A stretch of DNA of 64,000 bases, from NCBI RefSeq assembly GCF_023091865.1, contig NZ_JAHXDI010000002.1:372001-436000 (forward strand). Direction: 5' to 3'. The notes under the pieces are model-generated. The model made no database searches. It saw nothing but the letters and a program-made list of their open reading frames with translations, and was not told the DNA's origin. Position numbers and translations under genes: made by a program. This stretch comes from Chromohalobacter moromii (GTDB lineage: Bacteria > Pseudomonadota > Gammaproteobacteria > Pseudomonadales > Halomonadaceae). Positions 1 through 64,000 of this stretch are shown in pieces (position 1 is the first letter of the stretch; each line of letters starts with the position of its first letter).

Positions 1-1715
1 ACTTCGAGCACACCGACACCGTCCTGGTTTTTGGTCAGAACCCCGGCACCAATCATCCCCGCATGCTCGGTGATTTGCGTCGCGCGGCGGAGCGGGGGGC
101 ACGCATTGTTAGCTTCAATCCGCTCAAGGAACGTGGCCTGGAGCGTTTCGCCGATCCGCAGAACAAGCGCGAGATGCTGACCCAGGGTAGCCATCGCATC
201 TCCTCGCATTACTATCAGCCCAAGATGGGCGGTGATATGGCGGTGGCACGCGGTATCGCCAAAGCCTTGTTCGCGCTCGAGGCCGTAGGGCGCTTCACGC
301 CGGATCGCGACTTCATCGAGTCGCACACCGCCGGCTACGAGCAATGGCGGGCTCGGGTCGAGGCCACGTCGTGGGCGGACATCGAGGACCAGGCCGGCCT
401 GACACGCACGCAGATCGAGGAGGTGGCGGATATCGTCGCCCGTGCCGAGCGCATGATCATTACCTGGGCGATGGGTATTACCCAGCACGAACATTCGGTG
501 GACACCGTGCGCGAGCTGGTCAACTTGCTGCTGCTGGGTGGTCACCTCGGGCGTCCCGGTGCGGGAGCTTGCCCGGTGCGCGGTCATTCCAACGTCCAGG
601 GTGACCGTACAATGGGCATCGACGAGAAGGCGCCCGCGCGGCTGATCGACGCCCTGGAGGCGCGGTATGGTGGAAAAAACGGTGTGACCATGCCGCGCGC
701 GCCAGGGCACAACACCGTGGGCGCCATTCGCGCGCTGGAGCTGGGTGAGGCCGATGTGTTCATTGGGCTGGGCGGCAACTTCACCCGGGCCACGCCGGAC
801 AGTCAGCGCACCGAACGCGCTTTCCGGCGCCTTGGGCTCAATGTGCAGATCAGCACCAAGCTCAATCGTAGCCATCTGATCACCGGTGGTGACGCGTTGA
901 TCCTGCCCTGCCTAGGACGCACCGAGATTGATCGCCAGGGTGAGACGGGCGCGTCGCAGCAGGTCAGCGTCGAGGATTCCATGTCGATGGTACACGGCAG
1001 TGCCGGCATTCAGGCGCCGGCTTCCGAGTGGCTGCGCTCGGAGCCGGCGATCGTGGCGGGGATCGCCGAAGCTACGCTGGCGCGGGTACTGCCGCGTCGA
1101 GGGCTCGACCCGGGCGTGGTCGATTGGGCCGCGATGGTGGCCGATTATGATCGCATTCGCGACGAGATCGAGGCAGTCATTCCCGGTTTCGAGAACTTCA
1201 ATGCGCGCCTGAGACAGGCGGGTGGTTTCTGGTTGGAAAACGCTGCTAGCCAACGCCGCTTCACTACAGCATCCGGTCGAGCTTCGTTCTGTGCCGCACC
1301 GCTGCCCGAAGCGGTGATGCATCAACGCCTGCACGCACACCGCGATGACGGCTGGCTGACACTGCAGACGCTGCGCAGCCACGATCAGTACAACACCACC
1401 GTTTACGGTTACGACGACCGTTACCGAGGTGTCAAGGGGCAGCGGCGGGTGGTGTTCGTCAATCCTGCCGACCTCACGCGACTGGGGCTAGAAAGCGATC
1501 AGTGGGTCGATCTGGTGGGGCTCGATCACGAGGGCGTGCCTCGCCGCGCCCCGGCATTCAGGATCGTCGCCTACGAGACACCCGAGGGGTGCGCCGCCGC
1601 CTACTATCCCGAAACCAATGCCCTGGTGCCGCTGGAAAGCGTCGGTGTGGGGACCGATACACCCACCTCCAAGGCGGTCGCGGTGCGTCTGGAGCCGAGT
1701 CAGCGTATCGCCTGA
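1..1715 (+). CDS. FdhF/YdeP-type molybdopterin oxidoreductase alpha subunit, C-terminal part (5' truncated by window)
   Basis: The reading frame is open from the first bases of the window (frame 3), so the start lies upstream. The protein resembles the YdeP/FdhF branch of the molybdopterin dinucleotide oxidoreductases (TIGR01701-like). Recognisable segments are VLVFGQNPGTNHPRML at the visible N-end, HSNVQGDRTMGID in the middle, and a C-terminal molybdopterin-binding part with RSHDQYNTTVYGYDDRYRG. Family members are cytoplasmic and carry one Fe-S cluster at the N-end, which is outside this window. The substrate is not established for most members; formate is often assumed. A link to the downstream membrane protein is not evident. 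Confidence 0.85.
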   Translation, partial: FEHTDTVLVFGQNPGTNHPRMLGDLRRAAERGARIVSFNPLKERGLERFADPQNKREMLTQGSHRISSHYYQPKMGGDMAVARGIAKALFALEAVGRFTPDRDFIESHTAGYEQWRARVEATSWADIEDQAGLTRTQIEEVADIVARAERMIITWAMGITQHEHSVDTVRELVNLLLLGGHLGRPGAGACPVRGHSNVQGDRTMGIDEKAPARLIDALEARYGGKNGVTMPRAPGHNTVGAIRALELGEADVFIGLGGNFTRATPDSQRTERAFRRLGLNVQISTKLNRSHLITGGDALILPCLGRTEIDRQGETGASQQVSVEDSMSMVHGSAGIQAPASEWLRSEPAIVAGIAEATLARVLPRRGLDPGVVDWAAMVADYDRIRDEIEAVIPGFENFNARLRQAGGFWLENAASQRRFTTASGRASFCAAPLPEAVMHQRLHAHRDDGWLTLQTLRSHDQYNTTVYGYDDRYRGVKGQRRVVFVNPADLTRLGLESDQWVDLVGLDHEGVPRRAPAFRIVAYETPEGCAAAYYPETNALVPLESVGVGTDTPTSKAVAVRLEPSQRIA

Positions 1716-1909
1716 TGCGCTGGCGATCGAACCTTACGACCAAAGTTGAGACGCATGACCGGTGTCGCGGCGCTATGCTGTTAAATATTACATAAGCGTC
1801 GCCACATAAGTTGGTATTACACACAATAGTCGCACGACGCCATTAATGCCCCGCCGATACTCAGGGGGCACGCCGCTCAACTCAACGAGGTCGCCCGGGA
1901 GGTGCCGTC

Positions 1910-2566
1910 ATGGAACTATTCATCCAGACTGCATTGGGGTTTCCTTTTGCCTTCTTTCTCATCTTGCTGGCATTAGTGGCAGTTTACTGGTTGTTGGCCG
2001 GGCTGCGCGTCATCCGCGTCTCGTGTTTCGATCACGACAGCCTGCGTGACGATCATCTTGCCAGTACCTTGATTTCCTTGGGCTTTGCAGGGGTGCCGGC
2101 GTCATTTGCGCTGAGTGCCTTGATCGTCACCGCTACGCCTATCGCGTTCGCTTTAAGTTTGGTACTGCAATGGTTGCCGCTGGGGCTGCTACGTCTGCCA
2201 CTGGGCTTTCTGGCTATCTGGGCGGCGTTCGCGCTGGCGTCGTCGCCGAGCGTTGCTGCCTGTCACGGCTTGGCGCGGCGTTTTCATCATTCGCGTCGGG
2301 CCTCTCCACGCTGGCTTCTGGGCGAAACCGTCGTCGTGCGCCAAGCAAGCGACAGCGAAGGGCGCTGCCAGGCGACGCTGGAAAACGATCCTGACATTAG
2401 CGTGACCCTGCATGGCAAGGGGGCCGGCTGCAACGCTGGCGAGCGCCGCGTGCTGGTCAAGCATGTCGCCCAGCAGGATGTGTACCGCGCGGTGCCCGCC
2501 GAGGAGTATCTGGACGCCCACGCGCGCCTGCGGAAGTTGCATTTACTGCCGCGTCACGATATCTGA
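1910..2566 (+). CDS. Inner-membrane protein with C-terminal soluble domain, possibly YqiJ/NfeD-like
   Basis: This 218-residue protein has hydrophobic segments at about residues 5-35, 55-75 and 80-115, followed by a soluble tail. The tail (about residues 130-200) is rich in beta-forming residues and ends in a pattern like the OB-fold of YqiJ or NfeD proteins. That assignment rests on general resemblance only. The start is an ATG preceded by GGGAGGTGCCGTC. The 194 bases before it contain no gene that I can support. Function is unknown; it could be a membrane-organising protein if the OB-fold reading is right. Confidence 0.6.
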   Translation: MELFIQTALGFPFAFFLILLALVAVYWLLAGLRVIRVSCFDHDSLRDDHLASTLISLGFAGVPASFALSALIVTATPIAFALSLVLQWLPLGLLRLPLGFLAIWAAFALASSPSVAACHGLARRFHHSRRASPRWLLGETVVVRQASDSEGRCQATLENDPDISVTLHGKGAGCNAGERRVLVKHVAQQDVYRAVPAEEYLDAHARLRKLHLLPRHDI

Positions 2567-2798
2567 GCGCTTCACGCCTGCCGCCGCCCTTGCTCGCGGC
2601 GGCGGGCGGGCGCAGAAAAAAACGCCCCTGCTAGCGCGTGACTCGAAAAAAACCGTTGTCGATCACCCCTCCAGACAAAAACTCTCCCACCTTGCGCTGC
2701 TTTATCCTGTAGGCATTGGATGAACGCCATCCGCCACGACCTACCCGGGCCCAATGTTAGTCCATCCAGGCCCGGTTCGTTTTTGGGAGAAGTAACGC

Positions 2799-4268
2799 AT
2801 GAAACTCAACGATCCGCGTCTATTGCGTCAGTACGCTTATATCGACGGTAAATGGACCCATGGCGACGCCGGTCGCGAAGAAGCGGTCGTCGATCCCGCC
2901 ACGGGTGAAGTGCTGGGCCACATTCCCTGGCTCGAGGCTCCGCAGTTGCGGGAGGCGGTGGATGCCGCAGAGGCTGCCTTCGCTCAGTGGCGGGCGTTGC
3001 GTGCCGATGAGCGTGCCGAGCGTCTTCAGGCGTGGTATGACCTGCTGATCGAGCACCGTGAAGATCTGGCGATCATCATGACGCGCGAGCAGGGCAAGCC
3101 GTTGCCCGACTCACGTGGCGAAATCGAATATGGCGCCAGCTTCATTAAATGGTTCGCCGAGGAGGGTAAGCGCACCTTCGGGCAGACCATTCCCAGTCAT
3201 ATCCCCAATGCCGCCCTCGGTTCGCTCAAGGAGCCGGTGGGAGTGGCCGCATTGATTACGCCCTGGAACTTCCCATTGGCGATGATTACGCGCAAGGCCG
3301 GTGCCGCGCTAGCCGCCGGCTGCACGGTCATCGTCAAGCCGGCCGGCGAGACGCCGTTCTCGGCCCTGGCGCTGGCGGAACTCGCCGAACGCGCCGAGAT
3401 TCCTGCCGGGGTCTTCAACGTGGTGCTGGGCGAACCCGCCGAGGTATCCAAGCTGTTGTGCGAAGAGGAACGCGTCAAGGCACTGTCTTTCACCGGCTCC
3501 ACTCGCGTCGGCCGGCTGTTGCTTGAGCAGTCCGCCAATAGCGTCAAGCGCGTCTCACTGGAACTGGGCGGCAATGCGCCGTTCATCGTCGGCCCCGACA
3601 TGGATCCCGCGGAGGCCGCGCGTGCCGCAGTCGCCGCCAAGTTCCAGACCGGTGGGCAAGATTGCCTGGCCGCCAACCGCATCCTGGTGCACGAGTCGAT
3701 CCATGACGAGTTCATCGAGCAGTTCGTTGCTTGCATGGAAACGCTCAAGGTCGGCAATGGCCTGGTGACCAATATCGATATTGGACCGCTGATTCATCAG
3801 CAGGCGGTGGAGAAAGCGTCGAGTATCGTCGATGACGCCATTTCGCGCGGCGCGACGCTGGTGCATGGCGACCAGTCCATGGCGCCGGGGCCCAATTTCT
3901 TCATGCCCACGTTGCTCACTGGTGTAACGCCCTACATGAAAGCCTGGCGCGAGGAGAGCTTCTCGCCGGTGGCGGGGGTCACCGCCTACAAGGATGACGA
4001 TGAGGTCATCAAGCTGGCCAACGATACCGAGTACGGTCTGGCGGCTTATGTCTATACCCACGACATCCGTCGTATCTGGAAGCTCCTGCGTGCTCTGGAG
4101 TACGGCATGGTGGCGATCAACTCGGTGAAGATGACTGGCCCACCGGTACCCTTCGGCGGCGTCAAGCAGTCCGGTCTCGGGCGCGAGGGCGGCACCGCTG
4201 GCATCGAGGAATATCTAGAGACGAAGTTTTATTGTCTGGGGGCCTTGGGTTCCGTTTCCGGGAGCTAG
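2799..4268 (+). CDS. doeC: NAD(P)-dependent semialdehyde dehydrogenase, likely ectoine-degradation DoeC (GabD-like)
   Basis: This 489-residue aldehyde dehydrogenase has the usual marks: TPWNFP near residue 154, FTGSTRVG, the general-base glutamate in ELGGNAPFIV and the catalytic cysteine in GGQDCLAANR. By sequence alone it would be called succinate-semialdehyde dehydrogenase. The neighbours are a class III aminotransferase and EutB/EutC. In Halomonas that set breaks down ectoine through diaminobutyrate to aspartate semialdehyde and aspartate, where DoeC oxidises aspartate semialdehyde. The ATG follows GGGAGAAGTAACGC. The 230 bases upstream hold a GC-rich inverted repeat (about 2580-2605) but no gene. 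Confidence 0.85.
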   Translation: MKLNDPRLLRQYAYIDGKWTHGDAGREEAVVDPATGEVLGHIPWLEAPQLREAVDAAEAAFAQWRALRADERAERLQAWYDLLIEHREDLAIIMTREQGKPLPDSRGEIEYGASFIKWFAEEGKRTFGQTIPSHIPNAALGSLKEPVGVAALITPWNFPLAMITRKAGAALAAGCTVIVKPAGETPFSALALAELAERAEIPAGVFNVVLGEPAEVSKLLCEEERVKALSFTGSTRVGRLLLEQSANSVKRVSLELGGNAPFIVGPDMDPAEAARAAVAAKFQTGGQDCLAANRILVHESIHDEFIEQFVACMETLKVGNGLVTNIDIGPLIHQQAVEKASSIVDDAISRGATLVHGDQSMAPGPNFFMPTLLTGVTPYMKAWREESFSPVAGVTAYKDDDEVIKLANDTEYGLAAYVYTHDIRRIWKLLRALEYGMVAINSVKMTGPPVPFGGVKQSGLGREGGTAGIEEYLETKFYCLGALGSVSGS

Positions 4269-4434
4269 CTGCGCTCGGCCTGACGGCGTTGGGCCCGACA
4301 TCGAACATGCTCATTTACGCCAGTAAACTCCGCTGTTCTCCGTCGGGCCCGCCTGGTCAGGCCGTCGCTCGCAGAGCTCTCTGGTTTTGCGCCGCGCTCC
4401 CTCTGTTTTTTACGATCATTTTTAGGAGCCAGAT

Positions 4435-5841
4435 ATGAGTCAGCACCAAGACCTGGTCGATCGCGATCGCAAGGTCACTTTCCATGCGTCCACGCATCTG
4501 CGCGATTTCGCGCATGGCGATGTGCCGGGGCGCGTGATCAGCGGCGGCCAGGGCATCAATATCGTCGACAAGGACGGTCGCGAGTTCATCGACGGTTTCG
4601 CCGGTCTTTATTGCGTCAATATCGGTTATGGGCGTACCGAAGTCGCCGAGGCGATCTATCGGCAGGCGCTGGAGCTGGCCTATTACCATACCTATGTCGG
4701 CCATTCGAACGAGCCGCAGATCCAGCTTTCAGAGAAGATTCTCGAGCTGGCCGGGCCGGGCATGTCCAAGGTTTACTATGGTATGTCGGGCTCTGATGCC
4801 AACGAGACGCAGCTCAAGATCGTGCGCTATTACAACAACGTCCTTGGACGGCCACAGAAAAAGAAAGTGATCTCGCGGCAGCGCGGGTATCACGGTTCCG
4901 GCATCGCCTCTGGCTCGCTGACCGGTCTCAAGGCGTTTCACGATCATTTCGACCTGCCCATCGACGGCATCCTGCATACCGAAGCGCCGTACTATTATCA
5001 TCGTGGCGCCGAGCAGGAAGGCATGAGCGAGCGCGAGTTTTCCCAGCATTGCGCGGCCAGGCTCGAGGAAATGATCATCGCCGAGGGCCCGGACACCGTG
5101 GCGGCTTTCATCGGCGAGCCTGTGCTGGGCACCGGCGGTATCGTGCCGCCGCCCGAGGGCTATTGGGAAGCGATCCAGGCGGTCCTGGGCAAGTATGACG
5201 TGCTGCTGATCGCCGATGAAGTGGTGTGCGGCTTCGGGCGCATCGGTACCGATTTTGGTAGTCATCACTATGCCATCAAGCCCGACCTGATCACCATCGC
5301 CAAGGGCCTGACCAGCGCCTATCAGCCATTGTCAGGCGTCATCGTCGGCGATCGCGTGTGGCATGTGCTGGAGCAGGGCGCCGGTGAATACGGCCCCATC
5401 GGCCACGGCTGGACCTATTCAGGCCATGCGCTGGGTTGTGCTGCAGGGCTTGCCAACTTGGCCATCATCGAGCGTGAAGGATTGACTGCTAACGCCGCCG
5501 AGACCGGTGCTTATCTGCAGCAGCAAATGCAGCAGACATTCGGCGAGCATCCACTGGTGGGGAACGTGCGTGGTGTAGGCATGCTGGCGGCGCTGGAATT
5601 CTCGCCGGACCCGGCGCGGCGGGCGTTTTTCGATCCCGCGCTCAAGATCGGGCCGCGCGTGAGTGCCGCTGCGTTGAGCGAAAACCTGATCGCACGCGCC
5701 ATGCCGCAAGGTGACATTCTCGGCTTCGCGCCGCCGTTGGTGACGACTCGCGATGAGGTCGATGACATCGTCGCCCGTGCCAAGCGCGCCGTCGATAAGG
5801 TGACCGACGAGCTGTCTCGTTCGGGAGACTTGAAGGCCTGA
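4435..5841 (+). CDS. doeD: Class III PLP-dependent aminotransferase, likely DoeD (diaminobutyrate transaminase)
   Basis: This 468-residue protein is a fold-type I omega-aminotransferase. It shows YGMSGSDANETQLK in the small-domain entrance, ADEVVCGFGRIG with the cofactor-ring aspartate, and the PLP lysine in ITIAKGLTSAYQP. In ectoine catabolism DoeD transfers the amino group of 2,4-diaminobutyrate to yield aspartate semialdehyde, the substrate of the preceding gene. The ATG is preceded by AGGAGCCAGAT. A generic omega-amino acid:pyruvate transaminase is the alternative reading; the neighbourhood favours DoeD. Confidence 0.85.
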   Translation: MSQHQDLVDRDRKVTFHASTHLRDFAHGDVPGRVISGGQGINIVDKDGREFIDGFAGLYCVNIGYGRTEVAEAIYRQALELAYYHTYVGHSNEPQIQLSEKILELAGPGMSKVYYGMSGSDANETQLKIVRYYNNVLGRPQKKKVISRQRGYHGSGIASGSLTGLKAFHDHFDLPIDGILHTEAPYYYHRGAEQEGMSEREFSQHCAARLEEMIIAEGPDTVAAFIGEPVLGTGGIVPPPEGYWEAIQAVLGKYDVLLIADEVVCGFGRIGTDFGSHHYAIKPDLITIAKGLTSAYQPLSGVIVGDRVWHVLEQGAGEYGPIGHGWTYSGHALGCAAGLANLAIIEREGLTANAAETGAYLQQQMQQTFGEHPLVGNVRGVGMLAALEFSPDPARRAFFDPALKIGPRVSAAALSENLIARAMPQGDILGFAPPLVTTRDEVDDIVARAKRAVDKVTDELSRSGDLKA

Positions 5842-5943
5842 GCGCGTCCCGCCATCCTTGCTGTGGAGGCACCAGCTTCCACAGCATCGCCGTTTACCTC
5901 GCCCGCCATCTCGAGAGTGCCCGATATCTCGATGGGAGGCCGT

Positions 5944-6939
5944 ATGTCCGATACCCAGTCCACCATTAATCTCGCCTCGATCTATGCCGCGCGCGCCCGC
6001 CTGCAAGGGCAGGTCGCGCGTACGCCACTGGTGCGTTCGCAAGCCTTGTCACAGCGTTTCGAGGCCGAGGTGTTCCTCAAGCTGGAAAACTGCCAGCCTA
6101 CGGGAGCGTTCAAGTTGCGCGGTGCGACCAACATGATCGCGGCCCTGATCGAACGTGACGGCCGCGACGCCTTGGCGCAAGGCGTGACCACGGCCTCGAC
6201 GGGCAATCATGGGCGCGCCGTCGCTTACGCCGCGTATCAACTGGGGATTCCTGCGGTGATCTGTCTGTCGCGTCTGGTACCCGACAACAAGGCCGCGGCC
6301 ATCGAGGCCTTGGGCGCCGAGGTGCGGCGTGTCGGGGAGAGCCAGGACGACGCCTTCGACGAGGTCGAGCGTCTGGAGGCCTCGGGTATGACGGCGATCC
6401 CGCCTTTCGACGATCCGCTGATCGTGAGTGGGCAGGGGACCATCGGCCTCGAGCTGATGGAGGATCAACCCGCACTCGATCGGGTCCTCGTCGGGCTTTC
6501 CGGCGGCGGTTTGTTGGGCGGCATCGGCGCGGCGGTAAAGGCGATTCGTCCTGCGACGCGGGTGACCGGGATCAGTCTTTCCCAAGGCGCGGCGATGTGG
6601 GAAAGCCTCCAGATCGGGCATCCGGTCAACGTGGCGGAAGTCGAGAGTCTCGGTGACTCGCTGGGTGGCGGCATCGGATTGGACAATCGCTACACTTTCG
6701 CGCTGGTGCGCAAGGTAATGGATGATCATTTCCAGGTTTCGGAACCTGCCATCGCTCGTGCCATGGTCGACTTGCTCAACGCCGAGAAGATGCTGGTCGA
6801 GGGGGCGGCGGCCGTGGGGCTAGCGGCGCTCGACGAACATGACCTCGACATTCGTGGCCAGCGCGTGGCATTGATCGTCTCCGGCAACGGTGTGGCGCTG
6901 GGAACGTTTGACCGCGCCCGGGCATTGGCGGGAGCCTGA
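5944..6939 (+). CDS. eutB: Threonine dehydratase-like hydroxyectoine utilisation protein EutB
   Basis: This 331-residue PLP fold-type II protein carries the cofactor lysine in GAFKLRGATNM, STGNHGRAVAYAA for substrate binding and the phosphate-binding GLSGGGLLGG. Alone it would be called serine/threonine dehydratase. Its pairing with an ornithine-cyclodeaminase-like gene next to doeC and doeD matches the eutBC genes that feed hydroxyectoine into ectoine catabolism. I chose the ATG at 5944 because GGGAGG lies just ahead and homologues begin near MSDTQSTINL. An in-frame start at 5863 would add 27 unconserved residues. Confidence 0.85.
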   Translation: MSDTQSTINLASIYAARARLQGQVARTPLVRSQALSQRFEAEVFLKLENCQPTGAFKLRGATNMIAALIERDGRDALAQGVTTASTGNHGRAVAYAAYQLGIPAVICLSRLVPDNKAAAIEALGAEVRRVGESQDDAFDEVERLEASGMTAIPPFDDPLIVSGQGTIGLELMEDQPALDRVLVGLSGGGLLGGIGAAVKAIRPATRVTGISLSQGAAMWESLQIGHPVNVAEVESLGDSLGGGIGLDNRYTFALVRKVMDDHFQVSEPAIARAMVDLLNAEKMLVEGAAAVGLAALDEHDLDIRGQRVALIVSGNGVALGTFDRARALAGA

Positions 6940-7000
6940 TGCTGCTCCCTACTTATTTACTCCCTCTCTTCATTCTTCTCTCTTCCGTCTGGAGGACGTC

Positions 7001-7960
7001 ATGCAGCTCCATCAACGCGAGGCAATCGAGGCCGCCGTTCAACTGGACACGGAGGCCCTGACCGTTATCGAAGCGGGATTCGCGGCCCTGGGGCGTGGCG
7101 AGGCCGTGCAGCCGCCGATCCTGTCGATGGCCATCGAGGAGGCCAATGGCGAGGTCGATGTCAAGACCGCGCACATTCGCGGTTTCGAGCGCTTCGCCAT
7201 CAAGGTGAGCTCAGGGTTCTTCGACAATCCCAAGCAGGGGTTGCCCAGCCTCAGCGGGCTAATGATGATGTTCTCGGCTCGCACTGGGCTAGTGGATGCC
7301 GTGCTCTTCGACGAAGGCTACCTGACGGCGGTGCGCACGGCGCTCGCGGGAGCGCTTTCCGCCAAGTATCTGGCGCGTGAAAACAGCCGTCGCGTCACGG
7401 TCCTCGGCGCCGGCGAGCAGGCCGAGTTGCAGATCGATGCCCTGCGTCTGGTGCATGACATCGACACCGTCGATGTCTGGGCGCGTCGAGGCGAGGCCGC
7501 CGAGTCCTATGCCGAGCGGTTGCGCCAGCGTGGCCTGACGGTCAACGTTCACGATGATGTCCACGCGGCATGTCGTGAGGCGGACATCATTGTCACCGCG
7601 ACGCCTTCGCAACAGCCAATTCTCGAGGCCGCCGATCTCCCCGAGGGCGTGCATGTCACGGCGATGGGGTCCGACAGCCCGGATAAGCGCGAGCTCGCCG
7701 ACAGCGTGATGACGCGCGCCGATGCCTTCGTCTGCGATACCCGTGCGCAAAGCGAGCGCAACGGTGAGCTCAAGGCCTTCGTCAAATCCGGTGAGGCAGC
7801 GGCCAATGTACCTTTCAAAGTCTTCGAGCTTGGCCAGGTGATCGACCGGGGACTGACGCTACGCCTTTCGGGCGCGGGTATCACCGTGTGCGATCTCACC
7901 GGTACCGGCGTGCAGGACACGGCGATTGCCGATTACGCCCTGAGGCGGTTGGAAGCCTAA
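7001..7960 (+). CDS. eutC: Ornithine cyclodeaminase/mu-crystallin family, ectoine utilisation protein EutC
   Basis: This 319-residue protein has the Rossmann motif VLGAGEQAELQIDAL near residue 130 and the typical ornithine cyclodeaminase/mu-crystallin order of domains. It follows eutB by about 60 bases on the same strand, as in other ectoine-degrading proteobacteria, where EutB and EutC are thought to act in sequence on hydroxyectoine. The start at 7001 is preceded by TCTGGAGGACGTC. An upstream in-frame start at 6890 overlaps the end of eutB and lacks such a site. Biochemical evidence for EutC is limited in the family at large. Confidence 0.85.
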   Translation: MQLHQREAIEAAVQLDTEALTVIEAGFAALGRGEAVQPPILSMAIEEANGEVDVKTAHIRGFERFAIKVSSGFFDNPKQGLPSLSGLMMMFSARTGLVDAVLFDEGYLTAVRTALAGALSAKYLARENSRRVTVLGAGEQAELQIDALRLVHDIDTVDVWARRGEAAESYAERLRQRGLTVNVHDDVHAACREADIIVTATPSQQPILEAADLPEGVHVTAMGSDSPDKRELADSVMTRADAFVCDTRAQSERNGELKAFVKSGEAAANVPFKVFELGQVIDRGLTLRLSGAGITVCDLTGTGVQDTAIADYALRRLEA

Positions 7961-8076
7961 ACAACGCGGTGCTGGCACGAGCTGGCGTGCCACTCAATCG
8001 TCATGGGTCTGCCATGTCGTCGTCATGCCCTCTCGAGATGCTGAGTGGATCATGGACACTCAGTGGAGGGTTGGCG

Positions 8077-9627
8077 ATGCGTTATTCCCGTCGCGATGTA
8101 TTGGGGTGGGGCGTCAAGGCCGGGGTCGCGCTCGGCACGGCGTCGCTGGCACCGTCGATCGTGTTGGCCGAGTCACGGCGTCCCCGCGTGACCTCGGGAG
8201 TGATGAGCGGCGACATGCTGAGTGACCGGGCGATGCTCTGGTCGCGCAGCGATCGTCCCGCGCGGATGCTCGTCGAGCTGGCTGACAATCCCGCGTTTCG
8301 CAGTGCCCGCCAAGTGCGTGGCCCCGAGGTGCTGCCCAGCGATGGCCTGGTCGGCAAGCTGGATGTCGCGGGGCTCGGCGACATCGATACCCTGCATTAC
8401 CGCGTGCGCTTTGCCGCGCTGGATGATCCGCGTGCTCTGAGCGAGCCGGTCGAGGGGCGTCTAAGTCTGCCACCGTCCCAGTCGCGAGACGTGCGCTTCG
8501 TGTGGTCCGGCGATACGGTCGGGCAAGGCTGGGGCATCGACGAATCGCGTGGCGGCATGACGATTTACGACACCATGCGTCGCCAGCGTCCGGATTTCTT
8601 CATCCACTCCGGCGATACCGTCTACGCCGACGGCCCTCTGGAAGAGAGCGTGACGCTCGCCAATGGCGAAACCTGGCGCAACGTGGTCACCCCGGCCAAG
8701 CAGAAAGTGGCGGAAACGCTGGACGAGTATCGTGGCCAGCACAGCTACAACCTGCTTGATGCCAACCTGCGGCGTTTCAATTCCGAAGTGCCCATGCTCG
8801 CGCAATGGGACGACCACGAGACGACCAACAACTGGTACCCCGGCGAGTGGCTCGAGGATGAGCGCTACACGGAAAGGAACGCGTCGCTATTGGCGGCACG
8901 CGGACGTCAGGCCTTTCTCGAGCATACGCCACTGCGCCAGGAACCGACGGCGCCCGGACGTATTCAGCGGCGCTTTGCATATGGTCCCTCGCTTGAAGTC
9001 TTCATGCTCGACATGCGGACCTATCGCGGTGCCAACAGCCGCAACCGCCAGACCGAGAGCACCGCGCAGACTGCCTTTCTGGGGGAGGATCAGTTCGCCT
9101 GGCTGCACCGTTCTCTGAAAGAGTCCACAGCGACATGGAAAGTCATCGCTTCGGACATGCCCATCGGCCTGGTGGTCAGCGATGGCGATGCGTACGAGGC
9201 CATCGCCAATGGTGATTCGGGCGCCCCCTTGGGGCGTGAGCTGGAGATCGCCAGGCTGTTGCGGGCGATCCACGACGACAAGATCAAGAACGTGGTGTGG
9301 CTGACAGCGGATGTTCACTACACGGCCGCGCATCACTATTCGCCTGAGCGCGCCCGTTTCCAGGAGTTCGCGCCTTTCTGGGAATTCGTCAGCGGTCCGC
9401 TGCATGCTGGCACCTTTGGTCCCGGCGCGCTGGACGCGACCTTCGGTCCCGAGGTGGTTTTCCAGAAAGCCCCGCCGGAAGGCGAGTCTAACCTGCCGCC
9501 GTCCCGCGGCTATCAATTCTTCGGCCAGGTCGACCTGGACGGCGACAGCGAAGCGTTGACGGTGAGCCTGATGGATGCCGCCGGCAACACGCTGCATCGC
9601 CAGCAATTGACGCCGCAGACGGCGTAA
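8077..9627 (+). CDS. phoD: PhoD-family alkaline phosphatase, Tat-exported
   Basis: The 516-residue product starts MRYSRRDVLGWGVKAG, a twin-arginine signal with an RR pair followed by a hydrophobic stretch and ALA-like sites, so export to the periplasm folded with its metals is expected. PhoD signatures include HSGDTVYADG, QWDDHETTNNW and the late metal-binding TADVHYTAAHHYSP. PhoD enzymes cleave phosphomonoesters and diesters using Fe3+ and Ca2+. The ATG at 8077 has GGAGGG six bases upstream. The longer frame from 7888 overlaps eutC and its extra residues hide the signal peptide. Confidence 0.88.
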   Translation: MRYSRRDVLGWGVKAGVALGTASLAPSIVLAESRRPRVTSGVMSGDMLSDRAMLWSRSDRPARMLVELADNPAFRSARQVRGPEVLPSDGLVGKLDVAGLGDIDTLHYRVRFAALDDPRALSEPVEGRLSLPPSQSRDVRFVWSGDTVGQGWGIDESRGGMTIYDTMRRQRPDFFIHSGDTVYADGPLEESVTLANGETWRNVVTPAKQKVAETLDEYRGQHSYNLLDANLRRFNSEVPMLAQWDDHETTNNWYPGEWLEDERYTERNASLLAARGRQAFLEHTPLRQEPTAPGRIQRRFAYGPSLEVFMLDMRTYRGANSRNRQTESTAQTAFLGEDQFAWLHRSLKESTATWKVIASDMPIGLVVSDGDAYEAIANGDSGAPLGRELEIARLLRAIHDDKIKNVVWLTADVHYTAAHHYSPERARFQEFAPFWEFVSGPLHAGTFGPGALDATFGPEVVFQKAPPEGESNLPPSRGYQFFGQVDLDGDSEALTVSLMDAAGNTLHRQQLTPQTA

Positions 9628-9696
9628 TACGCTATCGAGGCAAGATGCCCGTATTGCTACGTTCCAGAAATGGTGCCTGAGAATGGCAGGTTGATG

Positions 9697-10305
9697 CTAT
9701 GAATCGAGAAGCGGCAAGACGACGTATTCATACCCGATAACCAAGCCCGTCAGAGCCAAAAGAAGCGCCAGGATGATATTGATGAGCCGCAATAAGGAGT
9801 GATCACGAATGGCTTTTCCCATCGCGCTACCCAGTAATGCGTAGCTTCCAGGTGCGCCCGTTGCCAGCACGCCGATGAGTAGCGCCACCATGACGAGGCC
9901 TGGCCCTTCTATATGCATTGCGGGTAGCTGGATGGTTGCGATGGGTAGCGTGGCGACGATGCCTTTGGGGTTGAGTAATTGCATCAACAACCCTTCCTTG
10001 AAGCGTAAAGGACGATATATAGCGTCCAGGTCGTTCTTTTGAGGAGTGGATCTCGCGATCTTGAACGACAAGTAAAGAATATAAAGCGTACCGATAGCAC
10101 TGATGGCCAGCAGTGTTTTTCCTTGGATAAAAACGCTGCCCAGCCAGCCAAACAGCAGAAGCATCAGCAACATCGCTGTCCCGACGCCGATAAAGAATCC
10201 TGTCGATTTCTTGGCTTTGCCGTTTATTCCGGCATTCAGGCCAAGCAGATTCACGGGCCCAGGCGTATACATCACGCTTATGGCATAGGCGAGCATCGCG
10301 AGCAT
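9697..10305 (-). CDS. LysE/RhtB-family amino acid exporter
   Basis: This 202-residue hydrophobic protein has about six membrane segments and the family opening AYAISVMYTPGPVNLLGLNAG (transport motif around the GPVN turn). LysE/RhtB proteins export amino acids or related small molecules; the substrate cannot be read from the sequence. It begins 17 bases after the stop of an AraC-type regulator on the same strand, so the two are probably co-transcribed. The ATG is preceded by AGGAAACCCTC. Confidence 0.85.
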   Translation of the reverse strand: MLAMLAYAISVMYTPGPVNLLGLNAGINGKAKKSTGFFIGVGTAMLLMLLLFGWLGSVFIQGKTLLAISAIGTLYILYLSFKIARSTPQKNDLDAIYRPLRFKEGLLMQLLNPKGIVATLPIATIQLPAMHIEGPGLVMVALLIGVLATGAPGSYALLGSAMGKAIRDHSLLRLINIILALLLALTGLVIGYEYVVLPLLDS

Positions 10306-10322
10306 GAGGGTTTCCTGTCTTG

Positions 10323-11153
10323 CTAGGTAAAAATATGGGCTTGGTATTGTCGTGGTGTCATGCCGTAAATACGCTTGAAACGGCGGTTGAAATGACTGAG
10401 GTCAGAAAAGCCACAGCATAAGGCAGCCTCCATGACACTCTCGCCGTTTTCGAGGTGGCGCCGGGCGGCATTGACCCTGCAGTTCAATACATATTGGTGC
10501 GGCGTAATTCCGTACTGTGTCCTGAACGTTCTCAGGAAGTGATACTTGGAAATGTTGGCGGAATGGCTGATGTCATCCAGGCTGATATCGTATCTGGCAT
10601 TTTCATGGATGAAGTCCTTTGCCCTTTCGAGCAGCGAGTCCGGCCGCCTGGCCTGCTCATTTGGGGCAAGATTTCCGGCGCGCTCGGCCAGGCGAGCCGC
10701 AATGCGATACAGAGCATATTCTTGCTCGATCTGACTCGTCTCCTGTTCCTCGATCATGCGTGACAGGGCGATGATCTCGTCGCGCAAGGGGACATCTTTC
10801 ATGAGGGTGGGGGCCAGGCGAGTGGCCTGCAGGCCTTGCACGCCCATGGCATTGGCAATGAGCGGGTCGAGCTCGTCGGGGTGAATATAGAGCATGACAT
10901 AATCGAGGGCGTCGCCGCCCCCGGCGTGGCCGTCATGCACCTCATCGGGATGCAGGGTGATCACGCTACCTGGTGGGCTGCGGTGAAATTCACCGTTGCT
11001 GAAGAAATCCTGACGTCCCGCCAGCGTGACACCCAGGGCATATTCTTCATGCGCATGTCGGTCGTACTGGAAGTCGTTCATCGTGGCATGCAATACCGTC
11101 ATGCGTGCCACATGCCGGCTTTTCATGAACCGGAAACGACTCGTGGCTTGCAT
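10323..11153 (-). CDS. AraC-family transcriptional regulator
   Basis: This 276-residue regulator has an N-terminal cupin-like ligand domain (HAHEEYALGVTLAGRQDFF, then HPDEVHDGH) and two C-terminal helix-turn-helix units ending FSDLSHFNRRFKRIYGMTPRQYQ. The start at 11153 has AAGGAGG placed ideally; a frame extending to 11183 adds ten residues without support. It sits immediately upstream of the LysE-type exporter and probably controls it in response to the exported compound, which is the usual logic for such pairs. Confidence 0.88.
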   Translation of the reverse strand: MQATSRFRFMKSRHVARMTVLHATMNDFQYDRHAHEEYALGVTLAGRQDFFSNGEFHRSPPGSVITLHPDEVHDGHAGGGDALDYVMLYIHPDELDPLIANAMGVQGLQATRLAPTLMKDVPLRDEIIALSRMIEEQETSQIEQEYALYRIAARLAERAGNLAPNEQARRPDSLLERAKDFIHENARYDISLDDISHSANISKYHFLRTFRTQYGITPHQYVLNCRVNAARRHLENGESVMEAALCCGFSDLSHFNRRFKRIYGMTPRQYQAHIFT

Positions 11154-11362
11154 GGTGTCCTCCTTACGATCCGGTCGTGCCATGACAACGCCACTTTAGC
11201 GCGTCACGCGGGAGCGGACTTGAACGATATTGCGCACTTCGTGCTTTCGGTGCGCCGGACGCGCGCACCCAGGACCCTGGCGGGCCCGTGCGCTGCACCT
11301 CGGCACGACGAGCGCGTCCTGCTAGTCTGCAAGCTCGGCTAATGACGGGACAGGGGATGCGC

Positions 11363-11965
11363 ATGGCGGAAGATCGGCGGGAGGAACTAGCGGGATTGAC
11401 TCACTTGCTCGAGCGGATCGGGCAGGCGCCCCGGCGCGACGATGAGCGTGTCCAGCTTGGCGATATGCTGACGGCGGTGGGACAGGGGTCGTTTGGCTCC
11501 TTGCTGCTGGTGCCCGGGGTGATCACGCTATTGCCGCTGGTGGGCGATATCCCCGGCGTGCCCACGCTCATGGCGCTGCTGGTGCTATTGGTGGCGGGAC
11601 AACTGTTGCTTGGGCGCCGCACGTTCTGGTTGCCGCAATGGCTTCTGAAGTGTTCGGTCTCACGGTCCAAGCTGGACAAGGCGGTGGCCTGGATGCGTAA
11701 GCCGGCCCGGGCCATCGACCGCTTGTTGAAACCGCGTCTGACTTGGCTGACCCAGCGCGCCGGTACCTATCTCGTGGCGATTTTCTGCTTCCTCATTGCT
11801 CTGGCCATGCCGCTGATGGAAGTGGTGCCTTTCTCGGCTAATGGCGCGGGGCTTGCCTTGATGATGTTCGGCTTGTCGCTGATGGCCAATGATGGCCTCT
11901 GGGCGCTGCTGGCGCTGATCCTCACCGGCGGCACGGTGGGAGCGGTGATCGTCGCGTTGCTGTGA
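11363..11965 (+). CDS. ExoD-family exopolysaccharide synthesis-like membrane protein
   Basis: The 200-residue product fits the ExoD family: LTHLLERIG at the N-end, then GDMLTAVGQGSFGSLLLVPGV and a hydrophobic C-terminal half. ExoD was first linked to exopolysaccharide production and alkali tolerance in rhizobia; its molecular role is unclear. I place the start at 11363, where AGGGG lies six bases upstream. In-frame ATGs at 11342 and 11357 are possible. The last 214 bases are nearly repeated at 51802-52015. Confidence 0.75.
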   Translation: MAEDRREELAGLTHLLERIGQAPRRDDERVQLGDMLTAVGQGSFGSLLLVPGVITLLPLVGDIPGVPTLMALLVLLVAGQLLLGRRTFWLPQWLLKCSVSRSKLDKAVAWMRKPARAIDRLLKPRLTWLTQRAGTYLVAIFCFLIALAMPLMEVVPFSANGAGLALMMFGLSLMANDGLWALLALILTGGTVGAVIVALL

Positions 11966-12074
11966 GGCCTGTCAGTAATGGTGCTCCGAGCCGGCCCTCA
12001 GGCTTTGGGCGGCGGATAATGACACATAGCCTAGGCACCTAGTCGTGCATCGAACATAGTTTGCTTTGGTTGAG

Positions 12075-12300
12075 GATGACTGATGGCGCTCGACGAGGCC
12101 ACGGCAGTCTTCATGGTTCAGGCTGTCCCAGCAACGGCTAACGCCGATCGCCAGGACGTGGGTACGGCGCAGCGCCTCGGCGGGATAGAGGTACGTGGTC
12201 TGCTGCGAGATCAGACTCAACTCGCCCAGCGTGCCGCCGCGCTCGACGCAGCGGATCGTTCCAGGTGGCCGTCGTCGGTGGCACGCAACAGCCGCACGGC
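12075..12300 (-). pseudogene. Remnant of a cyclic-nucleotide-binding (Crp/Fnr-like) domain protein
   Basis: The reverse strand between moeA and the ExoD gene encodes a piece resembling a cNMP-binding beta roll: VRLLRATDDGHLE, then after a one-base frame change CVERGGTLGELSLISQQ and ALRRTHVLAIGVSRC. The frame changes near 12262. There is no start, no N-terminal half and no helix-turn-helix end, so this is a decayed fragment. The 336-base gap 11966-12301 holds nothing else I can support. Confidence 0.5.
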
Positions 12301-12301
12301 G

Positions 12302-13555
12302 TCAGATGGCGAATTGTGCAACGGGCAGGAATGCATAGTCGCTCCCCTCCATCACCGGCATGTCGCCGGGCACCACGAGATAACCGTCCGCCTGACAGGC
12401 CGCGCCGAGCATGGCCGAACCCTGGCCGCCGGCCAGCCGGGCCGTTGGCTCGAATTCCGTATGCTCGACAACGACGCGCAGCAACTCGCAGCGCCCGTGC
12501 GTGGCACGACGGCTGAACCCCGCCTTGACGGAAAACTGCTGAAGCGGGCGCGGACGCCGGCCCTGGCAGGCCTGTACGAAGACCTGTCCCAGCACCTGCC
12601 AGGTCACCAGTGCCGCGACCGGGTTGCCGGGCAGACCGAGCAGCGGCACGTTGCCGTCGGCCCCATGGAGACGGCCGAAGGCGAAGGGCTTGCCGGGCTT
12701 CATCGCAACACCGTGGAAAATCAGCTCGCCGAGCTCGGCGAGCACCGGGCGAACGTGGTCCTCCTCGCCGGCCGAGACGCCACCGGTACAGATCACCACG
12801 TCGGCACGGTCACGCGCCTGGCATAGTGCCTCGCGCAGCGCGGCGGCGGTATCGGCAACGATGCCCAGGTCGACGACGGTGCAGTCCTGCTGCTGGAGCA
12901 GGGCGTCGAGCATGACGCGGTTGCTGTTGTAGAGCTGGCCCGAGGCCAGGGGCGTGCCCGGCTCGACCAGCTCGTCGCCGGTGGAGATCAGCGCCACCCT
13001 GAGGCGGGCGAAGACTTCGACCTCGACGATGCCCTGGCTGGCCAGCAATGCCAGGCCGGCGGCGTCGAGGCGCTGGCCGGCGGGCAGTAGCGGCGTGCCT
13101 TCGAGGGACTCCTCGCCACGCCGACGGATATTGGCGCCGGCCAGCGCCTCGCCCTGGACATGAACGCGGCCCTGGTCATCGATGCGGCAGCGCTCCTGAG
13201 GGACGACGCAGTTGGCGCCGGGCGGAATCGGCGCGCCGGTGAAGATACGTGCACAACCGCCCTCGGCAAGTGGGGCCGGCGCACAGCCTGCCGGAATGCG
13301 CTGGATGATCGGTAGACCGTCGGGAGGACTGACGAGATCGGCAACCCGCAGGGCATAGCCGTCCATGGCGCTGTTGTCGGCGCTGGGTATGGCCAGGCGG
13401 GCGCTGACCGGCGCGGCGAGGACGCGTCCCAGGGCGGCATCGAGCGGGCAGGGCTCGCTTGGGGGCAACGGCCGTGCGGTCGCCAGCAGGCGCTGACGTG
13501 CGTCCTCCAGGTCGAGCAGGCCGGGAGTAAGGGTGGCACAGCTTACGCAACTCAT
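12302..13555 (-). CDS. moeA: Molybdopterin molybdotransferase MoeA
   Basis: This 417-residue MoeA contains PSADNSAMDGYALR near residue 60, the molybdopterin-binding region with STGDELVEPG, VVICTGGVSAGEEDHVRPVL, and GLPGNPVAALVTWQVL. MoeA inserts molybdate into adenylated molybdopterin, the last general step before the cofactor enters enzymes such as NarG. Its start overlaps the end of moaB by four bases (ATGA), indicating translational coupling. It is the last gene of the narHJI-ppiC-moaB-moeA string, so it probably serves nitrate reductase supply under anaerobic conditions. Confidence 0.93.
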   Translation of the reverse strand: MSCVSCATLTPGLLDLEDARQRLLATARPLPPSEPCPLDAALGRVLAAPVSARLAIPSADNSAMDGYALRVADLVSPPDGLPIIQRIPAGCAPAPLAEGGCARIFTGAPIPPGANCVVPQERCRIDDQGRVHVQGEALAGANIRRRGEESLEGTPLLPAGQRLDAAGLALLASQGIVEVEVFARLRVALISTGDELVEPGTPLASGQLYNSNRVMLDALLQQQDCTVVDLGIVADTAAALREALCQARDRADVVICTGGVSAGEEDHVRPVLAELGELIFHGVAMKPGKPFAFGRLHGADGNVPLLGLPGNPVAALVTWQVLGQVFVQACQGRRPRPLQQFSVKAGFSRRATHGRCELLRVVVEHTEFEPTARLAGGQGSAMLGAACQADGYLVVPGDMPVMEGSDYAFLPVAQFAI

Positions 13556-14145
13556 GGCTGTTTCTCCTCGCCGTGCTCTGCGGTCACTGGCGTTGTGGTG
13601 GGCTGCCGGCTGGCACAGGGCGCGGCATCGGGGCGCACCATGGCGACAAAATTGCAGGGCCGGGTGCGGGCGTCGAGCTGCGAGGCGAGGATGCCGTCCC
13701 AGGCGGTGGCGCAGGCCCTGGGCGAACCTGGCAGGGCGAACATCAGGGTGCGGTTGGCCACCCCGCCGATGGCTCTCGATTGGACTGTCGAAGTGCCGAT
13801 ATCGGCATGGGAGATCTGCCGGAACAGCTCGCCAAAACCCTCGATGGTCTTGTCGAACAGTGGCACGAGAGCCTCGGGGGTGGTGTCGCGTGGGGTGAAA
13901 CCGGTGCCGCCGTTGACCAGCACGGCATGGATGCCGTCACGGGCGATCCACTCGGAAACTACCGCACGGATGCGGTAGATGTCGTCGGCAACGATGCGCC
14001 GGTCGCCCAGCCAGTGACCGGCCTCGACAAGGCGTGTGCTGAGCAGGTCACCACTGCCGTCGTAGTCGAAGTCGCGGGTGTCCGAGACCGTCAGCACCGC
14101 GAGGTTGAGCGGCACGAAGGGCGCATCGACGTGTACGTGGGCCAT
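13552..14145 (-). CDS. moaB: Molybdenum cofactor biosynthesis protein MoaB/MogA-type
   Basis: The 197-residue product belongs to the MoaB/Mog family: LNLAVLTVSDTRDFDYDGSG, the VNGGTGFTPRDTTPEAL loop that binds molybdopterin, and LFALPGSPRACATAWDGIL (seen here as LMFALPGSPRACATAWDGI). These proteins adenylylate molybdopterin. The start at 14145 has GAGGAG upstream; a start at 14163 is less likely. It is coupled to moeA and follows the PPIase gene by about 65 bases. Confidence 0.9.
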   Translation of the reverse strand: MAHVHVDAPFVPLNLAVLTVSDTRDFDYDGSGDLLSTRLVEAGHWLGDRRIVADDIYRIRAVVSEWIARDGIHAVLVNGGTGFTPRDTTPEALVPLFDKTIEGFGELFRQISHADIGTSTVQSRAIGGVANRTLMFALPGSPRACATAWDGILASQLDARTRPCNFVAMVRPDAAPCASRQPTTTPVTAEHGEEKQP

Positions 14146-14209
14146 GAAACTCTCCTCGGCCACCCGCGGGTGGCGGTAATATGATGTTACGGAACGCGTC
14201 TGTAATGGC

Positions 14210-15025
14210 TTACTGCATCAGCGCGCCGGCGGCGTCGTCATCCAGTGCCACGCCATTCACCCCCAGGCGCGCTTCCAGCGCCAGCAGGTAGTGGCGCAAG
14301 GCACGTCGTGTGGCCTGTTCGCGCAGGGTGTGACGGACCCGGTCAGCGGCCTCGGCATAGGGCTGGGCGTGGCCACCCTCGCGGCAATCGAGGCTCACCA
14401 CATGCCAGCCGTAGCGCGAGGCCAGCGGCCGATCATGCAGTCCTTCGGGCAGGCGCTGCAGTGCGCGATCCAGTTCGGCGACGGTCTGCCCCGGTGTCAG
14501 CCAGCCTAACTCGCCGCCGTCATCCTTCGACGGGCACGCGGAGTGGCGTTGGGCGAGTTCGCTGAAGCGCTCGGGGGTCGACTGCAACTCGGCGATGAGC
14601 GTCCGGCCCAGACGGTACTGACGATCGCGGGCCTCGGCATCGTCCGGGGCGGCGGCCAGCAGAATATGGCGTACCGCCAGGCGCAGCGGTTCGCTGAAGC
14701 GCTCGGCGTTGGCCTCGAAGTAGCGTTGACAGTCGGTTTCGGCGGGCTCGGGTACCTCTAGTTCCGTGTCCAGTAGGGCGGCCAGGGCCGCCTCTTCGCC
14801 ATCCTCGACGTCCCAGCCCAGCTCGTCGCAGCGCTGGCGCAGCAGCTCGCGCACGACCAGGGCGCGCGCCGCCTGCAATTGGGCTTCTTCCACGGAGTCG
14901 GCCTGATGGTACTGCATCTCCCGGGCGATCTCGTCGGCGGGGATGTTCACGTCGCCGACCCACACCGGCGGGATCGCCATGGTCTGCGCGTTGTCGGGCA
15001 GGGTTTCGAGTGAAATCAGTTGCAT
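14210..15025 (-). CDS. PpiC-type peptidyl-prolyl isomerase associated with nitrate reductase
   Basis: This 271-residue protein has a parvulin domain in its C-terminal half (RHILLAAAPDD, then FSELAQRHSACPSKDDGGELGWL and YGWHVVSLD) and an N-terminal helical region like NifM. No signal peptide is visible, so it acts in the cytoplasm. Pseudomonas nitrate-reductase operons carry the same gene just after narI, where it is thought to help fold or assemble the complex. The ATG at 15025 follows GAGGGCAATCCC; the frame also extends to 15043, overlapping narI. Confidence 0.88.
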   Translation of the reverse strand: MQLISLETLPDNAQTMAIPPVWVGDVNIPADEIAREMQYHQADSVEEAQLQAARALVVRELLRQRCDELGWDVEDGEEAALAALLDTELEVPEPAETDCQRYFEANAERFSEPLRLAVRHILLAAAPDDAEARDRQYRLGRTLIAELQSTPERFSELAQRHSACPSKDDGGELGWLTPGQTVAELDRALQRLPEGLHDRPLASRYGWHVVSLDCREGGHAQPYAEAADRVRHTLREQATRRALRHYLLALEARLGVNGVALDDDAAGALMQ

Positions 15026-15039
15026 GGGATTGCCCTCAT

Positions 15040-15717
15040 TCATGCTTTACGACGCACGATTTGATAACGGCGACCAATGTAGCCCAGCGGCGCGCTCCAC
15101 ACGTGCACCAGACGGGTGAACGGGAACACCAGCACGATGGTCAGGCCGAGCAGGATGTGCAGCTTGTAGACCAGCCCGATCTCGGCCAGATGCTCGGCGG
15201 CGCCACCCTTGAAGAACACGATGGACTGCGCCCACTCGGCCAGCTCCAGCATCGCGCCGCCATCCAGATGCCCCATCGCCGGGATGATGGTCAACAGCCC
15301 CAGCGACACCTGGGCGACCAGCAGCGCCAGGATCACGATGTCGGCACGGCTGGAGGTGGCCCGCACACGCGGGTTGGTCAGGCGGCGATGCAGCAGCATG
15401 GCGCCGCCGGTCAGGCACATCAGCCCAGCGATGCCGCCGACGATGATGGCGATGATCTGCTTGCTGCCGGCGCTGATGAACGGTGCATAGACCCAGTGCG
15501 GGGTGAGCAGGCCGACCAGGTGCCCGAAGAAGATCACCAGGATGCCGATGTGGAACAGGTTGCTGGCGAGGCGCATCTGTCGCTTGGAGAGCATCTGGCT
15601 GGAGCCGGTCTTCCAGGTGTACTGGCCATGGTCGAAGCGCAGCAGGGAGCCGGCCAGGAAAATGGTGCCCGCCACGTAGGGATACAGGCCGAACAACAGT
15701 TCATTGAGATAGTTCAT
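15040..15717 (-). CDS. narI: Respiratory nitrate reductase gamma subunit NarI
   Basis: This 225-residue, five-helix membrane protein is the di-haem cytochrome b subunit that takes electrons from quinol and passes them to NarH. It begins MNYLNELLFGLYPYVAG and retains family histidines in LFHIGILVIFFGHLVG and in YKLHILLGLTIVLVFPFTRLVH. The start at 15717 has AGGAG upstream and fits the family; the longer frame reaches back into narJ. It overlaps or abuts the PPIase gene downstream. Confidence 0.93.
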   Translation of the reverse strand: MNYLNELLFGLYPYVAGTIFLAGSLLRFDHGQYTWKTGSSQMLSKRQMRLASNLFHIGILVIFFGHLVGLLTPHWVYAPFISAGSKQIIAIIVGGIAGLMCLTGGAMLLHRRLTNPRVRATSSRADIVILALLVAQVSLGLLTIIPAMGHLDGGAMLELAEWAQSIVFFKGGAAEHLAEIGLVYKLHILLGLTIVLVFPFTRLVHVWSAPLGYIGRRYQIVRRKA

Positions 15718-15734
15718 GACGGCAGGCTCCTGAC

Positions 15735-16472
15735 TTAGTGACCTGGGGCGGCGTTGACGGTGGATGGAACGATGCGGATCGGCACGTCTTCCTGGAACTG
15801 GCGCTTGAGCTCCGCCTGACGACGGCCGGTGGCGGACTGCAGTGCGCAATCCTCATCGGAGGTCGCGTTGAAGCGTACGGCTTCTTCTTCCCACACCGCG
15901 TCGAGGGCGGCGGGGGTATCGTCGCGCGCTTCCTGGCTGACGGCCTCGGTGTGCTCGTCGATGGCGGCGTCAGCGCCGACCATGGCCAGCAGCGCGGTGG
16001 GCACTAGCGTATAGTCGGACTCGCGTTCGCGCAGGCGGGCGGCGAGTAACCCGAGAATGTGGGCGATGTCGCTGAGTTGCTGGGCTATGTCGGCCTCGTC
16101 ACGGGTCGACAGGTATTCGAGGAATACCGGCAGGTAGTCCGGCAACTCGCGGGCGCGGAGTTCGAAGCCGGCCTGACGGTACTGTTCGAGCAGGTCGACC
16201 ATGGCCTGGCCACGGTCGCGGGACTCGCCGTGGACGTGCTCGAACAACAGCAGCGAGGTCGATCGGCCCTTGTCGAACAGCGCCACGTAGTCGGCCTGCA
16301 GGTCGAGCAGGTCGGTGGCGGCGATGCGCCCGATCCAGCCATGCAACGCGGCGCGCTGAGGATGGCTCAGGTGGTCTTCGTTGGCGATGACGCTCTGCAT
16401 TTCAGCGGCGGCCAGCTGCAGCTCACCGGTGGGGTAGTCGAGCAGACGGGCAAGGACGATCAGACTACGCAT
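15735..16472 (-). CDS. narJ: Nitrate reductase molybdenum cofactor assembly chaperone NarJ
   Basis: This 245-residue cytoplasmic chaperone starts MRSLIVLARLLDYPTGEL and has the NarJ core YVALFDKGRSTSLLLFEHVHGESRDRG (family hallmark LFEHVHGESRDRG). NarJ binds apo-NarG and allows cofactor insertion and membrane attachment. Its ATG lies inside the last codons of narH, an eight-base overlap, which sets the start. The acidic C-terminal tail is common in the family. Confidence 0.93.
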   Translation of the reverse strand: MRSLIVLARLLDYPTGELQLAAAEMQSVIANEDHLSHPQRAALHGWIGRIAATDLLDLQADYVALFDKGRSTSLLLFEHVHGESRDRGQAMVDLLEQYRQAGFELRARELPDYLPVFLEYLSTRDEADIAQQLSDIAHILGLLAARLRERESDYTLVPTALLAMVGADAAIDEHTEAVSQEARDDTPAALDAVWEEEAVRFNATSDEDCALQSATGRRQAELKRQFQEDVPIRIVPSTVNAAPGH

Positions 16473-18087
16473 TGGACTCTTCCTCCGGCGCGGGACGTTT
16501 CGGTGTCGGCGTGTAATGGTTGACGGCTTCGGGCGTGGCCGGAGCCGTGGGCTCGTCATCTGGATGTGTCATCGGCTTGACCAGCGTGGCGGTTTGCTTG
16601 CGTGCGCCGAACAGGCTGGCATCGCTGTCGCCGCCGTGGCAGCCGTTGCCGAACGAGAAGCCGCAGCCGCCGCGTTCGGGGAAGGCTTCGCGGGCCTGCT
16701 CACGGTGGCTGGTGGGGATCACGAAGCGGTCCTCGTAGTTGGCGATGGCCAGGTAGCGGTACATTTCCTCGACCTGGGCTTCGGTCAGGCCCACGGCGTC
16801 GAGCACCTCCTCGGCTTTGTGGCCGTCGACCTGCTGGGCACGCTTGTACAGACGCATCGCCATCAGACGCTTGAGGGCGAGCACCACGGGTTCTTCCTCG
16901 CCGGCGGTGAGCAGGTTGGCGAGGTAGCGCACCGGGATGCGCAGCGACTCGATGTCGGGCAGCACGCCGTCGCTTTCGATATACCCGGCCTCGGCGGCGG
17001 ACTGGATCGGCGACAGCGGCGGCACGTACCACACCATCGGTAGGGTGCGATATTCCGGGTGCAGCGGCAGCGCTAGCCCCCAATCCATGGCCAGCTTGTA
17101 GACCGGCGAGGCCTGGGCGGCCTTGAGCACGTTCTCGGGGATGCCGTCACGCTTGGCCTGGGCGATCACTTCGGGGTCGAAGGGGTCGAGGAAGATCTCG
17201 CGCTGGCGGTGGTAAAGGTCGCGCTCGTCGGGAGACGACGCCACTTCCTGGATACGGTCGGCGTCGTACAGCAACACGCCGAGATAGCGGATGCGGCCCA
17301 CGCAGGTCTCGGAGCAGACCGTCGGCATGCCGGACTCGATGCGCGGGTAGCAGAAGATGCACTTCTCGGATTTTCCGGTTTTCCAGTTGTAATAGATCTT
17401 CTTGTACGGGCAGCCCGAGATGCACATACGCCAGCCGCGGCATTTGTCCTGATCGATCAGCACGATGCCGTCTTCCTCGCGCTTGTAGATCGCGCCACTC
17501 GGGCAAGATGCCACGCATGTCGGGTTGAGGCAGTGCTCGCATAGGCGCGGCAGGTACATCATGAAGGTGTTCTCGAACTGGCCGTAGATATCGGCCTGGA
17601 TCTTCTCGAAATTCTTGTCCTTGCGGCGCTTGGAAAACTCGGTGCCGAGGATCTCTTCCCAGTTGGGGCCCCACTCGATCTTGTTCATGCGCTGACCGGT
17701 GATGGCGCTGCGCGGGCGCGCTACCGGCTGATGCTGGCCTTCGCCGGCCTTGTGCAGGTGCTGGTAGTCGAAGTCGAACGGCTCGTAGTAGTCGTCGATC
17801 TCGGGCAGGTCGGGGTTGGCGAACAACTTGGCCAGTACCCGGTAACGCCCGCCGATACGCGGCTGGATGGAGCCGTTCCTGTTGCGCAACCAACCGCCTT
17901 TCCACTTCTGCTGGTTCTCCCATTCCTTGGGGTAGCCGACGCCGGGCTTGGTCTCGACGTTGTTGAACCAGGCGTACTCGACCCCCTCGCGGCTGGTCCA
18001 GACGTTCTTGCAGGTCACCGAGCAGGTGTGGCAGCCGATACACTTGTCGAGGTTGAGGACCATGCCCACCTGTGAGCGAATTTTCAT
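16465..18087 (-). CDS. narH: Respiratory nitrate reductase beta subunit NarH
   Basis: This 540-residue iron-sulfur subunit shows the four cysteine groups that bind three [4Fe-4S] and one [3Fe-4S] cluster: CIGCHTCSVTCKNVW near the N-end, CEHCLNPTCVASCP, CRGWRMCISGCPYKK (tryptophan in the [3Fe-4S] group) and CIFCYPR with CSETCVGR. It carries electrons from NarI to NarG. Unusually, narG is not directly upstream: narH heads its own transcription unit, with an FNR-type box and a NarL-type site in the 412 bases before it. Confidence 0.95.
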   Translation of the reverse strand: MKIRSQVGMVLNLDKCIGCHTCSVTCKNVWTSREGVEYAWFNNVETKPGVGYPKEWENQQKWKGGWLRNRNGSIQPRIGGRYRVLAKLFANPDLPEIDDYYEPFDFDYQHLHKAGEGQHQPVARPRSAITGQRMNKIEWGPNWEEILGTEFSKRRKDKNFEKIQADIYGQFENTFMMYLPRLCEHCLNPTCVASCPSGAIYKREEDGIVLIDQDKCRGWRMCISGCPYKKIYYNWKTGKSEKCIFCYPRIESGMPTVCSETCVGRIRYLGVLLYDADRIQEVASSPDERDLYHRQREIFLDPFDPEVIAQAKRDGIPENVLKAAQASPVYKLAMDWGLALPLHPEYRTLPMVWYVPPLSPIQSAAEAGYIESDGVLPDIESLRIPVRYLANLLTAGEEEPVVLALKRLMAMRLYKRAQQVDGHKAEEVLDAVGLTEAQVEEMYRYLAIANYEDRFVIPTSHREQAREAFPERGGCGFSFGNGCHGGDSDASLFGARKQTATLVKPMTHPDDEPTAPATPEAVNHYTPTPKRPAPEEESNA

Positions 18088-18242
18088 ATCACGGTCTCCG
18101 CGGTAGTTATGTCTTCAACCAGTCGGCAGCGTTGCATCAGGGCCAGGCAGTTTCGCCGGCTCAGCCCGCTGCACGATGTCTCCCTGGACCCGTTGAAGCG
18201 TCTTTTCGAAAGCCACTTTGGGCTTTTCGGTGAGGCGGGTTT

Positions 18243-18256
18243 TTGACTCGAATCAA
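18243..18256 (-). promoter_or_regulatory. FNR/ANR box upstream of narHJI
   Basis: TTGACTCGAATCAA matches the FNR consensus TTGAT-N4-ATCAA at nine of ten positions. It is centred about 162 bases before the narH start, the same distance as the box before narG. This suggests narHJI has its own anaerobic promoter. Confidence 0.7.
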
Positions 18257-18292
18257 GTCGTCGAGCCCGCCGTTCGGTGCCGGGGTGCTGGG

Positions 18293-18308
18293 TACTCCCT
18301 TGGAGGTA
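18293..18308. promoter_or_regulatory. NarL 7-2-7 site upstream of narH
   Basis: TACTCCCTTGGAGGTA is two inverted heptamers separated by two bases, the arrangement bound by phosphorylated NarL. It lies 51 bases upstream of the FNR-type box. The rest of 18088-18499 contains no gene that I can support. Confidence 0.55.
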
Positions 18309-18445
18309 GAATCGCCGTTCACAGCAAGTTACTGTTTCCTCGATGTTTTATGCCGGTATCTATACCTTGGGGGGTAGGCGATAAACGAGGGGAGCTCTTT
18401 GGGGGTAGGGAGAACTGCGGAAAGAGCGGGCGGGCAGCAGCAATG

Positions 18446-18473
18446 AAGAGAGCCGGCGGATGCCGGCTCTCTT
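18446..18473 (-). terminator. Hairpin downstream of narK2
   Basis: A perfect 12-base inverted repeat (AAGAGAGCCGGC and its complement) with a four-base loop ends 27 bases after the narK2 stop. No long T run follows on the minus strand, so it is a terminator-like stem that would separate narK1K2 from narHJI. Confidence 0.6.
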
Positions 18474-18499
18474 AATCCACGCGTTTGATCAGACTGGGA

Positions 18500-19897
18500 T
18501 CAGCACGGTGTCTCGGCATTCCTGCGGGTGTAATAGAACCAAGTCAGGCTCATGCAGATCACATAGAAGACGATGAAGCCGTAGAGTGCCGCTTCCGCTC
18601 CGCCGGTCAATGCGATGGAACTGCCGAAGGTCTTGGGGATGAAGAAGGCACCGTAGGCGGCGATCGCCGAGGTGAAGCCGATGGTTGCCGCTGATTCCTT
18701 GTCGCCCTGTTGGCGTTGCGCCGCACTATCAAGATTCGGCATAAGGCGCGCCACCTCCTGACGGAAGATCTCGGGAATCATCTGGAAGGTGCTGGCATTG
18801 CCCACCCCGGTAAAGAAGAACAGCAGCAGGAACATGGCGAAGAAGCCCCAGAAAGCGCCCGGCTGGTCCTTGATGCCGAGGAAGAACAGCACCCCGGCGA
18901 CACAGGCGATCATACCGGCGAACACCCACAGTGTGACCCGGGCGCCGCCGAAGCGATCCGAGACCCAGCCGGTGCCGGCACGCGACAGCGCCCCCACCAG
19001 TGGCCCCAGGAAGGCGAATTTGAGTACGTCGACCTCGGGGAACTGATTGGCTGCCAGCAACGGAAAACCAGCCGAATAACCGATGAAGCTGCCGAAGGTA
19101 CCGGTATAGAGCATGCACATCAGCCAGTTGTGCTTGCGTTTGAAGATGACTGACTGATCCTTGAACGAGGAGCGCGCGCTGGCGATATCGTTCATGCCGA
19201 ACCAGGCTGCCGCGGTACCGAGCAGGATGAACGGCAGCCAGATGAAGCCGGCGTTCTGCAACCACAGGCGCTGGGTGTCCCCCAGCGTCTGCGGCTCACC
19301 GCCCAGCGCACCGAAGACCCCGGCGGTGATCACCAGCGGCACCACGAACTGCATGACGCTGACCCCCAGGTTGCCCAGCCCGGCATTGAGCGCCAGGGCG
19401 TTGCCCTTCTCGCGCTTGGGATAGAAAAACGAGATGTTGGCCATGCTGGAAGCGAAGTTGCCGCCGCCGAACCCGCATAGTAGTGCCACAATCAACATGA
19501 CCAGATAGGGGGTGTCCGGGTTCTGCACCGCAAAGCCGATCCACAGCGCCGGCAGCGCCAGCGAGGCGGTCGACAGCGCGGTAAAGCGTCGGCCGCCGAC
19601 GATTGGCACCATGAAACTGTAGAAGATGCGCAGTGTGGCGCCGGACAAACCCGGTAGCGCGGCCAGCCAGAACAACTGGTTGGAGGTGTAGTCGAAACCC
19701 ACCTGGGGCAGTTTGGCGACCACCACCGACCAGACCATCCATACGCAGAAGGCCAGCAGCAGACAGAAAATGGAGATCCACAGGTTGCGGGTGGCAATGG
19801 ACTTGCCGACGCTCCCCCAGAACTCGGTGTCCTCGGGTCGCCAGTCGGTGAGTACCCGCGACTGCTCACCTTTGTGTAGCGTGTTGTCCATGGACAT
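18500..19897 (-). CDS. narK2: NarK-family nitrate/nitrite transporter (NarK2 type)
   Basis: This 465-residue major facilitator protein has about 12 membrane helices. It carries the nitrate signature stretches GFGGGNFASSMANISFFYP and ALNAGLGNLGVSVMQF. It belongs to the type II NarK group associated with nitrate/nitrite exchange. The start at 19897 (MSMDNTLHKG) follows AGGAGATAACGAGC. The frame extends far upstream to 20665, but that part overlaps narK1 in another frame. It follows narK1 after 68 bases and probably shares its promoter. Confidence 0.9.
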   Translation of the reverse strand: MSMDNTLHKGEQSRVLTDWRPEDTEFWGSVGKSIATRNLWISIFCLLLAFCVWMVWSVVVAKLPQVGFDYTSNQLFWLAALPGLSGATLRIFYSFMVPIVGGRRFTALSTASLALPALWIGFAVQNPDTPYLVMLIVALLCGFGGGNFASSMANISFFYPKREKGNALALNAGLGNLGVSVMQFVVPLVITAGVFGALGGEPQTLGDTQRLWLQNAGFIWLPFILLGTAAAWFGMNDIASARSSFKDQSVIFKRKHNWLMCMLYTGTFGSFIGYSAGFPLLAANQFPEVDVLKFAFLGPLVGALSRAGTGWVSDRFGGARVTLWVFAGMIACVAGVLFFLGIKDQPGAFWGFFAMFLLLFFFTGVGNASTFQMIPEIFRQEVARLMPNLDSAAQRQQGDKESAATIGFTSAIAAYGAFFIPKTFGSSIALTGGAEAALYGFIVFYVICMSLTWFYYTRRNAETPC

Positions 19898-19965
19898 GCT
19901 CGTTATCTCCTGATAGTTGCTCTTGGCGACCGGGGCCCAGCGCTCCGGTTGCACCGTTTTCGTGG

Positions 19966-21318
19966 TTAGGTTCGGGCATCCGTCTCCCCGGTCTTCCGAC
20001 GGTTTCCGCCCGGCGATTCCTGGACTTCCGGCAGGTATCGATAGCGCTCCTCCGAGAGCTCGGGGATGCGCCGGCGCTCCATGCGCCGGATCGCCATGTG
20101 CATCCAGACCAGGGAAACGGCGACGAGCACGAACATCACCATGTAGGAGGTGGTCCACACGCCCGTGAGGTCGAGTACGATTCCGAAGGTAATGGGCAGG
20201 AAAAAGCCACCCAGGCCGCCGATCATACCCACCAGACCACCGACGGAGCCGACGTGATTCGGGTAGTAGACGGGGATGTGCTTGTAGACGGCCGCCTTGC
20301 CCAGGGACATGAAGAAACCGAGCAACACCGTGAGCACTACCACGCCCCACAGAGGCATCGCCAAACTGAACTCGATCAGGCCTTCCTTGCCCTGAATAGC
20401 GTATCGAGTCTCCGGGTAGGCGAGCAGGAACAGGCATACCAGCGAGACAATGAAGGTCAGATACATTACCGCGCGGGCACCGAAACGATCGGAGAGGTAG
20501 CCGCCAAAGGCCCGGAACACGCTTGCCGGCAGCGAATACAGCGCCGTGAGAGTGCCGGCGACCGCGATGCTCACGTCGTAAGCGCCGACGTAGTAGCGCG
20601 GCAGGTAGGAGGCGAGGGCGACGAAGCCGCCAAACACGAAGAAGTAGTAGAGCGCGAAGCGCCATACCTGGGGGTGACGCAAAGGCTCGAGTTGGGTGAG
20701 TGCGGAGGTGCCATGTGCGCCGGCACGGCGACGGGCCATCGTCATCGGGTCTTCCTTGGTGAATACCCAGAAAACCACCGCCATGATCGCCAGGACCACG
20801 GCGTAGATCACCGCCGTGTGCTCCCAGCCGAGGGCGATCAGCAGAAACGGGGCACCGAAATTGGTGATCGCCGCGCCCACGTTACCGGCGCCGAAGATCC
20901 CCAGTGCGGTGCCTTGGTGCTCTTCCTCGAACCAGTAGGAGGTGTAGGCAATCCCTACGATGAACGACCCGCCGGCCAGACCCACACCGAGCGCGGCGAT
21001 CAGGAACATCCAGTAGGTCTCCACATAGGAGAGCAGGAATACGCACACCGAGGTCACGAGCATGAGGATGCTGAACACCCGGCGGCCGCCGAGTTGTTCG
21101 GTCCAGATACCGAGGAAGATCCGGCTGATGGAGCCGGTCAGCACAGGGGTTGCGACCAGGATGCCGAACTCCGTCTCGCTGAGGCCGAGATCCTGCTTGA
21201 TCCTCACGCCGATAATCGAAAAAATCGTCCACACCGCAAAGCACACGGTGAACGCTACAGTGCTCAGCGACAGTGCCCGATACTGATCGGGCCTCGTTAC
21301 GCCTTCCAGATTCTTCAT
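19966..21318 (-). CDS. narK1: NarK-family nitrate transporter (NarK1 type)
   Basis: This 450-residue 12-helix transporter begins MKNLEGVTRPDQYRALSLST and shows the nitrate-porter motif GAGNVGAAITNFGAPFL and the second glycine-rich segment GGLVGMIGGLGGFFLPI. Type I NarK proteins are thought to act as nitrate/proton symporters. It opens the narK1-narK2 unit, divergent from narXL. An FNR-type box and NarL site lie in the 323-base intergenic region. Its promoter region resembles that of narG. Confidence 0.9.
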   Translation of the reverse strand: MKNLEGVTRPDQYRALSLSTVAFTVCFAVWTIFSIIGVRIKQDLGLSETEFGILVATPVLTGSISRIFLGIWTEQLGGRRVFSILMLVTSVCVFLLSYVETYWMFLIAALGVGLAGGSFIVGIAYTSYWFEEEHQGTALGIFGAGNVGAAITNFGAPFLLIALGWEHTAVIYAVVLAIMAVVFWVFTKEDPMTMARRRAGAHGTSALTQLEPLRHPQVWRFALYYFFVFGGFVALASYLPRYYVGAYDVSIAVAGTLTALYSLPASVFRAFGGYLSDRFGARAVMYLTFIVSLVCLFLLAYPETRYAIQGKEGLIEFSLAMPLWGVVVLTVLLGFFMSLGKAAVYKHIPVYYPNHVGSVGGLVGMIGGLGGFFLPITFGIVLDLTGVWTTSYMVMFVLVAVSLVWMHMAIRRMERRRIPELSEERYRYLPEVQESPGGNRRKTGETDART

Positions 21319-21391
21319 GATAGCCTTCCTGACACGAAAGAAATGATCGAGTGGGATTCAGGACGAGAACGGATAATATGCTTGACTTGTT

Positions 21392-21473
21392 GGCTTGCCA
21401 TCGCGAGCCCTCCCGCTGGAACCTGAGGCCACCATAGGCACGGTGCACTCGACCGTTGTTGACGCGAATCAAG
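21392..21473 (-). promoter_or_regulatory. narK1 promoter region, similar to narG promoter
   Basis: Read on the plus strand it runs from GGCTTGCCATCGCGA through CCACCATA to the FNR-type box. The narG region 31585-31666 has the same order with GGCTTGCCATGGCGA and CCACCATA. On the transcribed strand CCACCATA gives a TATGGT -10 element at suitable distance from the box. Confidence 0.55.
21459..21472 (-). promoter_or_regulatory. FNR/ANR box upstream of narK1
   Basis: TTGACGCGAATCAA matches the FNR consensus at nine of ten positions and lies 147 bases before the narK1 start. Confidence 0.7.
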
Positions 21474-21509
21474 GGAGCTCATGGGGCGGGCGGGGTAGGC
21501 TAGCGTGGC

Positions 21510-21525
21510 TACCCCCTAAGAGGTA
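21510..21525. promoter_or_regulatory. NarL 7-2-7 site between narK1 and narX
   Basis: TACCCCCTAAGAGGTA forms two inverted heptamers with a two-base gap. It lies 52 bases from the FNR box on the narX side, so it could affect either divergent unit. Confidence 0.6.
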
Positions 21526-21641
21526 GCCAGATATTTTTATTCATCGTTTTGTTTTATAAGCATTTTTAACAAGCATGGGGTCACGCTGAGGTCCGCTGAA
21601 GCGGTAGCGAGGCATAGGTGGTAGTCCCGTCTGGAGCGCGC

Positions 21642-23477
21642 ATGCCTCAGTCCATTACACGTTCATTGATCTTCCGGGCCGGCCTGGCCATGGTGGGGAT
21701 CGTCGTTCTCGCCCTGACTAGCATGCTGGGCTCGATCATGATCGCCGAGACCGCCGGCGGCGATGCCGCTGCCATCAACCAGGCCGGCACCCTGCGCATG
21801 CAGGCCTACCGGCTACTGAGTACGCGCCTGCAGGAGTCGGTGGATAGTGATGTGCTTCACCAACGGCTGGAGCACTTCGATGCCGACCTGACCAGCCCGG
21901 TCATCACCGCGTTGATTCCCGAGGATCCGCAACATCCCCTGACGAAGCGCTATGCCAGCGTGACCGAGATGTGGCAGGACATGCTGCGTCCGGCCCTGCT
22001 GGATACCGAGGCACGTCCTCCCCAGGCGCTGGCTGACCAGATCGTCCAGTTCGTCAGCGAGATAGACAATCTGGTCGGCCAGTTGCAGCGGGAAGCCGAA
22101 TCGCGCATCCAGATGCTGCGCCTGTTGCAAGGTATCGTCCTGTTCCTGACCCTGGTGCTGGTCCTCGTGGCCATGTACAAGCTGGTCAACGACGTGGTGC
22201 CGCCACTGCGCGAGCTGTTCCACGTGGTCAATCGGGTGCGTCACGGCGACTTCGCGGGACGATTGGCTTATGAAAACAACGATGAACTGGGTCTGATCTC
22301 GCGCACTATCAATCAGATGAACGAAAGTTTGTCGCGAATGTATGCGGAACTCGAGCAGCGGGTGGAGGCCAAGACAGCCGAACTCAAGCGCAGCAACGAG
22401 TCGTTGCGACTGCTCTACGAGGCCGCCCGACAGCTCAACAGCTCGACCCCGGGCAGTGAGGATTTCCGCGACGTGCTCGAGCGTCTGGAGCAGGTCACGG
22501 GCCTCGGTCCGATTACCCTGTGCTTGTCGCAGGGCGAGGCCGAGCGCGCCTATCAGCGTATTTCCACGCAGCTGGGCGATCGCCCCGATTTCTGCCAGGC
22601 CCCGGACTGCGGCCCCTGCCTGAGTGGCGAGCGTGTTCCCCCGCGGGTGCGACCGGTGGTGGTCAGCGAGTCCGACCGCCGCTATGGCGTGTTGTTGATG
22701 CAGCACCCGGCGGGAACTCCTCCACTGCGCTGGCAGATGGACCTGGTCGAGACCGTGGCGGGGCTGATCGCCACCGCTCTCTCGCTGGCGCAAAACAACG
22801 ACGAGCAGCGCCGGCTGGCCCTGATGGACGAACGTGCGGTGATCGCCCGGGAGCTGCACGACTCGCTGGCCCAGTCGCTCTCTTACCTGAAGATCCAGGT
22901 GGCGCGTCTGCAGTCGCTGATCCGACAGCAGGCTTCACCGGCCGATCAGGATGCGGTCATCGATGAGCTGCGCGAAGGTCTCAGCTCGGCCTACCGCCAG
23001 CTGCGCGAGCTGCTCAACACTTTCCGCCTGAAAATGGTCGAGCCAGGGCTCGAGGCTGCGCTCAACGAGACGGTGCGCGAATTCGCCCAGCGCGGTGAAG
23101 TGAAAATTCTGTTCGATTACGAGCTGCGGCATTGCCCGCTGACCCCCAACGAGGAGATTCATGTGCTGCAGATTGTGCGCGAGGCGCTATCTAACGTGGT
23201 TCACCACGCCAGGGCAGAGAACTGCGATATCCACTTGCAGACCACCGAATCGGGGCAGGTCAGGGTGTCTATCCGTGACGATGGGGTGGGCTTGCCCGAA
23301 CAGCACGCGCGGCTCAACCACTATGGCACCACGATCATGGACGAGCGTGCGGTCGGCCTGGGCGGCACGCTCGAGATGCACAATCGCGCCGAAGGGGGCA
23401 CGCAGGTAGTGCTGTGTTTCACCCCGCAGGTCACCGCCGGGAGCGAATCGGTTACTCTGCTGGGAGGCGTCCAATGA
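21642..23477 (+). CDS. narX: Nitrate/nitrite sensor histidine kinase NarX
   Basis: This 611-residue membrane kinase has an N-terminal helix, a periplasmic sensor with the nitrate-binding P-box (INQAGTLRMQAYRLLSTRL), a second helix near residue 175, a HAMP linker, a cysteine-bearing central module (FCQAPDCGPCLSGE), the HisKA_3 phospho-acceptor in RAVIARELHDSLAQSLSYLK and an ATPase domain with VSIRDDGVGL. It senses nitrate and phosphorylates NarL. I chose ATG 21642 with GGAG just upstream; a GTG at 21618 is possible. It overlaps narL by four bases. Confidence 0.92.
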   Translation: MPQSITRSLIFRAGLAMVGIVVLALTSMLGSIMIAETAGGDAAAINQAGTLRMQAYRLLSTRLQESVDSDVLHQRLEHFDADLTSPVITALIPEDPQHPLTKRYASVTEMWQDMLRPALLDTEARPPQALADQIVQFVSEIDNLVGQLQREAESRIQMLRLLQGIVLFLTLVLVLVAMYKLVNDVVPPLRELFHVVNRVRHGDFAGRLAYENNDELGLISRTINQMNESLSRMYAELEQRVEAKTAELKRSNESLRLLYEAARQLNSSTPGSEDFRDVLERLEQVTGLGPITLCLSQGEAERAYQRISTQLGDRPDFCQAPDCGPCLSGERVPPRVRPVVVSESDRRYGVLLMQHPAGTPPLRWQMDLVETVAGLIATALSLAQNNDEQRRLALMDERAVIARELHDSLAQSLSYLKIQVARLQSLIRQQASPADQDAVIDELREGLSSAYRQLRELLNTFRLKMVEPGLEAALNETVREFAQRGEVKILFDYELRHCPLTPNEEIHVLQIVREALSNVVHHARAENCDIHLQTTESGQVRVSIRDDGVGLPEQHARLNHYGTTIMDERAVGLGGTLEMHNRAEGGTQVVLCFTPQVTAGSESVTLLGGVQ

Positions 23478-24115
23478 GCGAAACACGCATCCTGATCGTC
23501 GACGATCATCCGCTGTTCCGGCGCGGTGTGCGCCAACTGGTCGAGATGGACCCGGGCATGACCATCGCCGGCGAGGCATCCAACGGTGTTGAGTCTGTCG
23601 AGGCGGCAGGCCAACTCGATCTCGACCTGATCCTGATGGATCTGAATATGGCCAATATGGACGGGCTCGAAGCCCTGCGCCAGATGCGCAGCAACGGCGT
23701 CGATACGCGGATCGTGATGCTCACCGTTTCTGATGCCGACGACGACGTGGTTGCCGCGCTGCGTGCCGGCGCTGATGGCTACCTGCTCAAGGATATGGAG
23801 CCCGAGGACTTGCTTGCACGTATCAAGGAGGCCGCCGAGGGCAAGCTGGTGATCAGTCCGCAGCTCGCCGCGATCCTGGCGGGTATCGTCAGTGGCGGCC
23901 GTGCGGCGCCCGCCGATGCGTTGTCGTCGCTGACATCGCGTGAGCTCGACATCCTGCGGGCGCTGGCCCGCGGCATGAGCAACAAGATGATCGCGCGACG
24001 GCTGGATATCACCGAGGGCACGGTGAAGGTTCACGTCAAGAATCTGCTCAAGAAACTCGGCCTGCGCTCGCGGGTGGAGGCGGCGGTATGGGCGGTCAAC
24101 CAGGGCGTTTCATAA
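23474..24115 (+). CDS. narL: Nitrate response regulator NarL
   Basis: This 213-residue regulator has a receiver domain (ILIVDDHPLFRRG, the phospho-acceptor aspartate in LDLILMDLNMANMDG, the lysine in GYLLKDMEPEDL) and a LuxR-type helix-turn-helix (LTSRELDILRALARGMSNKM, then TEGTVKVHVKNLLKKL). It is translationally coupled to narX through an ATGA overlap. It probably binds the 7-2-7 sites seen before narK1, narH and narG. Confidence 0.93.
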   Translation: MSETRILIVDDHPLFRRGVRQLVEMDPGMTIAGEASNGVESVEAAGQLDLDLILMDLNMANMDGLEALRQMRSNGVDTRIVMLTVSDADDDVVAALRAGADGYLLKDMEPEDLLARIKEAAEGKLVISPQLAAILAGIVSGGRAAPADALSSLTSRELDILRALARGMSNKMIARRLDITEGTVKVHVKNLLKKLGLRSRVEAAVWAVNQGVS

Positions 24116-24121
24116 GCCCAG

Positions 24122-24337
24122 CTACTCGTCGATCTTGCTCAGTGCCGAGTCCTTGTGCATGGCGATGTGATCGGTCTTGTCGCTCTGGATCCCGTATTGC
24201 GGTTCGTCCTCGCTGGCGCGGCGCCGGTGCCCCTTGTATTCGGTATCGCGGGTGTGAACGCGAATGACGCGCCCGCTGACATGGCCCGCCTCCGAGTTCC
24301 AGCGGACGCGATCGCCTACCTTGAAACGTTTAGCCAT
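24122..24337 (-). CDS. DUF2945 (HVA1-like) small protein
   Basis: This 71-residue protein matches the DUF2945 pattern: an opening KVGDRVRWNSEAGHVSGRVI, then DTEYKGHRRRASEDEPQYGI and an ending with SDKTDHIAMHK. Such proteins look like small SH3-type barrels and often occur with stress genes; no activity is established. It is convergent with narL and is followed upstream by another small minus-strand gene. Confidence 0.8.
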   Translation of the reverse strand: MAKRFKVGDRVRWNSEAGHVSGRVIRVHTRDTEYKGHRRRASEDEPQYGIQSDKTDHIAMHKDSALSKIDE

Positions 24338-24397
24338 GTTGGCCCTCCATTGCGAGGATTAGTGGAGTTGCTGCATCCAGCATAGACCTCTGTCGGA

Positions 24398-24802
24398 TTA
24401 CTGAATATCGACGGCATCGCCACGGCGGTCGAACGCCAGGAAGTTATCGATGCTGCCCATCTGCAAGGCTTCGACCATGCGCTGAAGGGGGCGTTCGGCC
24501 TCTTCGCTGGTCGGCGGGTTCGTGCCGTCACCGGCCAGGGCGGCGACAAAGACGATGTCCCAGGCCACGCCAGTGAGTCGGGATTCCACGACCAGCGATT
24601 CCATGTCGCTCAGTTCATCCAGCGTCTTGTCGACGCACAGGGCCGGTGTCAGCACGCCGCCTTCACCCTGTTCGAAGCGTTCGCGCTGCTGGGCGTCAGG
24701 GTTGTCGGGCAGTTCGGCCCTGGCGAAGACGAATAGCAGGCGCTGGGGAGCGGGCTGGCTGTGCACCTCGGTTAGAAGCTCTGTGTAGCTGGCAATCGCC
24801 AT
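24398..24802 (-). CDS. Conserved hypothetical protein (often mislabelled ribonucleotide reductase subunit)
   Basis: This 134-residue soluble protein has the conserved blocks PQRLLFVFARAELPD, LTPALCVDKTLDEL, WDIVFVAALAG and QRMVEALQMGSIDNFLAFDR. I recall relatives carried in databases as ribonucleotide reductase alpha subunit, but nothing here resembles that enzyme. An FNR-type box lies 117 bases upstream of the start (24913-24926), which suggests anaerobic expression. Function is unknown. Confidence 0.75.
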   Translation of the reverse strand: MAIASYTELLTEVHSQPAPQRLLFVFARAELPDNPDAQQRERFEQGEGGVLTPALCVDKTLDELSDMESLVVESRLTGVAWDIVFVAALAGDGTNPPTSEEAERPLQRMVEALQMGSIDNFLAFDRRGDAVDIQ

Positions 24803-24912
24803 ATGGCTTTCCTCAAGAGAATGTTGGCTGGCAGCGCTCGAGCCGATCCACCGGGAAGGTGCTCGAAGCAGTATTCTGGTGGGTACTGTGCGGCTTTCAT
24901 GGAGATGAGGGA

Positions 24913-24926
24913 TTGACTCGAGTCAA
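24913..24926 (-). promoter_or_regulatory. FNR/ANR box upstream of the 24398-24802 gene
   Basis: TTGACTCGAGTCAA is a perfect palindrome and matches the FNR consensus at eight of ten positions. It lies in the 210-base gap between two minus-strand genes. Confidence 0.6.
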
Positions 24927-25012
24927 CTGGTGGCCCGACGGGCGGCAAGCGCAACCTCTTGGCACGCCCCGGCCGCGTTCATTGCGGCCAGGGGCGCGTA
25001 TGAATCGACTGG

Positions 25013-25333
25013 CTACGCCGGGTCGGTGATGTCCTCGATCCAGGTCAGCGCCGCCACGGCCTGGGGGAAGCCCAGGGTAGGAATCGAGAGCAGGGCGACC
25101 TGCTTGAGCGCCTCGGGAGGCACCGACTCTTCCAATCCCCGGCGCGCATGAGAGTGCACGGCGCCTTCGGATCCCGCGCCAATGGCCAGGGCCAGCTTGA
25201 CGAGCCGGGTCGTCGTCGCGTCAAGCGGGCCGGCCTCGGCACAGGCCTTGCCGAGTTCAGCGTAGGCCTTCCAGATCTGCGGGTGACGTTTGGCCACGGC
25301 ACCTGCTTCCGAGGGTAATTGCTGTTCATCCAT
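25013..25333 (-). CDS. AhpD/carboxymuconolactone decarboxylase-like protein without the usual cysteines
   Basis: This 106-residue helical protein has the family core LVKLALAIGAGSEGAVHSHARRGLE and ALLSIPTLGFPQAVAAL. AhpD-type members use a CxxC pair for peroxide reduction, and the decarboxylases keep related residues. Here the loop reads EGAVHSH and there is no cysteine there, so redox activity of the AhpD type is unlikely. It sits between an FNR-box gene and the antiporter, and the box at 25454 could also serve it. Confidence 0.75.
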   Translation of the reverse strand: MDEQQLPSEAGAVAKRHPQIWKAYAELGKACAEAGPLDATTTRLVKLALAIGAGSEGAVHSHARRGLEESVPPEALKQVALLSIPTLGFPQAVAALTWIEDITDPA

Positions 25334-25453
25334 GGTGTAGGCTCCCGGTCGTTTCCTGAATATTGGCTAGCGCATGGCTCGCTCCTACAGCATAGCGTTT
25401 ACCATTCGACACGCGACACAGCTCCACACTGACCGGTCCGGCTCATGGCCTTG

Positions 25454-25467
25454 ATGACTTCAATCAA
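25454..25467 (+). promoter_or_regulatory. FNR/ANR box between AhpD-like gene and antiporter
   Basis: ATGACTTCAATCAA on the plus strand (reverse TTGATTGAAGTCAT) matches the FNR consensus well. Its centre is 63 bases before the ATG at 25524, close to the 66-base spacing at ubiT, ubiU and the HemN-like gene, which suggests it drives the plus-strand unit. Confidence 0.55.
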
Positions 25468-25523
25468 TATCGGGTGAATATCCAACGATACTGCGTAACA
25501 AAACACTGTTTTAGGAGTAAGAT

Positions 25524-25691
25524 ATGCAGCAATTCTCCTGCGCGCCACTTATGCGCGACAGGGGGCACCAGGGCAACGACGGCGAACGTGGCTCTCTTGG
25601 AGGATTGCCAACGGATTGTAGAGACGCCGCATGGCAGCCGAGAGCTACTGGTGACAACTTTCTTAGTGACCTATCCGGCCCCGCCAACACC
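25524..25691 (+). promoter_or_regulatory. Structured leader / possible in-frame N-terminal extension before the antiporter
   Basis: An ATG at 25524 has a strong AGGAG six bases ahead and is in frame with the antiporter, adding 56 hydrophilic residues that I do not recognise. The same bases can fold: 25588-25596 pairs with 25640-25648 (nine pairs with one G-U), CACCA 25566-25570 pairs with 25649-25653 around a 17-base bulge, and TTGG 25597-25600 pairs with CCAA 25608-25611. CCTG-CGCG near 25537-25562 forms a separate stem. It is either a regulatory leader or a coding extension. Confidence 0.4.
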
Positions 25692-27311
25692 ATGGACATA
25701 CTCAATCTCGTTTTTCTGCTCACCCTGGCCGTCGGCGTCAGCCGAATACTGGCCAACATCATCCCCTTGCCCCTGCCTATCCTGCAGATCCTGATGGGCT
25801 GCCTGCTGGCTTCACCGCTTTTCGGGATGGAAGTCGAGCTGGACCCCGAGATCTTCATGATGCTGTTCATTCCGCCGTTGCTGTTCTACGATGGCTGGAA
25901 GATTCCCAAGAAGGAGTTCACCGATCACGGCGGGCAGATCGCCGCCATGTCGCTGCTGCTGGTGCTGGTCACTGTGGTGGCGGTCGGTTACTTCATCCAC
26001 TGGCTGTTGCCTTCGATTCCGCTGGCGGCCAGTTTCGCGCTGGCCGCGATCCTGTCGCCCACCGATGCGCTGTCGGTGATCGCCATCGCCCAGGGGCGCC
26101 TGCCGCGCCATATGTCGCACCAGCTGGAAGGCGAGGCGATGATGAACGACGCCACGGGGCTGGTCTCGTTCAAGATAGCCATCGCGGCCGCCATGACCGG
26201 CGGCTTCTCGTTGCTCTCCGTGTCCGGCGAGTTCCTGATGGTGGCGTTGGGTGGCCTGCTGATCGGTGGCGCGCTGAGCTGGACGGTTGGCAAGATCAAA
26301 CAGTGGATGACCGCGCGCAACCTCTATGATCCGGCCACCTACGTGGTCACCATCCTGTTGCTGCCGTTCGCGGCGTTCTACCTTGCCGAGCATGCCGGCA
26401 TGTCGGGCATTCTCTCGGCGGTGGCCGCCGGCATGGTGCAGAGTCGTGTCGACATGCTGCCGGTGAAGACCAGCACCCGCATCCTAAATCGCAGCATCTG
26501 GGAAATGCTCGACTTCACCTTCAACGGCGTGGTGTTCCTGCTGCTCGGGCTGCAGTTCCCCGGCATCGTCGAGCGCGTGTGGGCGGATTCCGCCACGCAG
26601 AGCTACGCGATGGGTACGCTGGTGCTCTACGCCGTCGTGCTCATGGCGCTGCTGCTGGCGATCCGCTTTGCCTTCATCTATGCCTACCACTGGATCGAGA
26701 CCCGCCTGCTCAAGCCGCGAGCCAAGGGCGGAGAGAACCAGCCGCTGCTGTTGATCACCACTCTTAGCTCGGTGGCCGGCGTGCGTGGGGCAATTACCCT
26801 CGCCGGCGTGCTTTCGGTGCCGTTGTTCATCAATGGCGCGTCTTTTCCCGGGCGCGACCTGATGATCTTTCTGGCGGCCGCGGTGATTATCCTGTCGTTG
26901 CTGATCGGCGCGCTGGGCATTCCCTACTTTTTGAAATTCCTGTCGCTGAACGACCTCAAGGAGCACGAACGCGAGTTGCTGAAGGCACGGCAGATCGCCT
27001 CCCAGGCCGCTGTCGACTGGCTGGAAGAGTGGTCAAAGGCACAATCGAGCGACGAGCCCGAACCGAAAGGATCGGTGACGGCCCGGATCATCGATTCCTA
27101 TCGTCAGGAAATGCAGGCGATGGCGATGGAACGTGACGATCGGGCCGACCAGGCGCATCAGCTTCACCAACTGGAAACGGATTTGCGCATCCGAGCCATT
27201 CAAGCCCAGCGCAAGGAACTCTATCGGTTGCGCAAGCGGCGGCATATCGATGAACAGATGCTGCAGACCCTGATTCGCGAACTGGATTACGAAGAGGCTG
27301 CGCTTCAGTAG
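25692..27311 (+). CDS. CPA1-family Na+/H+ antiporter (NhaP/YjcE type)
   Basis: The 539-residue product has about 12 membrane helices and CPA1 landmarks: FIPPLLFYDGWKIPKKEF, SPTDALSVIAIAQGRLP, LEGEAMMNDATGLVSFKIA with the ion-binding ND pair, and GVRGAITLAGVLSVPL. A cytoplasmic tail of about 130 residues has coiled-coil character. It likely exports Na+ in exchange for protons, useful in a halophile. Homologues start near MDILNLVFLL, so I use 25692 although this ATG lacks a Shine-Dalgarno; 25524 is the alternative. Confidence 0.85.
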   Translation: MDILNLVFLLTLAVGVSRILANIIPLPLPILQILMGCLLASPLFGMEVELDPEIFMMLFIPPLLFYDGWKIPKKEFTDHGGQIAAMSLLLVLVTVVAVGYFIHWLLPSIPLAASFALAAILSPTDALSVIAIAQGRLPRHMSHQLEGEAMMNDATGLVSFKIAIAAAMTGGFSLLSVSGEFLMVALGGLLIGGALSWTVGKIKQWMTARNLYDPATYVVTILLLPFAAFYLAEHAGMSGILSAVAAGMVQSRVDMLPVKTSTRILNRSIWEMLDFTFNGVVFLLLGLQFPGIVERVWADSATQSYAMGTLVLYAVVLMALLLAIRFAFIYAYHWIETRLLKPRAKGGENQPLLLITTLSSVAGVRGAITLAGVLSVPLFINGASFPGRDLMIFLAAAVIILSLLIGALGIPYFLKFLSLNDLKEHERELLKARQIASQAAVDWLEEWSKAQSSDEPEPKGSVTARIIDSYRQEMQAMAMERDDRADQAHQLHQLETDLRIRAIQAQRKELYRLRKRRHIDEQMLQTLIRELDYEEAALQ

Positions 27312-27320
27312 GCATGGGAA

Positions 27321-27348
27321 AGCCAGTCGCCATGGCGACTGGCTTTTT
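27321..27348 (+). terminator. Intrinsic terminator of the antiporter gene
   Basis: A perfect 24-base palindrome with arms AGCCAGTCGCC begins ten bases after the stop codon and is followed by TTTTT, a classic rho-independent terminator. Confidence 0.9.
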
Positions 27349-27356
27349 CGTCAGGA

Positions 27357-27660
27357 TCAGCGGCCGTGTGTCGATGGCCGGCGAGGGGAGAGTGGCTCAA
27401 GCCGCATGAAGCGGGCGTGCCCGAAGTGCTCGTAGTGACGCCGCTCGGCGGGCACGCCGAGTTCTTGCAGCGCCTCGTCGATCGCGGTCATGAAGCCCTG
27501 TGGACCGACGAAATAGCATTCGGGCGAATCGTCGGGTAGGTAGCGTCCAGCAACTCGCGGTTGACGCGGCCGATGTGGTCGGCCCGGTCGTCCCGTTCCC
27601 CCCGTTCCCCCCGTTCGTAGAGTGTCACCGATGTCGATGTGCCGGGGTAACTGGTCGGGT
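27357..27660 (-). pseudogene. hmp: C-terminal remnant of flavohaemoprotein Hmp (NO dioxygenase)
   Basis: The minus strand encodes VTLYERGERGERDDRADHIG then RVNRELLDA, and after a one-base frame change near 27541 YLPDDSPECYFVGPQGFMTA and ERRHYEHFGHARFM, ending at a stop at 27357. This is the end of the NAD-binding domain of Hmp (ECYFVGPQGFM is typical). The globin and FAD domains are absent. A short GGGGGAACG repeat gives the ERGERGER run. It is a decayed fragment between the antiporter terminator and narG. Confidence 0.65.
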
Positions 27661-27680
27661 GGTAAACCGTGCCGAACGAA

Positions 27681-27704
27681 ATTGCCCCACTGATGTGGGG
27701 CAAT
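27681..27704 (-). terminator. Hairpin downstream of narG
   Basis: ATTGCCCCAC and its exact complement are separated by TGAT, 25 bases after the narG stop. The T-rich run after it on the minus strand is short (TTTCGTT). Confidence 0.65.
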
Positions 27705-27728
27705 TCGTTGGCAGGTGAGTCGCTGGCT

Positions 27729-30700
27729 TCAGCCTTCCACTTTGGCCTGCACGCTGTCGTTGCCTTCGTCGTCCAGCCAGTCGATGTGGTGCATCTTGCG
27801 CACGATGACGAACTCGTCACGGTTGGAGCCCACGGTCCCGTAGTAGTTGAAGCTGTAGGACAACTGGGCGTAGCCGCCGATCATGTGGGTTGGTTTGGGG
27901 CAGACGCGGGTCACCGAGTTGTGGATACCGCCACGGGTGCCGGTCACTTCCGATCCGGGCACGTTCACGATGCGCTCCTGGGCGTGGTACATCATCGCCA
28001 TGCCGTTCTTGACCCGTTGGCTGACCACCGCCCGGGCGGCTATCGCGCCGTTGGCGTTGTACAGCTCGATCCAGTCGTTGTCCTCCACGCCGATGGCACG
28101 TGCATCGTCCTCGGACAGCCAGACGATGGGGCCACCGCGCGACAGCGTCAGCATCAACAGGTTATCGCTGTAGGTGGAGTGAATGCCCCACTTTTGGTGC
28201 GGGGTGATCCAGTTCAGCGCGATCTCCGGGTTGCCGTTGCTCTTGTGCTCCGTGATGCCGGTCATCGCCTTGGTGTTGATCGGCGGGCGGTAGACCAGCA
28301 GGCTCTCGCCGAAGGCACGCATCCAGGGGTGGTCCTGATAGAACTGCTGGCGGCCGGTCACGGTACGCCACGGAATCAACTCGTGGACGTTAGTGTAGCC
28401 CGCGTTGTACGACACGTGCTCGTCCTCGAGGCCCGACCAGGTGGGACTGGAGATAATCTTGCGCGGCTGAGCGACGATGTCGCGGAAGCGGATCTTCTCC
28501 TCGTGCTTGGGCAGCGCCAGGTGGGCGTGCTCGCGGCCGGTGATCTTGGACAGCTCATTCCAGGCCTTGACCGCCACGTTGCCGTTGGTCTCGGGGGCCA
28601 GCGTCAGAATCATCTCGGCGGCATCGATGGCCGTCTCGATGTTCGGACGGCCTGCGGCCGGACCCTCGGTCTTGCGCTGGTTGAGCTTGCCGAGCAACTC
28701 GACCTCGGGCTGGGTCTGCCAACTGATGCCCTTGCCGCCGTTGCCCAGGGTGTCGAGCAGCGGACCCACCGAGGTGAAGCGCTCATAGGTCGCCGGATAG
28801 TCACGCTGCACCGCGATCAGGTGCGGCAGGGTCTTGCCGGGAATCGGCTCGCACTCGCCTTTCTTCCAGTCCTTGACTTCGGCCTGGGCCAGCTCGGCCG
28901 GGGAGTCGTGCTGCATGGGCAGGGTGACGATATCGGTCTCTTGGCCCAGGTGGCCCTCGCAGGCCTTGGAGAAGGCCTTGGCGATGCCCTTGTAGATGTC
29001 CCAGTCGCTGCGCGCTTCCCAGGCAGGGTCGGTGGCGGCGGTCAGCGGGTGGATGAACGGGTGCATGTCCGAGGTGTTGAGGTCATCTTTCTCGTACCAG
29101 GTCGCCGTCGGCAATACCACGTCAGAGTACAGGCAGGTGGTGGACATGCGGAAGTCCAGGGTCACCAGCAGGTCGACCTTGCCCTCCGGGGCATCATCGT
29201 GCCAAGTGACTTCCTCGGGCAGCGTACCGTCCGTGTCGCCCAGATCCTTGCCCTGCAGGCCATGCTTGGTGCCCAGCAGGTACTTGAGCATGTACTCGTG
29301 GCCCTTGCCGGAGGAGCCGAGGAGGTTGGAGCGCCACACGAACATGTTGCGCGGGAAGTTCTGTGGGCTGTCCGGGTCCTCGGCGGCGAAGCGCAGGTTG
29401 CCGCTCTTGAGCTGGGCAACCACATAATCGGCCGGCTCGAGGCCGGCGACGCGGGCGGCCTCGGCGAGCTGCAGTGGGTTGGTGTCGAGCTGCGGCGCGG
29501 AGGGCAGCCAGCCCATGCGCTCGGCGCGCACGTTGAAATCGACCAGGCTTCCCGTGAAGTCCTCGCGACGCGCCATGGGCGAGAGCAGCTCGCTTATTTC
29601 GAGCTTCTCGTAGCGCCACTGGCTGGAGTGATTGTAGAAGAACGAGGTGCCGTTCATGTGGCGCGGCGGACGCTGCCAGTCGAGGCCGAAGGCCAGCGGA
29701 GTCCAGCCGGTCTGCGGGCGCAGCTTCTCTTGGCCCACGTAGTGCGCCCAGCCGCCGCCGCTCTGGCCGATACAGCCGCACAGGATCAGCATGTTGATCA
29801 GGCCGCGGTAGTTCATGTCCATGTGGTACCAGTGGTTCATACCGGCACCAACGATGATCATGCTGCGCCCCCGGGTCTTGTCGGCGGTATCGGCGAATTC
29901 GCGCGCAAGGCGGATGGCCTGGGCGGCGGGCACGCCGGTTATCCGCTCCTGCCAGGCGGGGGTGTACGGACGCACCTGGTCGTAGGCGGTGGCGCCGTCG
30001 TCCTCGCCCTCGGTGCCCAGGCCGCGGTCGATACCGTAGTTGGCGACCATCAGATCGAACACGGTCACCGCCAGCACCTCGCGACCGTCGGCCAGGGTCA
30101 GGCGCTTGGCCGGCAGGTTGTGATAGAGCACGTCGTTGCCAGCGACATGATCGAAATGTTCGTGGGCAATGCCGCCGAAGTAGGGGAAACCGACCCTGGC
30201 GACGCTGTCGTGGCTCTCGTCCAGCGACAGCTGCAGGGAGACCTCATTGCCCTCGGCGTCGAGCGGCTCGAGGTTCCAGCGACCCTTGCCGCCTTCCTTT
30301 TCACCCCAGCGGAAGCCGATGGAGCCGCGCGGTACCACCAGGCGATTGCCGGTCTCGTCCCAGGCCACGGTCTTCCAATCCGGGTTGTTGTCCTGGCCCA
30401 GGTTGGCGTCGAAGTCGCTGGCGCGCAGCTGCTTGCCGGGCGCAAAGCTGCCATCCTCACGGGCCTCCAGCTCGACCAGGAACGGCATGTCGGTATAGCG
30501 ACGCACGTAGTCGGTGAAATAGGCGCTGGGCTTGGCGAGGTGGAATTCCTTGAGGATCACGTGGCCCATGGCCATCGCCAGTGCCGCGTCGGTGCCCTGC
30601 TTGGGGCTCAGCCACTCGTCGCACAGCTTGGCGACCTCGGCGTAGTCCGGGGTAATGGCCACGGTCTTGGTGCCCTTGTAGCGCACCTCGGTGAAGAAGT

Positions 30701-31496
30701 GGGCGTCGGGTGTGCGCGTCTGCGGGACGTTGGAGCCCCAGGCGATGATGTAGCTGGAGTTGTACCAGTCGGCGGACTCGGGCACGTCGGTCTGCTCGCC
30801 CCAGGTCTGCGGCGAGGCCGGCGGCAAATCGCAGTACCAGTCGTAGAACGACAGGCACACCCCGCCGATCAGCGACAGGTAACGTGCGCCGGCGGCATAG
30901 GAGACCATCGACATCGCCGGGATCGGTGAGAAGCCGATGATGCGGTCGGGGCCGTACTGCTTGGCGGTGTAGACGTTGGACGCCGCGATCAGGGTTTCCA
31001 GCTCGTCCCAGTCGGCGCGCACGAAGCCGCCCATACCGCGAACCTTCTTGTACTGCGCGGTCTTCTCGGGGTTCTCGACGATGGAGGCCCAGGCCAGCAC
31101 CGGATCGACGTGCTGGGACAGCGCCTCGCGCCACAGCTTGATCAGGCGCTTGCGCACCAGCGGGTACTTGAGACGGTTGGCGCTGTAGATATACCAGGAG
31201 TAGCTGGCCCCGCGCGGACAGCCGCGCGGTTCGTGGTTGGGCAGGTCGGGACGGGTGCGCGGATAGTCGGTCTGCTGGGTTTCCCAGGTGACCAGGCCAT
31301 TCTTGACGTAGATCTTCCAGCTGCACGAGCCGGTACAGTTCACCCCGTGGGTGGAGCGCACGATCTTGTCGTGCTGCCAGCGGGCGCGATAACCGTCTTC
31401 CCAGTCGCGGGTTTCGTCACGGGTCTCGCCATGGCCATTGGCAAATGCCTCTCGGGGCTTGCCCAGATACTGCAGTCGGTCGAGGAAATGGCTCAT
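27729..31496 (-). CDS. narG: Respiratory nitrate reductase alpha subunit NarG
   Basis: This 1255-residue catalytic subunit binds molybdo-bis(guanine dinucleotide) and an N-terminal [4Fe-4S] cluster. Visible marks are STHGVNCTGSCSWKIYVKNG with the His/Cys cluster ligands, NHEPRGCPRGASYSWY with the last cysteine, and the active-site region YNSSYIIAWGSNVPQTRTPD. It reduces nitrate to nitrite at the cytoplasmic face of the membrane. It is normally followed by narHJI. Here it stands alone, ends at a hairpin, and narH begins about 9.6 kb away. The ATG follows GAGGCAAGATATA. Confidence 0.95.
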   Translation of the reverse strand: MSHFLDRLQYLGKPREAFANGHGETRDETRDWEDGYRARWQHDKIVRSTHGVNCTGSCSWKIYVKNGLVTWETQQTDYPRTRPDLPNHEPRGCPRGASYSWYIYSANRLKYPLVRKRLIKLWREALSQHVDPVLAWASIVENPEKTAQYKKVRGMGGFVRADWDELETLIAASNVYTAKQYGPDRIIGFSPIPAMSMVSYAAGARYLSLIGGVCLSFYDWYCDLPPASPQTWGEQTDVPESADWYNSSYIIAWGSNVPQTRTPDAHFFTEVRYKGTKTVAITPDYAEVAKLCDEWLSPKQGTDAALAMAMGHVILKEFHLAKPSAYFTDYVRRYTDMPFLVELEAREDGSFAPGKQLRASDFDANLGQDNNPDWKTVAWDETGNRLVVPRGSIGFRWGEKEGGKGRWNLEPLDAEGNEVSLQLSLDESHDSVARVGFPYFGGIAHEHFDHVAGNDVLYHNLPAKRLTLADGREVLAVTVFDLMVANYGIDRGLGTEGEDDGATAYDQVRPYTPAWQERITGVPAAQAIRLAREFADTADKTRGRSMIIVGAGMNHWYHMDMNYRGLINMLILCGCIGQSGGGWAHYVGQEKLRPQTGWTPLAFGLDWQRPPRHMNGTSFFYNHSSQWRYEKLEISELLSPMARREDFTGSLVDFNVRAERMGWLPSAPQLDTNPLQLAEAARVAGLEPADYVVAQLKSGNLRFAAEDPDSPQNFPRNMFVWRSNLLGSSGKGHEYMLKYLLGTKHGLQGKDLGDTDGTLPEEVTWHDDAPEGKVDLLVTLDFRMSTTCLYSDVVLPTATWYEKDDLNTSDMHPFIHPLTAATDPAWEARSDWDIYKGIAKAFSKACEGHLGQETDIVTLPMQHDSPAELAQAEVKDWKKGECEPIPGKTLPHLIAVQRDYPATYERFTSVGPLLDTLGNGGKGISWQTQPEVELLGKLNQRKTEGPAAGRPNIETAIDAAEMILTLAPETNGNVAVKAWNELSKITGREHAHLALPKHEEKIRFRDIVAQPRKIISSPTWSGLEDEHVSYNAGYTNVHELIPWRTVTGRQQFYQDHPWMRAFGESLLVYRPPINTKAMTGITEHKSNGNPEIALNWITPHQKWGIHSTYSDNLLMLTLSRGGPIVWLSEDDARAIGVEDNDWIELYNANGAIAARAVVSQRVKNGMAMMYHAQERIVNVPGSEVTGTRGGIHNSVTRVCPKPTHMIGGYAQLSYSFNYYGTVGSNRDEFVIVRKMHHIDWLDDEGNDSVQAKVEG

Positions 31497-31584
31497 TATA
31501 TCTTGCCTCTATGGAGTCCGGTCAGGAGTCAGGGAGTCGTCTCGGTCATATCGCCGGGGCCAATGAGGTATGGCTGCGCCAGCA

Positions 31585-31666
31585 GGCTTGCCATGGCGAA
31601 CCTCCCATGCATGAACTGAACCCACCATAAGGAGCCTACGTCGGGTCGATTTTGATTTCAGTCAAG
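31585..31666 (-). promoter_or_regulatory. narG promoter region, similar to narK1 promoter
   Basis: This stretch aligns by eye with 21392-21473 before narK1: shared GGCTTGCCAT, a CCTCCC run, CCACCATA (TATGGT -10 on the transcribed strand) and an FNR-type box at the same relative place. Confidence 0.55.
31652..31665 (-). promoter_or_regulatory. FNR/ANR box between narG and the FNR-type regulator
   Basis: TTGATTTCAGTCAA matches the FNR consensus at nine of ten positions. It lies 162 bases before narG and about 143 before the divergent regulator, so autoregulation is possible. Confidence 0.7.
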
Positions 31667-31710
31667 TTGGGTAGCGAACTCCTTCGCTTACCTCGCAATA
31701 TCACCCGGAC

Positions 31711-31726
31711 TACCTCTAAAGGGTTA
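31711..31726. promoter_or_regulatory. NarL 7-2-7 site upstream of narG
   Basis: TACCTCTAAAGGGTTA has two inverted heptamers with a two-base gap and lies 60 bases upstream of the FNR box, matching the layout at narK1 and narH. Confidence 0.55.
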
Positions 31727-31801
31727 TCGGGGGCTAAGCGGGGGTTGGGTAACATCGTGCTCATGATGTTGCGTAACCCCCGCAGGAAGGAGAAATACGC
31801 C

Positions 31802-32548
31802 ATGACCCGCATTGCCACGCTGAGCGAATCGCGCGATAGCTGCCACAACTGTCGTCTGCGCACGCTGTGCCTGCCCGACAATCTGCCGAAGGAAGACATC
31901 GGGAAGCTGGAAGGGATCGTGCAGCGTCGCAAGCCGGTATCCCGGGGGGGCTATCTATTCCAGGCCGGGCAGCGTTTCAACTCGATCTATGCGGTGCGCA
32001 CCGGGGCCGTGAAGACGTCGACCCTGATGGCCAATGGCGACGAACATATCTCGGGATTTCACCTGCCGGGCGAAGTCATTGGCCTCGATGCCATCGTCTC
32101 GCGGGATCACCCGTCGAGCGCGATCGCCCTGGAAACGGCCAGTATTTGCGAGATTCCTTACGCCGAACTGGAAACCCTGAGCGAACGCACGCCGGCCCTG
32201 CAGCATCGGCTGATGCGCATCATGAGCCGCGAACTGCTCGCCGAGCAGAGCACCAATCATCTACTGTCGCGTCGTTCCGCTGAACAGCGCCTGGCCGTCG
32301 TGCTGCTCAAGTTCTCGGAGCGCTTCGCCGATCGTGGCCTCTCGGCGCTGCGCTTTCGCTTGCCGATGTCGCGCCTCGACCTGGGCAACTACCTGGGCCT
32401 GGTGCCCGAGACCATGAGCCGCACCTTCCGCCGCCTGGAGGAGCAGGGCCTGGTCAGCATCGCCGGAAAGGAGATCGAGATCGTCGATAGCGGCGCGATG
32501 AAGGCACTGGCATTCGGCGCAGAAGGTTCACAGACGGCGCGGACCTGA
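31802..32548 (+). CDS. anr: FNR/ANR-type oxygen-sensing transcriptional regulator
   Basis: The 248-residue Crp-family protein has the N-terminal cysteine set CHNCRLRTLC (C-x2-C-x5-C) plus a fourth cysteine in ETASICEIPY, the ligands of the oxygen-labile [4Fe-4S] cluster of FNR. The recognition helix reads VPETMSRTFRRLEEQG, keeping the E-xx-SR contacts for TTGAT half-sites, which fits the many boxes in the window. The ATG at 31802 follows AAGGAGAAATACGCC; an upstream in-frame start at 31652 overlaps the narG control region. Confidence 0.9.
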   Translation: MTRIATLSESRDSCHNCRLRTLCLPDNLPKEDIGKLEGIVQRRKPVSRGGYLFQAGQRFNSIYAVRTGAVKTSTLMANGDEHISGFHLPGEVIGLDAIVSRDHPSSAIALETASICEIPYAELETLSERTPALQHRLMRIMSRELLAEQSTNHLLSRRSAEQRLAVVLLKFSERFADRGLSALRFRLPMSRLDLGNYLGLVPETMSRTFRRLEEQGLVSIAGKEIEIVDSGAMKALAFGAEGSQTART

Positions 32549-32576
32549 GCGGGAGCGCGATGCATCTCATGGCGGC

Positions 32577-32590
32577 GTGACTTCAGTCAA
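32577..32590 (+). promoter_or_regulatory. FNR/ANR box upstream of the HemN-like gene
   Basis: GTGACTTCAGTCAA matches part of the FNR consensus, with a strong right half. Its centre is 66 bases before the ATG at 32650. A GTG start at 32617 would lie upstream of the expected transcript start. Confidence 0.5.
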
Positions 32591-32649
32591 CCTGGCCGTC
32601 CGCAGCGGGCGCTAGAGTGAGTCTGGATATACTCGCTCTGGTAATCGAA

Positions 32650-33981
32650 ATGACCCGCTTCCTCAATCCTGTCCTTCTCGGTAAGCATGATCGTCCGGCT
32701 CCGGATTATGGGATCTTTCCCAGCCTGGTCCGCTTTCCTGCAAAGCTCACAGCAGACGATTACCGGCTGGCGGCGCATGGCAGTAACGAAGACCCCATCC
32801 CCAAACCATTGACGGCTCATGTGCATGTGCCCGCCAGGTTGGGCCACGAGGTCAATGGGGCGGCTCGCTATCTATCTTATCTCAAGCATGAAATAGCGCT
32901 TCAGGGGAGCCTGTTTGATGTCGACCGCTGCATCGAGCAACTTGTTCTGACCGGGAATGGCGCGGGGTGCCTTGGCGATGACCAGTTGGCCGGCCTGATG
33001 ACCGAGTTGCGTCGCCATTTCGGGCTAAAGCGCAGCCGCGACAGGGACTTTTCGCTGCGCACCGGGCCGAACCGTCTGTCGCCGCAACGCTTGGCCGATT
33101 TGATTGCCCTTGGCTTCAACCGGTTCAATATCGATATACGGGATGCCGGGGCCGCGGCGATAGAGCGCCTGGTCGAGATCCAGGCCGCGTCTCGCCACGC
33201 TTATCTTCACCCGCCCACTCTCGAGTTGGCGCTGCGGCTGCCTGGACGGACGCCCGCTGGTTTCTCGGCGCTGCTCGAACGCTTGGTATGCCTACGTCCC
33301 GAGCGTATTACCCTGTCTCGCGATGTAGGTCACTGCACAGCTGACTGGCCAAGGGGCTCTGGCGGTTCAGTGCCGGGCGATCTGGGCGGCACGCCCGAGC
33401 GTAGCGAGACCTTGGCCCTCCTTGTACAAGGTATAGAACGCCTGGTGGCGGAGGGCTACGTACATACAGGCATGGGGCGGCTTGTCCTTTCCAGCGATAC
33501 GTTGGTAGCAGCGCAACGCCGTGGGTGGTCGCAGCGCTGCCTCGAGGGTTATCACCTCCACGGCGATTCCGACTGTATCGGGTTCGGTGTTGGTGCGATC
33601 AGCCATGTCGCCGATGGGTACTACCAGAATGGACGAAAATTACCGGACTATTATGCCCGCCTAGACGCCGGCGAGTTGGCCATCTGCCGGGGCTATGAGC
33701 TGAACGCCGATGACAGGGTGAGGCGCGATGTCATCCAACGCCTCATGGGAAGCGGCGACGTCCCTTATACGGCTATCGAGAAACGCCATCGCATCGTGTT
33801 TCGCAACTATTTCGCCCCCGAGCTGCTGGTCCTGCAGGAGATGGCCGGCGATGGTCTGGTCGACATCCGACGTGATCGTATTGCACTGACGCCGCCGGGA
33901 CGGTTACTGCCGAACCGTCTCGCCATGGTCTTCGACGGCGCCTTCAGCGAATCGAAACCGCGGTACTTGCAGATGGTTTGA
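32650..33981 (+). CDS. HemN-like protein lacking the radical-SAM cysteine motif
   Basis: The 443-residue product aligns along its length with the genuine HemN at 50268-51656: PKPLTAHVHVP against PKPLSVYVHIP, YLSYLKHEIALQGSLFD against YLGYLKREIALHAELFD, and a full C-terminal HemN domain (GYHLHGDSDCIGFGVGAIS). Where HemN has CMSLCYYCAC this protein reads ARLGHEVNGAA, and the SAM-binding GGGTPT has become GNGAGC. The reading frame is intact, so it is more likely a repurposed non-enzymatic relative than a fresh pseudogene. It is convergent with nirK and preceded by an FNR-type box. Confidence 0.8.
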   Translation: MTRFLNPVLLGKHDRPAPDYGIFPSLVRFPAKLTADDYRLAAHGSNEDPIPKPLTAHVHVPARLGHEVNGAARYLSYLKHEIALQGSLFDVDRCIEQLVLTGNGAGCLGDDQLAGLMTELRRHFGLKRSRDRDFSLRTGPNRLSPQRLADLIALGFNRFNIDIRDAGAAAIERLVEIQAASRHAYLHPPTLELALRLPGRTPAGFSALLERLVCLRPERITLSRDVGHCTADWPRGSGGSVPGDLGGTPERSETLALLVQGIERLVAEGYVHTGMGRLVLSSDTLVAAQRRGWSQRCLEGYHLHGDSDCIGFGVGAISHVADGYYQNGRKLPDYYARLDAGELAICRGYELNADDRVRRDVIQRLMGSGDVPYTAIEKRHRIVFRNYFAPELLVLQEMAGDGLVDIRRDRIALTPPGRLLPNRLAMVFDGAFSESKPRYLQMV

Positions 33982-34064
33982 AGATGGTGTGATCGGCGCT
34001 GCCACGTTGACATCGTGCGGAGGGCGCCGTTGTCTTGGAGGGGACAGCGGCTGACGATGAGTTA

Positions 34065-35495
34065 TCAATGCTCGGGGGCGCGCGGGGCCTGAAAAATGTC
34101 GCTGTTGCTATCGCCATGTACCGTCAGGAAGCCTACGAGGCCTTTCTCGACACGGGCCAGGGCATGGTCCACCAACGTATATGTACCTGGATAATCGACC
34201 TTGAACTCGACCATGGCGGTGCTGCCTGGGGGGACTGAGATGGTCTGCACATCGGTCAGCGGAGGACTGGTCAACGATCCTAGGTTGTAAACCTTGTCGA
34301 AGGTCTCACCGATGATATGGAAACTGGACGTTTTGTTGGGGCCGCCGACGCCGAAGAAGATACGCACGGTTTCGCCGACTCTGGCTTCCATCTTGTGGAT
34401 GCCGGTCAATGCGCCAACCGCGCCGTTGAACGTGAAATAGTCGGGTCTTTCGGCGAGTAGTTTGTCGAGCGAAAATGCTTGAAGACCTGAGCTACCGTGC
34501 GGCTCCCGGGTATAGATTTCGCCCTGCATCACATAGAACTCTCTGTCTACCGGCGTCAGACCTCCTTCGGGCTCGACCAGGATCATGCCGTACATGCCGT
34601 TGGCGATATGCTGAGCTACCATCGGCGTCGCGCAGTGATAGACATAAAGCCCCGGCTTCAGGGGCTTGAAGGTAAAACGCCTGGATTGCCCCGGAGCGAC
34701 TTGTGTAACCTTGCCGCCGCCACCGGGGCCGGTAGCGGCATGCAGGTCTATCGAGTGGATATGATGGCTGCTTGCGTCATTGGTCAGATTGACGGTGACT
34801 GTGTCGCCCACCCGAACACGCAGAAAGGGGCCGGGTACCTTGCGATTGAAGGTCCAGTATGTGTAGCTTGAGTCATCCGCAAGGTGGCCGGCGGCCTCGC
34901 TGGCTTCCAGGTTCAGTGTGACATGCTGGGGGGCGCGCGTGCCGACAGGCCGGCCCACTGCAGTAGGGGACTGTGAAATGGTGGCCGTATCGCCGCCAGG
35001 CCCTTCCTGTTTGGCCCCTTTCTGTTCTGTCTCTTTCCGTTCTCTTTCTTCCTGTTTGGGATCAACGATGAACCGGCCGGTCATGCCCATAGACTTGTGA
35101 CCGGGCAGGGAGCATTGATACTCGAATGTCCCGCTGTGGTCGGCTTTGAAGACGATCGTGGTTGTCGCCCCTTGGGTACCGATACGCTCCGAATCGACAT
35201 TGAATTCGGACACCACGATATCGTGAATTGCGCCATCCCCGTTGATCAGCTCGATCTGGACGATAGCGCCCTCGGGAGCGTTGAGATCGGGATTGACCTG
35301 CCCCTTGATAGCACCGCTTTCGCCGACGAAGGCCCAGTGGCCGTCGACGATAGCCGTGCGCAATGTGTAGCTTACGTCCGGTGCCGCATCGCTGGAAACG
35401 TCGCGACTTTCTTGCGCCGCGAGGCTCGTATCGAACACCAGTCCGATCAGGAAGAAAAGTATGCAAGCGATCGACTGGCGAGGGGCTGCATTCAT
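34065..35495 (-). CDS. nirK: Copper-containing nitrite reductase NirK with an extra N-terminal cupredoxin domain
   Basis: This 476-residue exported enzyme starts MNAAPRQSIACILFFLIGLV, a signal peptide. Residues about 35-145 form a cupredoxin with a full type 1 copper set ending CSLPGHKSMGM. A charged linker of about 40 residues follows, then the two-domain nitrite reductase: HIHSIDLHAATG (active-site Asp, type 2 histidines), YHCATPMVAQHIANGMYG and SSFHIIGETFDKVY. It reduces nitrite to NO in the periplasm. Fused cupredoxins are known in some NirK, as in Hyphomicrobium. An FNR-type box lies 77 bases upstream. Confidence 0.92.
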   Translation of the reverse strand: MNAAPRQSIACILFFLIGLVFDTSLAAQESRDVSSDAAPDVSYTLRTAIVDGHWAFVGESGAIKGQVNPDLNAPEGAIVQIELINGDGAIHDIVVSEFNVDSERIGTQGATTTIVFKADHSGTFEYQCSLPGHKSMGMTGRFIVDPKQEERERKETEQKGAKQEGPGGDTATISQSPTAVGRPVGTRAPQHVTLNLEASEAAGHLADDSSYTYWTFNRKVPGPFLRVRVGDTVTVNLTNDASSHHIHSIDLHAATGPGGGGKVTQVAPGQSRRFTFKPLKPGLYVYHCATPMVAQHIANGMYGMILVEPEGGLTPVDREFYVMQGEIYTREPHGSSGLQAFSLDKLLAERPDYFTFNGAVGALTGIHKMEARVGETVRIFFGVGGPNKTSSFHIIGETFDKVYNLGSLTSPPLTDVQTISVPPGSTAMVEFKVDYPGTYTLVDHALARVEKGLVGFLTVHGDSNSDIFQAPRAPEH

Positions 35496-35565
35496 CAAGG
35501 TCTTATCCTTGCTGAGACGAACTTGAAATATGCCCGAAAAATAACACTCCAAGGGGGCTCCATGA

Positions 35566-35579
35566 TTGATTCGACTCAA
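35566..35579 (-). promoter_or_regulatory. FNR/ANR box upstream of nirK
   Basis: TTGATTCGACTCAA matches the FNR consensus at nine of ten positions, centred 77 bases before the nirK start. Confidence 0.65.
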
Positions 35580-35607
35580 GGAAGCTCGACTTCGGGTTCG
35601 CCGATTT

Positions 35608-35997
35608 TCAGACAGAGCGTAGCCAGGAAAGCGGATGGTGATTGATAGCTACCCCGACGATATACATGAAGATGGCGATCGCGACGAGTGCCGCCGCGGC
35701 GCGGATAGTCGGCGTCCTGCCGCGCTTGATGGCCAGGGTGCCAATGATGATGTAGGCCACCAGGCCGACCAGCTTGGCCGCCAGCCACGGGTGCTGGGTA
35801 GGCCAGGCTTTCGACATGACCATCAGTGTGATACCCGCCGCCAGCAGTACCGTATCGATTAGATGCGGCAACACCTTCACCCAGCGCTGCCGACGTCGCG
35901 GCGACTCCCTTACCGACCACCAGGCGCGCAGGCTGAATAGCGCCAGACTGAGAGCGGCGGCGGTGATGTGGACCTGCTTGATCAGGGAATAGTCCAT
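35608..35997 (-). CDS. SirB2-family inner-membrane protein
   Basis: This 129-residue protein has four membrane segments and the SirB pattern: YSLIKQVHITAAALSLALF, LPHLIDTVLLAAGITLMVM, AAKLVGLVAYIIIGTLAIKRG and a closing VGVAINHHPLSWL. The conserved histidines suggest metal or haem binding, but the role is not known. It starts one base after the stop of the NrdG-like gene, so the two are translationally linked. The ATG at 35997 fits the family; longer frames are unsupported. Confidence 0.8.
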   Translation of the reverse strand: MDYSLIKQVHITAAALSLALFSLRAWWSVRESPRRRQRWVKVLPHLIDTVLLAAGITLMVMSKAWPTQHPWLAAKLVGLVAYIIIGTLAIKRGRTPTIRAAAALVAIAIFMYIVGVAINHHPLSWLRSV

Positions 35998-35998
35998 A

Positions 35999-36736
35999 CT
36001 AATTCTCAGTACGAAGGAGTGGCGGTGGCGGACGCTCAATCGCGACGGACTCGAAATACGACGCGAGTCGCGAGACCAGTAGATCCAAGGCATGGTCCGA
36101 GGGGGCGCCAGCCGGAGGCCGTGCCTGGTTCGGATTGAGGCACTTTTGAAGAACATAATGGCGTACACCGCAATCGGCCAGTGACATGGCCAGCCTCTCC
36201 AGGTCGCGCAGCGAAAAGGTACGCCAGTGTAGGGACGTGCGGCACTCCAGCTCGATCCTGCTATCCAGCAACAGTGCCAGACTCTGCATATTGCGGTGCC
36301 ATATACCTTGCTTTTCGCGGGTGTGGCCGGCCTTCATGCTCCAGCCTCTGATGTCGAGTCTTACCCAATCCAGCCAGGGAAGCGCCTTGGACAGGCGCTT
36401 CGGGTAGAGGCCTGTCGTGTGTAACCCGGTGTCGAAATCGCGAGACTTGATGTCGTGTAGCGCCGTAGGTAGTTCGTGGTGAAGCGTCGGTTCGCCACCA
36501 CCGATCACCACCCCATCCAACAGGCCATGACGACGATCGAGCAAAGCGCATACGTCTCGCCATTCATATGGCTTGTTGCGCTGGTGTGGCGTCATTCGCA
36601 CGTTGTGGCAATACCCACACCTTGGCGAGCCGTCCCGCAGGAATATCGCACAGGCTCGACGCTTGGGAAATTCCTGTGTCGTCAGTGGTACTAGGCCAAC
36701 GATCGGCAAGGAGGCGGAAGAGACATTGATAGACAT
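35999..36736 (-). CDS. NrdG-like radical-SAM protein missing the first cluster cysteine
   Basis: The 245-residue protein is a paralogue of NrdG (38863-39588): shared blocks are LPIVGLVPLTTQEFP, CGYCHN, GGGEPTLHHELP, LPWLDWVRLDIRG and ECRTSLHWRTF. NrdG reads GCPLRCGYC with the CxxxCxxC cluster motif; this protein reads DGSPRCGYC, so the first cysteine is absent while the SAM-binding GGGEPT is kept. Cluster binding may be incomplete or use another ligand. The start at 36736 aligns with NrdG; an ATG at 36757 is possible. It leads into the SirB2 gene. Confidence 0.8.
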   Translation of the reverse strand: MSINVSSASLPIVGLVPLTTQEFPKRRACAIFLRDGSPRCGYCHNVRMTPHQRNKPYEWRDVCALLDRRHGLLDGVVIGGGEPTLHHELPTALHDIKSRDFDTGLHTTGLYPKRLSKALPWLDWVRLDIRGWSMKAGHTREKQGIWHRNMQSLALLLDSRIELECRTSLHWRTFSLRDLERLAMSLADCGVRHYVLQKCLNPNQARPPAGAPSDHALDLLVSRLASYFESVAIERPPPPLLRTEN

Positions 36737-36833
36737 GGGGTTTTCCATATGTGTCATGGCTCTTGTGGTCGGAGACGGGGGCGACTTCGAGGGAGAAGGA
36801 TGAACCCTGGGGGGACTCGGAGTCCTCGATATA

Positions 36834-37757
36834 TCAGCTGAGAGCCGCCTTCTGGTGGCTGTTGTCCATGCCGGGACGGCCGTGCCAGAAGCCGTCGCAG
36901 ATATCGGCATCGACCAGAGCCAATGGGTCGGGCGTGGGTTGCTCGCCCCGTCGCGCGGCGTCGAAAGCGGCGACTACCTTGGCCATGCCTTCGGCGCGGG
37001 GGCTCAGGCGTGCCACGCCGACGCCCATATCGGCCATGTCGCCTACCTCGTGGCGCAGATCCTGGCAGGCTCCGGAAAGGGTTTGGATGCCGTTCAGCGT
37101 GAAGACCTCCTTCGACTCCTGAGAGCGCAGCGGTAGCCCTTCGGGATGCTTCTGGCACACGAACTGGCAGCGGTCCTTGGGCTTCCGGTAGCGCCGGGCG
37201 GTGAAGCAGCGCGACGACCAGGCCAACGGCAGGTGGCCGTAGGCGAACACTTCGCAGGGCTGGTCGAGTCCCTCGGCACGGCAGTCGGCGAGCAGGCGGG
37301 CCAGGTCGTCGCGCGACATCTCCACCGGGGCGTGCCAGCGCTGCATGCCGGCGCGGGCCATGACGCCGATCGTTGCCGGGTTGTAGAGGTTGAGCGCAGC
37401 CCCGGCGATGAAGGGCGCACGGGCGGCGGATAGGTGATGCAGGGCGCTCTGGTCGTTGGCCTCGATGATGAGCTCGCCGTTGTCGCACAGCTTGCGCAGG
37501 TCGCGCAGATCGGCCTCGGATTCGATCAGCGTCTGGCTCGACAGCACTACCTGCTTGCCGCTCTGGGTCAGTTCGCGGCCTAGCCCTAACCAGTCGTCGA
37601 GCTTCATGTCGCGACGACGCGAGCAGACCGACTCGCCCAGGTATACGATCTCTATCGGCCAGTCGGCGGCCTCGCGATAGAAGTTGGCGTAGCGCTCGCG
37701 GGTCCAGTAGAAGAGCACTGGGCCCAGCGACAATTGCAGCGTCTCGGGGATGGACAT
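36834..37757 (-). CDS. ubiV: O2-independent ubiquinone biosynthesis protein UbiV (U32 family)
   Basis: This 307-residue U32-family protein retains the UbiV cysteines in GESVCSRRR and in SSRCFTARRYRKPKDRCQFVC, which bind a [4Fe-4S] cluster. With UbiU it hydroxylates ubiquinone precursors without oxygen, using prephenate as oxygen donor in E. coli. It follows ubiU by nine bases on the same strand and belongs to the anaerobic block, where it supports nitrate respiration through ubiquinol. Confidence 0.9.
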   Translation of the reverse strand: MSIPETLQLSLGPVLFYWTRERYANFYREAADWPIEIVYLGESVCSRRRDMKLDDWLGLGRELTQSGKQVVLSSQTLIESEADLRDLRKLCDNGELIIEANDQSALHHLSAARAPFIAGAALNLYNPATIGVMARAGMQRWHAPVEMSRDDLARLLADCRAEGLDQPCEVFAYGHLPLAWSSRCFTARRYRKPKDRCQFVCQKHPEGLPLRSQESKEVFTLNGIQTLSGACQDLRHEVGDMADMGVGVARLSPRAEGMAKVVAAFDAARRGEQPTPDPLALVDADICDGFWHGRPGMDNSHQKAALS

Positions 37758-37766
37758 GACTCTCTC

Positions 37767-38762
37767 CTATTTCCAACTGCGTTCGTAGGCGCCCAGGGTG
37801 GTGGTCGCGCCCTCGGAGACTTCGCCGAGACCGGCTACCCAGGCGGGATCGGGATGGAAGCGCTCGGGGGTGCGTTCGAGGCGGTCGAGCGCCTGACGCC
37901 AGATATCGGCGACCTTCGAAACGTAGGCGGGGCTGCGTTGGCGCCCCTCGATCTTCACCGCACTGATGCCCAGCTCGGCAAGCTCCGGCAACAGTTCCAG
38001 AGTGTTGAGGCTGGTGGGCTCTTCGATGGCATGGTAGGTCTCGCCGCCCACCTCGAAGCGCCCCTTGCACAGGGTGGGGTAACCGGCCCGCTCACCCTCG
38101 CCGTAGCGGTCGATCAGCACGCCGTTCAAGCGCGACTCGAGCCCCTCGGTGGTTTCCTCCCAGCGCACATGGGCCGCCGGCGAGCAGACCCCGCGGGTGT
38201 TGGGCGATTCCCCGGTGAGGTAGGAGGAGAGATAGCAGCGCCCCTCGGCCATGATGCACAGGCTGCCGAAGGCGAATACCTCGAGCTCCACCGGGCTCTG
38301 CCTGGCCAGGTCGCGCACTTGGGTGATGGAGAGTACCCGTGGCAGCACGGCGCGTGTGATGCCGAACTGGTCGTGATAGAAGCGTAGCGCCTCATGGCTG
38401 GTGGCCGAGCCCTGTACCGAGAGGTGGCGGGCCATGTCGGGATGGCGCCGGGCAGCGTAGTCGAGTAGCCCCATGTCGGCCAGGATCAGCGCGTCGACGC
38501 CGAGTTCGGTGGCCTGATCCACGGCGCGGGTCCACTGCACCCAGCCGTCGGGCTGCGGATAAGTGTTGATGGCGCAGAACATCCGCGTACTACGGGCATG
38601 AGCGTAGTCGATACCCTCGCGAGCGCGCTTGTCGGTGAAGTTGAGGCCGGCGAACTGTCGGGCGTTGGTGGCGTTCTGGAAGCCGAAATAGACGGCATCG
38701 GCGCCTTCGTCCACGGCCCGTTTCAGGGCGGGCAAGTTGCCAGCCGGGCAGACGAGTTCCAT
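37767..38762 (-). CDS. ubiU: O2-independent ubiquinone biosynthesis protein UbiU (U32 family)
   Basis: This 331-residue protein begins MELVCPAGNLPALKRAVDEG, typical of UbiU/YhbU. The four cluster cysteines appear as FGSLCIMAEGRCYLSSYLTG, RGVCSPAAHVRW and YPTLCKGRF. It forms a heterodimer with UbiV. An FNR-type box is centred 66 bases before its ATG, so the ubiUV pair is probably switched on by low oxygen. The third partner, ubiT, is at 47507. Confidence 0.92.
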   Translation of the reverse strand: MELVCPAGNLPALKRAVDEGADAVYFGFQNATNARQFAGLNFTDKRAREGIDYAHARSTRMFCAINTYPQPDGWVQWTRAVDQATELGVDALILADMGLLDYAARRHPDMARHLSVQGSATSHEALRFYHDQFGITRAVLPRVLSITQVRDLARQSPVELEVFAFGSLCIMAEGRCYLSSYLTGESPNTRGVCSPAAHVRWEETTEGLESRLNGVLIDRYGEGERAGYPTLCKGRFEVGGETYHAIEEPTSLNTLELLPELAELGISAVKIEGRQRSPAYVSKVADIWRQALDRLERTPERFHPDPAWVAGLGEVSEGATTTLGAYERSWK

Positions 38763-38821
38763 GTCGCTCTCCTCATGGTTTCAAAGCCCGACCATTCTAG
38801 TCGCGTATTCGACGTCGACTG

Positions 38822-38835
38822 TTGATTCTGGTCAT
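38822..38835 (-). promoter_or_regulatory. FNR/ANR box upstream of ubiUV
   Basis: TTGATTCTGGTCAT matches the FNR consensus well, with the last base pair off, and lies 66 bases from the ubiU start. Confidence 0.6.
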
Positions 38836-38862
38836 GGCGAAGTGTGGTTCGTGAATGATGGC

Positions 38863-39588
38863 TCAGTCGCGCAGTTCGAGCCTTTCGAAGGTGGGGCGTA
38901 GCGTCGTGAGTAGCGATTCCAGGGCCTCGCCGTCAGGGCGTCGTGGCGGTGGGGTGGCATAGCTGGGGTTCAGGCACTGTCCCGTGCGCGCCAACTGGAT
39001 GGCATAGCGAGCGACGCCGCGTTCGGCGAGATCGAGCGCCAGCCGCTGCAGGCTCGCCAGGTCGAAATCGCGCCAATGCACCGTGGTGCGGCACTCGAAG
39101 GGAATGCCGCTCTCCAGCAGCAATGCCAGGCTGCGCTCATGGACGGCAGCCATGCCGGGGCGACCGACGATGCGGTCGAAATCGGCGTCGGCTCCCTTGA
39201 CGTCCAGTCCCACCCAGTCGAGCCAGGGCAACAGTGCCTGCAAGCGCCGTGGATAGACCCCGGCGGTATGCAGCCCCACCTTGAAGCCCAGGGCGCGGGC
39301 CCGCTCGGCGGCTGCGGGAAGGCCGGCATGCAGCGTGGGCTCGCCACCGCTGAACACGACGGCTTCCAGCAGGCCCTGGCGGCGTTCGAGAAACGCCTCG
39401 ATCTTGGCCCACTCCTCGGGGGTGGCCTTGCGCGGTTCGAGCATCTGCGGGTTATGGCAGTAGCCACAACGCAGCGGGCAGCCCTGCAGAAAGATCACAC
39501 AGGACAGGTGGTCGGGGTAGTCCAGGGTGGTCATGGGCGTGAGGCCGGCCACGGGCAGCCGTGGCCGGTGAGTATCGGTGTCGGTCAT
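38863..39588 (-). CDS. nrdG: Anaerobic ribonucleotide reductase activating protein NrdG
   Basis: This 241-residue radical-SAM activase has the CxxxCxxC motif in GCPLRCGYCHN, the SAM-binding SGGEPTLH and the rest of the NrdG fold. It generates the glycyl radical on NrdD. It is the last gene of the nrdD / small glycyl-radical gene / nrdG string, 47 bases after the small gene. A paralogue lacking one cluster cysteine lies at 35999-36736. Confidence 0.92.
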   Translation of the reverse strand: MTDTDTHRPRLPVAGLTPMTTLDYPDHLSCVIFLQGCPLRCGYCHNPQMLEPRKATPEEWAKIEAFLERRQGLLEAVVFSGGEPTLHAGLPAAAERARALGFKVGLHTAGVYPRRLQALLPWLDWVGLDVKGADADFDRIVGRPGMAAVHERSLALLLESGIPFECRTTVHWRDFDLASLQRLALDLAERGVARYAIQLARTGQCLNPSYATPPPRRPDGEALESLLTTLRPTFERLELRD

Positions 39589-39635
39589 GGCCTATCCCGG
39601 CCGGGCGCCTGTGGGCGCCCGGCATCGTGGTGGGT

Positions 39636-39797
39636 TCAGAAGGAGGCGGCGCGCTCGCTGAAGTGGCGACGCTCGCGGTGTTCGGACTGCTTGCCGCGGT
39701 TGAACTGGCTGACCGGGCGATGGTATCCCATCACGCGAGTCCAGACCTCGCAGCGTTGGCGCTGTTCGGTGGGCAGGTTCTCGATGGTAGGGTTCAT
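39636..39797 (-). CDS. Stand-alone glycyl-radical C-terminal segment of NrdD (53 residues)
   Basis: This short gene encodes 53 residues: MNPTIENLPTEQRQRC, then EVWTRVMGYHRPVSQF, NRGKQSEHRERRHF and a short tail. RVMGYHRPVSQFNRGK corresponds to the C-terminal end of class III ribonucleotide reductases, where the glycine in the RVxGY motif carries the radical. The preceding nrdD stops before this region. The small gene has its own AAAGGAG eight bases before the ATG, so it is not a sequencing frameshift of nrdD. It probably completes NrdD as a separate polypeptide. Confidence 0.8.
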   Translation of the reverse strand: MNPTIENLPTEQRQRCEVWTRVMGYHRPVSQFNRGKQSEHRERRHFSERAASF

Positions 39798-39828
39798 GTG
39801 ATGCTCCTTTTACGCTGAGGGAATGACC

Positions 39829-41559
39829 TCAGGCTTTCTCGGCAGCCGAGGCCTGTCTGGCCAGAAGCGCGTCGTCGCACTTCGGGCAGAACTCGTGTTC
39901 ACCGGCCAGATAGCCGTGTACCGGACAGATCGAGAAGGTCGGTGTCACGGTGAGGTAAGGCAGCCGGAAACGTGACAGGGCGGTGTGCACCAGTTGCTTG
40001 CAGGCCCGTGCCGAGGAAAGTTTCTCGCGCATGTAGAGATGCAGCACGGTGCCGCCGGTATAGCGGGTTTGCAGCGGATCCTGGTGGAGCAGCGCCTCGA
40101 AGGGGTCGTCGGTGAACCCCACCGGCAGCTGGCTGGAGTTGGTGTAGTAGGGGGCCTCTGGCGTACCGGCCTGGAGAATGCCGGAAAAGCGTTTCCGGTC
40201 TTCCCTGGCGAAACGATGGGTAGTGCCCTCGGCCGGGGTCGCCTCCAGGTTGTAGAGGTGGCCGGTGCTTTCCTGGAACTCGCGCATCCGCTCGCGGACG
40301 TGATCCAGCAGTTCCAGGGCCAGTTGCTGACCTTCCGGGGCGGCGATATCGAAGCGGTCGGCGCTGAAGTTGCGCACCATCTCGTTGAGGCCGTTCACAC
40401 CCAGCGTCGAGAAGTGGTTGCGCAGCGTGCCCAGGTAGCGCTGGCTGTAGGGGTATAGGCCGTCGTCCATCCACCGCTGGATGCACTCGCGCTTGATCTC
40501 CAGGCTGTCGCGGCCCAGTTCCAGCAGTCGGTCCAGCTCTTTGAGGAGCCCCGCCTTGTCATCGGCGAAGCGGTGCCCCAGGCGCGCGCAGTTGATCGTC
40601 ACCACGCCCAGCGAGCCGGTCTGCTCGGCGCTGCCGAACAGGCCGTTACCGCGTTTGAGCAGTTCGCTGAGGTCGAGCTGCAGCCGGCAGCACATGGAGC
40701 GCACCATGTGCGGCTCCAGGTCAGAGTTGAGGAAGTTCTGGAAGTAGGGAAGACCGTACTTGGCGGTCAGCGCGAAGAGCCGCTCGGCGTTGCCGCTCTC
40801 CCAGTCGAAATCCGCGGTGATGTTGTAGGTGGGGATCGGGAAGGTGAAGACCCGGCCGCGGCAGTCGCCCTCCTCCATCACTTCCAGGTAGGCGCGGTTG
40901 AGAAGATCCATCTCGGCCTGCAGCTCGCCATAGGTGAAGGGCTGCTCTTCGCCGCCGATGACCGGAACCTGATCGCGTAGGTCCTGCGGGCAGATCCAGT
41001 CGAAGGTGAGGTTGGTGAAGGGTGTCTGGCTGCCCCAGCGCGACGGCACGTTGAGGTTGTAGATGAACTCCTGCACCGCTTGTTTCACTGCTGGATAGTC
41101 GAGCCGGTCCTTGCGTACGAAGGGCGCCAGGTAGGTATCGTAGGAGCTGAACGCCTGGGCGCCGGCCCATTCGTTCTGCAGGGTGCCAAGGAAGTTGACC
41201 ATTTGGCCCAGGGCGCTGGATAGATGCTTGGGCGGTGCGCTTTCGGCCCGTCCCGGCACGCCGTTGAAACCCTCCGCAAGCAGGTTGCGCAGTGACCAGC
41301 CGGCACAGTAGCCGCTGAGCATATCCAGATCGTGGATGTGCAGGTCGCCCTGGCGGTGCGCTGCACCCACCACAGCAGGATAGATCTCGTTGAGCCAGTA
41401 GTTGGCGATCAGCTTGCCCGAGGCGTTGAGAATCAGCCCGCCCAGGGAGTAGCCCTGGTTGGCGTTGGCATTGATGCGCCAATCGGCGCGTTGCAGGTAT
41501 TCGTTGACGGTCGAGGCGACGTCGATGGTGTGATGGCGCTGCACGGAGGGACTTGTCAC
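39829..41559 (-). CDS. nrdD: Anaerobic ribonucleoside-triphosphate reductase NrdD, lacking ATP-cone and glycyl-radical end
   Basis: The 576-residue protein has the NrdD barrel: GDLHIHDLDMLSGYCAGWSL, RWGSQTPFTNLTFDW, the catalytic-region block MCCRLQLDLSEL and a zinc-type end CPVHGYLAGEHEFCPKC. It ends there, without the RVxGY glycyl-radical motif, which is found in the separate 53-residue gene just downstream. The N-terminal ATP-cone of many NrdD is also absent. The start is a GTG at 41559 with GGGAG upstream, beside a CCATATATGG palindrome (41569-41578) that resembles half of a NrdR box. Confidence 0.9.
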   Translation of the reverse strand: MTSPSVQRHHTIDVASTVNEYLQRADWRINANANQGYSLGGLILNASGKLIANYWLNEIYPAVVGAAHRQGDLHIHDLDMLSGYCAGWSLRNLLAEGFNGVPGRAESAPPKHLSSALGQMVNFLGTLQNEWAGAQAFSSYDTYLAPFVRKDRLDYPAVKQAVQEFIYNLNVPSRWGSQTPFTNLTFDWICPQDLRDQVPVIGGEEQPFTYGELQAEMDLLNRAYLEVMEEGDCRGRVFTFPIPTYNITADFDWESGNAERLFALTAKYGLPYFQNFLNSDLEPHMVRSMCCRLQLDLSELLKRGNGLFGSAEQTGSLGVVTINCARLGHRFADDKAGLLKELDRLLELGRDSLEIKRECIQRWMDDGLYPYSQRYLGTLRNHFSTLGVNGLNEMVRNFSADRFDIAAPEGQQLALELLDHVRERMREFQESTGHLYNLEATPAEGTTHRFAREDRKRFSGILQAGTPEAPYYTNSSQLPVGFTDDPFEALLHQDPLQTRYTGGTVLHLYMREKLSSARACKQLVHTALSRFRLPYLTVTPTFSICPVHGYLAGEHEFCPKCDDALLARQASAAEKA

Positions 41560-41750
41560 CGGTTGCTCCCATATATGGTATTGATATTTTTAAAATGCAC
41601 TACATGATGTGTTTTCAAGCGTAGGCGCCCCAGAGTTGAAAAGACATGATGCAGATCAGGAAAAGGACAATCGGTGGTGATACCCGCCTGAACGGGGCTG
41701 CCGGGGCCAGGTCGACCGGGGGGAGCCTGACACCACCGCGCAGCACGAAG

Positions 41751-41777
41751 AAAGGATGACCGCAAGGGCCATCCTTT
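41751..41777 (-). terminator. Terminator downstream of norB
   Basis: AAAGGATG and its exact complement flank a short GC stem and GCAA loop, 29 bases after the norB stop, followed on the minus strand by a pyrimidine-rich CTTTCTT. The remaining bases up to nrdD hold no gene that I can support. Confidence 0.75.
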
Positions 41778-41805
41778 GAGTCGATGCGGTAGGGGTTAGG
41801 GAGTA

Positions 41806-44097
41806 TCAGGTCGCAACGCTGCCCTTGGCCTCGCTGTCGGCGCTCTCGGTCGACTGACGCCGTGCGCGCCCGCACAAGGCGGAGACGACCTGCCAGGCCA
41901 CGGCCAGGGCGCCGACGATGAACACCACATCTCCGACGGTGCGGATCCAGCGCAGTGTCTCCAGCAGTGGCTGTTGCATGAAGGCTTCGCTGCGGGCGTA
42001 CCACAAGCCCTCGCTGGCGCTGGCAATGAACTGGATCACACCCACCGGCAGCAGGCTGGTGAACAGCATCAGTGCCAGGCCGGCGTTGAGGCAGCAGAAG
42101 CCGACCTTCATCAAGCGGTCGTTGAATACTAGGCCCGGCCTGATGTAGCGCAGCACCAGCAGGGTGAAGCCCAGTGCCAGAAAGCCGTAGACGCCGAACA
42201 GGGCGGCGTGGGCGTGGGTCGGCGTGGTGTTGAGTCCCTGTATATAGTACAGCGCGATCGGCGGGTTGATCATGAAGCCGAATACCCCGGCGCCGAGCAT
42301 GTTCCAGAACGCCACGCCGACGAAGAACAGCAGCGGCCACTTGACGTTCTCCATCCAGGGGGCACGCTGCCTGAGGCGCCAGTGCTCCCAGGCTTCGTAG
42401 CCGAGCACCACCAGCGGCACGACTTCCAGGGCGCTGAAGGTGGCGCCGACCGCCATGACCGGCGTAGTGGTGCCGGCGAAGTACAGATGGTGGAAGGTAC
42501 CTGGAATGCCGCCGAGCATGAACAGCGAGGCCGAGGCCAGGCTGGCGGTGGTGGCGATGCGGCGGGAGACCAGCCCCATGGTGCAGAAGATGAAGGCCAG
42601 CGCGGTGGTCGCGAACACCTCGAAGAAGCCTTCCACCCACAGGTGGACGATCCACCAGCGCCAGTACTCCATCACCGACAGATGCGTACGCTCGCCATAG
42701 AAGAAGCCGGCGCCGTAGAACAGGCCGATGCAGGCCACCGAGGCGGTCAGCAGGGCCAGCAGGTGCCTGTCGCCGGGCCGACGCAGGGCGGGCACGATGC
42801 CGCGCAGCATCAACACCAGCCAGAAGGCGATGCCGGTGAACTTGCCGATCTGCCACAGGCGGCCCAGGTCGACGTACTCATAGCCCTGATGGCCCAGCCA
42901 GAAGTTGAGGTCCGCGGGCATGACCTGGGCGATCGCCAGGTAGTTGCCGATGAAGGAGCCGGCGACCACGACGATCAATGCCCAGAACAGGATGTCCACG
43001 CCCAGCTTCTGGTACTTCGGATCCTTGCCGCCATTGATGATCGGGGCGAGGAACAGGCCGGCGGCGAGGAAGCCGGTGGCGATCCAGAACAGCGCACTCT
43101 GGATATGCCAGGTACGCAGCAGCGTATAGGGGAACCAGCGGGACAGCTCGATGCCGTAGAAGCTCTGGCCTTCGATGGTGTAATGTGCGGTGGCGCCGCC
43201 CACGAACACCTGGAAGACGAACAGGCCGACCACCAGCAGCAGGTATTTGCCCAGCGCCCGCTGCGATGGTGTCAGCGCGATGCCGGTCAGCGGATCCTTG
43301 ATGGGGGGCTCGGGTTCGGCCGCGTTCTCCTTGTGCAGGAACGCCCAGGTCCAGATCAACAGGCCGATACCGGCGATCAGCAGCACCACGCTGGCCAGCG
43401 ACCAGAAGATGTTTTCCGCCGTGGGAACGTTGTCGATCAGCGGCTCGTGCGGCCAGTTGTTGGTATAGGTCGCCACGCTTCCCGGGCGCTCGGTGGCGGC
43501 CGCCCAGGCCGTCCAGAAGAAGAAGTGGGTCAACTGCTCGCGGCGCGCGGCACTGGGCAGCGTATCCTCCTTCATGGCGTAGCTTTCGCGAGTGCTCTGT
43601 AGCGCGGGATCGTCGCTGAACAGGCGGCTATAGTAGTCGGCGGTCTGGGCCATGGCCCGGGCGCGTCGCTCGGAGACGGTCACCGTGTCGCTGGTGGCAT
43701 CCAGGGTATTGGTGCGATACGCCTGTTTGAGTTCGAACTCGAGCTGGTTTTGCTCGCTCGGACTCAGAGAGGCGTAGGACGCGCTATAGGTCTCCTCGGC
43801 AGCCAGTTCCAGCCAGGCCATCAGCTCGCGATGCAGCCAGTCGGCCGTCCAGTCGGGGGCCTGATAGGCGCCATGTCCCCAGATCGAGCCGAGCTGCATG
43901 CCGCCGACGGACTGCCAGGCGGTCTGGCCGTCGAGGATGTCGTCTTCGGTCATCAAGAGTTCGCCATTCGTCGCCACCACTTGGTCGGGGATCGGGGGCG
44001 CCTGGCGGTAGACCTCCTTGCCGAAAAAGCCCAGCAAGGCGAAGGTGACGCCCAGGACGATCAGCAGCAGGCCCCAGAGCTTGCGGTAATTAGCCAT
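41806..44097 (-). CDS. norB: Quinol-dependent nitric oxide reductase (qNor)
   Basis: The 763-residue protein is the single-subunit qNor: an N-terminal helix with a periplasmic cytochrome c-like extension (no haem c motif), then about 12 helices of the haem-copper fold. Haem ligands are seen in LLRTWHIQSALFW and GTFHHLYFAGTTTP, and the proton-path glutamates in HLWVEGFFEVFATTALAF. It reduces NO to N2O with electrons from quinol. The ATG overlaps the end of the di-iron repair gene by eight bases after CAGGAGGCTCGGC, so both are one NorR-controlled unit. Confidence 0.93.
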   Translation of the reverse strand: MANYRKLWGLLLIVLGVTFALLGFFGKEVYRQAPPIPDQVVATNGELLMTEDDILDGQTAWQSVGGMQLGSIWGHGAYQAPDWTADWLHRELMAWLELAAEETYSASYASLSPSEQNQLEFELKQAYRTNTLDATSDTVTVSERRARAMAQTADYYSRLFSDDPALQSTRESYAMKEDTLPSAARREQLTHFFFWTAWAAATERPGSVATYTNNWPHEPLIDNVPTAENIFWSLASVVLLIAGIGLLIWTWAFLHKENAAEPEPPIKDPLTGIALTPSQRALGKYLLLVVGLFVFQVFVGGATAHYTIEGQSFYGIELSRWFPYTLLRTWHIQSALFWIATGFLAAGLFLAPIINGGKDPKYQKLGVDILFWALIVVVAGSFIGNYLAIAQVMPADLNFWLGHQGYEYVDLGRLWQIGKFTGIAFWLVLMLRGIVPALRRPGDRHLLALLTASVACIGLFYGAGFFYGERTHLSVMEYWRWWIVHLWVEGFFEVFATTALAFIFCTMGLVSRRIATTASLASASLFMLGGIPGTFHHLYFAGTTTPVMAVGATFSALEVVPLVVLGYEAWEHWRLRQRAPWMENVKWPLLFFVGVAFWNMLGAGVFGFMINPPIALYYIQGLNTTPTHAHAALFGVYGFLALGFTLLVLRYIRPGLVFNDRLMKVGFCCLNAGLALMLFTSLLPVGVIQFIASASEGLWYARSEAFMQQPLLETLRWIRTVGDVVFIVGALAVAWQVVSALCGRARRQSTESADSEAKGSVAT

Positions 44098-44566
44098 GCC
44101 GAGCCTCCTGCACCAAGGCCTGTTCGAACAGGACGTCGTTTTCCAGCTGCATGTGTTGGACCAGGTCCTCGCGGAATTCGCGCAAACCGTCGTATAGCGC
44201 ACGCCAAGTCGTGCAGGCGTCCGCGGGCGCCTGGAGATCGCGCGTCAGCACCATCACCTGATCCAGCGCTTCATGGTGTTCGTCATGCTCGAAACGCATG
44301 ACGGCAATGGGGCCACGGGCGGTGCCGCCACGCTTGATCCTCGGGAACAGCACGCTCTCTTCCTTTTGCATATGGCTTTCCAGTGCCTGATGCAGCTCTT
44401 CGAGGTGATCGGCCAGGCCGCGGGGGCACTGGACATGCGTGTCATGGACCTGTTCGACGCGCCGCGCCAGGCGGATGAGTTCGGGCAGCTGCTGGCGATG
44501 GATGGCGTGATAACGGGCCAGGATATGATCGATCAGTTCGCTGGGAGATCGCTCCGAAAGCGTCAT
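44090..44566 (-). CDS. dnrN: Di-iron (hemerythrin-type) Fe-S cluster repair protein, DnrN/YtfE-like
   Basis: This 158-residue protein matches the hemerythrin half of YtfE/RIC: IDHILARYHAIHRQQLPELI, LEELHQALESHMQKEESVLFP and VMRFEHDEHHEALDQVM supply the His/Glu di-iron ligands. The N-terminal ScdA domain of YtfE is absent, as in shorter DnrN proteins. Such proteins repair Fe-S clusters damaged by NO. The ATG at 44566 has AGGAG; a sigma54 promoter and NorR sites lie just upstream. Confidence 0.88.
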   Translation of the reverse strand: MTLSERSPSELIDHILARYHAIHRQQLPELIRLARRVEQVHDTHVQCPRGLADHLEELHQALESHMQKEESVLFPRIKRGGTARGPIAVMRFEHDEHHEALDQVMVLTRDLQAPADACTTWRALYDGLREFREDLVQHMQLENDVLFEQALVQEARHG

Positions 44567-44600
44567 GGCGTGCTCCTGTAACGGTAAATGACGCTCCTTC

Positions 44601-44619
44601 ATTGCAGGTTGCATGCCAA
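44601..44619 (-). promoter_or_regulatory. Sigma54 (-24/-12) promoter of dnrN-norB
   Basis: On the minus strand TTGGCATGCAACCTGCAAT has the GG and GC pairs separated by exactly ten bases, as in sigma54 promoters. It is about 35-50 bases before the dnrN start, with NorR-type sites upstream. Confidence 0.8.
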
Positions 44620-44628
44620 TCTTTAACC

Positions 44629-44696
44629 GGTTGATTTGACTCGAGGAACGTTGATTGAGGTCAATTCGACCCAGCGATGTCGGGGTAATAATGACC
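44629..44696 (-). promoter_or_regulatory. Three NorR-type enhancer sites (GT-N7-AC)
   Basis: Three 13-base elements are visible on the plus strand: GGTTGATTTGACT (44629-44641, GT-N7-AC on the minus strand), GGTCAATTCGACC (44659-44671) and GGTAATAATGACC (44684-44696). Three such sites also occur before E. coli norVW. They could serve both dnrN-norB and divergent norR. Confidence 0.75.
44651..44664. promoter_or_regulatory. FNR/ANR-like box overlapping the middle NorR site
   Basis: TTGATTGAGGTCAA matches the FNR consensus at nine of ten positions but overlaps the NorR site at 44659-44671, so it may be either or both. Confidence 0.45.
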
Positions 44697-44750
44697 AGGC
44701 CATGGTGGCGAATACCCGTGGTGTCATTATGAGCGCTCAGGAGCCTACCC

Positions 44751-46286
44751 ATGCTGGAAGAAACCGTGCTTGCCGATCTCACCGCTGAATTGCCCAGTGC
44801 GGTACGCCTGCAACGCCTGGTGAAGACGCTGCGCGAATACTTCCGCTGCGGGGCGGTAGGCCTTTTACGTCTCGACAGCGAGGCGTTATGCCCGGTGGCG
44901 GTCGAGGGGCTGACGCGCGAGGTGTTGGGGCGGCGCTTCATCGTGGCTCAGCATCCACGCCTGACGGCGATCCTCGCCCAGCGAGAGACGGTGGCCTTTC
45001 CACCTGATTCGACCCTGCCCGATCCTTACGATGGCCTGGTTGACAATCACATCGGTGCCCCCTTGCCGGTGCACGATTGCATGGGCATCAGCCTGTATGT
45101 CGAGGGCAACCTGTGGGGGGCATTGACCCTGGACGCGCTCACCCCCGGAACCTTCGACGAACGTGCCCACAGTGACCTGCAGCGTTTCACCTTGCTGGTC
45201 GAGGCTGCCGTGCGCTTGACGCGTCTGGAGCAGGACGTGCGTCGCCTGCGCCTGTCGCGAAGCGATGCCGCCAAGGACATCAGTGAACGTCAGGAGGGCG
45301 AGATCATTGGGCAAGGTCCCACCATTCGTCAGTTACTGGATGAGCTTGAAGTGGTGGCGGATTCCGAACTGCCCGTGCTGCTCACGGGCGAGACCGGGGT
45401 CGGCAAGGAGCTATTCTCACGCTATCTGCACCAGCATTCTCGACGTCGGCAGCGCCCGCTGATTCAGGTCAACTGTGCGGCGTTGCCGGAGTCGTTGGCC
45501 GAGAGCGAGCTGTTCGGTCATGTGAAGGGTGCCTTCTCGGGGGCGGGCAGCGCCCGCGCGGGGCGCTTCGAAGCAGCGGACGGCGGCACGCTGCTTCTCG
45601 ATGAGGTCGGCGAATTGCCACTCGCTATCCAGGCCAAGCTGCTGCGGACCCTGCAAAATGGCGAGATCCAGCGCTTGGGCGAAGACGAACCGCGCCATGT
45701 CGATGTGCGCGTCATCGCCGCCACCAACCGCAATCTGCACGACAGCGTGCGCGCCGGTCATTTTCGCGCCGACCTCTATCACAGGCTCTCGGTTTATCCG
45801 GTGCCGATTCCACCGTTGCGTGAGCGGGGCAACGACGTACTGATATTGGCCGGCCATTTTCTCGAACTCAATCGAGCCCGCCTGGGGGTACACAGCCTGC
45901 GATTATCGCCCGACGCCGAGGATGCGCTGTGCGGCTACGACTGGCCGGGCAATGTCCGCGAACTCGAACACGTCATCAGCCGGGCGGTGATCAAGGCACT
46001 CAGCCAGGGCGCGCGCCGCGAGGATATCGTCACGCTGGAGCCCGAGCTGCTCGACCTGCCGCTGGCCGTTTCCACCTTCTCGACTATGACGGCTTCGGAG
46101 GCGGCGGTGACATCGCGCCGGGATACCCCGGCGGAATCGCTGTACGACAGCGTGACGCGCAGCCAGCGTCACGCCATTCGTCACGCCCTAGAGCGTACGG
46201 GCGGCAATTGGTCGGCGGCGGCGCGGCTGCTCAAGGTCGATGCCAGCAATCTACATAAGTTGGCGCGCCGCTTGGGGATAAAGTAA
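44751..46286 (+). CDS. norR: NO-responsive sigma54 activator NorR
   Basis: This 511-residue activator has a GAF domain (about residues 25-165) that senses NO at a non-haem iron in E. coli NorR, an AAA+ domain with GETGVGKELFSRYL (Walker A) and LLLDEVGELPL (Walker B), and a Fis-type helix-turn-helix at the end (ALERTGGNWSAAARLLKV). The sigma54-contacting loop reads GAFSGA rather than GAFTGA. It is divergent from dnrN-norB and convergent with the broken chemoreceptor gene, and NorR-type sites occur before both. The ATG follows AGGAGCCTACCC. Confidence 0.93.
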   Translation: MLEETVLADLTAELPSAVRLQRLVKTLREYFRCGAVGLLRLDSEALCPVAVEGLTREVLGRRFIVAQHPRLTAILAQRETVAFPPDSTLPDPYDGLVDNHIGAPLPVHDCMGISLYVEGNLWGALTLDALTPGTFDERAHSDLQRFTLLVEAAVRLTRLEQDVRRLRLSRSDAAKDISERQEGEIIGQGPTIRQLLDELEVVADSELPVLLTGETGVGKELFSRYLHQHSRRRQRPLIQVNCAALPESLAESELFGHVKGAFSGAGSARAGRFEAADGGTLLLDEVGELPLAIQAKLLRTLQNGEIQRLGEDEPRHVDVRVIAATNRNLHDSVRAGHFRADLYHRLSVYPVPIPPLRERGNDVLILAGHFLELNRARLGVHSLRLSPDAEDALCGYDWPGNVRELEHVISRAVIKALSQGARREDIVTLEPELLDLPLAVSTFSTMTASEAAVTSRRDTPAESLYDSVTRSQRHAIRHALERTGGNWSAAARLLKVDASNLHKLARRLGIK

Positions 46287-46331
46287 TCGGGCGTTAGCTA
46301 TTTTGGTGCCTGCCTCTCCCCATTACACGTT

Positions 46332-47181
46332 TCACAGAAGCGAGGCTCGGGCGGGCGGTAGGGCGGACGCCTCGGTCGCCTCGGGCAAGTTTTCGGCCTC
46401 GGGTAACATCGTCTGCTGCGTATCCGGGCGATATTTGCGCATGATATAGCGCAGTCGTTTCATGACATCCAGGTTGGCGGACTCCATCCGCGACAGGGCT
46501 GCCATCGCGTCGTCCATGCGTCCTTCCTGATGATGCGTCACGGCGTCGATGGCTTGTTGGTGGACTTCGCGATGCGGGACTTCCAGCGCTTGAAAGTCCT
46601 TGTCGCTGTAGAACTGCTGGCTACCCTTTCCCTCGTAGTACCAGCGGCCCAGGGCGCACTGGGTTTCATCGGGCAGGTCGTCGGCCGTCTTGTCCGAAAT
46701 CCCTATGAAAATGCGATAGACCTCCAGCTTGATTTCCAACTCCTCCAGGTTGGCGAGCTCGACCTCGCTGAGCATGGCAGAGAAGGAGAGCGTCGGGCTG
46801 CTTTCACTGGTCAGGTCCAACAGTTGCTCGGTACGCTGCATCACGTGGCTGGCTTCGGCGCTCAGACGTTCGGCCTTGCGGGCATTGTCGACCATCACGC
46901 CGTCGACCTGGTCGACCTGGTCGACCTGGTCGGCCTGGTCGGCCTGGTCGGCCTGGCTCAGGATGCTGCCGTTGAACCCGCTAATCTCGTCGGTGGCATC
47001 ATTGGTGCGCGAGGCGAGCTGGCGTACCTCGGGCCACCACGGCGAAACCGCGCCCCGCATCGCCGGCCCGTGCCGCCTCGATGCGAGCTTGAAGTCGGTC
47101 GCGCTCGGCACGCAGCGTTTCGGTATGTGCGCTTTCGGTGTGTTGACGAGATCTGCCATGGCGAAAGGCGAGAAGGGTCAT
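46332..47181 (-). pseudogene. Broken chemoreceptor (MCP signalling end plus CZB domain) under a NorR-type promoter
   Basis: The gene starts at 47181 with MTLLAFRHGRSRQH and runs to IEAARAGDAGRGFAVVA, a chemoreceptor hallmark, then loses frame near 47033. The next frame continues EVRQLASRTNDATDEI and a C-terminal zinc-binding CZB-like domain with CALGRWYYEGKG and EVPHREVHQQ. The sensor part is missing: the N-terminal coiled coil joins directly to the signalling hairpin. Six 9-base units encode a repeating ADQ/VDQ stretch. A shorter product from the second frame alone is possible. Confidence 0.6.
46902..46955. repeat. Six tandem 9-base units in the chemoreceptor remnant
   Basis: Three copies of GTCGACCTG are followed by three of GTCGGCCTG. 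Because units are nine bases, changes in copy number would lengthen or shorten the (A/V)DQ run without shifting frame. Confidence 0.9.
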
Positions 47182-47218
47182 GGTGGCGTGCTCCTGTGGT
47201 AACGCGTGTACCTCTCTA

Positions 47219-47236
47219 TGGCAGGAAGCGTGCCAA
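47219..47236 (-). promoter_or_regulatory. Sigma54 promoter of the chemoreceptor remnant
   Basis: On the minus strand TTGGCACGCTTCCTGCCA has GG and GC pairs ten bases apart and the TGGCAC hexamer of strong sigma54 promoters. The region resembles the dnrN promoter over about 65 bases. Confidence 0.8.
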
Positions 47237-47274
47237 CTTTAACTGTTTGATCTTTCGATAATTAATACGGAGTA

Positions 47275-47311
47275 GGTCGATTTTACCCGGTGTAATGAGG
47301 TGATGATGACC
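47275..47311 (-). promoter_or_regulatory. Two NorR-type sites upstream of the chemoreceptor remnant
   Basis: GGTCGATTTTACC (47275-47287) and GGTGATGATGACC (47299-47311) both fit GT-N7-AC. A third, degenerate copy near 47245 lines up with the promoter-proximal site before dnrN. The 325-base gap 47182-47506 otherwise holds only the ubiT box. Confidence 0.65.
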
Positions 47312-47433
47312 GTCTCCATGGTCGTGAGAACCTGAACGATATCGATGGTTTGCCCATGATGGACCAGTGATGGACGGAGAAGAGGCGGGACAAGAGACAA
47401 CGGCTTTCGCCATCGGGAAGACGTGCGACAACC

Positions 47434-47447
47434 TTGATATCAGTCAG
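47434..47447 (+). promoter_or_regulatory. FNR/ANR box upstream of ubiT
   Basis: TTGATATCAGTCAG resembles the FNR consensus and is centred 66 bases before the ubiT start, the same spacing as at ubiU. Confidence 0.55.
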
Positions 47448-47506
47448 GCTTGCGGTGTTGCTTCAGTGGCATGATGGGTGGCTACCGATCGTTGAGGAGG
47501 GTCACC

Positions 47507-48025
47507 ATGCCATTGTCGTTACCGCCACCGTTGCTTCTGTTGCGGGCTCTCGATCATGGAGCTCCGCTGGCACTCAAGCGTCGCTTGGTCGAGCCGTTGC
47601 TCAACCGAACTTTCGCCGAGCCGCTGGTCGAAGGCGAGTTCGATGCCCTCGACGGACGCCGCATCACGCTGAGGGTCGAGGAGTTGGATGCGGTACTGAC
47701 CCTGGGGTTGGAAGCAGGGCGGCTGGTGCTTTGCCGCGAGGCCGGCGAGGCGACCATTCGTGGTGGTTGGCGTGAGTTCCTGTGCCTGGCGAACCGCCAC
47801 GAAGATCCCGATGCCTTGTTCTTCCAGCGCCGCCTGCTGATCGAAGGCGACACCGAGTTGGGTCTGACGGTCAAGAATCTGCTCGACGGTCGCGAGGAAG
47901 GGCTTGCTCAGGGCCGCCTGGGCAAGTGGCTGGAACGCCTGGAGCGGCTGGTGCGTCACGATCGCGGTGCCCAGTCATCCCGGACGTCTCCGGAGACGCC
48001 AGGGGGAGAGGATAGGCTTTCCTGA
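47507..48025 (+). CDS. ubiT: SCP2-domain anaerobic ubiquinone factor UbiT
   Basis: This 172-residue protein has an SCP2-type lipid-binding domain: LLNRTFAEPLVEGEFDALDG, RRITLRVEELDAVLTLGLE and DALFFQRRLLIEGDTELGLTVKNLLDG (the last is the UbiT/YhbT hallmark). UbiT carries ubiquinone intermediates for UbiU-UbiV during anaerobic synthesis. Often the three genes are close; here ubiT is about 9 kb from ubiUV but has the same style of FNR-type box. The ATG follows GAGGAGGGTCACC. Confidence 0.85.
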   Translation: MPLSLPPPLLLLRALDHGAPLALKRRLVEPLLNRTFAEPLVEGEFDALDGRRITLRVEELDAVLTLGLEAGRLVLCREAGEATIRGGWREFLCLANRHEDPDALFFQRRLLIEGDTELGLTVKNLLDGREEGLAQGRLGKWLERLERLVRHDRGAQSSRTSPETPGGEDRLS

Positions 48026-48035
48026 TTGAAGTCAA
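48022..48035 (+). promoter_or_regulatory. FNR/ANR box upstream of the chimeric ORF and nnrS
   Basis: CTGATTGAAGTCAA matches the FNR consensus except for the first base and overlaps the end of ubiT. It is 104 bases before the next start. Confidence 0.5.
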
Positions 48036-48132
48036 GACGTCTGCGTTCTCGTTCTGGCCTGATGGCCTTACCCCCGCCTAGATCATGGCACTGGGCCCGG
48101 TAACCTCGGGGCCGGTGCCCGAAGGAGACAGA

Positions 48133-48558
48133 ATGAGCGAGTATTCTCCCCACCAGGACTGGGATCCCCGCGCCGAAGCCGTACCCAATGCCATGGACCC
48201 GCCGGAGCATGCCCGCTTCCGGCGCCTGATCGAACCCTACTTCGCGCCGGGCCCCATGCGCGATTTCGAGCCTCTTTACAGTGATATTGCCGACAAGCTG
48301 GTCGACGCGCTACCGGCGGAGGGGGAGATCCTGCGTATGGATGCGCCCTTGATGTCCAATCGGCGTATTGCCACCTGCCCGGTAACGCTCGGCGGGCGAC
48401 GTATCGAGGCGGGAGAGCGTCTGCAGAGTCCCGAGGATCCTTTCAGTGTCTTTCGTTGTCGCCAGGTCGGTAACTGCAAGTGGGTCTGTCCTGAAGGATT
48501 GAACCCGATGAAGACCATCGGCCGTATTCGGGCAATGCTATTGAAAGAGGGTGTTTAA
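48133..48558 (+). CDS. Chimeric ORF: two cytochrome P450 pieces joined to the end of a succinate dehydrogenase-type Fe-S subunit
   Basis: The 141-residue frame is a mosaic. Residues 1-65 resemble a bacterial P450 N-terminal half (MDPPEHARFRRLIEPYFAPG). Residues 66-97 resemble a later P450 segment (LMSNRRIATCPVTLGGRRIE). Residues 98-141 resemble the third-cluster end of SdhB/FrdB (FSVFRCRQVGNCKWVCPEGL, then NPMKTIGRIRAMLL). The P450 haem cysteine loop and most of both parents are missing. It has a good GAAGGAG and directly abuts nnrS. It is probably a relic, though translation is likely. Confidence 0.6.
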   Translation: MSEYSPHQDWDPRAEAVPNAMDPPEHARFRRLIEPYFAPGPMRDFEPLYSDIADKLVDALPAEGEILRMDAPLMSNRRIATCPVTLGGRRIEAGERLQSPEDPFSVFRCRQVGNCKWVCPEGLNPMKTIGRIRAMLLKEGV

Positions 48559-49746
48559 GTGAGCTTCCGCCATAACGACGGGCCCGTGCTGCTCGCCTAT
48601 GCGTTCCGGCCCTTCTTCCTGCTCACCGCGCTCTACGCGGCAAGCTTGGTAGCGGCATGGACTGCCTTCCTGTTCGGCGGGCTGCCCCTGCCGCTGGGTG
48701 TGAATCCGGTCCAGTGGCATGCGCATGAGCTGCTCTTCGGCATGATGCCGGCAGCCATCGCAGGGTTTTTGCTCACCGCCATGTGCAACTGGACGGGAGC
48801 GCCACCTCTGAAGGGTGGCGGTCTGCTGGCGTTGATTTTGTTGTGGACAGCTGGGCGGGTAGCAATGTGGCTGTCGGGCTGGCTGCCGCTGTGGCTGATC
48901 GCGGCGATCGATCTGGCCTTCTTGCCGGCAATGGCGGCATATGTCGCACAAGTGCTGCTGCGCCACGGCAATTACCGCAACCTGGTGCTGGTTGCGCTGC
49001 TCTCTCTACTCACCGGAGCCAACCTCGCAATGCACCTGGGGTTCAGTGGGCTTTGGCTTATCGGGGGGCGGCTGGGTGAAGTCCTGGCGCTGGATTTGAT
49101 TGCCACGATCATGGTCGTAATCGGCGGTCGGATCACACCGGCGTTCACTGCCAACTGGCTACGCATGCAGGGCAAGGATCCCACCCAGGTGAGACGCTCG
49201 GAGGCGCTGGATCGTGCGGCCTTCTGGAGTATGGTCGCTATGGTGCCGGTCGACCTGGCGATGCCTTTTCCTGTGCTGGCTAGTCTCATGGCATTGTTCG
49301 CCGCACTCGTCAATGGTTGGCGACTCCATGCCTGGCGGGGTTGGAAGGCCTCGGGGGAGCCCCTCATATGGATTCTTCACTTTGCCATGGCCTGGATTGT
49401 CGTTGCCCTGCTTCTCAAGGCGATGACGCCTTGGTTGGCGCTATCTCCCAGTGTCTGGATGCACGCGATGGGGGCCGGAGCAGGCGGTACCTTGATACTG
49501 GGCGTGATGACCCGTGTAGCGGTGGGGCATACGGGGCGGCCAATGCGTCTGCCGCGTTTGGCGATATGGATCTATATCGCTGTCATCACTGCGGGGGCGG
49601 TGCGAGTGATTGCGGCCTTCGTGCCGCAACTGGCCTATCCTGCGCTCACCGTCTCGGCAGTGGCCTGGGTGGTTGCTTTTCTACTTTTCGTGCTTATCTA
49701 CTGGCCGATTCTGAGCCGACCACGCGCTGACGGGCGCCCCGGCTGA
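48559..49746 (+). CDS. nnrS: NnrS-family haem-copper membrane protein
   Basis: This 395-residue protein has about 12 membrane helices and the NnrS opening AYAFRPFFLLTALYAA, then QWHAHELLFGMMPAAIAGFL and later GRITPAFTANWLR and MHAMGAGAGGTLILGVMTRVA (conserved histidines). NnrS proteins are linked to denitrification and protect against NO stress; the mechanism is not settled. The GTG start immediately follows the stop of the chimeric ORF, so translation is probably coupled. Confidence 0.88.
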   Translation: MSFRHNDGPVLLAYAFRPFFLLTALYAASLVAAWTAFLFGGLPLPLGVNPVQWHAHELLFGMMPAAIAGFLLTAMCNWTGAPPLKGGGLLALILLWTAGRVAMWLSGWLPLWLIAAIDLAFLPAMAAYVAQVLLRHGNYRNLVLVALLSLLTGANLAMHLGFSGLWLIGGRLGEVLALDLIATIMVVIGGRITPAFTANWLRMQGKDPTQVRRSEALDRAAFWSMVAMVPVDLAMPFPVLASLMALFAALVNGWRLHAWRGWKASGEPLIWILHFAMAWIVVALLLKAMTPWLALSPSVWMHAMGAGAGGTLILGVMTRVAVGHTGRPMRLPRLAIWIYIAVITAGAVRVIAAFVPQLAYPALTVSAVAWVVAFLLFVLIYWPILSRPRADGRPG

Positions 49747-49790
49747 ATGCAAGCTCGGAATATGGTGAAACCCATTGCCGTCTGGGATGT

Positions 49791-50264
49791 TCATATCCAG
49801 AACCAGCCGTGGCTACCTGCCACCGCCCCCGCGATCGTAATCAGGCTGATGACGAGCAGGAACCAGTGCAGCCCCTGGACGAGCCGAAACGTGGATCCGG
49901 GGGCGCGTTCGGCGCGTGCATGGAGCCAGCGGTGCAGGAATAGCGGCTCGAACACGAACAGCATCAGCGTGAAGATCAGCCACACCACGATCATGGCGTG
50001 AATCCACCAGTACTCGATCATCGTCAGGCGCTGCCAGCCGACGACATCCAGCATGTAGAAACCACTGAGTCCCGCCAGCAGCGTGGTGATGCGTGCCTGC
50101 CAGGCAAAGCGTGCTTCCACTTTCTCGAAGAATGCCACGCGCTCCGTATCGCTTTTGAAGCGCTTCACTGCCGGTAGCAGGACGGTGGTCACCATCGCTA
50201 CGCCGCCGATCCATAGCACGACGGCCAGCACATGCACGACCCGGGCCAGAAAGTAGTATTCCAT
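49791..50264 (-). CDS. CopD-like four-helix membrane protein
   Basis: This 157-residue protein has four membrane segments with conserved histidines: YFLARVVHVLAVVLWIGGVA, ARFAWQARITTLLAGLSGFY, YWWIHAMIVVWLIFTLMLFV and LHWFLLVISLITIAG. The pattern resembles CopD-like haem or metal-binding proteins. It starts three bases after the stop of hemN on the same strand. Function is unknown. Confidence 0.7.
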   Translation of the reverse strand: MEYYFLARVVHVLAVVLWIGGVAMVTTVLLPAVKRFKSDTERVAFFEKVEARFAWQARITTLLAGLSGFYMLDVVGWQRLTMIEYWWIHAMIVVWLIFTLMLFVFEPLFLHRWLHARAERAPGSTFRLVQGLHWFLLVISLITIAGAVAGSHGWFWI

Positions 50265-50267
50265 GTG

Positions 50268-51656
50268 TCACACGGTTCTCGAAAACAGGCCGCGCTGGCC
50301 CTCGCCCAAGTAGGCGTCGAAGGCCATGGCTACGCTGCGCATCATCAGTTTCCCCCGGGGCAATAGCCTCACTGCACCTCCCTCGATCGCCACCAGGCCA
50401 TCGGCGATATGCCTGGACAGCTGATCCAGCGAGTCGGCGAAATAGTGGGCGAATTCGATATTGTACCGGTACTCGAAATGGGCCATGTCGATGTGACCAT
50501 GGCACATCAGGGCCATGATTACATCACGGCGCAGACGGTCGTCGTCATTGAGTTGGTAGCCGCGCTCGACCGGCAGGCGGCCGGCATCGAGGCAGGCATA
50601 GTACCGAGAAAGCGTCTTGGTATTCTGACTGTAGCTGTCGGCTACCTTGCCGATGGCGGAGACACCCAGGCCGATCAAATCGCAGTCGGCATGTGTGGAG
50701 TAGCCTTGGAAGTTGCGTTGCAACGTGCCGTTCCGGCGGGCTAGGGCCAGTTCGTCATCGGGCAGCGCGAAGTGATCCATCCCGATGTAGACGTACCCCG
50801 CAGCGGTCAGGCGCTGGATGGTCAGCTCGAGCAGTTCCAGCTTGCGCTCCGGCGGCGGCATGTGCTCCGGGCGAATCAGGCGCTGAGCCTTGAACATGCT
50901 GGGCAGGTGGGCATAGCTGTAGGCAGCGATGCGATCTGGCCGAATATCGATAATCTTGGCCAGGGTGGTATCGAAGCTCTCTACGGTTTGCAGCGGCAGG
51001 CCATAGATCAGGTCGACGCTGATCGAATCGAAGTCGGCCTCGCGGGCTGCCTCGACCAGAGCGCGAACCTGGCCTTCGCTCTGGATGCGATTGACGGCGG
51101 CCTGCACGTCAGGATCGAAATCCTGAACGCCGAAGCTCAAACGGTTGAAGCCTAGTTGGCGCAGGCCGTGAACTCGCTCGGGCGTGACCGTGCGTGGGTC
51201 GACTTCCACGGAAAATTCGTAGGCGCTGCGGGTATCGACGCGAAACGCCTGGCGCAAGGCATCCATCAGCTCGGTAAGCTGTTCGTCGGTGAAGTAGGTC
51301 GGTGTGCCGCCGCCCAGGTGGAGTTGGGTCAACCGACGGTCGGCGTCGAACAGTTCGGCATGCAGGGCGATCTCGCGCTTCAGATAACCAAGGTACTCGG
51401 CTGCTTTCTCGGTCTTCTGGGTAATGATCTTGTTGCAGGCGCAGTAGTAGCACAGGCTCATGCAGAACGGAATATGGACATAGACCGACAGGGGCTTGGG
51501 TAACGGGTCGCCGTTGCTCATCTCGGTGGCTTGCCGGTAGTCGTCCAGCGCGAAGGACTCGTGGAACTGCGGTGCAGTCGGATAGGAAGTGTAACGTGGC
51601 CCGGGGAAGTCGTACTTGTTGACCAGGGCACGGTCGAAGACCTGTGTTTGACTCAT
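50268..51656 (-). CDS. hemN: Oxygen-independent coproporphyrinogen III oxidase HemN
   Basis: The 462-residue radical-SAM enzyme has IPFCMSLCYYCACNK with CxxxCxxC, the SAM-binding HLGGGTPTYF and the full HemN C-terminal domain ending MRSVAMAFDAYL. It converts coproporphyrinogen III to protoporphyrinogen IX without oxygen, needed to make haem for NarI and qNor under anaerobic conditions. An ATG at 51662 is an equally plausible start. A cysteine-less relative lies at 32650-33981. Confidence 0.93.
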   Translation of the reverse strand: MSQTQVFDRALVNKYDFPGPRYTSYPTAPQFHESFALDDYRQATEMSNGDPLPKPLSVYVHIPFCMSLCYYCACNKIITQKTEKAAEYLGYLKREIALHAELFDADRRLTQLHLGGGTPTYFTDEQLTELMDALRQAFRVDTRSAYEFSVEVDPRTVTPERVHGLRQLGFNRLSFGVQDFDPDVQAAVNRIQSEGQVRALVEAAREADFDSISVDLIYGLPLQTVESFDTTLAKIIDIRPDRIAAYSYAHLPSMFKAQRLIRPEHMPPPERKLELLELTIQRLTAAGYVYIGMDHFALPDDELALARRNGTLQRNFQGYSTHADCDLIGLGVSAIGKVADSYSQNTKTLSRYYACLDAGRLPVERGYQLNDDDRLRRDVIMALMCHGHIDMAHFEYRYNIEFAHYFADSLDQLSRHIADGLVAIEGGAVRLLPRGKLMMRSVAMAFDAYLGEGQRGLFSRTV

Positions 51657-51679
51657 GGTCATGTCACCAGAAGGGAGTG

Positions 51680-52015
51680 ATGAGTGCACTATACGAGGTC
51701 TTGCTGTCACGGAAGTTGCTTTCGATCATTTTCGAGGCGATCGAACGAATCGTCAGCGCTCAAAGGCAACCGCAAAGTGTCGGCTTGAGCGGGAAGGTCT
51801 GCCAGCGCACCGGCACCTGCCTCGTGGCGCTTTTCTGCTTTCTCATCGCCCTGGCCATGCCGCTGATGGAAGTGGTGCCTTTCTCGGCCAATGGCGCGGG
51901 GCTGGCCTTGATGATGTTCGGCTTGTCGCTGATGGCCAATGATGGACTCTGGGCGCTGCTGGCGCTGATCCTCACCGGGGGGACGGTCGGCGGCGTGGCA
52001 TACGCCCTGCTGTGA
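51680..52015 (+). CDS. Truncated ExoD-like protein (partial duplicate of the gene at 11363-11965)
   Basis: The 111-residue frame shares its C-terminal 64 residues almost exactly with the full ExoD-like protein, including MPLMEVVPFSANGAGLAL and MFGLSLMANDGLWALLALIL. Only weak similarity precedes this part, and the family's N-terminal half is missing. AAGGGAG precedes the ATG but at very short spacing. It lies between hemN and a LysR gene. I regard it as a remnant of a duplication rather than a working gene. Confidence 0.5.
   Translation: MSALYEVLLSRKLLSIIFEAIERIVSAQRQPQSVGLSGKVCQRTGTCLVALFCFLIALAMPLMEVVPFSANGAGLALMMFGLSLMANDGLWALLALILTGGTVGGVAYALL
51802..52015 (+). repeat. Dispersed repeat of the 3' end of the exoD-like gene
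   Basis: Bases 51802-52015 align without gaps to 11752-11965, with few differences and several runs of more than 30 identical bases. Identity falls away upstream of CCAGCGC and both copies end at the stop codon. Confidence 0.85.
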
Positions 52016-52025
52016 TATGGCACTT

Positions 52026-52955
52026 TCAAAAGGCTGCTTCACCGCCATGATCGGCGTGAAATTCGTGTTGCAGCCAGTCCAGCAGTGCCAGCGTTTCCAC
52101 TCTCGATTGAGCGCCTTGTCGTGTATACACCGAGAGCGCGTCGCTGAGCGGCAGCGACGCATCGACTGGTCGCACGAGCTGGCCGTTTTGCACCAGGCGC
52201 TCGGCCGTGCGCCGCCAGCCAAGGGCAATACCATGCCCGGCAAGCGCCGACTGAAGAACCAGCGGATAGCTATCGAAAATCATGCCATTTCCCTGGCTGG
52301 GCACGAAATTCCCCATGGCGCGTAGCCAACTATCCCACTCGAACCAGTCCGGTGCGTCGGCCCTGTGGTGCAGCAAACGGTGTTCGGCGAGGTTCGCCAG
52401 CGTGATGGGGCGCTGCTGTGCGGCGAGATAGTCGGGACTGCAAATCGGAAAGATCTCGTCGGATGCGGTGAAGGACAGCGTGTGACTGCCGCTGGGGCGC
52501 CCGCTCGTCTGCAGTGCGACATCGAAATAGTCGTGATGCTCGACCACGGGGCGCGTCGAGGTCACCAGGCGTACCTCGATTTCCGGATGCCGCCGGTTGA
52601 ATGCGGCGAGGCGCGGCATGACCCAGTAGAAGGCTTCGCAGAGCTGGCAGAAGAGCACCACCACACCGTCATGCACTTCCTCTCGCAAGGTGTTGGCATG
52701 CGTTGAGACGCTCTCCAGAGCGGTACTCACCGTGCGCCCGAACTCGCGGCCGGCGGCGGTGAGGAAGACGCCTCGGTTGCGACGCTCGAATAGCGACACG
52801 CCGAGGTTTTCCTCCAGGGCGCGAATTTGGCGGCTGACGGCGGCCTGGGTGAGATGCAACTCCTCGGCGGCACGCGAGAAGCTTTCCAGCCGAGCGGCAG
52901 CCTCGAAGGGCATCAGGCTGGCGAGTGGGGGCAAGGCCTTGCCTAGTCGGTTCAT
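52026..52955 (-). CDS. LysR-family transcriptional regulator (GcvA-like)
   Basis: This 309-residue regulator has an N-terminal winged helix (FSRAAEELHLTQAAVSRQIR, then ALEENLGVSLFERRNRGVFL) and a C-terminal effector domain with SDEIFPICSPDYL. The start at 52955 follows GGATCTTAT. It is divergent from an EamA-type transporter, 104 bases away, which it probably controls; the inducer is unknown. Confidence 0.88.
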   Translation of the reverse strand: MNRLGKALPPLASLMPFEAAARLESFSRAAEELHLTQAAVSRQIRALEENLGVSLFERRNRGVFLTAAGREFGRTVSTALESVSTHANTLREEVHDGVVVLFCQLCEAFYWVMPRLAAFNRRHPEIEVRLVTSTRPVVEHHDYFDVALQTSGRPSGSHTLSFTASDEIFPICSPDYLAAQQRPITLANLAEHRLLHHRADAPDWFEWDSWLRAMGNFVPSQGNGMIFDSYPLVLQSALAGHGIALGWRRTAERLVQNGQLVRPVDASLPLSDALSVYTRQGAQSRVETLALLDWLQHEFHADHGGEAAF

Positions 52956-53059
52956 ATAAGATCCATAATCACAGCTCATGGAAAGTGACGTATAACTCGT
53001 TTGTCGTGCATGCCTGGGGCGCGCACCCTTGAGCGGCTTCTTGCTCAGGGAGAACGTTC

Positions 53060-54049
53060 ATGAAGCCGATAATTGGTACGCAAGCCTCAGAATGGCAAGG
53101 CATCGGTTGTATTATCGCCTCGGTCTTCTGTCTCTCGATGGCCGACGCTTTAGTTAAGTATATCAGCGATGACGTGGGAGTTTGGCAGTTATACGTGCTG
53201 CGTGCGCTGTTGGCGTTGCCGCTTTTGGGGGTGTTGCTTGGAAGACGTGGCGTGGTGCGCCTGGGGCGAGCTCTGCGCCGCCGCTGGGTGCTGGTCAGAA
53301 CCGGCTTGTTGATGGCGATGTGGGTGACCTTCTATGCGGCGCTGCCGACGTTGACGCTATCCATGGCAGCGGTGGCGCTGTACACCTCGCCGCTGTTCAT
53401 TGCCTTGTTCGCTGCCTGGCTGGCCGGCGAGCGGCTTTCAACAGCAGGCTGGTGGGGAATCGTCTTGGGCTTTGCCGGCGTGGTGCTGATATTGCGCCCG
53501 GGGACGATGCATTTCACGCCCACGGTGGCACTGCCGCTGCTGGCGGCGGTGTGTTATGCACTGGCGTCCGTGGTCACACGGATTCACTGCCGCAGTGAAC
53601 GGGCATTGGTGCTTTCCGGGGCGTTGAACCTGGGATTCTTGAGCATGGGCGTCGCGGGATGTGTCGGCATGACGTTGTTCGCTGGAGATCCCGCACACGC
53701 GATGTCCTTTCTGACCTTGCCCTGGCAGTCCTTGGTGCCCGCGACCTGGGGCATGCTGGGTGGCCTGGCGGTGCTGTTCGTACTGGCCAGCAGTACGGTA
53801 GCCAAGGCGTATCAACTGGCTCCGGCCGCCTTGATCGGCGTTTTCGATTACGCGTACCTCATTTTCGCGACCGGTTGGGGGTGGTGGCTGTTCAGCGAGA
53901 AGCCGGACGTGGCCACGGCGGTGGGCATGTTGTGCGTGGGCGTGGCGGGAGTATGCGTCTGGCGCGCCACGCCCGACCGCATGTCGTCCAGTGTCGTGTC
54001 GGCCGACGCCGCGCCTCGATCCGGTCATTCGTCGTGGTCGCCGGAATGA
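53060..54049 (+). CDS. EamA/DMT-family transporter
   Basis: This 329-residue protein has ten membrane helices in two EamA repeats, the first opening ASVFCLSMADALVKYISDDV with WQLYVLRALLALPLL and the second with ATWGMLGGLAVLFVLASSTV. DMT transporters of this branch move metabolites or drugs; the substrate cannot be inferred. It is divergent from the LysR gene. A Shine-Dalgarno AGGGAG precedes the ATG. Confidence 0.85.
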   Translation: MKPIIGTQASEWQGIGCIIASVFCLSMADALVKYISDDVGVWQLYVLRALLALPLLGVLLGRRGVVRLGRALRRRWVLVRTGLLMAMWVTFYAALPTLTLSMAAVALYTSPLFIALFAAWLAGERLSTAGWWGIVLGFAGVVLILRPGTMHFTPTVALPLLAAVCYALASVVTRIHCRSERALVLSGALNLGFLSMGVAGCVGMTLFAGDPAHAMSFLTLPWQSLVPATWGMLGGLAVLFVLASSTVAKAYQLAPAALIGVFDYAYLIFATGWGWWLFSEKPDVATAVGMLCVGVAGVCVWRATPDRMSSSVVSADAAPRSGHSSWSPE

Positions 54050-54155
54050 TGCTGCCGATGTTTAACCTGGGGGCCGGATGCAGGTTGAGTCAGGCGCGAT
54101 CATTTCCTATACCTAGGGGCACGTTGCTATTTCAACACGGACAAGGAGTTGTCGC

Positions 54156-54863
54156 ATGTTGACCTTCGTTTCCTGGCTCTTCATTGCCCTCGGCGTGATC
54201 ACGGCACTGGCGATTGCGCGGGACGTGATGCGGCGTCCGCAGCCGATGGCGATCATGAACGTGACCTGGCCGATCACCGGGCTTTATATGCCAGTGCTGG
54301 GCTGGTGGGCGTATGCACGCATGGGCCGTGCCACGCCTTCGGCAAATGAGCAGGCGAGCCATGGACATGGTGAAGGTCACGAGCACGACCATGCTCATAC
54401 TCACCATCATCATGGCGATAAGCCCAAGTGGCAGGGCGTTTTCGTCTCGGCCACGCACTGCGGGGGCGGTTGCACCGCAGGCGATGTCGTCACTGCGCCG
54501 CTGGCGACCCTGACGGGGTTTGCCTTGCTAGGGTCGGCGACGCTGGGGCACTTCGTGCTGGCCTTCGTCGGCGCGTACCTGTTCGGTGTGCTGTTTCAAT
54601 ATTTACCGATCCGCGCCATGAGCGACAGTGGTCCACGCCAGGCGCTGATCGATGCCATCAAGGCGGATACGCTTTCGCTGATCGCGTTCCAGGCGGGCAT
54701 GTACGTCTGGATGCTGATCGCCATTCACGGCTGGATGGGCGAAATGAACGCTTTCTCGGTCACCTTCTGGTTCATGATGCAGATCGCCATGCTGATCGGA
54801 TTCGCAACGTCCTATCCAGCTAACTGGATATTGATCGACCGAGGCATCAAGCACGCGATGTAA
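54156..54863 (+). CDS. DUF4396 membrane protein with histidine-rich loop
   Basis: The 235-residue protein has two membrane segments, a cytoplasmic or periplasmic loop with the run HGHGEGHEHDHAHTHHHHGD (residues about 69-88), the cysteine motif THCGGGCTAGD, and then about four more helices typical of DUF4396. The His-rich run and CxxxC-like motif suggest metal binding. Family function is unknown. The gene ends at a strong hairpin shared with argC. Confidence 0.85.
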   Translation: MLTFVSWLFIALGVITALAIARDVMRRPQPMAIMNVTWPITGLYMPVLGWWAYARMGRATPSANEQASHGHGEGHEHDHAHTHHHHGDKPKWQGVFVSATHCGGGCTAGDVVTAPLATLTGFALLGSATLGHFVLAFVGAYLFGVLFQYLPIRAMSDSGPRQALIDAIKADTLSLIAFQAGMYVWMLIAIHGWMGEMNAFSVTFWFMMQIAMLIGFATSYPANWILIDRGIKHAM

Positions 54864-54869
54864 GGCGGC

Positions 54870-54903
54870 GTGATCACCGCATGATTCGTCGTGCGGTGAT
54901 CAC
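54870..54903. terminator. Bidirectional hairpin between DUF4396 and argC genes
   Basis: GTGATCACCGCA and its exact complement flank a ten-base loop, seven bases after the DUF4396 stop and 15 bases beyond the argC stop. It lacks a T run on either side. Confidence 0.65.
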
Positions 54904-54917
54904 GGGAGTCGCCGTAC

Positions 54918-55865
54918 TCAGGCCGAGAGGCCGCTGGCCTCATCCACGCCGAGGTGCAGGTTCATGCTCTGCACGGCGGCGCCTGCCGCCCCTTTGCCGA
55001 GATTGTCCAACCGGGCGACGAGGGAGACGTGTTCATGGTTGCCGAACACGAACAGGTCGACGCGGTTGGTGTCGTTGCAGCCCTGTACTTCGAAGAAGCC
55101 ACCATCCAGGTTGGCGGGGTCCTCGAGGGGCATGACGCGAACGAAAGTCTCACCTGCGTAGTGCTCGGCGTAGGCTTGGCGCAGCGCCGCGGCCGTGGCC
55201 CCGGGGCTAAGCTGGTCGATGTGCAGGGGAATCGTCACCGAGAGACCCTTGAGGAAGGGGCCGACGATCGGCTGGAAAACCGGTGTCCGCTCGAGCCCGC
55301 CGTGCACACGCATTTCCGGCAAGTGCTTGTGGGTCAGCCCCATGGCGTAGTGACGCGGTGCGGCCAGACGGTCGTCGCGGCCGGCTTCGTACTCGGCGAT
55401 CAACTTCTTGCCGCCGCCGCTGTAGCCGGTGATCGAATGTGCCGTCAACGGCGTTTGCGCGGGCAGCAGGCCGGCCTCGACCAGCGGCCGGGCGAGCATG
55501 ATGAAGGCACTGGCATGGCAGCCTGGATTGGCGATGCGCTTGCTGGCGCGAATGGCGTCACGCTGGCCCGGCGTCAGTTCGGGGAGGCCATAGGTCCACT
55601 CGGCATCGGTGCGAAAGGCCGTGCTGGCGTCGATCAGGCAGGTATCGGGGTTCTCGAGCAGCGCCGCGGCCTCGCGAGAAGCCGCATCGGGCAGGCATAG
55701 AAAGGCCACATCGGCGGCGTTGAGCAGACGGGCGCGTTCGGTGGCATCCTTGCGCTTGTCGCTGTCGATGCGCAGTAGTTCGATATCCTTGCGTGCCTCG
55801 AGATAATCCAGCAGCCGCAGCCCAGTGGTGCCTTCCTGACCGTCTACGTATACCTTGAATGCCAT
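54918..55865 (-). CDS. argC: N-acetyl-gamma-glutamyl-phosphate reductase, short (type 2) form
   Basis: This 315-residue enzyme is the compact ArgC type: [17 protein letters not shown] at the NADP-binding end, the catalytic cysteine in [18 protein letters not shown] and [16 protein letters not shown]. It reduces N-acetylglutamyl phosphate in arginine synthesis. No strong ribosome site is visible before the ATG at 55865, but homologues begin MAFKVYVDG. No other arginine gene is nearby. Confidence 0.9.
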
Positions 55866-56064
55866 GGGAAATTCGTTGCCTCGTTGACCGGGTCCGTACA
55901 TGCCGGCAGCACTGCCAGCGAATCGTCCTCCATTGTGCGTCGATGCGGCCGCGCTGTCATGTTTCCGAGCGTCAATCCGCTTGTCGTGACTCGCAAAAAC
56001 GACCAACCTGAGAGGGGTTGGGATTTCGCGTCACCCACTGAGACAAGCGTGATAAGGACGACAT

Positions 56065-56745
56065 ATGAACAAGCGTGTATTGGCTTTCGATGTCTATGGC
56101 ACCTTGATTGACACTCACGGCGTGGTGGAGGCCTTGAACGCTGAATTGGGCGATACCGAAAAGGCGCAGGCCTTTTCGCAGCGTTGGCGGGACAAGCAGC
56201 TCGAATTTGCCTTTCGTCGCTCGCTGATGGGCGCTTATGCGAGCTTCGCCGATTGCACGCGGGATGCGCTGGAATTCACCGACCGCGCCATGGGTAACCA
56301 GCTCTCGGAGGTCGCCAAGGACCGATTGATGGCGCTTTATGGGCGCTTACCGGCATTTTCCGATGTCGCCGAAGGACTGGCACGCTTGAGTGATGCCGGC
56401 ATGCGCTGTGTGGCGTTTTCCAACGGCACCCGGGAGGCCGTGACGGGGTTATTGGCCCAGGCAGGTATCCGCGAGCGGTTCGACGCCATCGTCAGCGTCG
56501 ACGACATCAAACGCTTCAAGCCCGATCCTGCCGTGTACGCTTATTTGCGCCAATGCACCGAGTCGAAGGCCACCGATACCTGGCTGATTTCCAGCAATCC
56601 CTTCGACATCATCGGGGCCAAGTACGCTGGCTTGCACGCGGCCTGGATACGCCGCAGTGCGGAAGCGCCCTTCGATCCCTGGGGCGATGAGCCCGACATG
56701 ACGGTGAGCGATCTCGACGAACTCGCTGAGCGCTTGGTGAAGTAA
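56065..56745 (+). CDS. Haloacid dehalogenase, type II (L-2-haloacid dehalogenase family)
   Basis: This 226-residue HAD enzyme has the nucleophile aspartate in LAFDVYGTLIDTHG, the FSNGTREAV loop, the lysine in IKRFKPDPAVYAYL and the acidic end SSNPFDIIGAKYAGL. The family hydrolyses short 2-halo acids, but many members act on other substrates. It stands alone; the ATG follows AAGGACGACAT. Confidence 0.88.
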   Translation: MNKRVLAFDVYGTLIDTHGVVEALNAELGDTEKAQAFSQRWRDKQLEFAFRRSLMGAYASFADCTRDALEFTDRAMGNQLSEVAKDRLMALYGRLPAFSDVAEGLARLSDAGMRCVAFSNGTREAVTGLLAQAGIRERFDAIVSVDDIKRFKPDPAVYAYLRQCTESKATDTWLISSNPFDIIGAKYAGLHAAWIRRSAEAPFDPWGDEPDMTVSDLDELAERLVK

Positions 56746-56761
56746 GCGCGACGAGACACGT

Positions 56762-58903
56762 TCAGCCACCACGCCGCCACCGGAAATAACGCGCCAGCCA
56801 GCCGAGCAGGCGCTCGGGCTTGTGGGCGTTCTTCCATACGCCGGCGGTGCCTTTGACGGCTTCCGAGAGGGTCGGATAGGGGTGAATCGTGCCGAGCAAC
56901 TTGTTGAGCCCGATGTTGTGCTTCATGGCCAGCGTCACCTCCGCCAGCCATTCACCGGCGTTTTCGCCGACCAGAGTGGCACCGAGGATGCGATCCTTGC
57001 CGGGGACGGTGAGGATCTTGACGAAACCAGTGGTGGCGCGCTCGGCGATGGCCCGGTCGCTCTCGGCCATCGCGTAGCGAGTGACCTCGTAGGCGATGCC
57101 CTGGGCCCTGGCCTCGCGCTCGTTGAGCCCCACGCGCGCCACTTCGGGTTGCAGGTACGTCACCGCGGGCATGATGCGGTAGTCGACCTTGAAACGCTTG
57201 AACTCGCCGAACAGGGCGTTGACGGCGGCATGCCAGGCCTGGTGCGCGGCGGCGTGGGTCAACTGATAAGGGCCGGCGACATCGCCGCAGGCCCAGATGT
57301 TGGGCAGCTTGGTCTGTAGCTGCTCGTTGACCTCCAAGGTCCCGTTGTCGCGAGTGGCGATCCCCAGCGCTTCCAGCCCGAGCCCTTCGACGTTGGCCTG
57401 ACGACCGACGCTGACCAGCAGGCGGTCGAAGGGAATGCGCGTCTGACGACCGTCGGCCGCCTCGACGAGGAGCTGGTGCTCGTCGTTCTCGACCGTCACC
57501 GACAGCGCCCGGGTACGAGTCATGATCTCGAGGCCTTCCTCGGCGAGCAGGCCGGCGACGAGCTCGCCGACTTCGTCATCCTCGCGCCCCAGCAGCTGCT
57601 CGGCGCCCTCGACCAGCGTTACCTGGCTACCCAGGCGGGCGAAGCTCTGGCCGAGCTCGCAGCCGATGGCGCCGCCGCCCAGCACCACCAGGCGGCGCGG
57701 CTGCTCGGTCAGCGTCCACAGGTTCTCTGAAGTCAGCACGTCGATCTGCTCGATGCCCGGAATCGGCGGCACCTTGGGCGTGGCGCCGGTGGCGATGACG
57801 ATATGCCGAGCCGTCAGCGGCTGGCCGTCGACATCCACCGTCCACGGTGACAGCAGCCGCGCCGTGCCGCGTTTCACCTCGACGCCCAGCCCGGTATAGC
57901 GTTCCTCGCTGTCATGGGGTGCCACCTCCTCGATGACACGTCGCACGTGGCCCATGACCTCGCCGAAGTCGATACGCGGCGCCCCCGCATGGACACCCAG
58001 TCGCTCGGCATCGCGCACGTTCTGGGCGGCCCGCGCGGCGCGAATCAGCGCCTTGGAAGGCACGCACCCGGTATTGAGACAGTCGCCCCCCATGGCGTCA
58101 CGTTCGACGAGCGCGACCTTCGCTCGCACCGCACTGGCGATGTAGCTGGTCACGAGCCCCGCCGAGCCGCCGCCGATCACCAGAATGTCGACATCGAAGC
58201 GCCGGGGCTTGGCATACCCCCGGTAGCGCTTGCGGCGTTGCAGCCCGTCGACGATCCAGCGCGCGATCAGCGGGAAGACGCCCAGCAGGGCGAAGGAAAG
58301 CAGCAGCGACGGCGACACGACGCCACCCAGCGATTGCAGTTCGCCGAGTTGCTGGCCGGCGTTCACGTAGACCAGCGTGCCCGGAATCATGCCGATCTGG
58401 CTGGCGACATAGAACACCGAGGTGCGCAGCCGGGTCAGGCCCATGGCCAGATTGACCACGAAGAACGGGAAGATCGGCACCAGCCGCAGGCTGAACAGAT
58501 ACAACGCACCGTCGCGCTCGATGCCGCGGTTGATCGTCTCGATCTGCCGCGCGAAGCGACGCTCGATCAGTTCCCGAAACAGGGTTCGGGAGACCAGAAA
58601 CGCCAGGGTGGCGCCAATCGTGCTGGCAAAGGAGATGATCAAGAAACCCCAGCCCAGGCCGAATAGGGCGCCCCCCAGCAGCGTCAGGAAGGCGGCGCCG
58701 GGCAGCGAAAGCGCGGCGACCAGCACATAGACGAGGAAGAAACCGCCGGCGACGAGCCAGGGCGCATCGGCGAACCATCGATCGAACCGCCCTTGCAGCG
58801 ACTTGATGGACTCGAGCGTCAGGTAATCGTCGAAGCCACCCGCAAAGAAGGCAATGATCGCCACCAGGACCACGCCGAGAATCACCACGCGATAATGTTT
58901 CAC
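56762..58903 (-). CDS. TVP38/DedA-type membrane domain fused to a pyridine nucleotide-disulfide oxidoreductase
   Basis: The 713-residue fusion has an N-terminal membrane part of about 230 residues (SNARE-associated/TVP38 type, with FLVYVLVAALSLPGAAFLTL) and a flavoprotein like dihydrolipoamide or mercuric reductase: ILVIGGGSAGLVTSY for FAD, the redox pair in GGDCLNTGCVPSKALI, and the dimer-interface IHPYPTLSEAVKG. No HMA metal domain is present. Substrate is unknown. I prefer the GTG at 58903, which follows GGGGAGAGGAA; an ATG at 58930 would add nine residues. Confidence 0.85.
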   Translation of the reverse strand: MKHYRVVILGVVLVAIIAFFAGGFDDYLTLESIKSLQGRFDRWFADAPWLVAGGFFLVYVLVAALSLPGAAFLTLLGGALFGLGWGFLIISFASTIGATLAFLVSRTLFRELIERRFARQIETINRGIERDGALYLFSLRLVPIFPFFVVNLAMGLTRLRTSVFYVASQIGMIPGTLVYVNAGQQLGELQSLGGVVSPSLLLSFALLGVFPLIARWIVDGLQRRKRYRGYAKPRRFDVDILVIGGGSAGLVTSYIASAVRAKVALVERDAMGGDCLNTGCVPSKALIRAARAAQNVRDAERLGVHAGAPRIDFGEVMGHVRRVIEEVAPHDSEERYTGLGVEVKRGTARLLSPWTVDVDGQPLTARHIVIATGATPKVPPIPGIEQIDVLTSENLWTLTEQPRRLVVLGGGAIGCELGQSFARLGSQVTLVEGAEQLLGREDDEVGELVAGLLAEEGLEIMTRTRALSVTVENDEHQLLVEAADGRQTRIPFDRLLVSVGRQANVEGLGLEALGIATRDNGTLEVNEQLQTKLPNIWACGDVAGPYQLTHAAAHQAWHAAVNALFGEFKRFKVDYRIMPAVTYLQPEVARVGLNEREARAQGIAYEVTRYAMAESDRAIAERATTGFVKILTVPGKDRILGATLVGENAGEWLAEVTLAMKHNIGLNKLLGTIHPYPTLSEAVKGTAGVWKNAHKPERLLGWLARYFRWRRGG

Positions 58904-59024
58904 TTCCTCTCCCCTTCTGCGTGCTTTCATTCGGCCATCATGGCTTGGCGGCATCCTGCTCCAAGCCGATCCGCGTCCATCATGGCAACAAAACGCGTCG
59001 TCCACCACACGCCAGGGCGAGCAT

Positions 59025-59657
59025 TCATGTCGCGTTGTCCAGCATGCGCCAGCGCTCGAGATCGCGCGGGGTGTCAAGATCCCACACCGTATCGGGGCAG
59101 GCCACGCGAAGGCCCAGTTCTCGTGCCCTTGCGAGCGTCTGCGCCGCTACCTCGCTGCCGCCCCAGGCCACGTCCGTGAACAGTCGGGCGGGGAGCCGAT
59201 GGCCCCCGATCAATGCATAACCGCCGTCCTCGGCGGGCAGCATCACCAGATCGTGAGCGTTCAGCGCCCGCACGCAGCGCGCCAATAGCGTCGACGTCAA
59301 CACCGGGCAGTCGCTGCCGATCAGTAACGCCGGGCCGCGCTGGGCGGACAAGGCGGCGTGCATTCGCTGCCCGAGATCCCCCGACGGCTGGGCGTGCAGT
59401 GCGATGCCATGTCGCGCCGCCAGCGCTTCGAGCAGCGGATGGCGCGGTGCCAGCCCCGCCCACAGCTGTACCCGTGCGGCGGGAAAGGTCTGGCAGGCCA
59501 CCTCGAGCGTGCGTTCGAGCAGTGCGACATGCACGTCGCGCGCCTGCTCGGCATCGAGTGCCGGCATCAGCCGGGTCTTGATCTTGCCGGGGATCGGCGC
59601 CTTGGCGAACACCAGCAGCGTCGCCTCGGCGCCGGCGATCATCGCGTCAGCGGACAT
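59025..59657 (-). CDS. TIGR04282-type small glycosyltransferase (DUF2064)
   Basis: This 210-residue protein shows LLVFAKAPIPGKIKTRLMP at the start and the nucleotide-sugar block GPALLIGSDCPVLTSTLLAR with ALIGGHRLP later. The family is named from some arsenosugar neighbourhoods, but no ArsM/ArsS homologue is present here. It overlaps the next glycosyltransferase by 11 bases, so the two are a unit. Confidence 0.82.
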   Translation of the reverse strand: MSADAMIAGAEATLLVFAKAPIPGKIKTRLMPALDAEQARDVHVALLERTLEVACQTFPAARVQLWAGLAPRHPLLEALAARHGIALHAQPSGDLGQRMHAALSAQRGPALLIGSDCPVLTSTLLARCVRALNAHDLVMLPAEDGGYALIGGHRLPARLFTDVAWGGSEVAAQTLARARELGLRVACPDTVWDLDTPRDLERWRMLDNAT

Positions 59658-60363
59658 CGGTGTACTCCCCCGCCAGGGTCCAGGGCGATACACCGCACCA
59701 GTAGCGCAGGCGCAGCCACCACATCGTGACGATGGTGCGTAACGGGCCGTGCTGCTGCCAGCGCCGCGCGGACGTGGTCACCCGCGGGGCGAGGCAAGCC
59801 GGCGCGCACAGACGACGTAGGCGCCGGCTGATTTCGATGTCTTCCATCAGCGGCTGGTCGGGGAAACCGCCAACGCGCTCGAACGCGTCGCGGGTCATGA
59901 AGATCGCCTGGTCACCCGTGGCGATGCCAGTGAGGCGCGAGCGCCGGTTCATGCTCCAGCCGACCAGCCCCGCCAGCGCGAATCCGCGCTCGATCTCGAC
60001 GTCGAAGCGCCCCCAACATGCCGGGCCCTTCAGCGCTGCGTCGATCAACCGATCGGCGCGATCTGGCAGGCGCGTGTCGGCATGCACGAAGACCAGGCCG
60101 TCACCGCTACTCTCCCGACCGCCGAAATTCATCTGCCGGGCCCGGCCGCGTTCACCGATCAGCACCCGATCCGCCAGGGGGCGCGCCAGCGCGGCGGTGT
60201 CGTCGTCGCTGCCGCCGTCGACGACCATGATCTCGACGCCGCGGTCTCTCAACGGCGACAAGGCGGTCAGGCAGGCCTGGATCGTCGCGGCTTCGTTCAC
60301 CACCGGCACGATCACGCTCAGCCGCGGTGTGTCGGCAAGCGGTCCTGAATCATGCACGCTCAT
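59647..60363 (-). CDS. TIGR04283-type family 2 glycosyltransferase
   Basis: This 238-residue GT2 enzyme has PRLSVIVPVVNEAATIQACL, the metal-binding region VVDGGSDDDT, FVHADTRLPDRAD and GDQAIFMTRDAFERVGGF. It overlaps the TIGR04282-type gene and lies four bases after the DUF3047 gene on the same strand. The product of the pair is unknown; a modified sugar is likely. Confidence 0.85.
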   Translation of the reverse strand: MSVHDSGPLADTPRLSVIVPVVNEAATIQACLTALSPLRDRGVEIMVVDGGSDDDTAALARPLADRVLIGERGRARQMNFGGRESSGDGLVFVHADTRLPDRADRLIDAALKGPACWGRFDVEIERGFALAGLVGWSMNRRSRLTGIATGDQAIFMTRDAFERVGGFPDQPLMEDIEISRRLRRLCAPACLAPRVTTSARRWQQHGPLRTIVTMWWLRLRYWCGVSPWTLAGEYTDVR

Positions 60364-60367
60364 TGGC

Positions 60368-61039
60368 TTATCCCTCGGGACAGCGAGGCGGTGTCGGCGA
60401 CGCGGAAAAGCCGACGCCGTAATACCAGGCGGTGGCGTCGCCGCCCGCATTGTCGCCATCGCTCATCAACGCCACGCCGTCGATCTCGCTCACGTCCTCG
60501 CCGAACAACGCCTGGTAATCGGCACTCACGTCGCGCACTTCCGCCCGCCATTCGCCGACCGGCGACTGCTCACCCTGAAGGGCCAGCAGCATCGCCCGGT
60601 CGGTGAAGGCATTCGGCCAGCGCGCGTCCGTGGCCTGATTGGAGGACCAGACGTAGTTCACCGATTGCACCTGCCACGGCAGCAGGCCCGTCTTGCGTGC
60701 CACGTAGAGTCGGGCGGGATAGTCGTCGCCGGCCTGGGTGCGCTCGTCGAGCCCCGTGTAGCGGGCATCCACCTTCCAGCACCAGTGCAGATAAGGGGTC
60801 TCATCCAGATCGATCTCGCGCTCCAAGTACTTGGCGGACGCCTGGCCCCGCGCATTCGCTTGGAGCACCTCGACGCCGTTGTCGCGGACGACCGCGTAAC
60901 GCGTCTGTCCCTCGAAGGAACGCGTCTCCCACGCCGCCATGTCCCGGGCGGAAAACGCGATCTCGGCGGCCCAGGCGCTTGTCGAGAGCGCCAGGCCGCC
61001 CAGCAGCAGTGTCCGCGCTATCCATTGGTGCATCATCAT
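60368..61039 (-). CDS. DUF3047 exported protein
   Basis: The 223-residue protein has a signal peptide (hydrophobic run LLLGGLALSTSAWAAE ending in an AWA-A cleavage site) and the DUF3047 blocks YLEREIDLDETPYLHWCWKV, RLYVARKTG and VNYVWSSN. It is periplasmic and probably binds a ligand or substrate. Its start overlaps the end of the ABC ATPase by four bases, so it may work with the YnjBCD transporter or the glycosyltransferases. Confidence 0.85.
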   Translation of the reverse strand: MMMHQWIARTLLLGGLALSTSAWAAEIAFSARDMAAWETRSFEGQTRYAVVRDNGVEVLQANARGQASAKYLEREIDLDETPYLHWCWKVDARYTGLDERTQAGDDYPARLYVARKTGLLPWQVQSVNYVWSSNQATDARWPNAFTDRAMLLALQGEQSPVGEWRAEVRDVSADYQALFGEDVSEIDGVALMSDGDNAGGDATAWYYGVGFSASPTPPRCPEG

Positions 61040-61710
61040 GTGCGTTTCTCCTGATCGATGGACTCCATGGCGGTGCCTCGTTCGGTCAACCTCAGGATGC
61101 GCCCTCCCGCCGCCTGGGCGTCGGCTTCGTCGTGGGTCACCATCAACGTGGGCAAGCGGTAGTGACGCACGCGTTCGAAGACCCAGTGGCGGATCTCGTC
61201 GCGCCGGGCGGCATCCAGCTTGGAGAACGGCTCGTCGAGCAGGATCGCGCGCGGCTGCGACAACAGCACCCGCAACAGGGCCACTCGCGCCTTCTGTCCG
61301 CCGGAGAGCGTCGACGGATCGCGCCCCGCGAATGCCTCCAGTCCCACCGACGACAGGGCGTCATGGATTCGCTCGCGGCGTTGCCGGCGCGTCCCTTCAC
61401 GCACCATGCCGAAGGCCAGATTGCCGGCCACATCGAGATGCGGAAACAGCAGCGGATCCTGAAAGAGTAGCCCCACATGGCGCTGCTCGGCGGGTAGCGT
61501 ATCGATTCGCGTCTCCTCGAGCAGCACGCGCCCTTGCGCCTGGAAAGCCGGGCTCAAAAACCCCGCGATGAACGCCAGCAAGGTGGACTTGCCGACGCCG
61601 GAGGGCCCCATGACGGTCAGTACCTCGCCGGGAGCGACCGCCGTGTCCAGGCTCAGCAGACGTTGCTGCCCCTGATGAATGACGATGTCGTCGAGAATCA
61701 GTGACGCCAT
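61036..61710 (-). CDS. ynjD: ABC transporter ATP-binding protein, YnjD-like
   Basis: This 224-residue ATPase has Walker A GPSGVGKST, the signature LSGGQKARVALLR, Walker B ILLDEP and the switch histidine in MVTHDEADA. It is followed by DUF3047 and preceded by a permease and a binding protein in the YnjB-C-D order. The substrate of the system is not known. The ATG at 61710 fits homologues. Confidence 0.85.
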   Translation of the reverse strand: MASLILDDIVIHQGQQRLLSLDTAVAPGEVLTVMGPSGVGKSTLLAFIAGFLSPAFQAQGRVLLEETRIDTLPAEQRHVGLLFQDPLLFPHLDVAGNLAFGMVREGTRRQRRERIHDALSSVGLEAFAGRDPSTLSGGQKARVALLRVLLSQPRAILLDEPFSKLDAARRDEIRHWVFERVRHYRLPTLMVTHDEADAQAAGGRILRLTERGTAMESIDQEKRT

Positions 61711-61726
61711 GGCATGAATCCTTTCG

Positions 61727-63439
61727 TCAGTCGGCACCTGGCAGCAGACCGCGCCGCCGTCGAAACACATAACGCGGCACCAGCATCGCCAGCATGAAGC
61801 CCAGCGCCGGCAGCAACAGTTGCAGCAGGGCGTAAATGGCCGTCAGCCGGCGGTCTCCCCCGCTCGCCAGGCTGACCGCCTCGGTGGTCACCGTGACCAC
61901 GCGCCCGGCGCCCAGCAGCAAGGTCGGCAGATACTGGCCGATGCTCACCGCGAAGCCCACCGCCGCCGCGGTCAGTACCGGTGTCAGCAACAGCGGCAGA
62001 CGCACGCGCCAGAAGACCCGCCAGGGGCCGGCACCGAGGCTGCTCGCCTGCTGGCTCCAGCGCGGATCCAGGCGTCGATAGCTTTCCGCCAGCGACAGGA
62101 AGACGTAGGGCAGTACGAACACCGCGTGACCGATGATGACCGCACCCAGGCCGGGCCGGACACCCATTTGCGCCTGCATCATGACCAGCCCGAACAGAAA
62201 CGCCACCGAGGGCACCAGCAACGGCAGGTACAGGATCAGTTGCGCCCAGGGGCGCATCGGCCGGCGGCGCTGGGTCTCCGCCTCCAGCGCGCCCAGCACC
62301 AGCACCACGGAGACCAGGGTCGCGGCGAGCGCGACCCCGAGCGACTGCCATACCGGCGCGACCAGATCATCGGCCGCGTTCAGCCAGTTGTGCGCGGTCG
62401 GCGGCCAGGGCAGGAACGCCGGGAACGGCCAGTATCCAGCCACCGACCACAGCGCCAGTCCCGCCAGCGCGGCCATCATCAGGCCCAGCACGGTGCGCAT
62501 GGCCAGCCAGGCCATACCGGCCAGCCAGCGATCGCCGCACTGGCGCCGCCCGTCCCGACACCAGCCCCGGCTGGCGCGCGCCACCAATCGCTCCAGCGCC
62601 CACCAGATCGACAAGGCAACCAGCGTCAGCAGCAGCTGCAGCATCGCCCCCGCCGAGGCCATGAAGCGCATCGACAGCGCGGGATCGTTGAGCCAGCCGA
62701 CCACCGACACCGCAAGCGTGGAAGGCGTCGTGGGGCCCAGGATCATGGCTACGTCCACCGTCGAGGTGGCAAAGGCGATCACCGCGTAGAGGGGCAACCG
62801 CAGCAAGGGATAGAGCCCGGGCATGACACCCTTGAGAAAGGCCGTCAGCGGACGATAGCCCAGACTGCGTGCCACGCGCAGGCGCTCGCCGGCCTGGCAC
62901 TGCACCAGGGCCGCCAAGCTCATCAGCAGCAGGAAGGGCACCTCCTTGACGACCAGCCCCAGGATCAACGACAGCCCCCAGGCATCGCCGGGAAACGCAT
63001 AATCCGGCGGGTAGGCCCAACCGCTCAGCCAGGGCGAGATTCCCCGCGCCGCCCATCCCGACGGCGCCAGCAGGAACGCCAGGCCGATCGCCGCCGCTGC
63101 GTGGGGCACCGCCAGTAGCGGCGACAGCCAGCGCTGGATGCGCCGATACAGCGCCGTATGCAGGAAACTGCCCAGGAACAGTACCACCAGACCCAGTGAC
63201 AACGCCGCGCTGACCAACCCGGTCACCAGGCTGAGCCGTGCCATGTCGACGATTCCCGGCACCGCGAAGAGCTGCCGCCAGGGCGCCAGGGTCAGGCGTT
63301 CACCGCCGAGTGCCGGCAACCAGCCGAACGCCGGTGCCAGCGCCCCCAGCACACCGGCGACCACCGGTACGCTGAGCAAGGCGATGGTCAGCCAGGGCAG
63401 GACACCGACAACCAGCCGATAGGCAACGGCCGATGTCAT
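61727..63439 (-). CDS. ynjC: ABC transporter permease with two fused membrane units, YnjC-like
   Basis: The 570-residue permease contains two sets of about six helices, each with an EAA-type coupling loop (AGERLRVARSLGYRPLTAFL and SYRRLDPRWSQQASSLGAG). This fused form is typical of YnjC and of some thiamine and iron permeases. It overlaps the upstream binding-protein gene by four bases and lies 16 bases before the ATPase. Confidence 0.87.
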   Translation of the reverse strand: MTSAVAYRLVVGVLPWLTIALLSVPVVAGVLGALAPAFGWLPALGGERLTLAPWRQLFAVPGIVDMARLSLVTGLVSAALSLGLVVLFLGSFLHTALYRRIQRWLSPLLAVPHAAAAIGLAFLLAPSGWAARGISPWLSGWAYPPDYAFPGDAWGLSLILGLVVKEVPFLLLMSLAALVQCQAGERLRVARSLGYRPLTAFLKGVMPGLYPLLRLPLYAVIAFATSTVDVAMILGPTTPSTLAVSVVGWLNDPALSMRFMASAGAMLQLLLTLVALSIWWALERLVARASRGWCRDGRRQCGDRWLAGMAWLAMRTVLGLMMAALAGLALWSVAGYWPFPAFLPWPPTAHNWLNAADDLVAPVWQSLGVALAATLVSVVLVLGALEAETQRRRPMRPWAQLILYLPLLVPSVAFLFGLVMMQAQMGVRPGLGAVIIGHAVFVLPYVFLSLAESYRRLDPRWSQQASSLGAGPWRVFWRVRLPLLLTPVLTAAAVGFAVSIGQYLPTLLLGAGRVVTVTTEAVSLASGGDRRLTAIYALLQLLLPALGFMLAMLVPRYVFRRRRGLLPGAD

Positions 63440-64000
63440 TGCGCGCCGTAACGCTGCCGCCAGGCCTTCTCGAGCGGCTCGATCCAGGAGGGATGGGGTT
63501 CGCGCAGCGTCTCGCCCAAGGAGGGTGGCGGCAGGCTCTCGGCGGCCCGGCCATCGCGCGCGAACGCCTCACGCTGCTCGGGGTTCAGGCGCGACATGTC
63601 CAGCACCGTGGCATCGCCCCACAGAGAGAGGTCCTGCTTGCGGGCCTGGGCCTCGGGCGAGAGCAGGAAGTTGGCGACCGTCAAGGCGCCGGCCTTGTGC
63701 TGGGCATTGAAGGGAATGGCGACGAAATGCACGTTGCCCAGCGTGCCATCGTCGAGGATGTAACTGCGCGTGGTCGGTGGCAGTTGATAATCGAGGACCG
63801 CGGCGGCCGGGGCGGAGGGGGTAAAGGTGAACGCCAGGCTCAACGCCCCGTCGCCCATCAACTGACGCATCTGTGGCCCGCCCGCGGGGAAGCGCTCGCC
63901 CTCGCGCCACAGAGAGGGATGCAAACGGTCCAGGTAGTCCCACAGCGGTGCGGTGACGGACTCGAAATCGGCCTCGTTGACCGGTGCATAAAGCGCCTCA
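63436..64000 (-). CDS. ynjB: ABC transporter substrate-binding protein, YnjB-like (N-terminal part outside window)
   Basis: The open frame runs off the right edge, so only the last 188 residues are seen. Visible blocks include APVNEADFESVTAPLWDYLD near the edge, RQLMGDGALSLAFTFTPSAP, GTLGNVHFVAIPFNAQHKA and ANFLLSPEAQARKQDLSLWG, which match YnjB. It would be periplasmic and deliver the unknown substrate to YnjC-YnjD. Confidence 0.85.
   Translation of the reverse strand, partial: EALYAPVNEADFESVTAPLWDYLDRLHPSLWREGERFPAGGPQMRQLMGDGALSLAFTFTPSAPAAAVLDYQLPPTTRSYILDDGTLGNVHFVAIPFNAQHKAGALTVANFLLSPEAQARKQDLSLWGDATVLDMSRLNPEQREAFARDGRAAESLPPPSLGETLREPHPSWIEPLEKAWRQRYGAQ

Follow-up and report, generated by a model that had tools for sequence, protein, structure and literature searches.

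In Chromohalobacter moromii, the class III ribonucleotide reductase (RNR) NrdD is encoded in two pieces, a core gene that stops before the glycyl-radical loop and a 53-residue gene that carries the loop. We estimate the probability at about 85% that the two products are subunits of one enzyme. In this reading, the glycyl-radical domain (GRD) would be exchangeable and would probably also be supplied by phages, comparable to YfiD and T4 Y06I for pyruvate formate-lyase (PFL). The window, i.e., the whole stretch of DNA analysed, comprises 64,000 nucleotides (contig NZ_JAHXDI010000002.1, positions 372,001 to 436,000), and all coordinates of the locus refer to it.

Gene organization of the split nrdD locus

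The genes of the locus lie on the minus strand in the order nrdD core, GRD gene, nrdG, ubiU, and ubiV. The core gene (39829..41559) encodes 576 residues from a GTG start, and the GRD gene (39636..39797) follows after a gap of 31 bases in a different frame. The Shine-Dalgarno sequence of the GRD gene, AAAGGAG (39804..39810, minus strand), precedes the ATG at 39797. A short gene at this distance with a ribosome-binding site of its own is what the sequence-only reading had described. The nrdG gene (38863..39588) encodes an NrdG2-type radical-SAM activase of 241 residues, which matches TIGR02495 with 195 bits (cut-off, 131.15). It is followed by ubiU (37767..38762; NF047963, 561.3 bits), of anaerobic ubiquinone synthesis, and ubiV (36834..37757; NF047965, 373.3 bits). 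Upstream of nrdD, also on the minus strand, are the gene for a nitric oxide reductase large subunit (41806..44202; PF22085 and PF00115) and a weak ANR/FNR-like box, CTGATCTGCATCAT (41646..41659, minus strand), with 8 of 10 consensus bases. The box is one of two such sites that a scripted search of 300 bases for the consensus turned up, without a significance test.

We compared this neighbourhood with those of 80 relatives, the best 80 of 481. A homologue of NrdG is present in all 69 relatives with full flanks and in 77 of all 80. In the 69 full-flank relatives, ubiU is near nrdD in 24 and ubiV in 39. A conserved nitric oxide reductase neighbourhood is rejected, as a homologue is found in only two of the 69; the nrdD of Cupriavidus necator also has a nitric-oxide reductase gene upstream.

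Downstream of ubiV, 35999-36910 (minus strand) encodes a second NrdG2-like radical-SAM protein, which scores 130.4 bits, just below the cut-off of 131.15, and lacks the first Cys of CxxxCxxC (FLRDGSPRCGYC). None of the ORFs in the stored flanks of the 80 relatives has this protein as its best match, but the flanks may be too short.

The core lacks the glycyl-radical loop

The core frame (41559-39829) stops shortly after CPVHGYLAGEHEFCPKC. The core matches positions 2-528 of the 562 positions of the NRDD profile (PF13597, 561.9 bits), and the glycyl-radical loop, positions 531-562, is on the other gene. This agrees with the earlier statement that the frame ends soon after the CxxH...CxxC region and without the radical loop. 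The core also matches NF006126 (PRK08270.1) with 1013.5 bits over profile positions 94-657 of 684, and TIGR02487 with 439.7 bits (cut-off, 326.35).

The core presents the NxN flap, HxHD, MCCR, and a CxxH...CxxC Zn-type site; the roles of the MCCR, NxN, and HxHD motifs are taken from the available parts of PMC11226230 and PMC4493059. In 39 aligned rows, residues C285/C286, N27/N29, and H71/D72 are invariant, H69 is nearly so, and the Zn-type ligands C540, H543, C553, and C556 are invariant as well. With respect to the thioredoxin-reduced NrdD2 type, which has a third active-site Cys and a Glu, the Glu of NLEATP and several Cys residues are invariant in the 39 rows, without a structural assignment of the third Cys. 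The absence of an ATP-cone, remarked on earlier, holds: the core of the window has no Pfam match to this domain at E 0.01, and its open frame of 586 residues leaves no space for one.

A whole-genome search of the same genome at E 0.001 gives no NRDD match beyond the core and the GRD. The genome encodes two further RNR large subunits. By Pfam, the first carries an ATP-cone domain and the second RNR_N, and from these domains we take both to be class I. Since both are apparently class I, the split class III enzyme is probably the only oxygen-independent RNR of the genome.

The 53-residue protein matches the missing loop

The ORF 39797-39636 matches NRDD positions 531-562 with 34.8 bits (E 9.9e-9), above the cut-off of 26.2 bits, so that the profile is covered by the two pieces together, and the assignment of the small protein to the C-terminal radical loop of NrdD is borne out. 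At E 0.01, the small protein matches no Pfam family but PF13597. No kinship with the C-terminus of PFL is seen in Pfam or in NCBIfam, in which all five matches are NrdD families. The predicted radical residue is Gly24 (codon 39728-39726), and a conserved Cys is residue 16 (codon 39752-39750).

All 189 bacterial GRDs linked to nrdD contain the motif R[VIS][MV]G[YF]xRP, as do 67 of the 68 viral ones. The GRD segments were cut by this motif, and its letters are therefore partly preselected in the conservation figures. In 134 distinct bacterial segments, which follow the pattern xRxxCExWTRVMGYxRP...NxGKxxE...R, eleven residues (R, R, M, G, R, P, N, G, K, E, R) show 100% conservation and the Cys 99%. 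The GRD is under purifying selection, with a median dN/dS of 0.17 (5365 usable of 11,781 pairs, which are not independent).

The conserved Cys was considered as a sign of splitting or re-fusion. Fused neighbours L147, L205, L250, and L253 have Thr at this position, and fused L256, L484, and L485 keep the Cys. The idea is only partly borne out, as the fused outgroup row L145 has the Cys likewise. A role as a zinc ligand is judged unnecessary, because the four Zn-type ligands are invariant in the core alone.

Several GRDs end in ...AAE (bacterial L241, L243, L244, L245, L334-L336, L337, L338, and L339; viral L281 and L304), possibly a degradation tag and a link to the host. RefSeq labels some of the small GRD proteins 'nrdD', and in a Paracoccus ferrooxidans record the GRD protein is annotated as a hypothetical protein.

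The split recurs in many bacteria

The sequence-only reading could not tell how widespread the arrangement is and suggested a search for separate homologues. We counted the pieces in samples of genomes at several taxonomic ranks; the samples overlap, and the counts are read off search listings. In the family sample (250 genomes), 64 genomes have NRDD and 62 of these are split, 61 with the pieces as separate matches and one (G174) with one frame interrupted by a stop; the exceptions are a fused gene (G026) and one that is cut off (G128). The order sample (390 genomes) has 57 genomes with NRDD, 32 split and 25 fused. In the class sample (369 genomes), 38 have NRDD, comprising 28 split, 7 fused, and 3 partial or weak. 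The split is found in 13 of 57 NRDD-bearing genomes of the phylum sample (398 genomes) and in 10 of 16 from the class of G1315 (142 genomes). Fifteen family or order genomes without a stored locus, whose pieces were listed in one frame or were doubtful, were fetched for checking. All 15 are split, by an intervening stop or by different frames.

In the genome_contigs set, 79 of the 80 relatives are split, and the remaining one (L071) reaches the contig end. The closest named relative among these best 80 of 481 is a Halomonas with 94% identity. Among the relatives are Halomonas, Vreelandella, Stutzerimonas, Pseudomonas, Marinobacter, Chromatiaceae, Thioglobus, betaproteobacterial MAGs, and one MAG titled Thermoflexus. 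The split is also carried by annotated plasmids of Cupriavidus, Bradyrhizobium, Paracoccus, and Sulfuricurvum kujiense (Campylobacterota); in the last, the core and GRD genes overlap by 4 bases. In a Thiothrix record, the GRD and NrdG are annotated, and the core is seen only as an open piece of 321 residues. In total, 125 of 145 loci show the pair of core and GRD (the loci of the window and of its own genome are included, and some overlap), which excludes chance. The remaining 20 are 19 fused E. coli-type NrdD genes and L071.

One of the split genes of the order sample (L218 of G339) contains TGA codons in frame, nine in the core and one in the GRD. Either the source is a TGA-recoded gammaproteobacterium or the gene has decayed.

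The C. necator H16 plasmid pHG1 provides a case with physiological data. Its nrdD is split, encoding a 676-residue core with an ATP-cone, a 66-residue GRD, and NrdG. The computed mass of the core is 76.19 kDa, and the NrdD mass published by Siedow et al. in 1999 is reportedly 76.2 kDa. According to the accessible part of PMC2864759, NrdDG is essential for complete denitrification in C. necator; the gene number in between is inferred to be that of the GRD gene. The split enzyme very probably works in a living cell, and a demonstration that the small gene is needed was not found. The available text of PMC12284477 gives P. aeruginosa NrdD (PA1920) as 76 kDa, which is the size of a cone-bearing core without a GRD and suggests a split enzyme there too.

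GRD genes can be unlinked or multiplied

In some genomes the GRD gene is not next to the core gene. It is located ~9.5 kb from nrdD and overlaps nrdG in G1254, and it is on a different contig in G1422. Additional copies also occur, with four GRD genes in G1333 and two each in G1393, G1410, and G886. Over 40 codons, the DNA identity of the nrdD-linked and extra copies is 92.5% in G886, 83.3% in G1393, 95% in G1410, and 68-76% in G1333. In G1390, a second match scores under the cut-off, and no additional gene could be recovered there.

Some of the solo genes have recombinase or phage genes nearby. The solo GRD of G1393 is ~0.5 kb from a recombinase gene, and genes for RecT, YqaJ, and an RNR lie within ~3.2 kb of that of G886. 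The few ORFs scanned next to the additional copies in G1333 and G1410 and next to the GRD of G1422 include no clear phage gene. G448, of the order sample, has a solo GRD ~2.5 kb from a phage tail gene and only a fused E. coli-type NrdD. Exchange does not explain this combination.

The region around the solo GRD gene of G886 (L346, G886:C3) is prophage-like and has a gene for a 952-residue class I/II RNR ~2 kb from the GRD gene.

History of the split

A quick tree of 76 cores has three changes between the labels split and fused. With three plasmid-borne rows added and one row removed, the changes number seven and the rooting is unstable. A careful tree of 42 rows, which excludes the far outgroup and L256 and carries a long-branch warning for L166, groups 33 split and 6 fused rows in a supported clade, with five changes. 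Many inner branches are weak, and one outgroup row is long. A single clean origin, as in the three-change tree, is thus weakened once the plasmid relatives are added. Judged from these trees alone, the history would most simply be one early split followed by several re-fusions, with the number and direction of events unsettled. The fused close relatives are L147, L205, L250, L253, L256, L484, and L485, indicating that the covalent link works too.

A tie between the split and the loss of the ATP-cone, at which the sequence-only reading had merely hinted, is rejected. Among representatives at 86% identity, 41 split enzymes have a cone-size N-terminal extension and 17 do not. Cone size is a length rule, with which Pfam agrees for L330, L105, L199, and L147 (cone) and for the window (none). 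By Pfam, the cone is retained in C. necator, L105, and L199, all of which have a split enzyme. Cone-size N-termini come and go within the clade, and cone loss is therefore a separate change.

Most viral contigs with a GRD show no core

Sixty-nine IMG/VR viral contigs encode a GRD protein; the profile search of viral contigs returned 344 stretches, which were not individually inspected. Of the 69, we searched 50 whole and left out 19, many of them short. No NrdD core is found in 49 of the 50, the exception being G1492, which has both core and GRD. None of the 50 has an NrdG2 match or a class I/II large subunit. None of these records is listed as at least 90% complete, and they are perhaps fragments, so the missing core and NrdG are no proof that the viruses lack them. 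The isolate phages of INPHARED give no good GRD match.

The GRD was read by the scan in 68 of the 69 viral loci, L308 only partly. The 58 distinct viral segments share EVWTRVMGY, RP, N, K, E, and R without exception, and the conserved Cys is kept in 94% and is otherwise Val. In L308, which is outside the 58, Tyr replaces the Trp. The first-listed families of 116 neighbouring ORFs at 14 viral loci include portal, terminase, head maturation protease, integrase, and tail and tape-measure proteins. At L320, five of seven ORFs match thymidylate synthase, clamp, DNA polymerase, clamp loader, and a UvsX-like recombinase. Three neighbouring ORFs of L292 have no family match. The hosts of the GRD-bearing phages are probably varied.

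Four viral loci have long frames only when TGA is read. The codon of the radical glycine in L308 (GRD gene at 6010-6165 of that locus) is TGA, and so is the codon of the conserved Gly of NxGK in L329; both GRDs were read under code 25. The occurrence of TGA at these glycine positions indicates that TGA probably means glycine in the two phages, as in code 25, although this is deduced from the codons only.

Viral GRDs L263, L264, L272, L287, L289, L290, and L323 have an N-terminal Cys-rich segment of the type PCAH...C.LGR..P..C..CAAYSPGL. The PHROG family phrog_4132, of 179 residues and unknown function, matches the GRD of NrdD at positions ~115-155.

Alternative explanations

The two pieces jointly match one family profile, as would be expected if a full-length nrdD had been broken by a sequencing error or a recent frameshift or were decaying as a pseudogene. 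We regard this as next to impossible. The same break is present in many separately sequenced genomes, and the GRD is conserved across gaps of differing length, with the low dN/dS given above. Neither of the outcomes named beforehand as fatal to a split, frames that fuse on resequencing or another full-length nrdD in the genome, has support, since the break recurs and no other NRDD match is found. An ordinary full-length NrdD could also be made from two genuine frames by programmed frameshift, stop read-through, or RNA processing, and 33 of the 125 pairs are indeed in frame, many with one stop and a short linker only. However, 92 of the 125 are out of frame, the gaps range from -26 to 425 nt (median 43, with seven overlaps), and an ATG start could be picked for all 125 small genes. 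The unlinked genes of G1254 and G1422, the extra bacterial copies, and the GRDs of the 49 viral contigs without an adjoining core also speak against recoding, which is very improbable as an explanation. Equally improbable in our judgement is that the small protein is a GrcA/YfiD-like repair part for another glycyl-radical enzyme and that the 576-residue protein is inactive or works otherwise. Such parts exist for PFL, namely YfiD and T4 Y06I (available part of PMC8683613), and the search of the genome for other matches covered NrdD and not PFL. Against this reading, no further NrdD match is found in the genome, Pfam assigns the small protein to NRDD alone (E 0.01), its gene sits between nrdG and a core that lacks exactly this part, and the core motifs are invariant. 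We therefore retain the two-subunit class III RNR, which the sequence-only reading had proposed and which the family matches, the recurrence, the unlinked and multi-copy loop genes, and the lack of a second NrdD match support.

For the viral copies, a different question arises. The viral GRD may compete with the host GRD and poison or re-tune the host enzyme, supplying no spare. A GRD without a core on 49 of 50 contigs is compatible with such a role, as are the Cys-rich N-terminal segments of some viral GRDs and the Val in place of the conserved Cys in ~5% of the 58 distinct viral segments. However, 67 of 68 viral GRDs retain RVMGY...RP, as does the remaining one (L308) when read under code 25, which a mere blocker need not do, and the thymidylate synthase and DNA polymerase beside the GRD of L320 fit a role in dNTP supply. 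Competition is thus unlikely, without being dismissed. We find it reasonably likely that class III RNR is modular, with a free GRD of ~50-100 residues, and that phages, including some that appear to read TGA as glycine, carry the GRD alone to keep or take over anaerobic dNTP synthesis of the host.

Proposed mechanism

In the two-subunit enzyme, the large protein would be the NrdD core and the 53-residue protein its glycyl-radical domain. NrdG would install the radical on Gly24 of the small protein. The small protein is predicted to fill the core barrel beside the MCCR cysteine, where the loop of a fused enzyme sits. This seat is inferred by homology, as the C-terminal loop of solved NrdD chains aligns with the GRD part of the profile (PDB matches 4coi, 4u3e, 8p23, 9d3x, and 1h78; profile including read-through and fused rows). 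The radical would then pass to the MCCR cysteine, which would initiate the reduction of the ribonucleotide. As a separate subunit, the radical part could be exchanged, and damage by oxygen (or NO) at the glycyl radical would cost only 53 residues instead of the whole enzyme. That exchange follows oxygen damage is an inference from the example of YfiD and T4 Y06I. Phages and prophages, which carry only the small protein, would probably plug it into the core of the host. Docking in trans, radical installation, exchange, dissociability, turnover, and a benefit to the phage are all inferences, for which there are no interaction, EPR, or activity data.

If so, a radical enzyme known from textbooks as a single chain consists of two proteins in a wide range of bacteria, C. 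necator H16 among them. The split enzyme is a natural system for asking when NrdG sees the GRD and whether the radical domain exchanges during turnover. It bears on allosteric control via positioning of the GRD, on which PMC11226230 and PMC12662201 disagree in the parts available, and on whether enzymes other than PFL have spare parts, a point raised speculatively in the accessible text of PMC8683613. The viral GRDs would be a new kind of phage gene of nucleotide metabolism, easily overlooked at ~50 codons.

Comparison with known systems

A text search of the open-licence PMC literature found neither such a split NrdD nor phage GRDs described, and names in databases show that the short GRD gene has already been noticed. 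The RNR phylogeny of PMC9531940, as far as its available text tells, dropped sequences of <400 residues, a filter that would hide the small GRD part.

A close parallel is given by E. coli YfiD/GrcA and phage T4 Y06I, in which a small free glycyl-radical protein, phage-borne too, goes with a larger core (PMC8683613); the part of that paper available names these two as the only validated spare parts and speculates that others may exist. YfiD and Y06I serve PFL and repair a damaged full-length enzyme, whereas the split NrdD core gene has no GRD at all.

Pseudomonas NrdJa/NrdJb is a class II, B12-dependent RNR that is not known to have a free radical-carrying piece. It is likewise a two-gene RNR (nrdJab, from the accessible part of PMC4860495). 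Phage nrdD genes are also known in pieces, as in Aeromonas phage phiAS4, owing to introns, inteins, or fragmentation without a known cause in single phages (PMC3653736, in the part available). In split NrdD, by contrast, the radical domain is set apart by a single break that recurs across many taxa. In class I RNR, the radical is on a separate subunit, NrdB, too (excerpt of PMC3019208), but it is a tyrosyl/metal radical on an unrelated small subunit, and the likeness is an analogy only.

The fused NrdD enzymes (T4, T. maritima, P. copri, StNrdD, and the E. coli type) have the core profile, the motifs, the radical loop, and the NrdG activase in common with the split enzyme. In the fused enzymes the core chain itself ends in the GRD, whereas in the split enzyme it has a gene of its own, which is sometimes unlinked or present in several copies.
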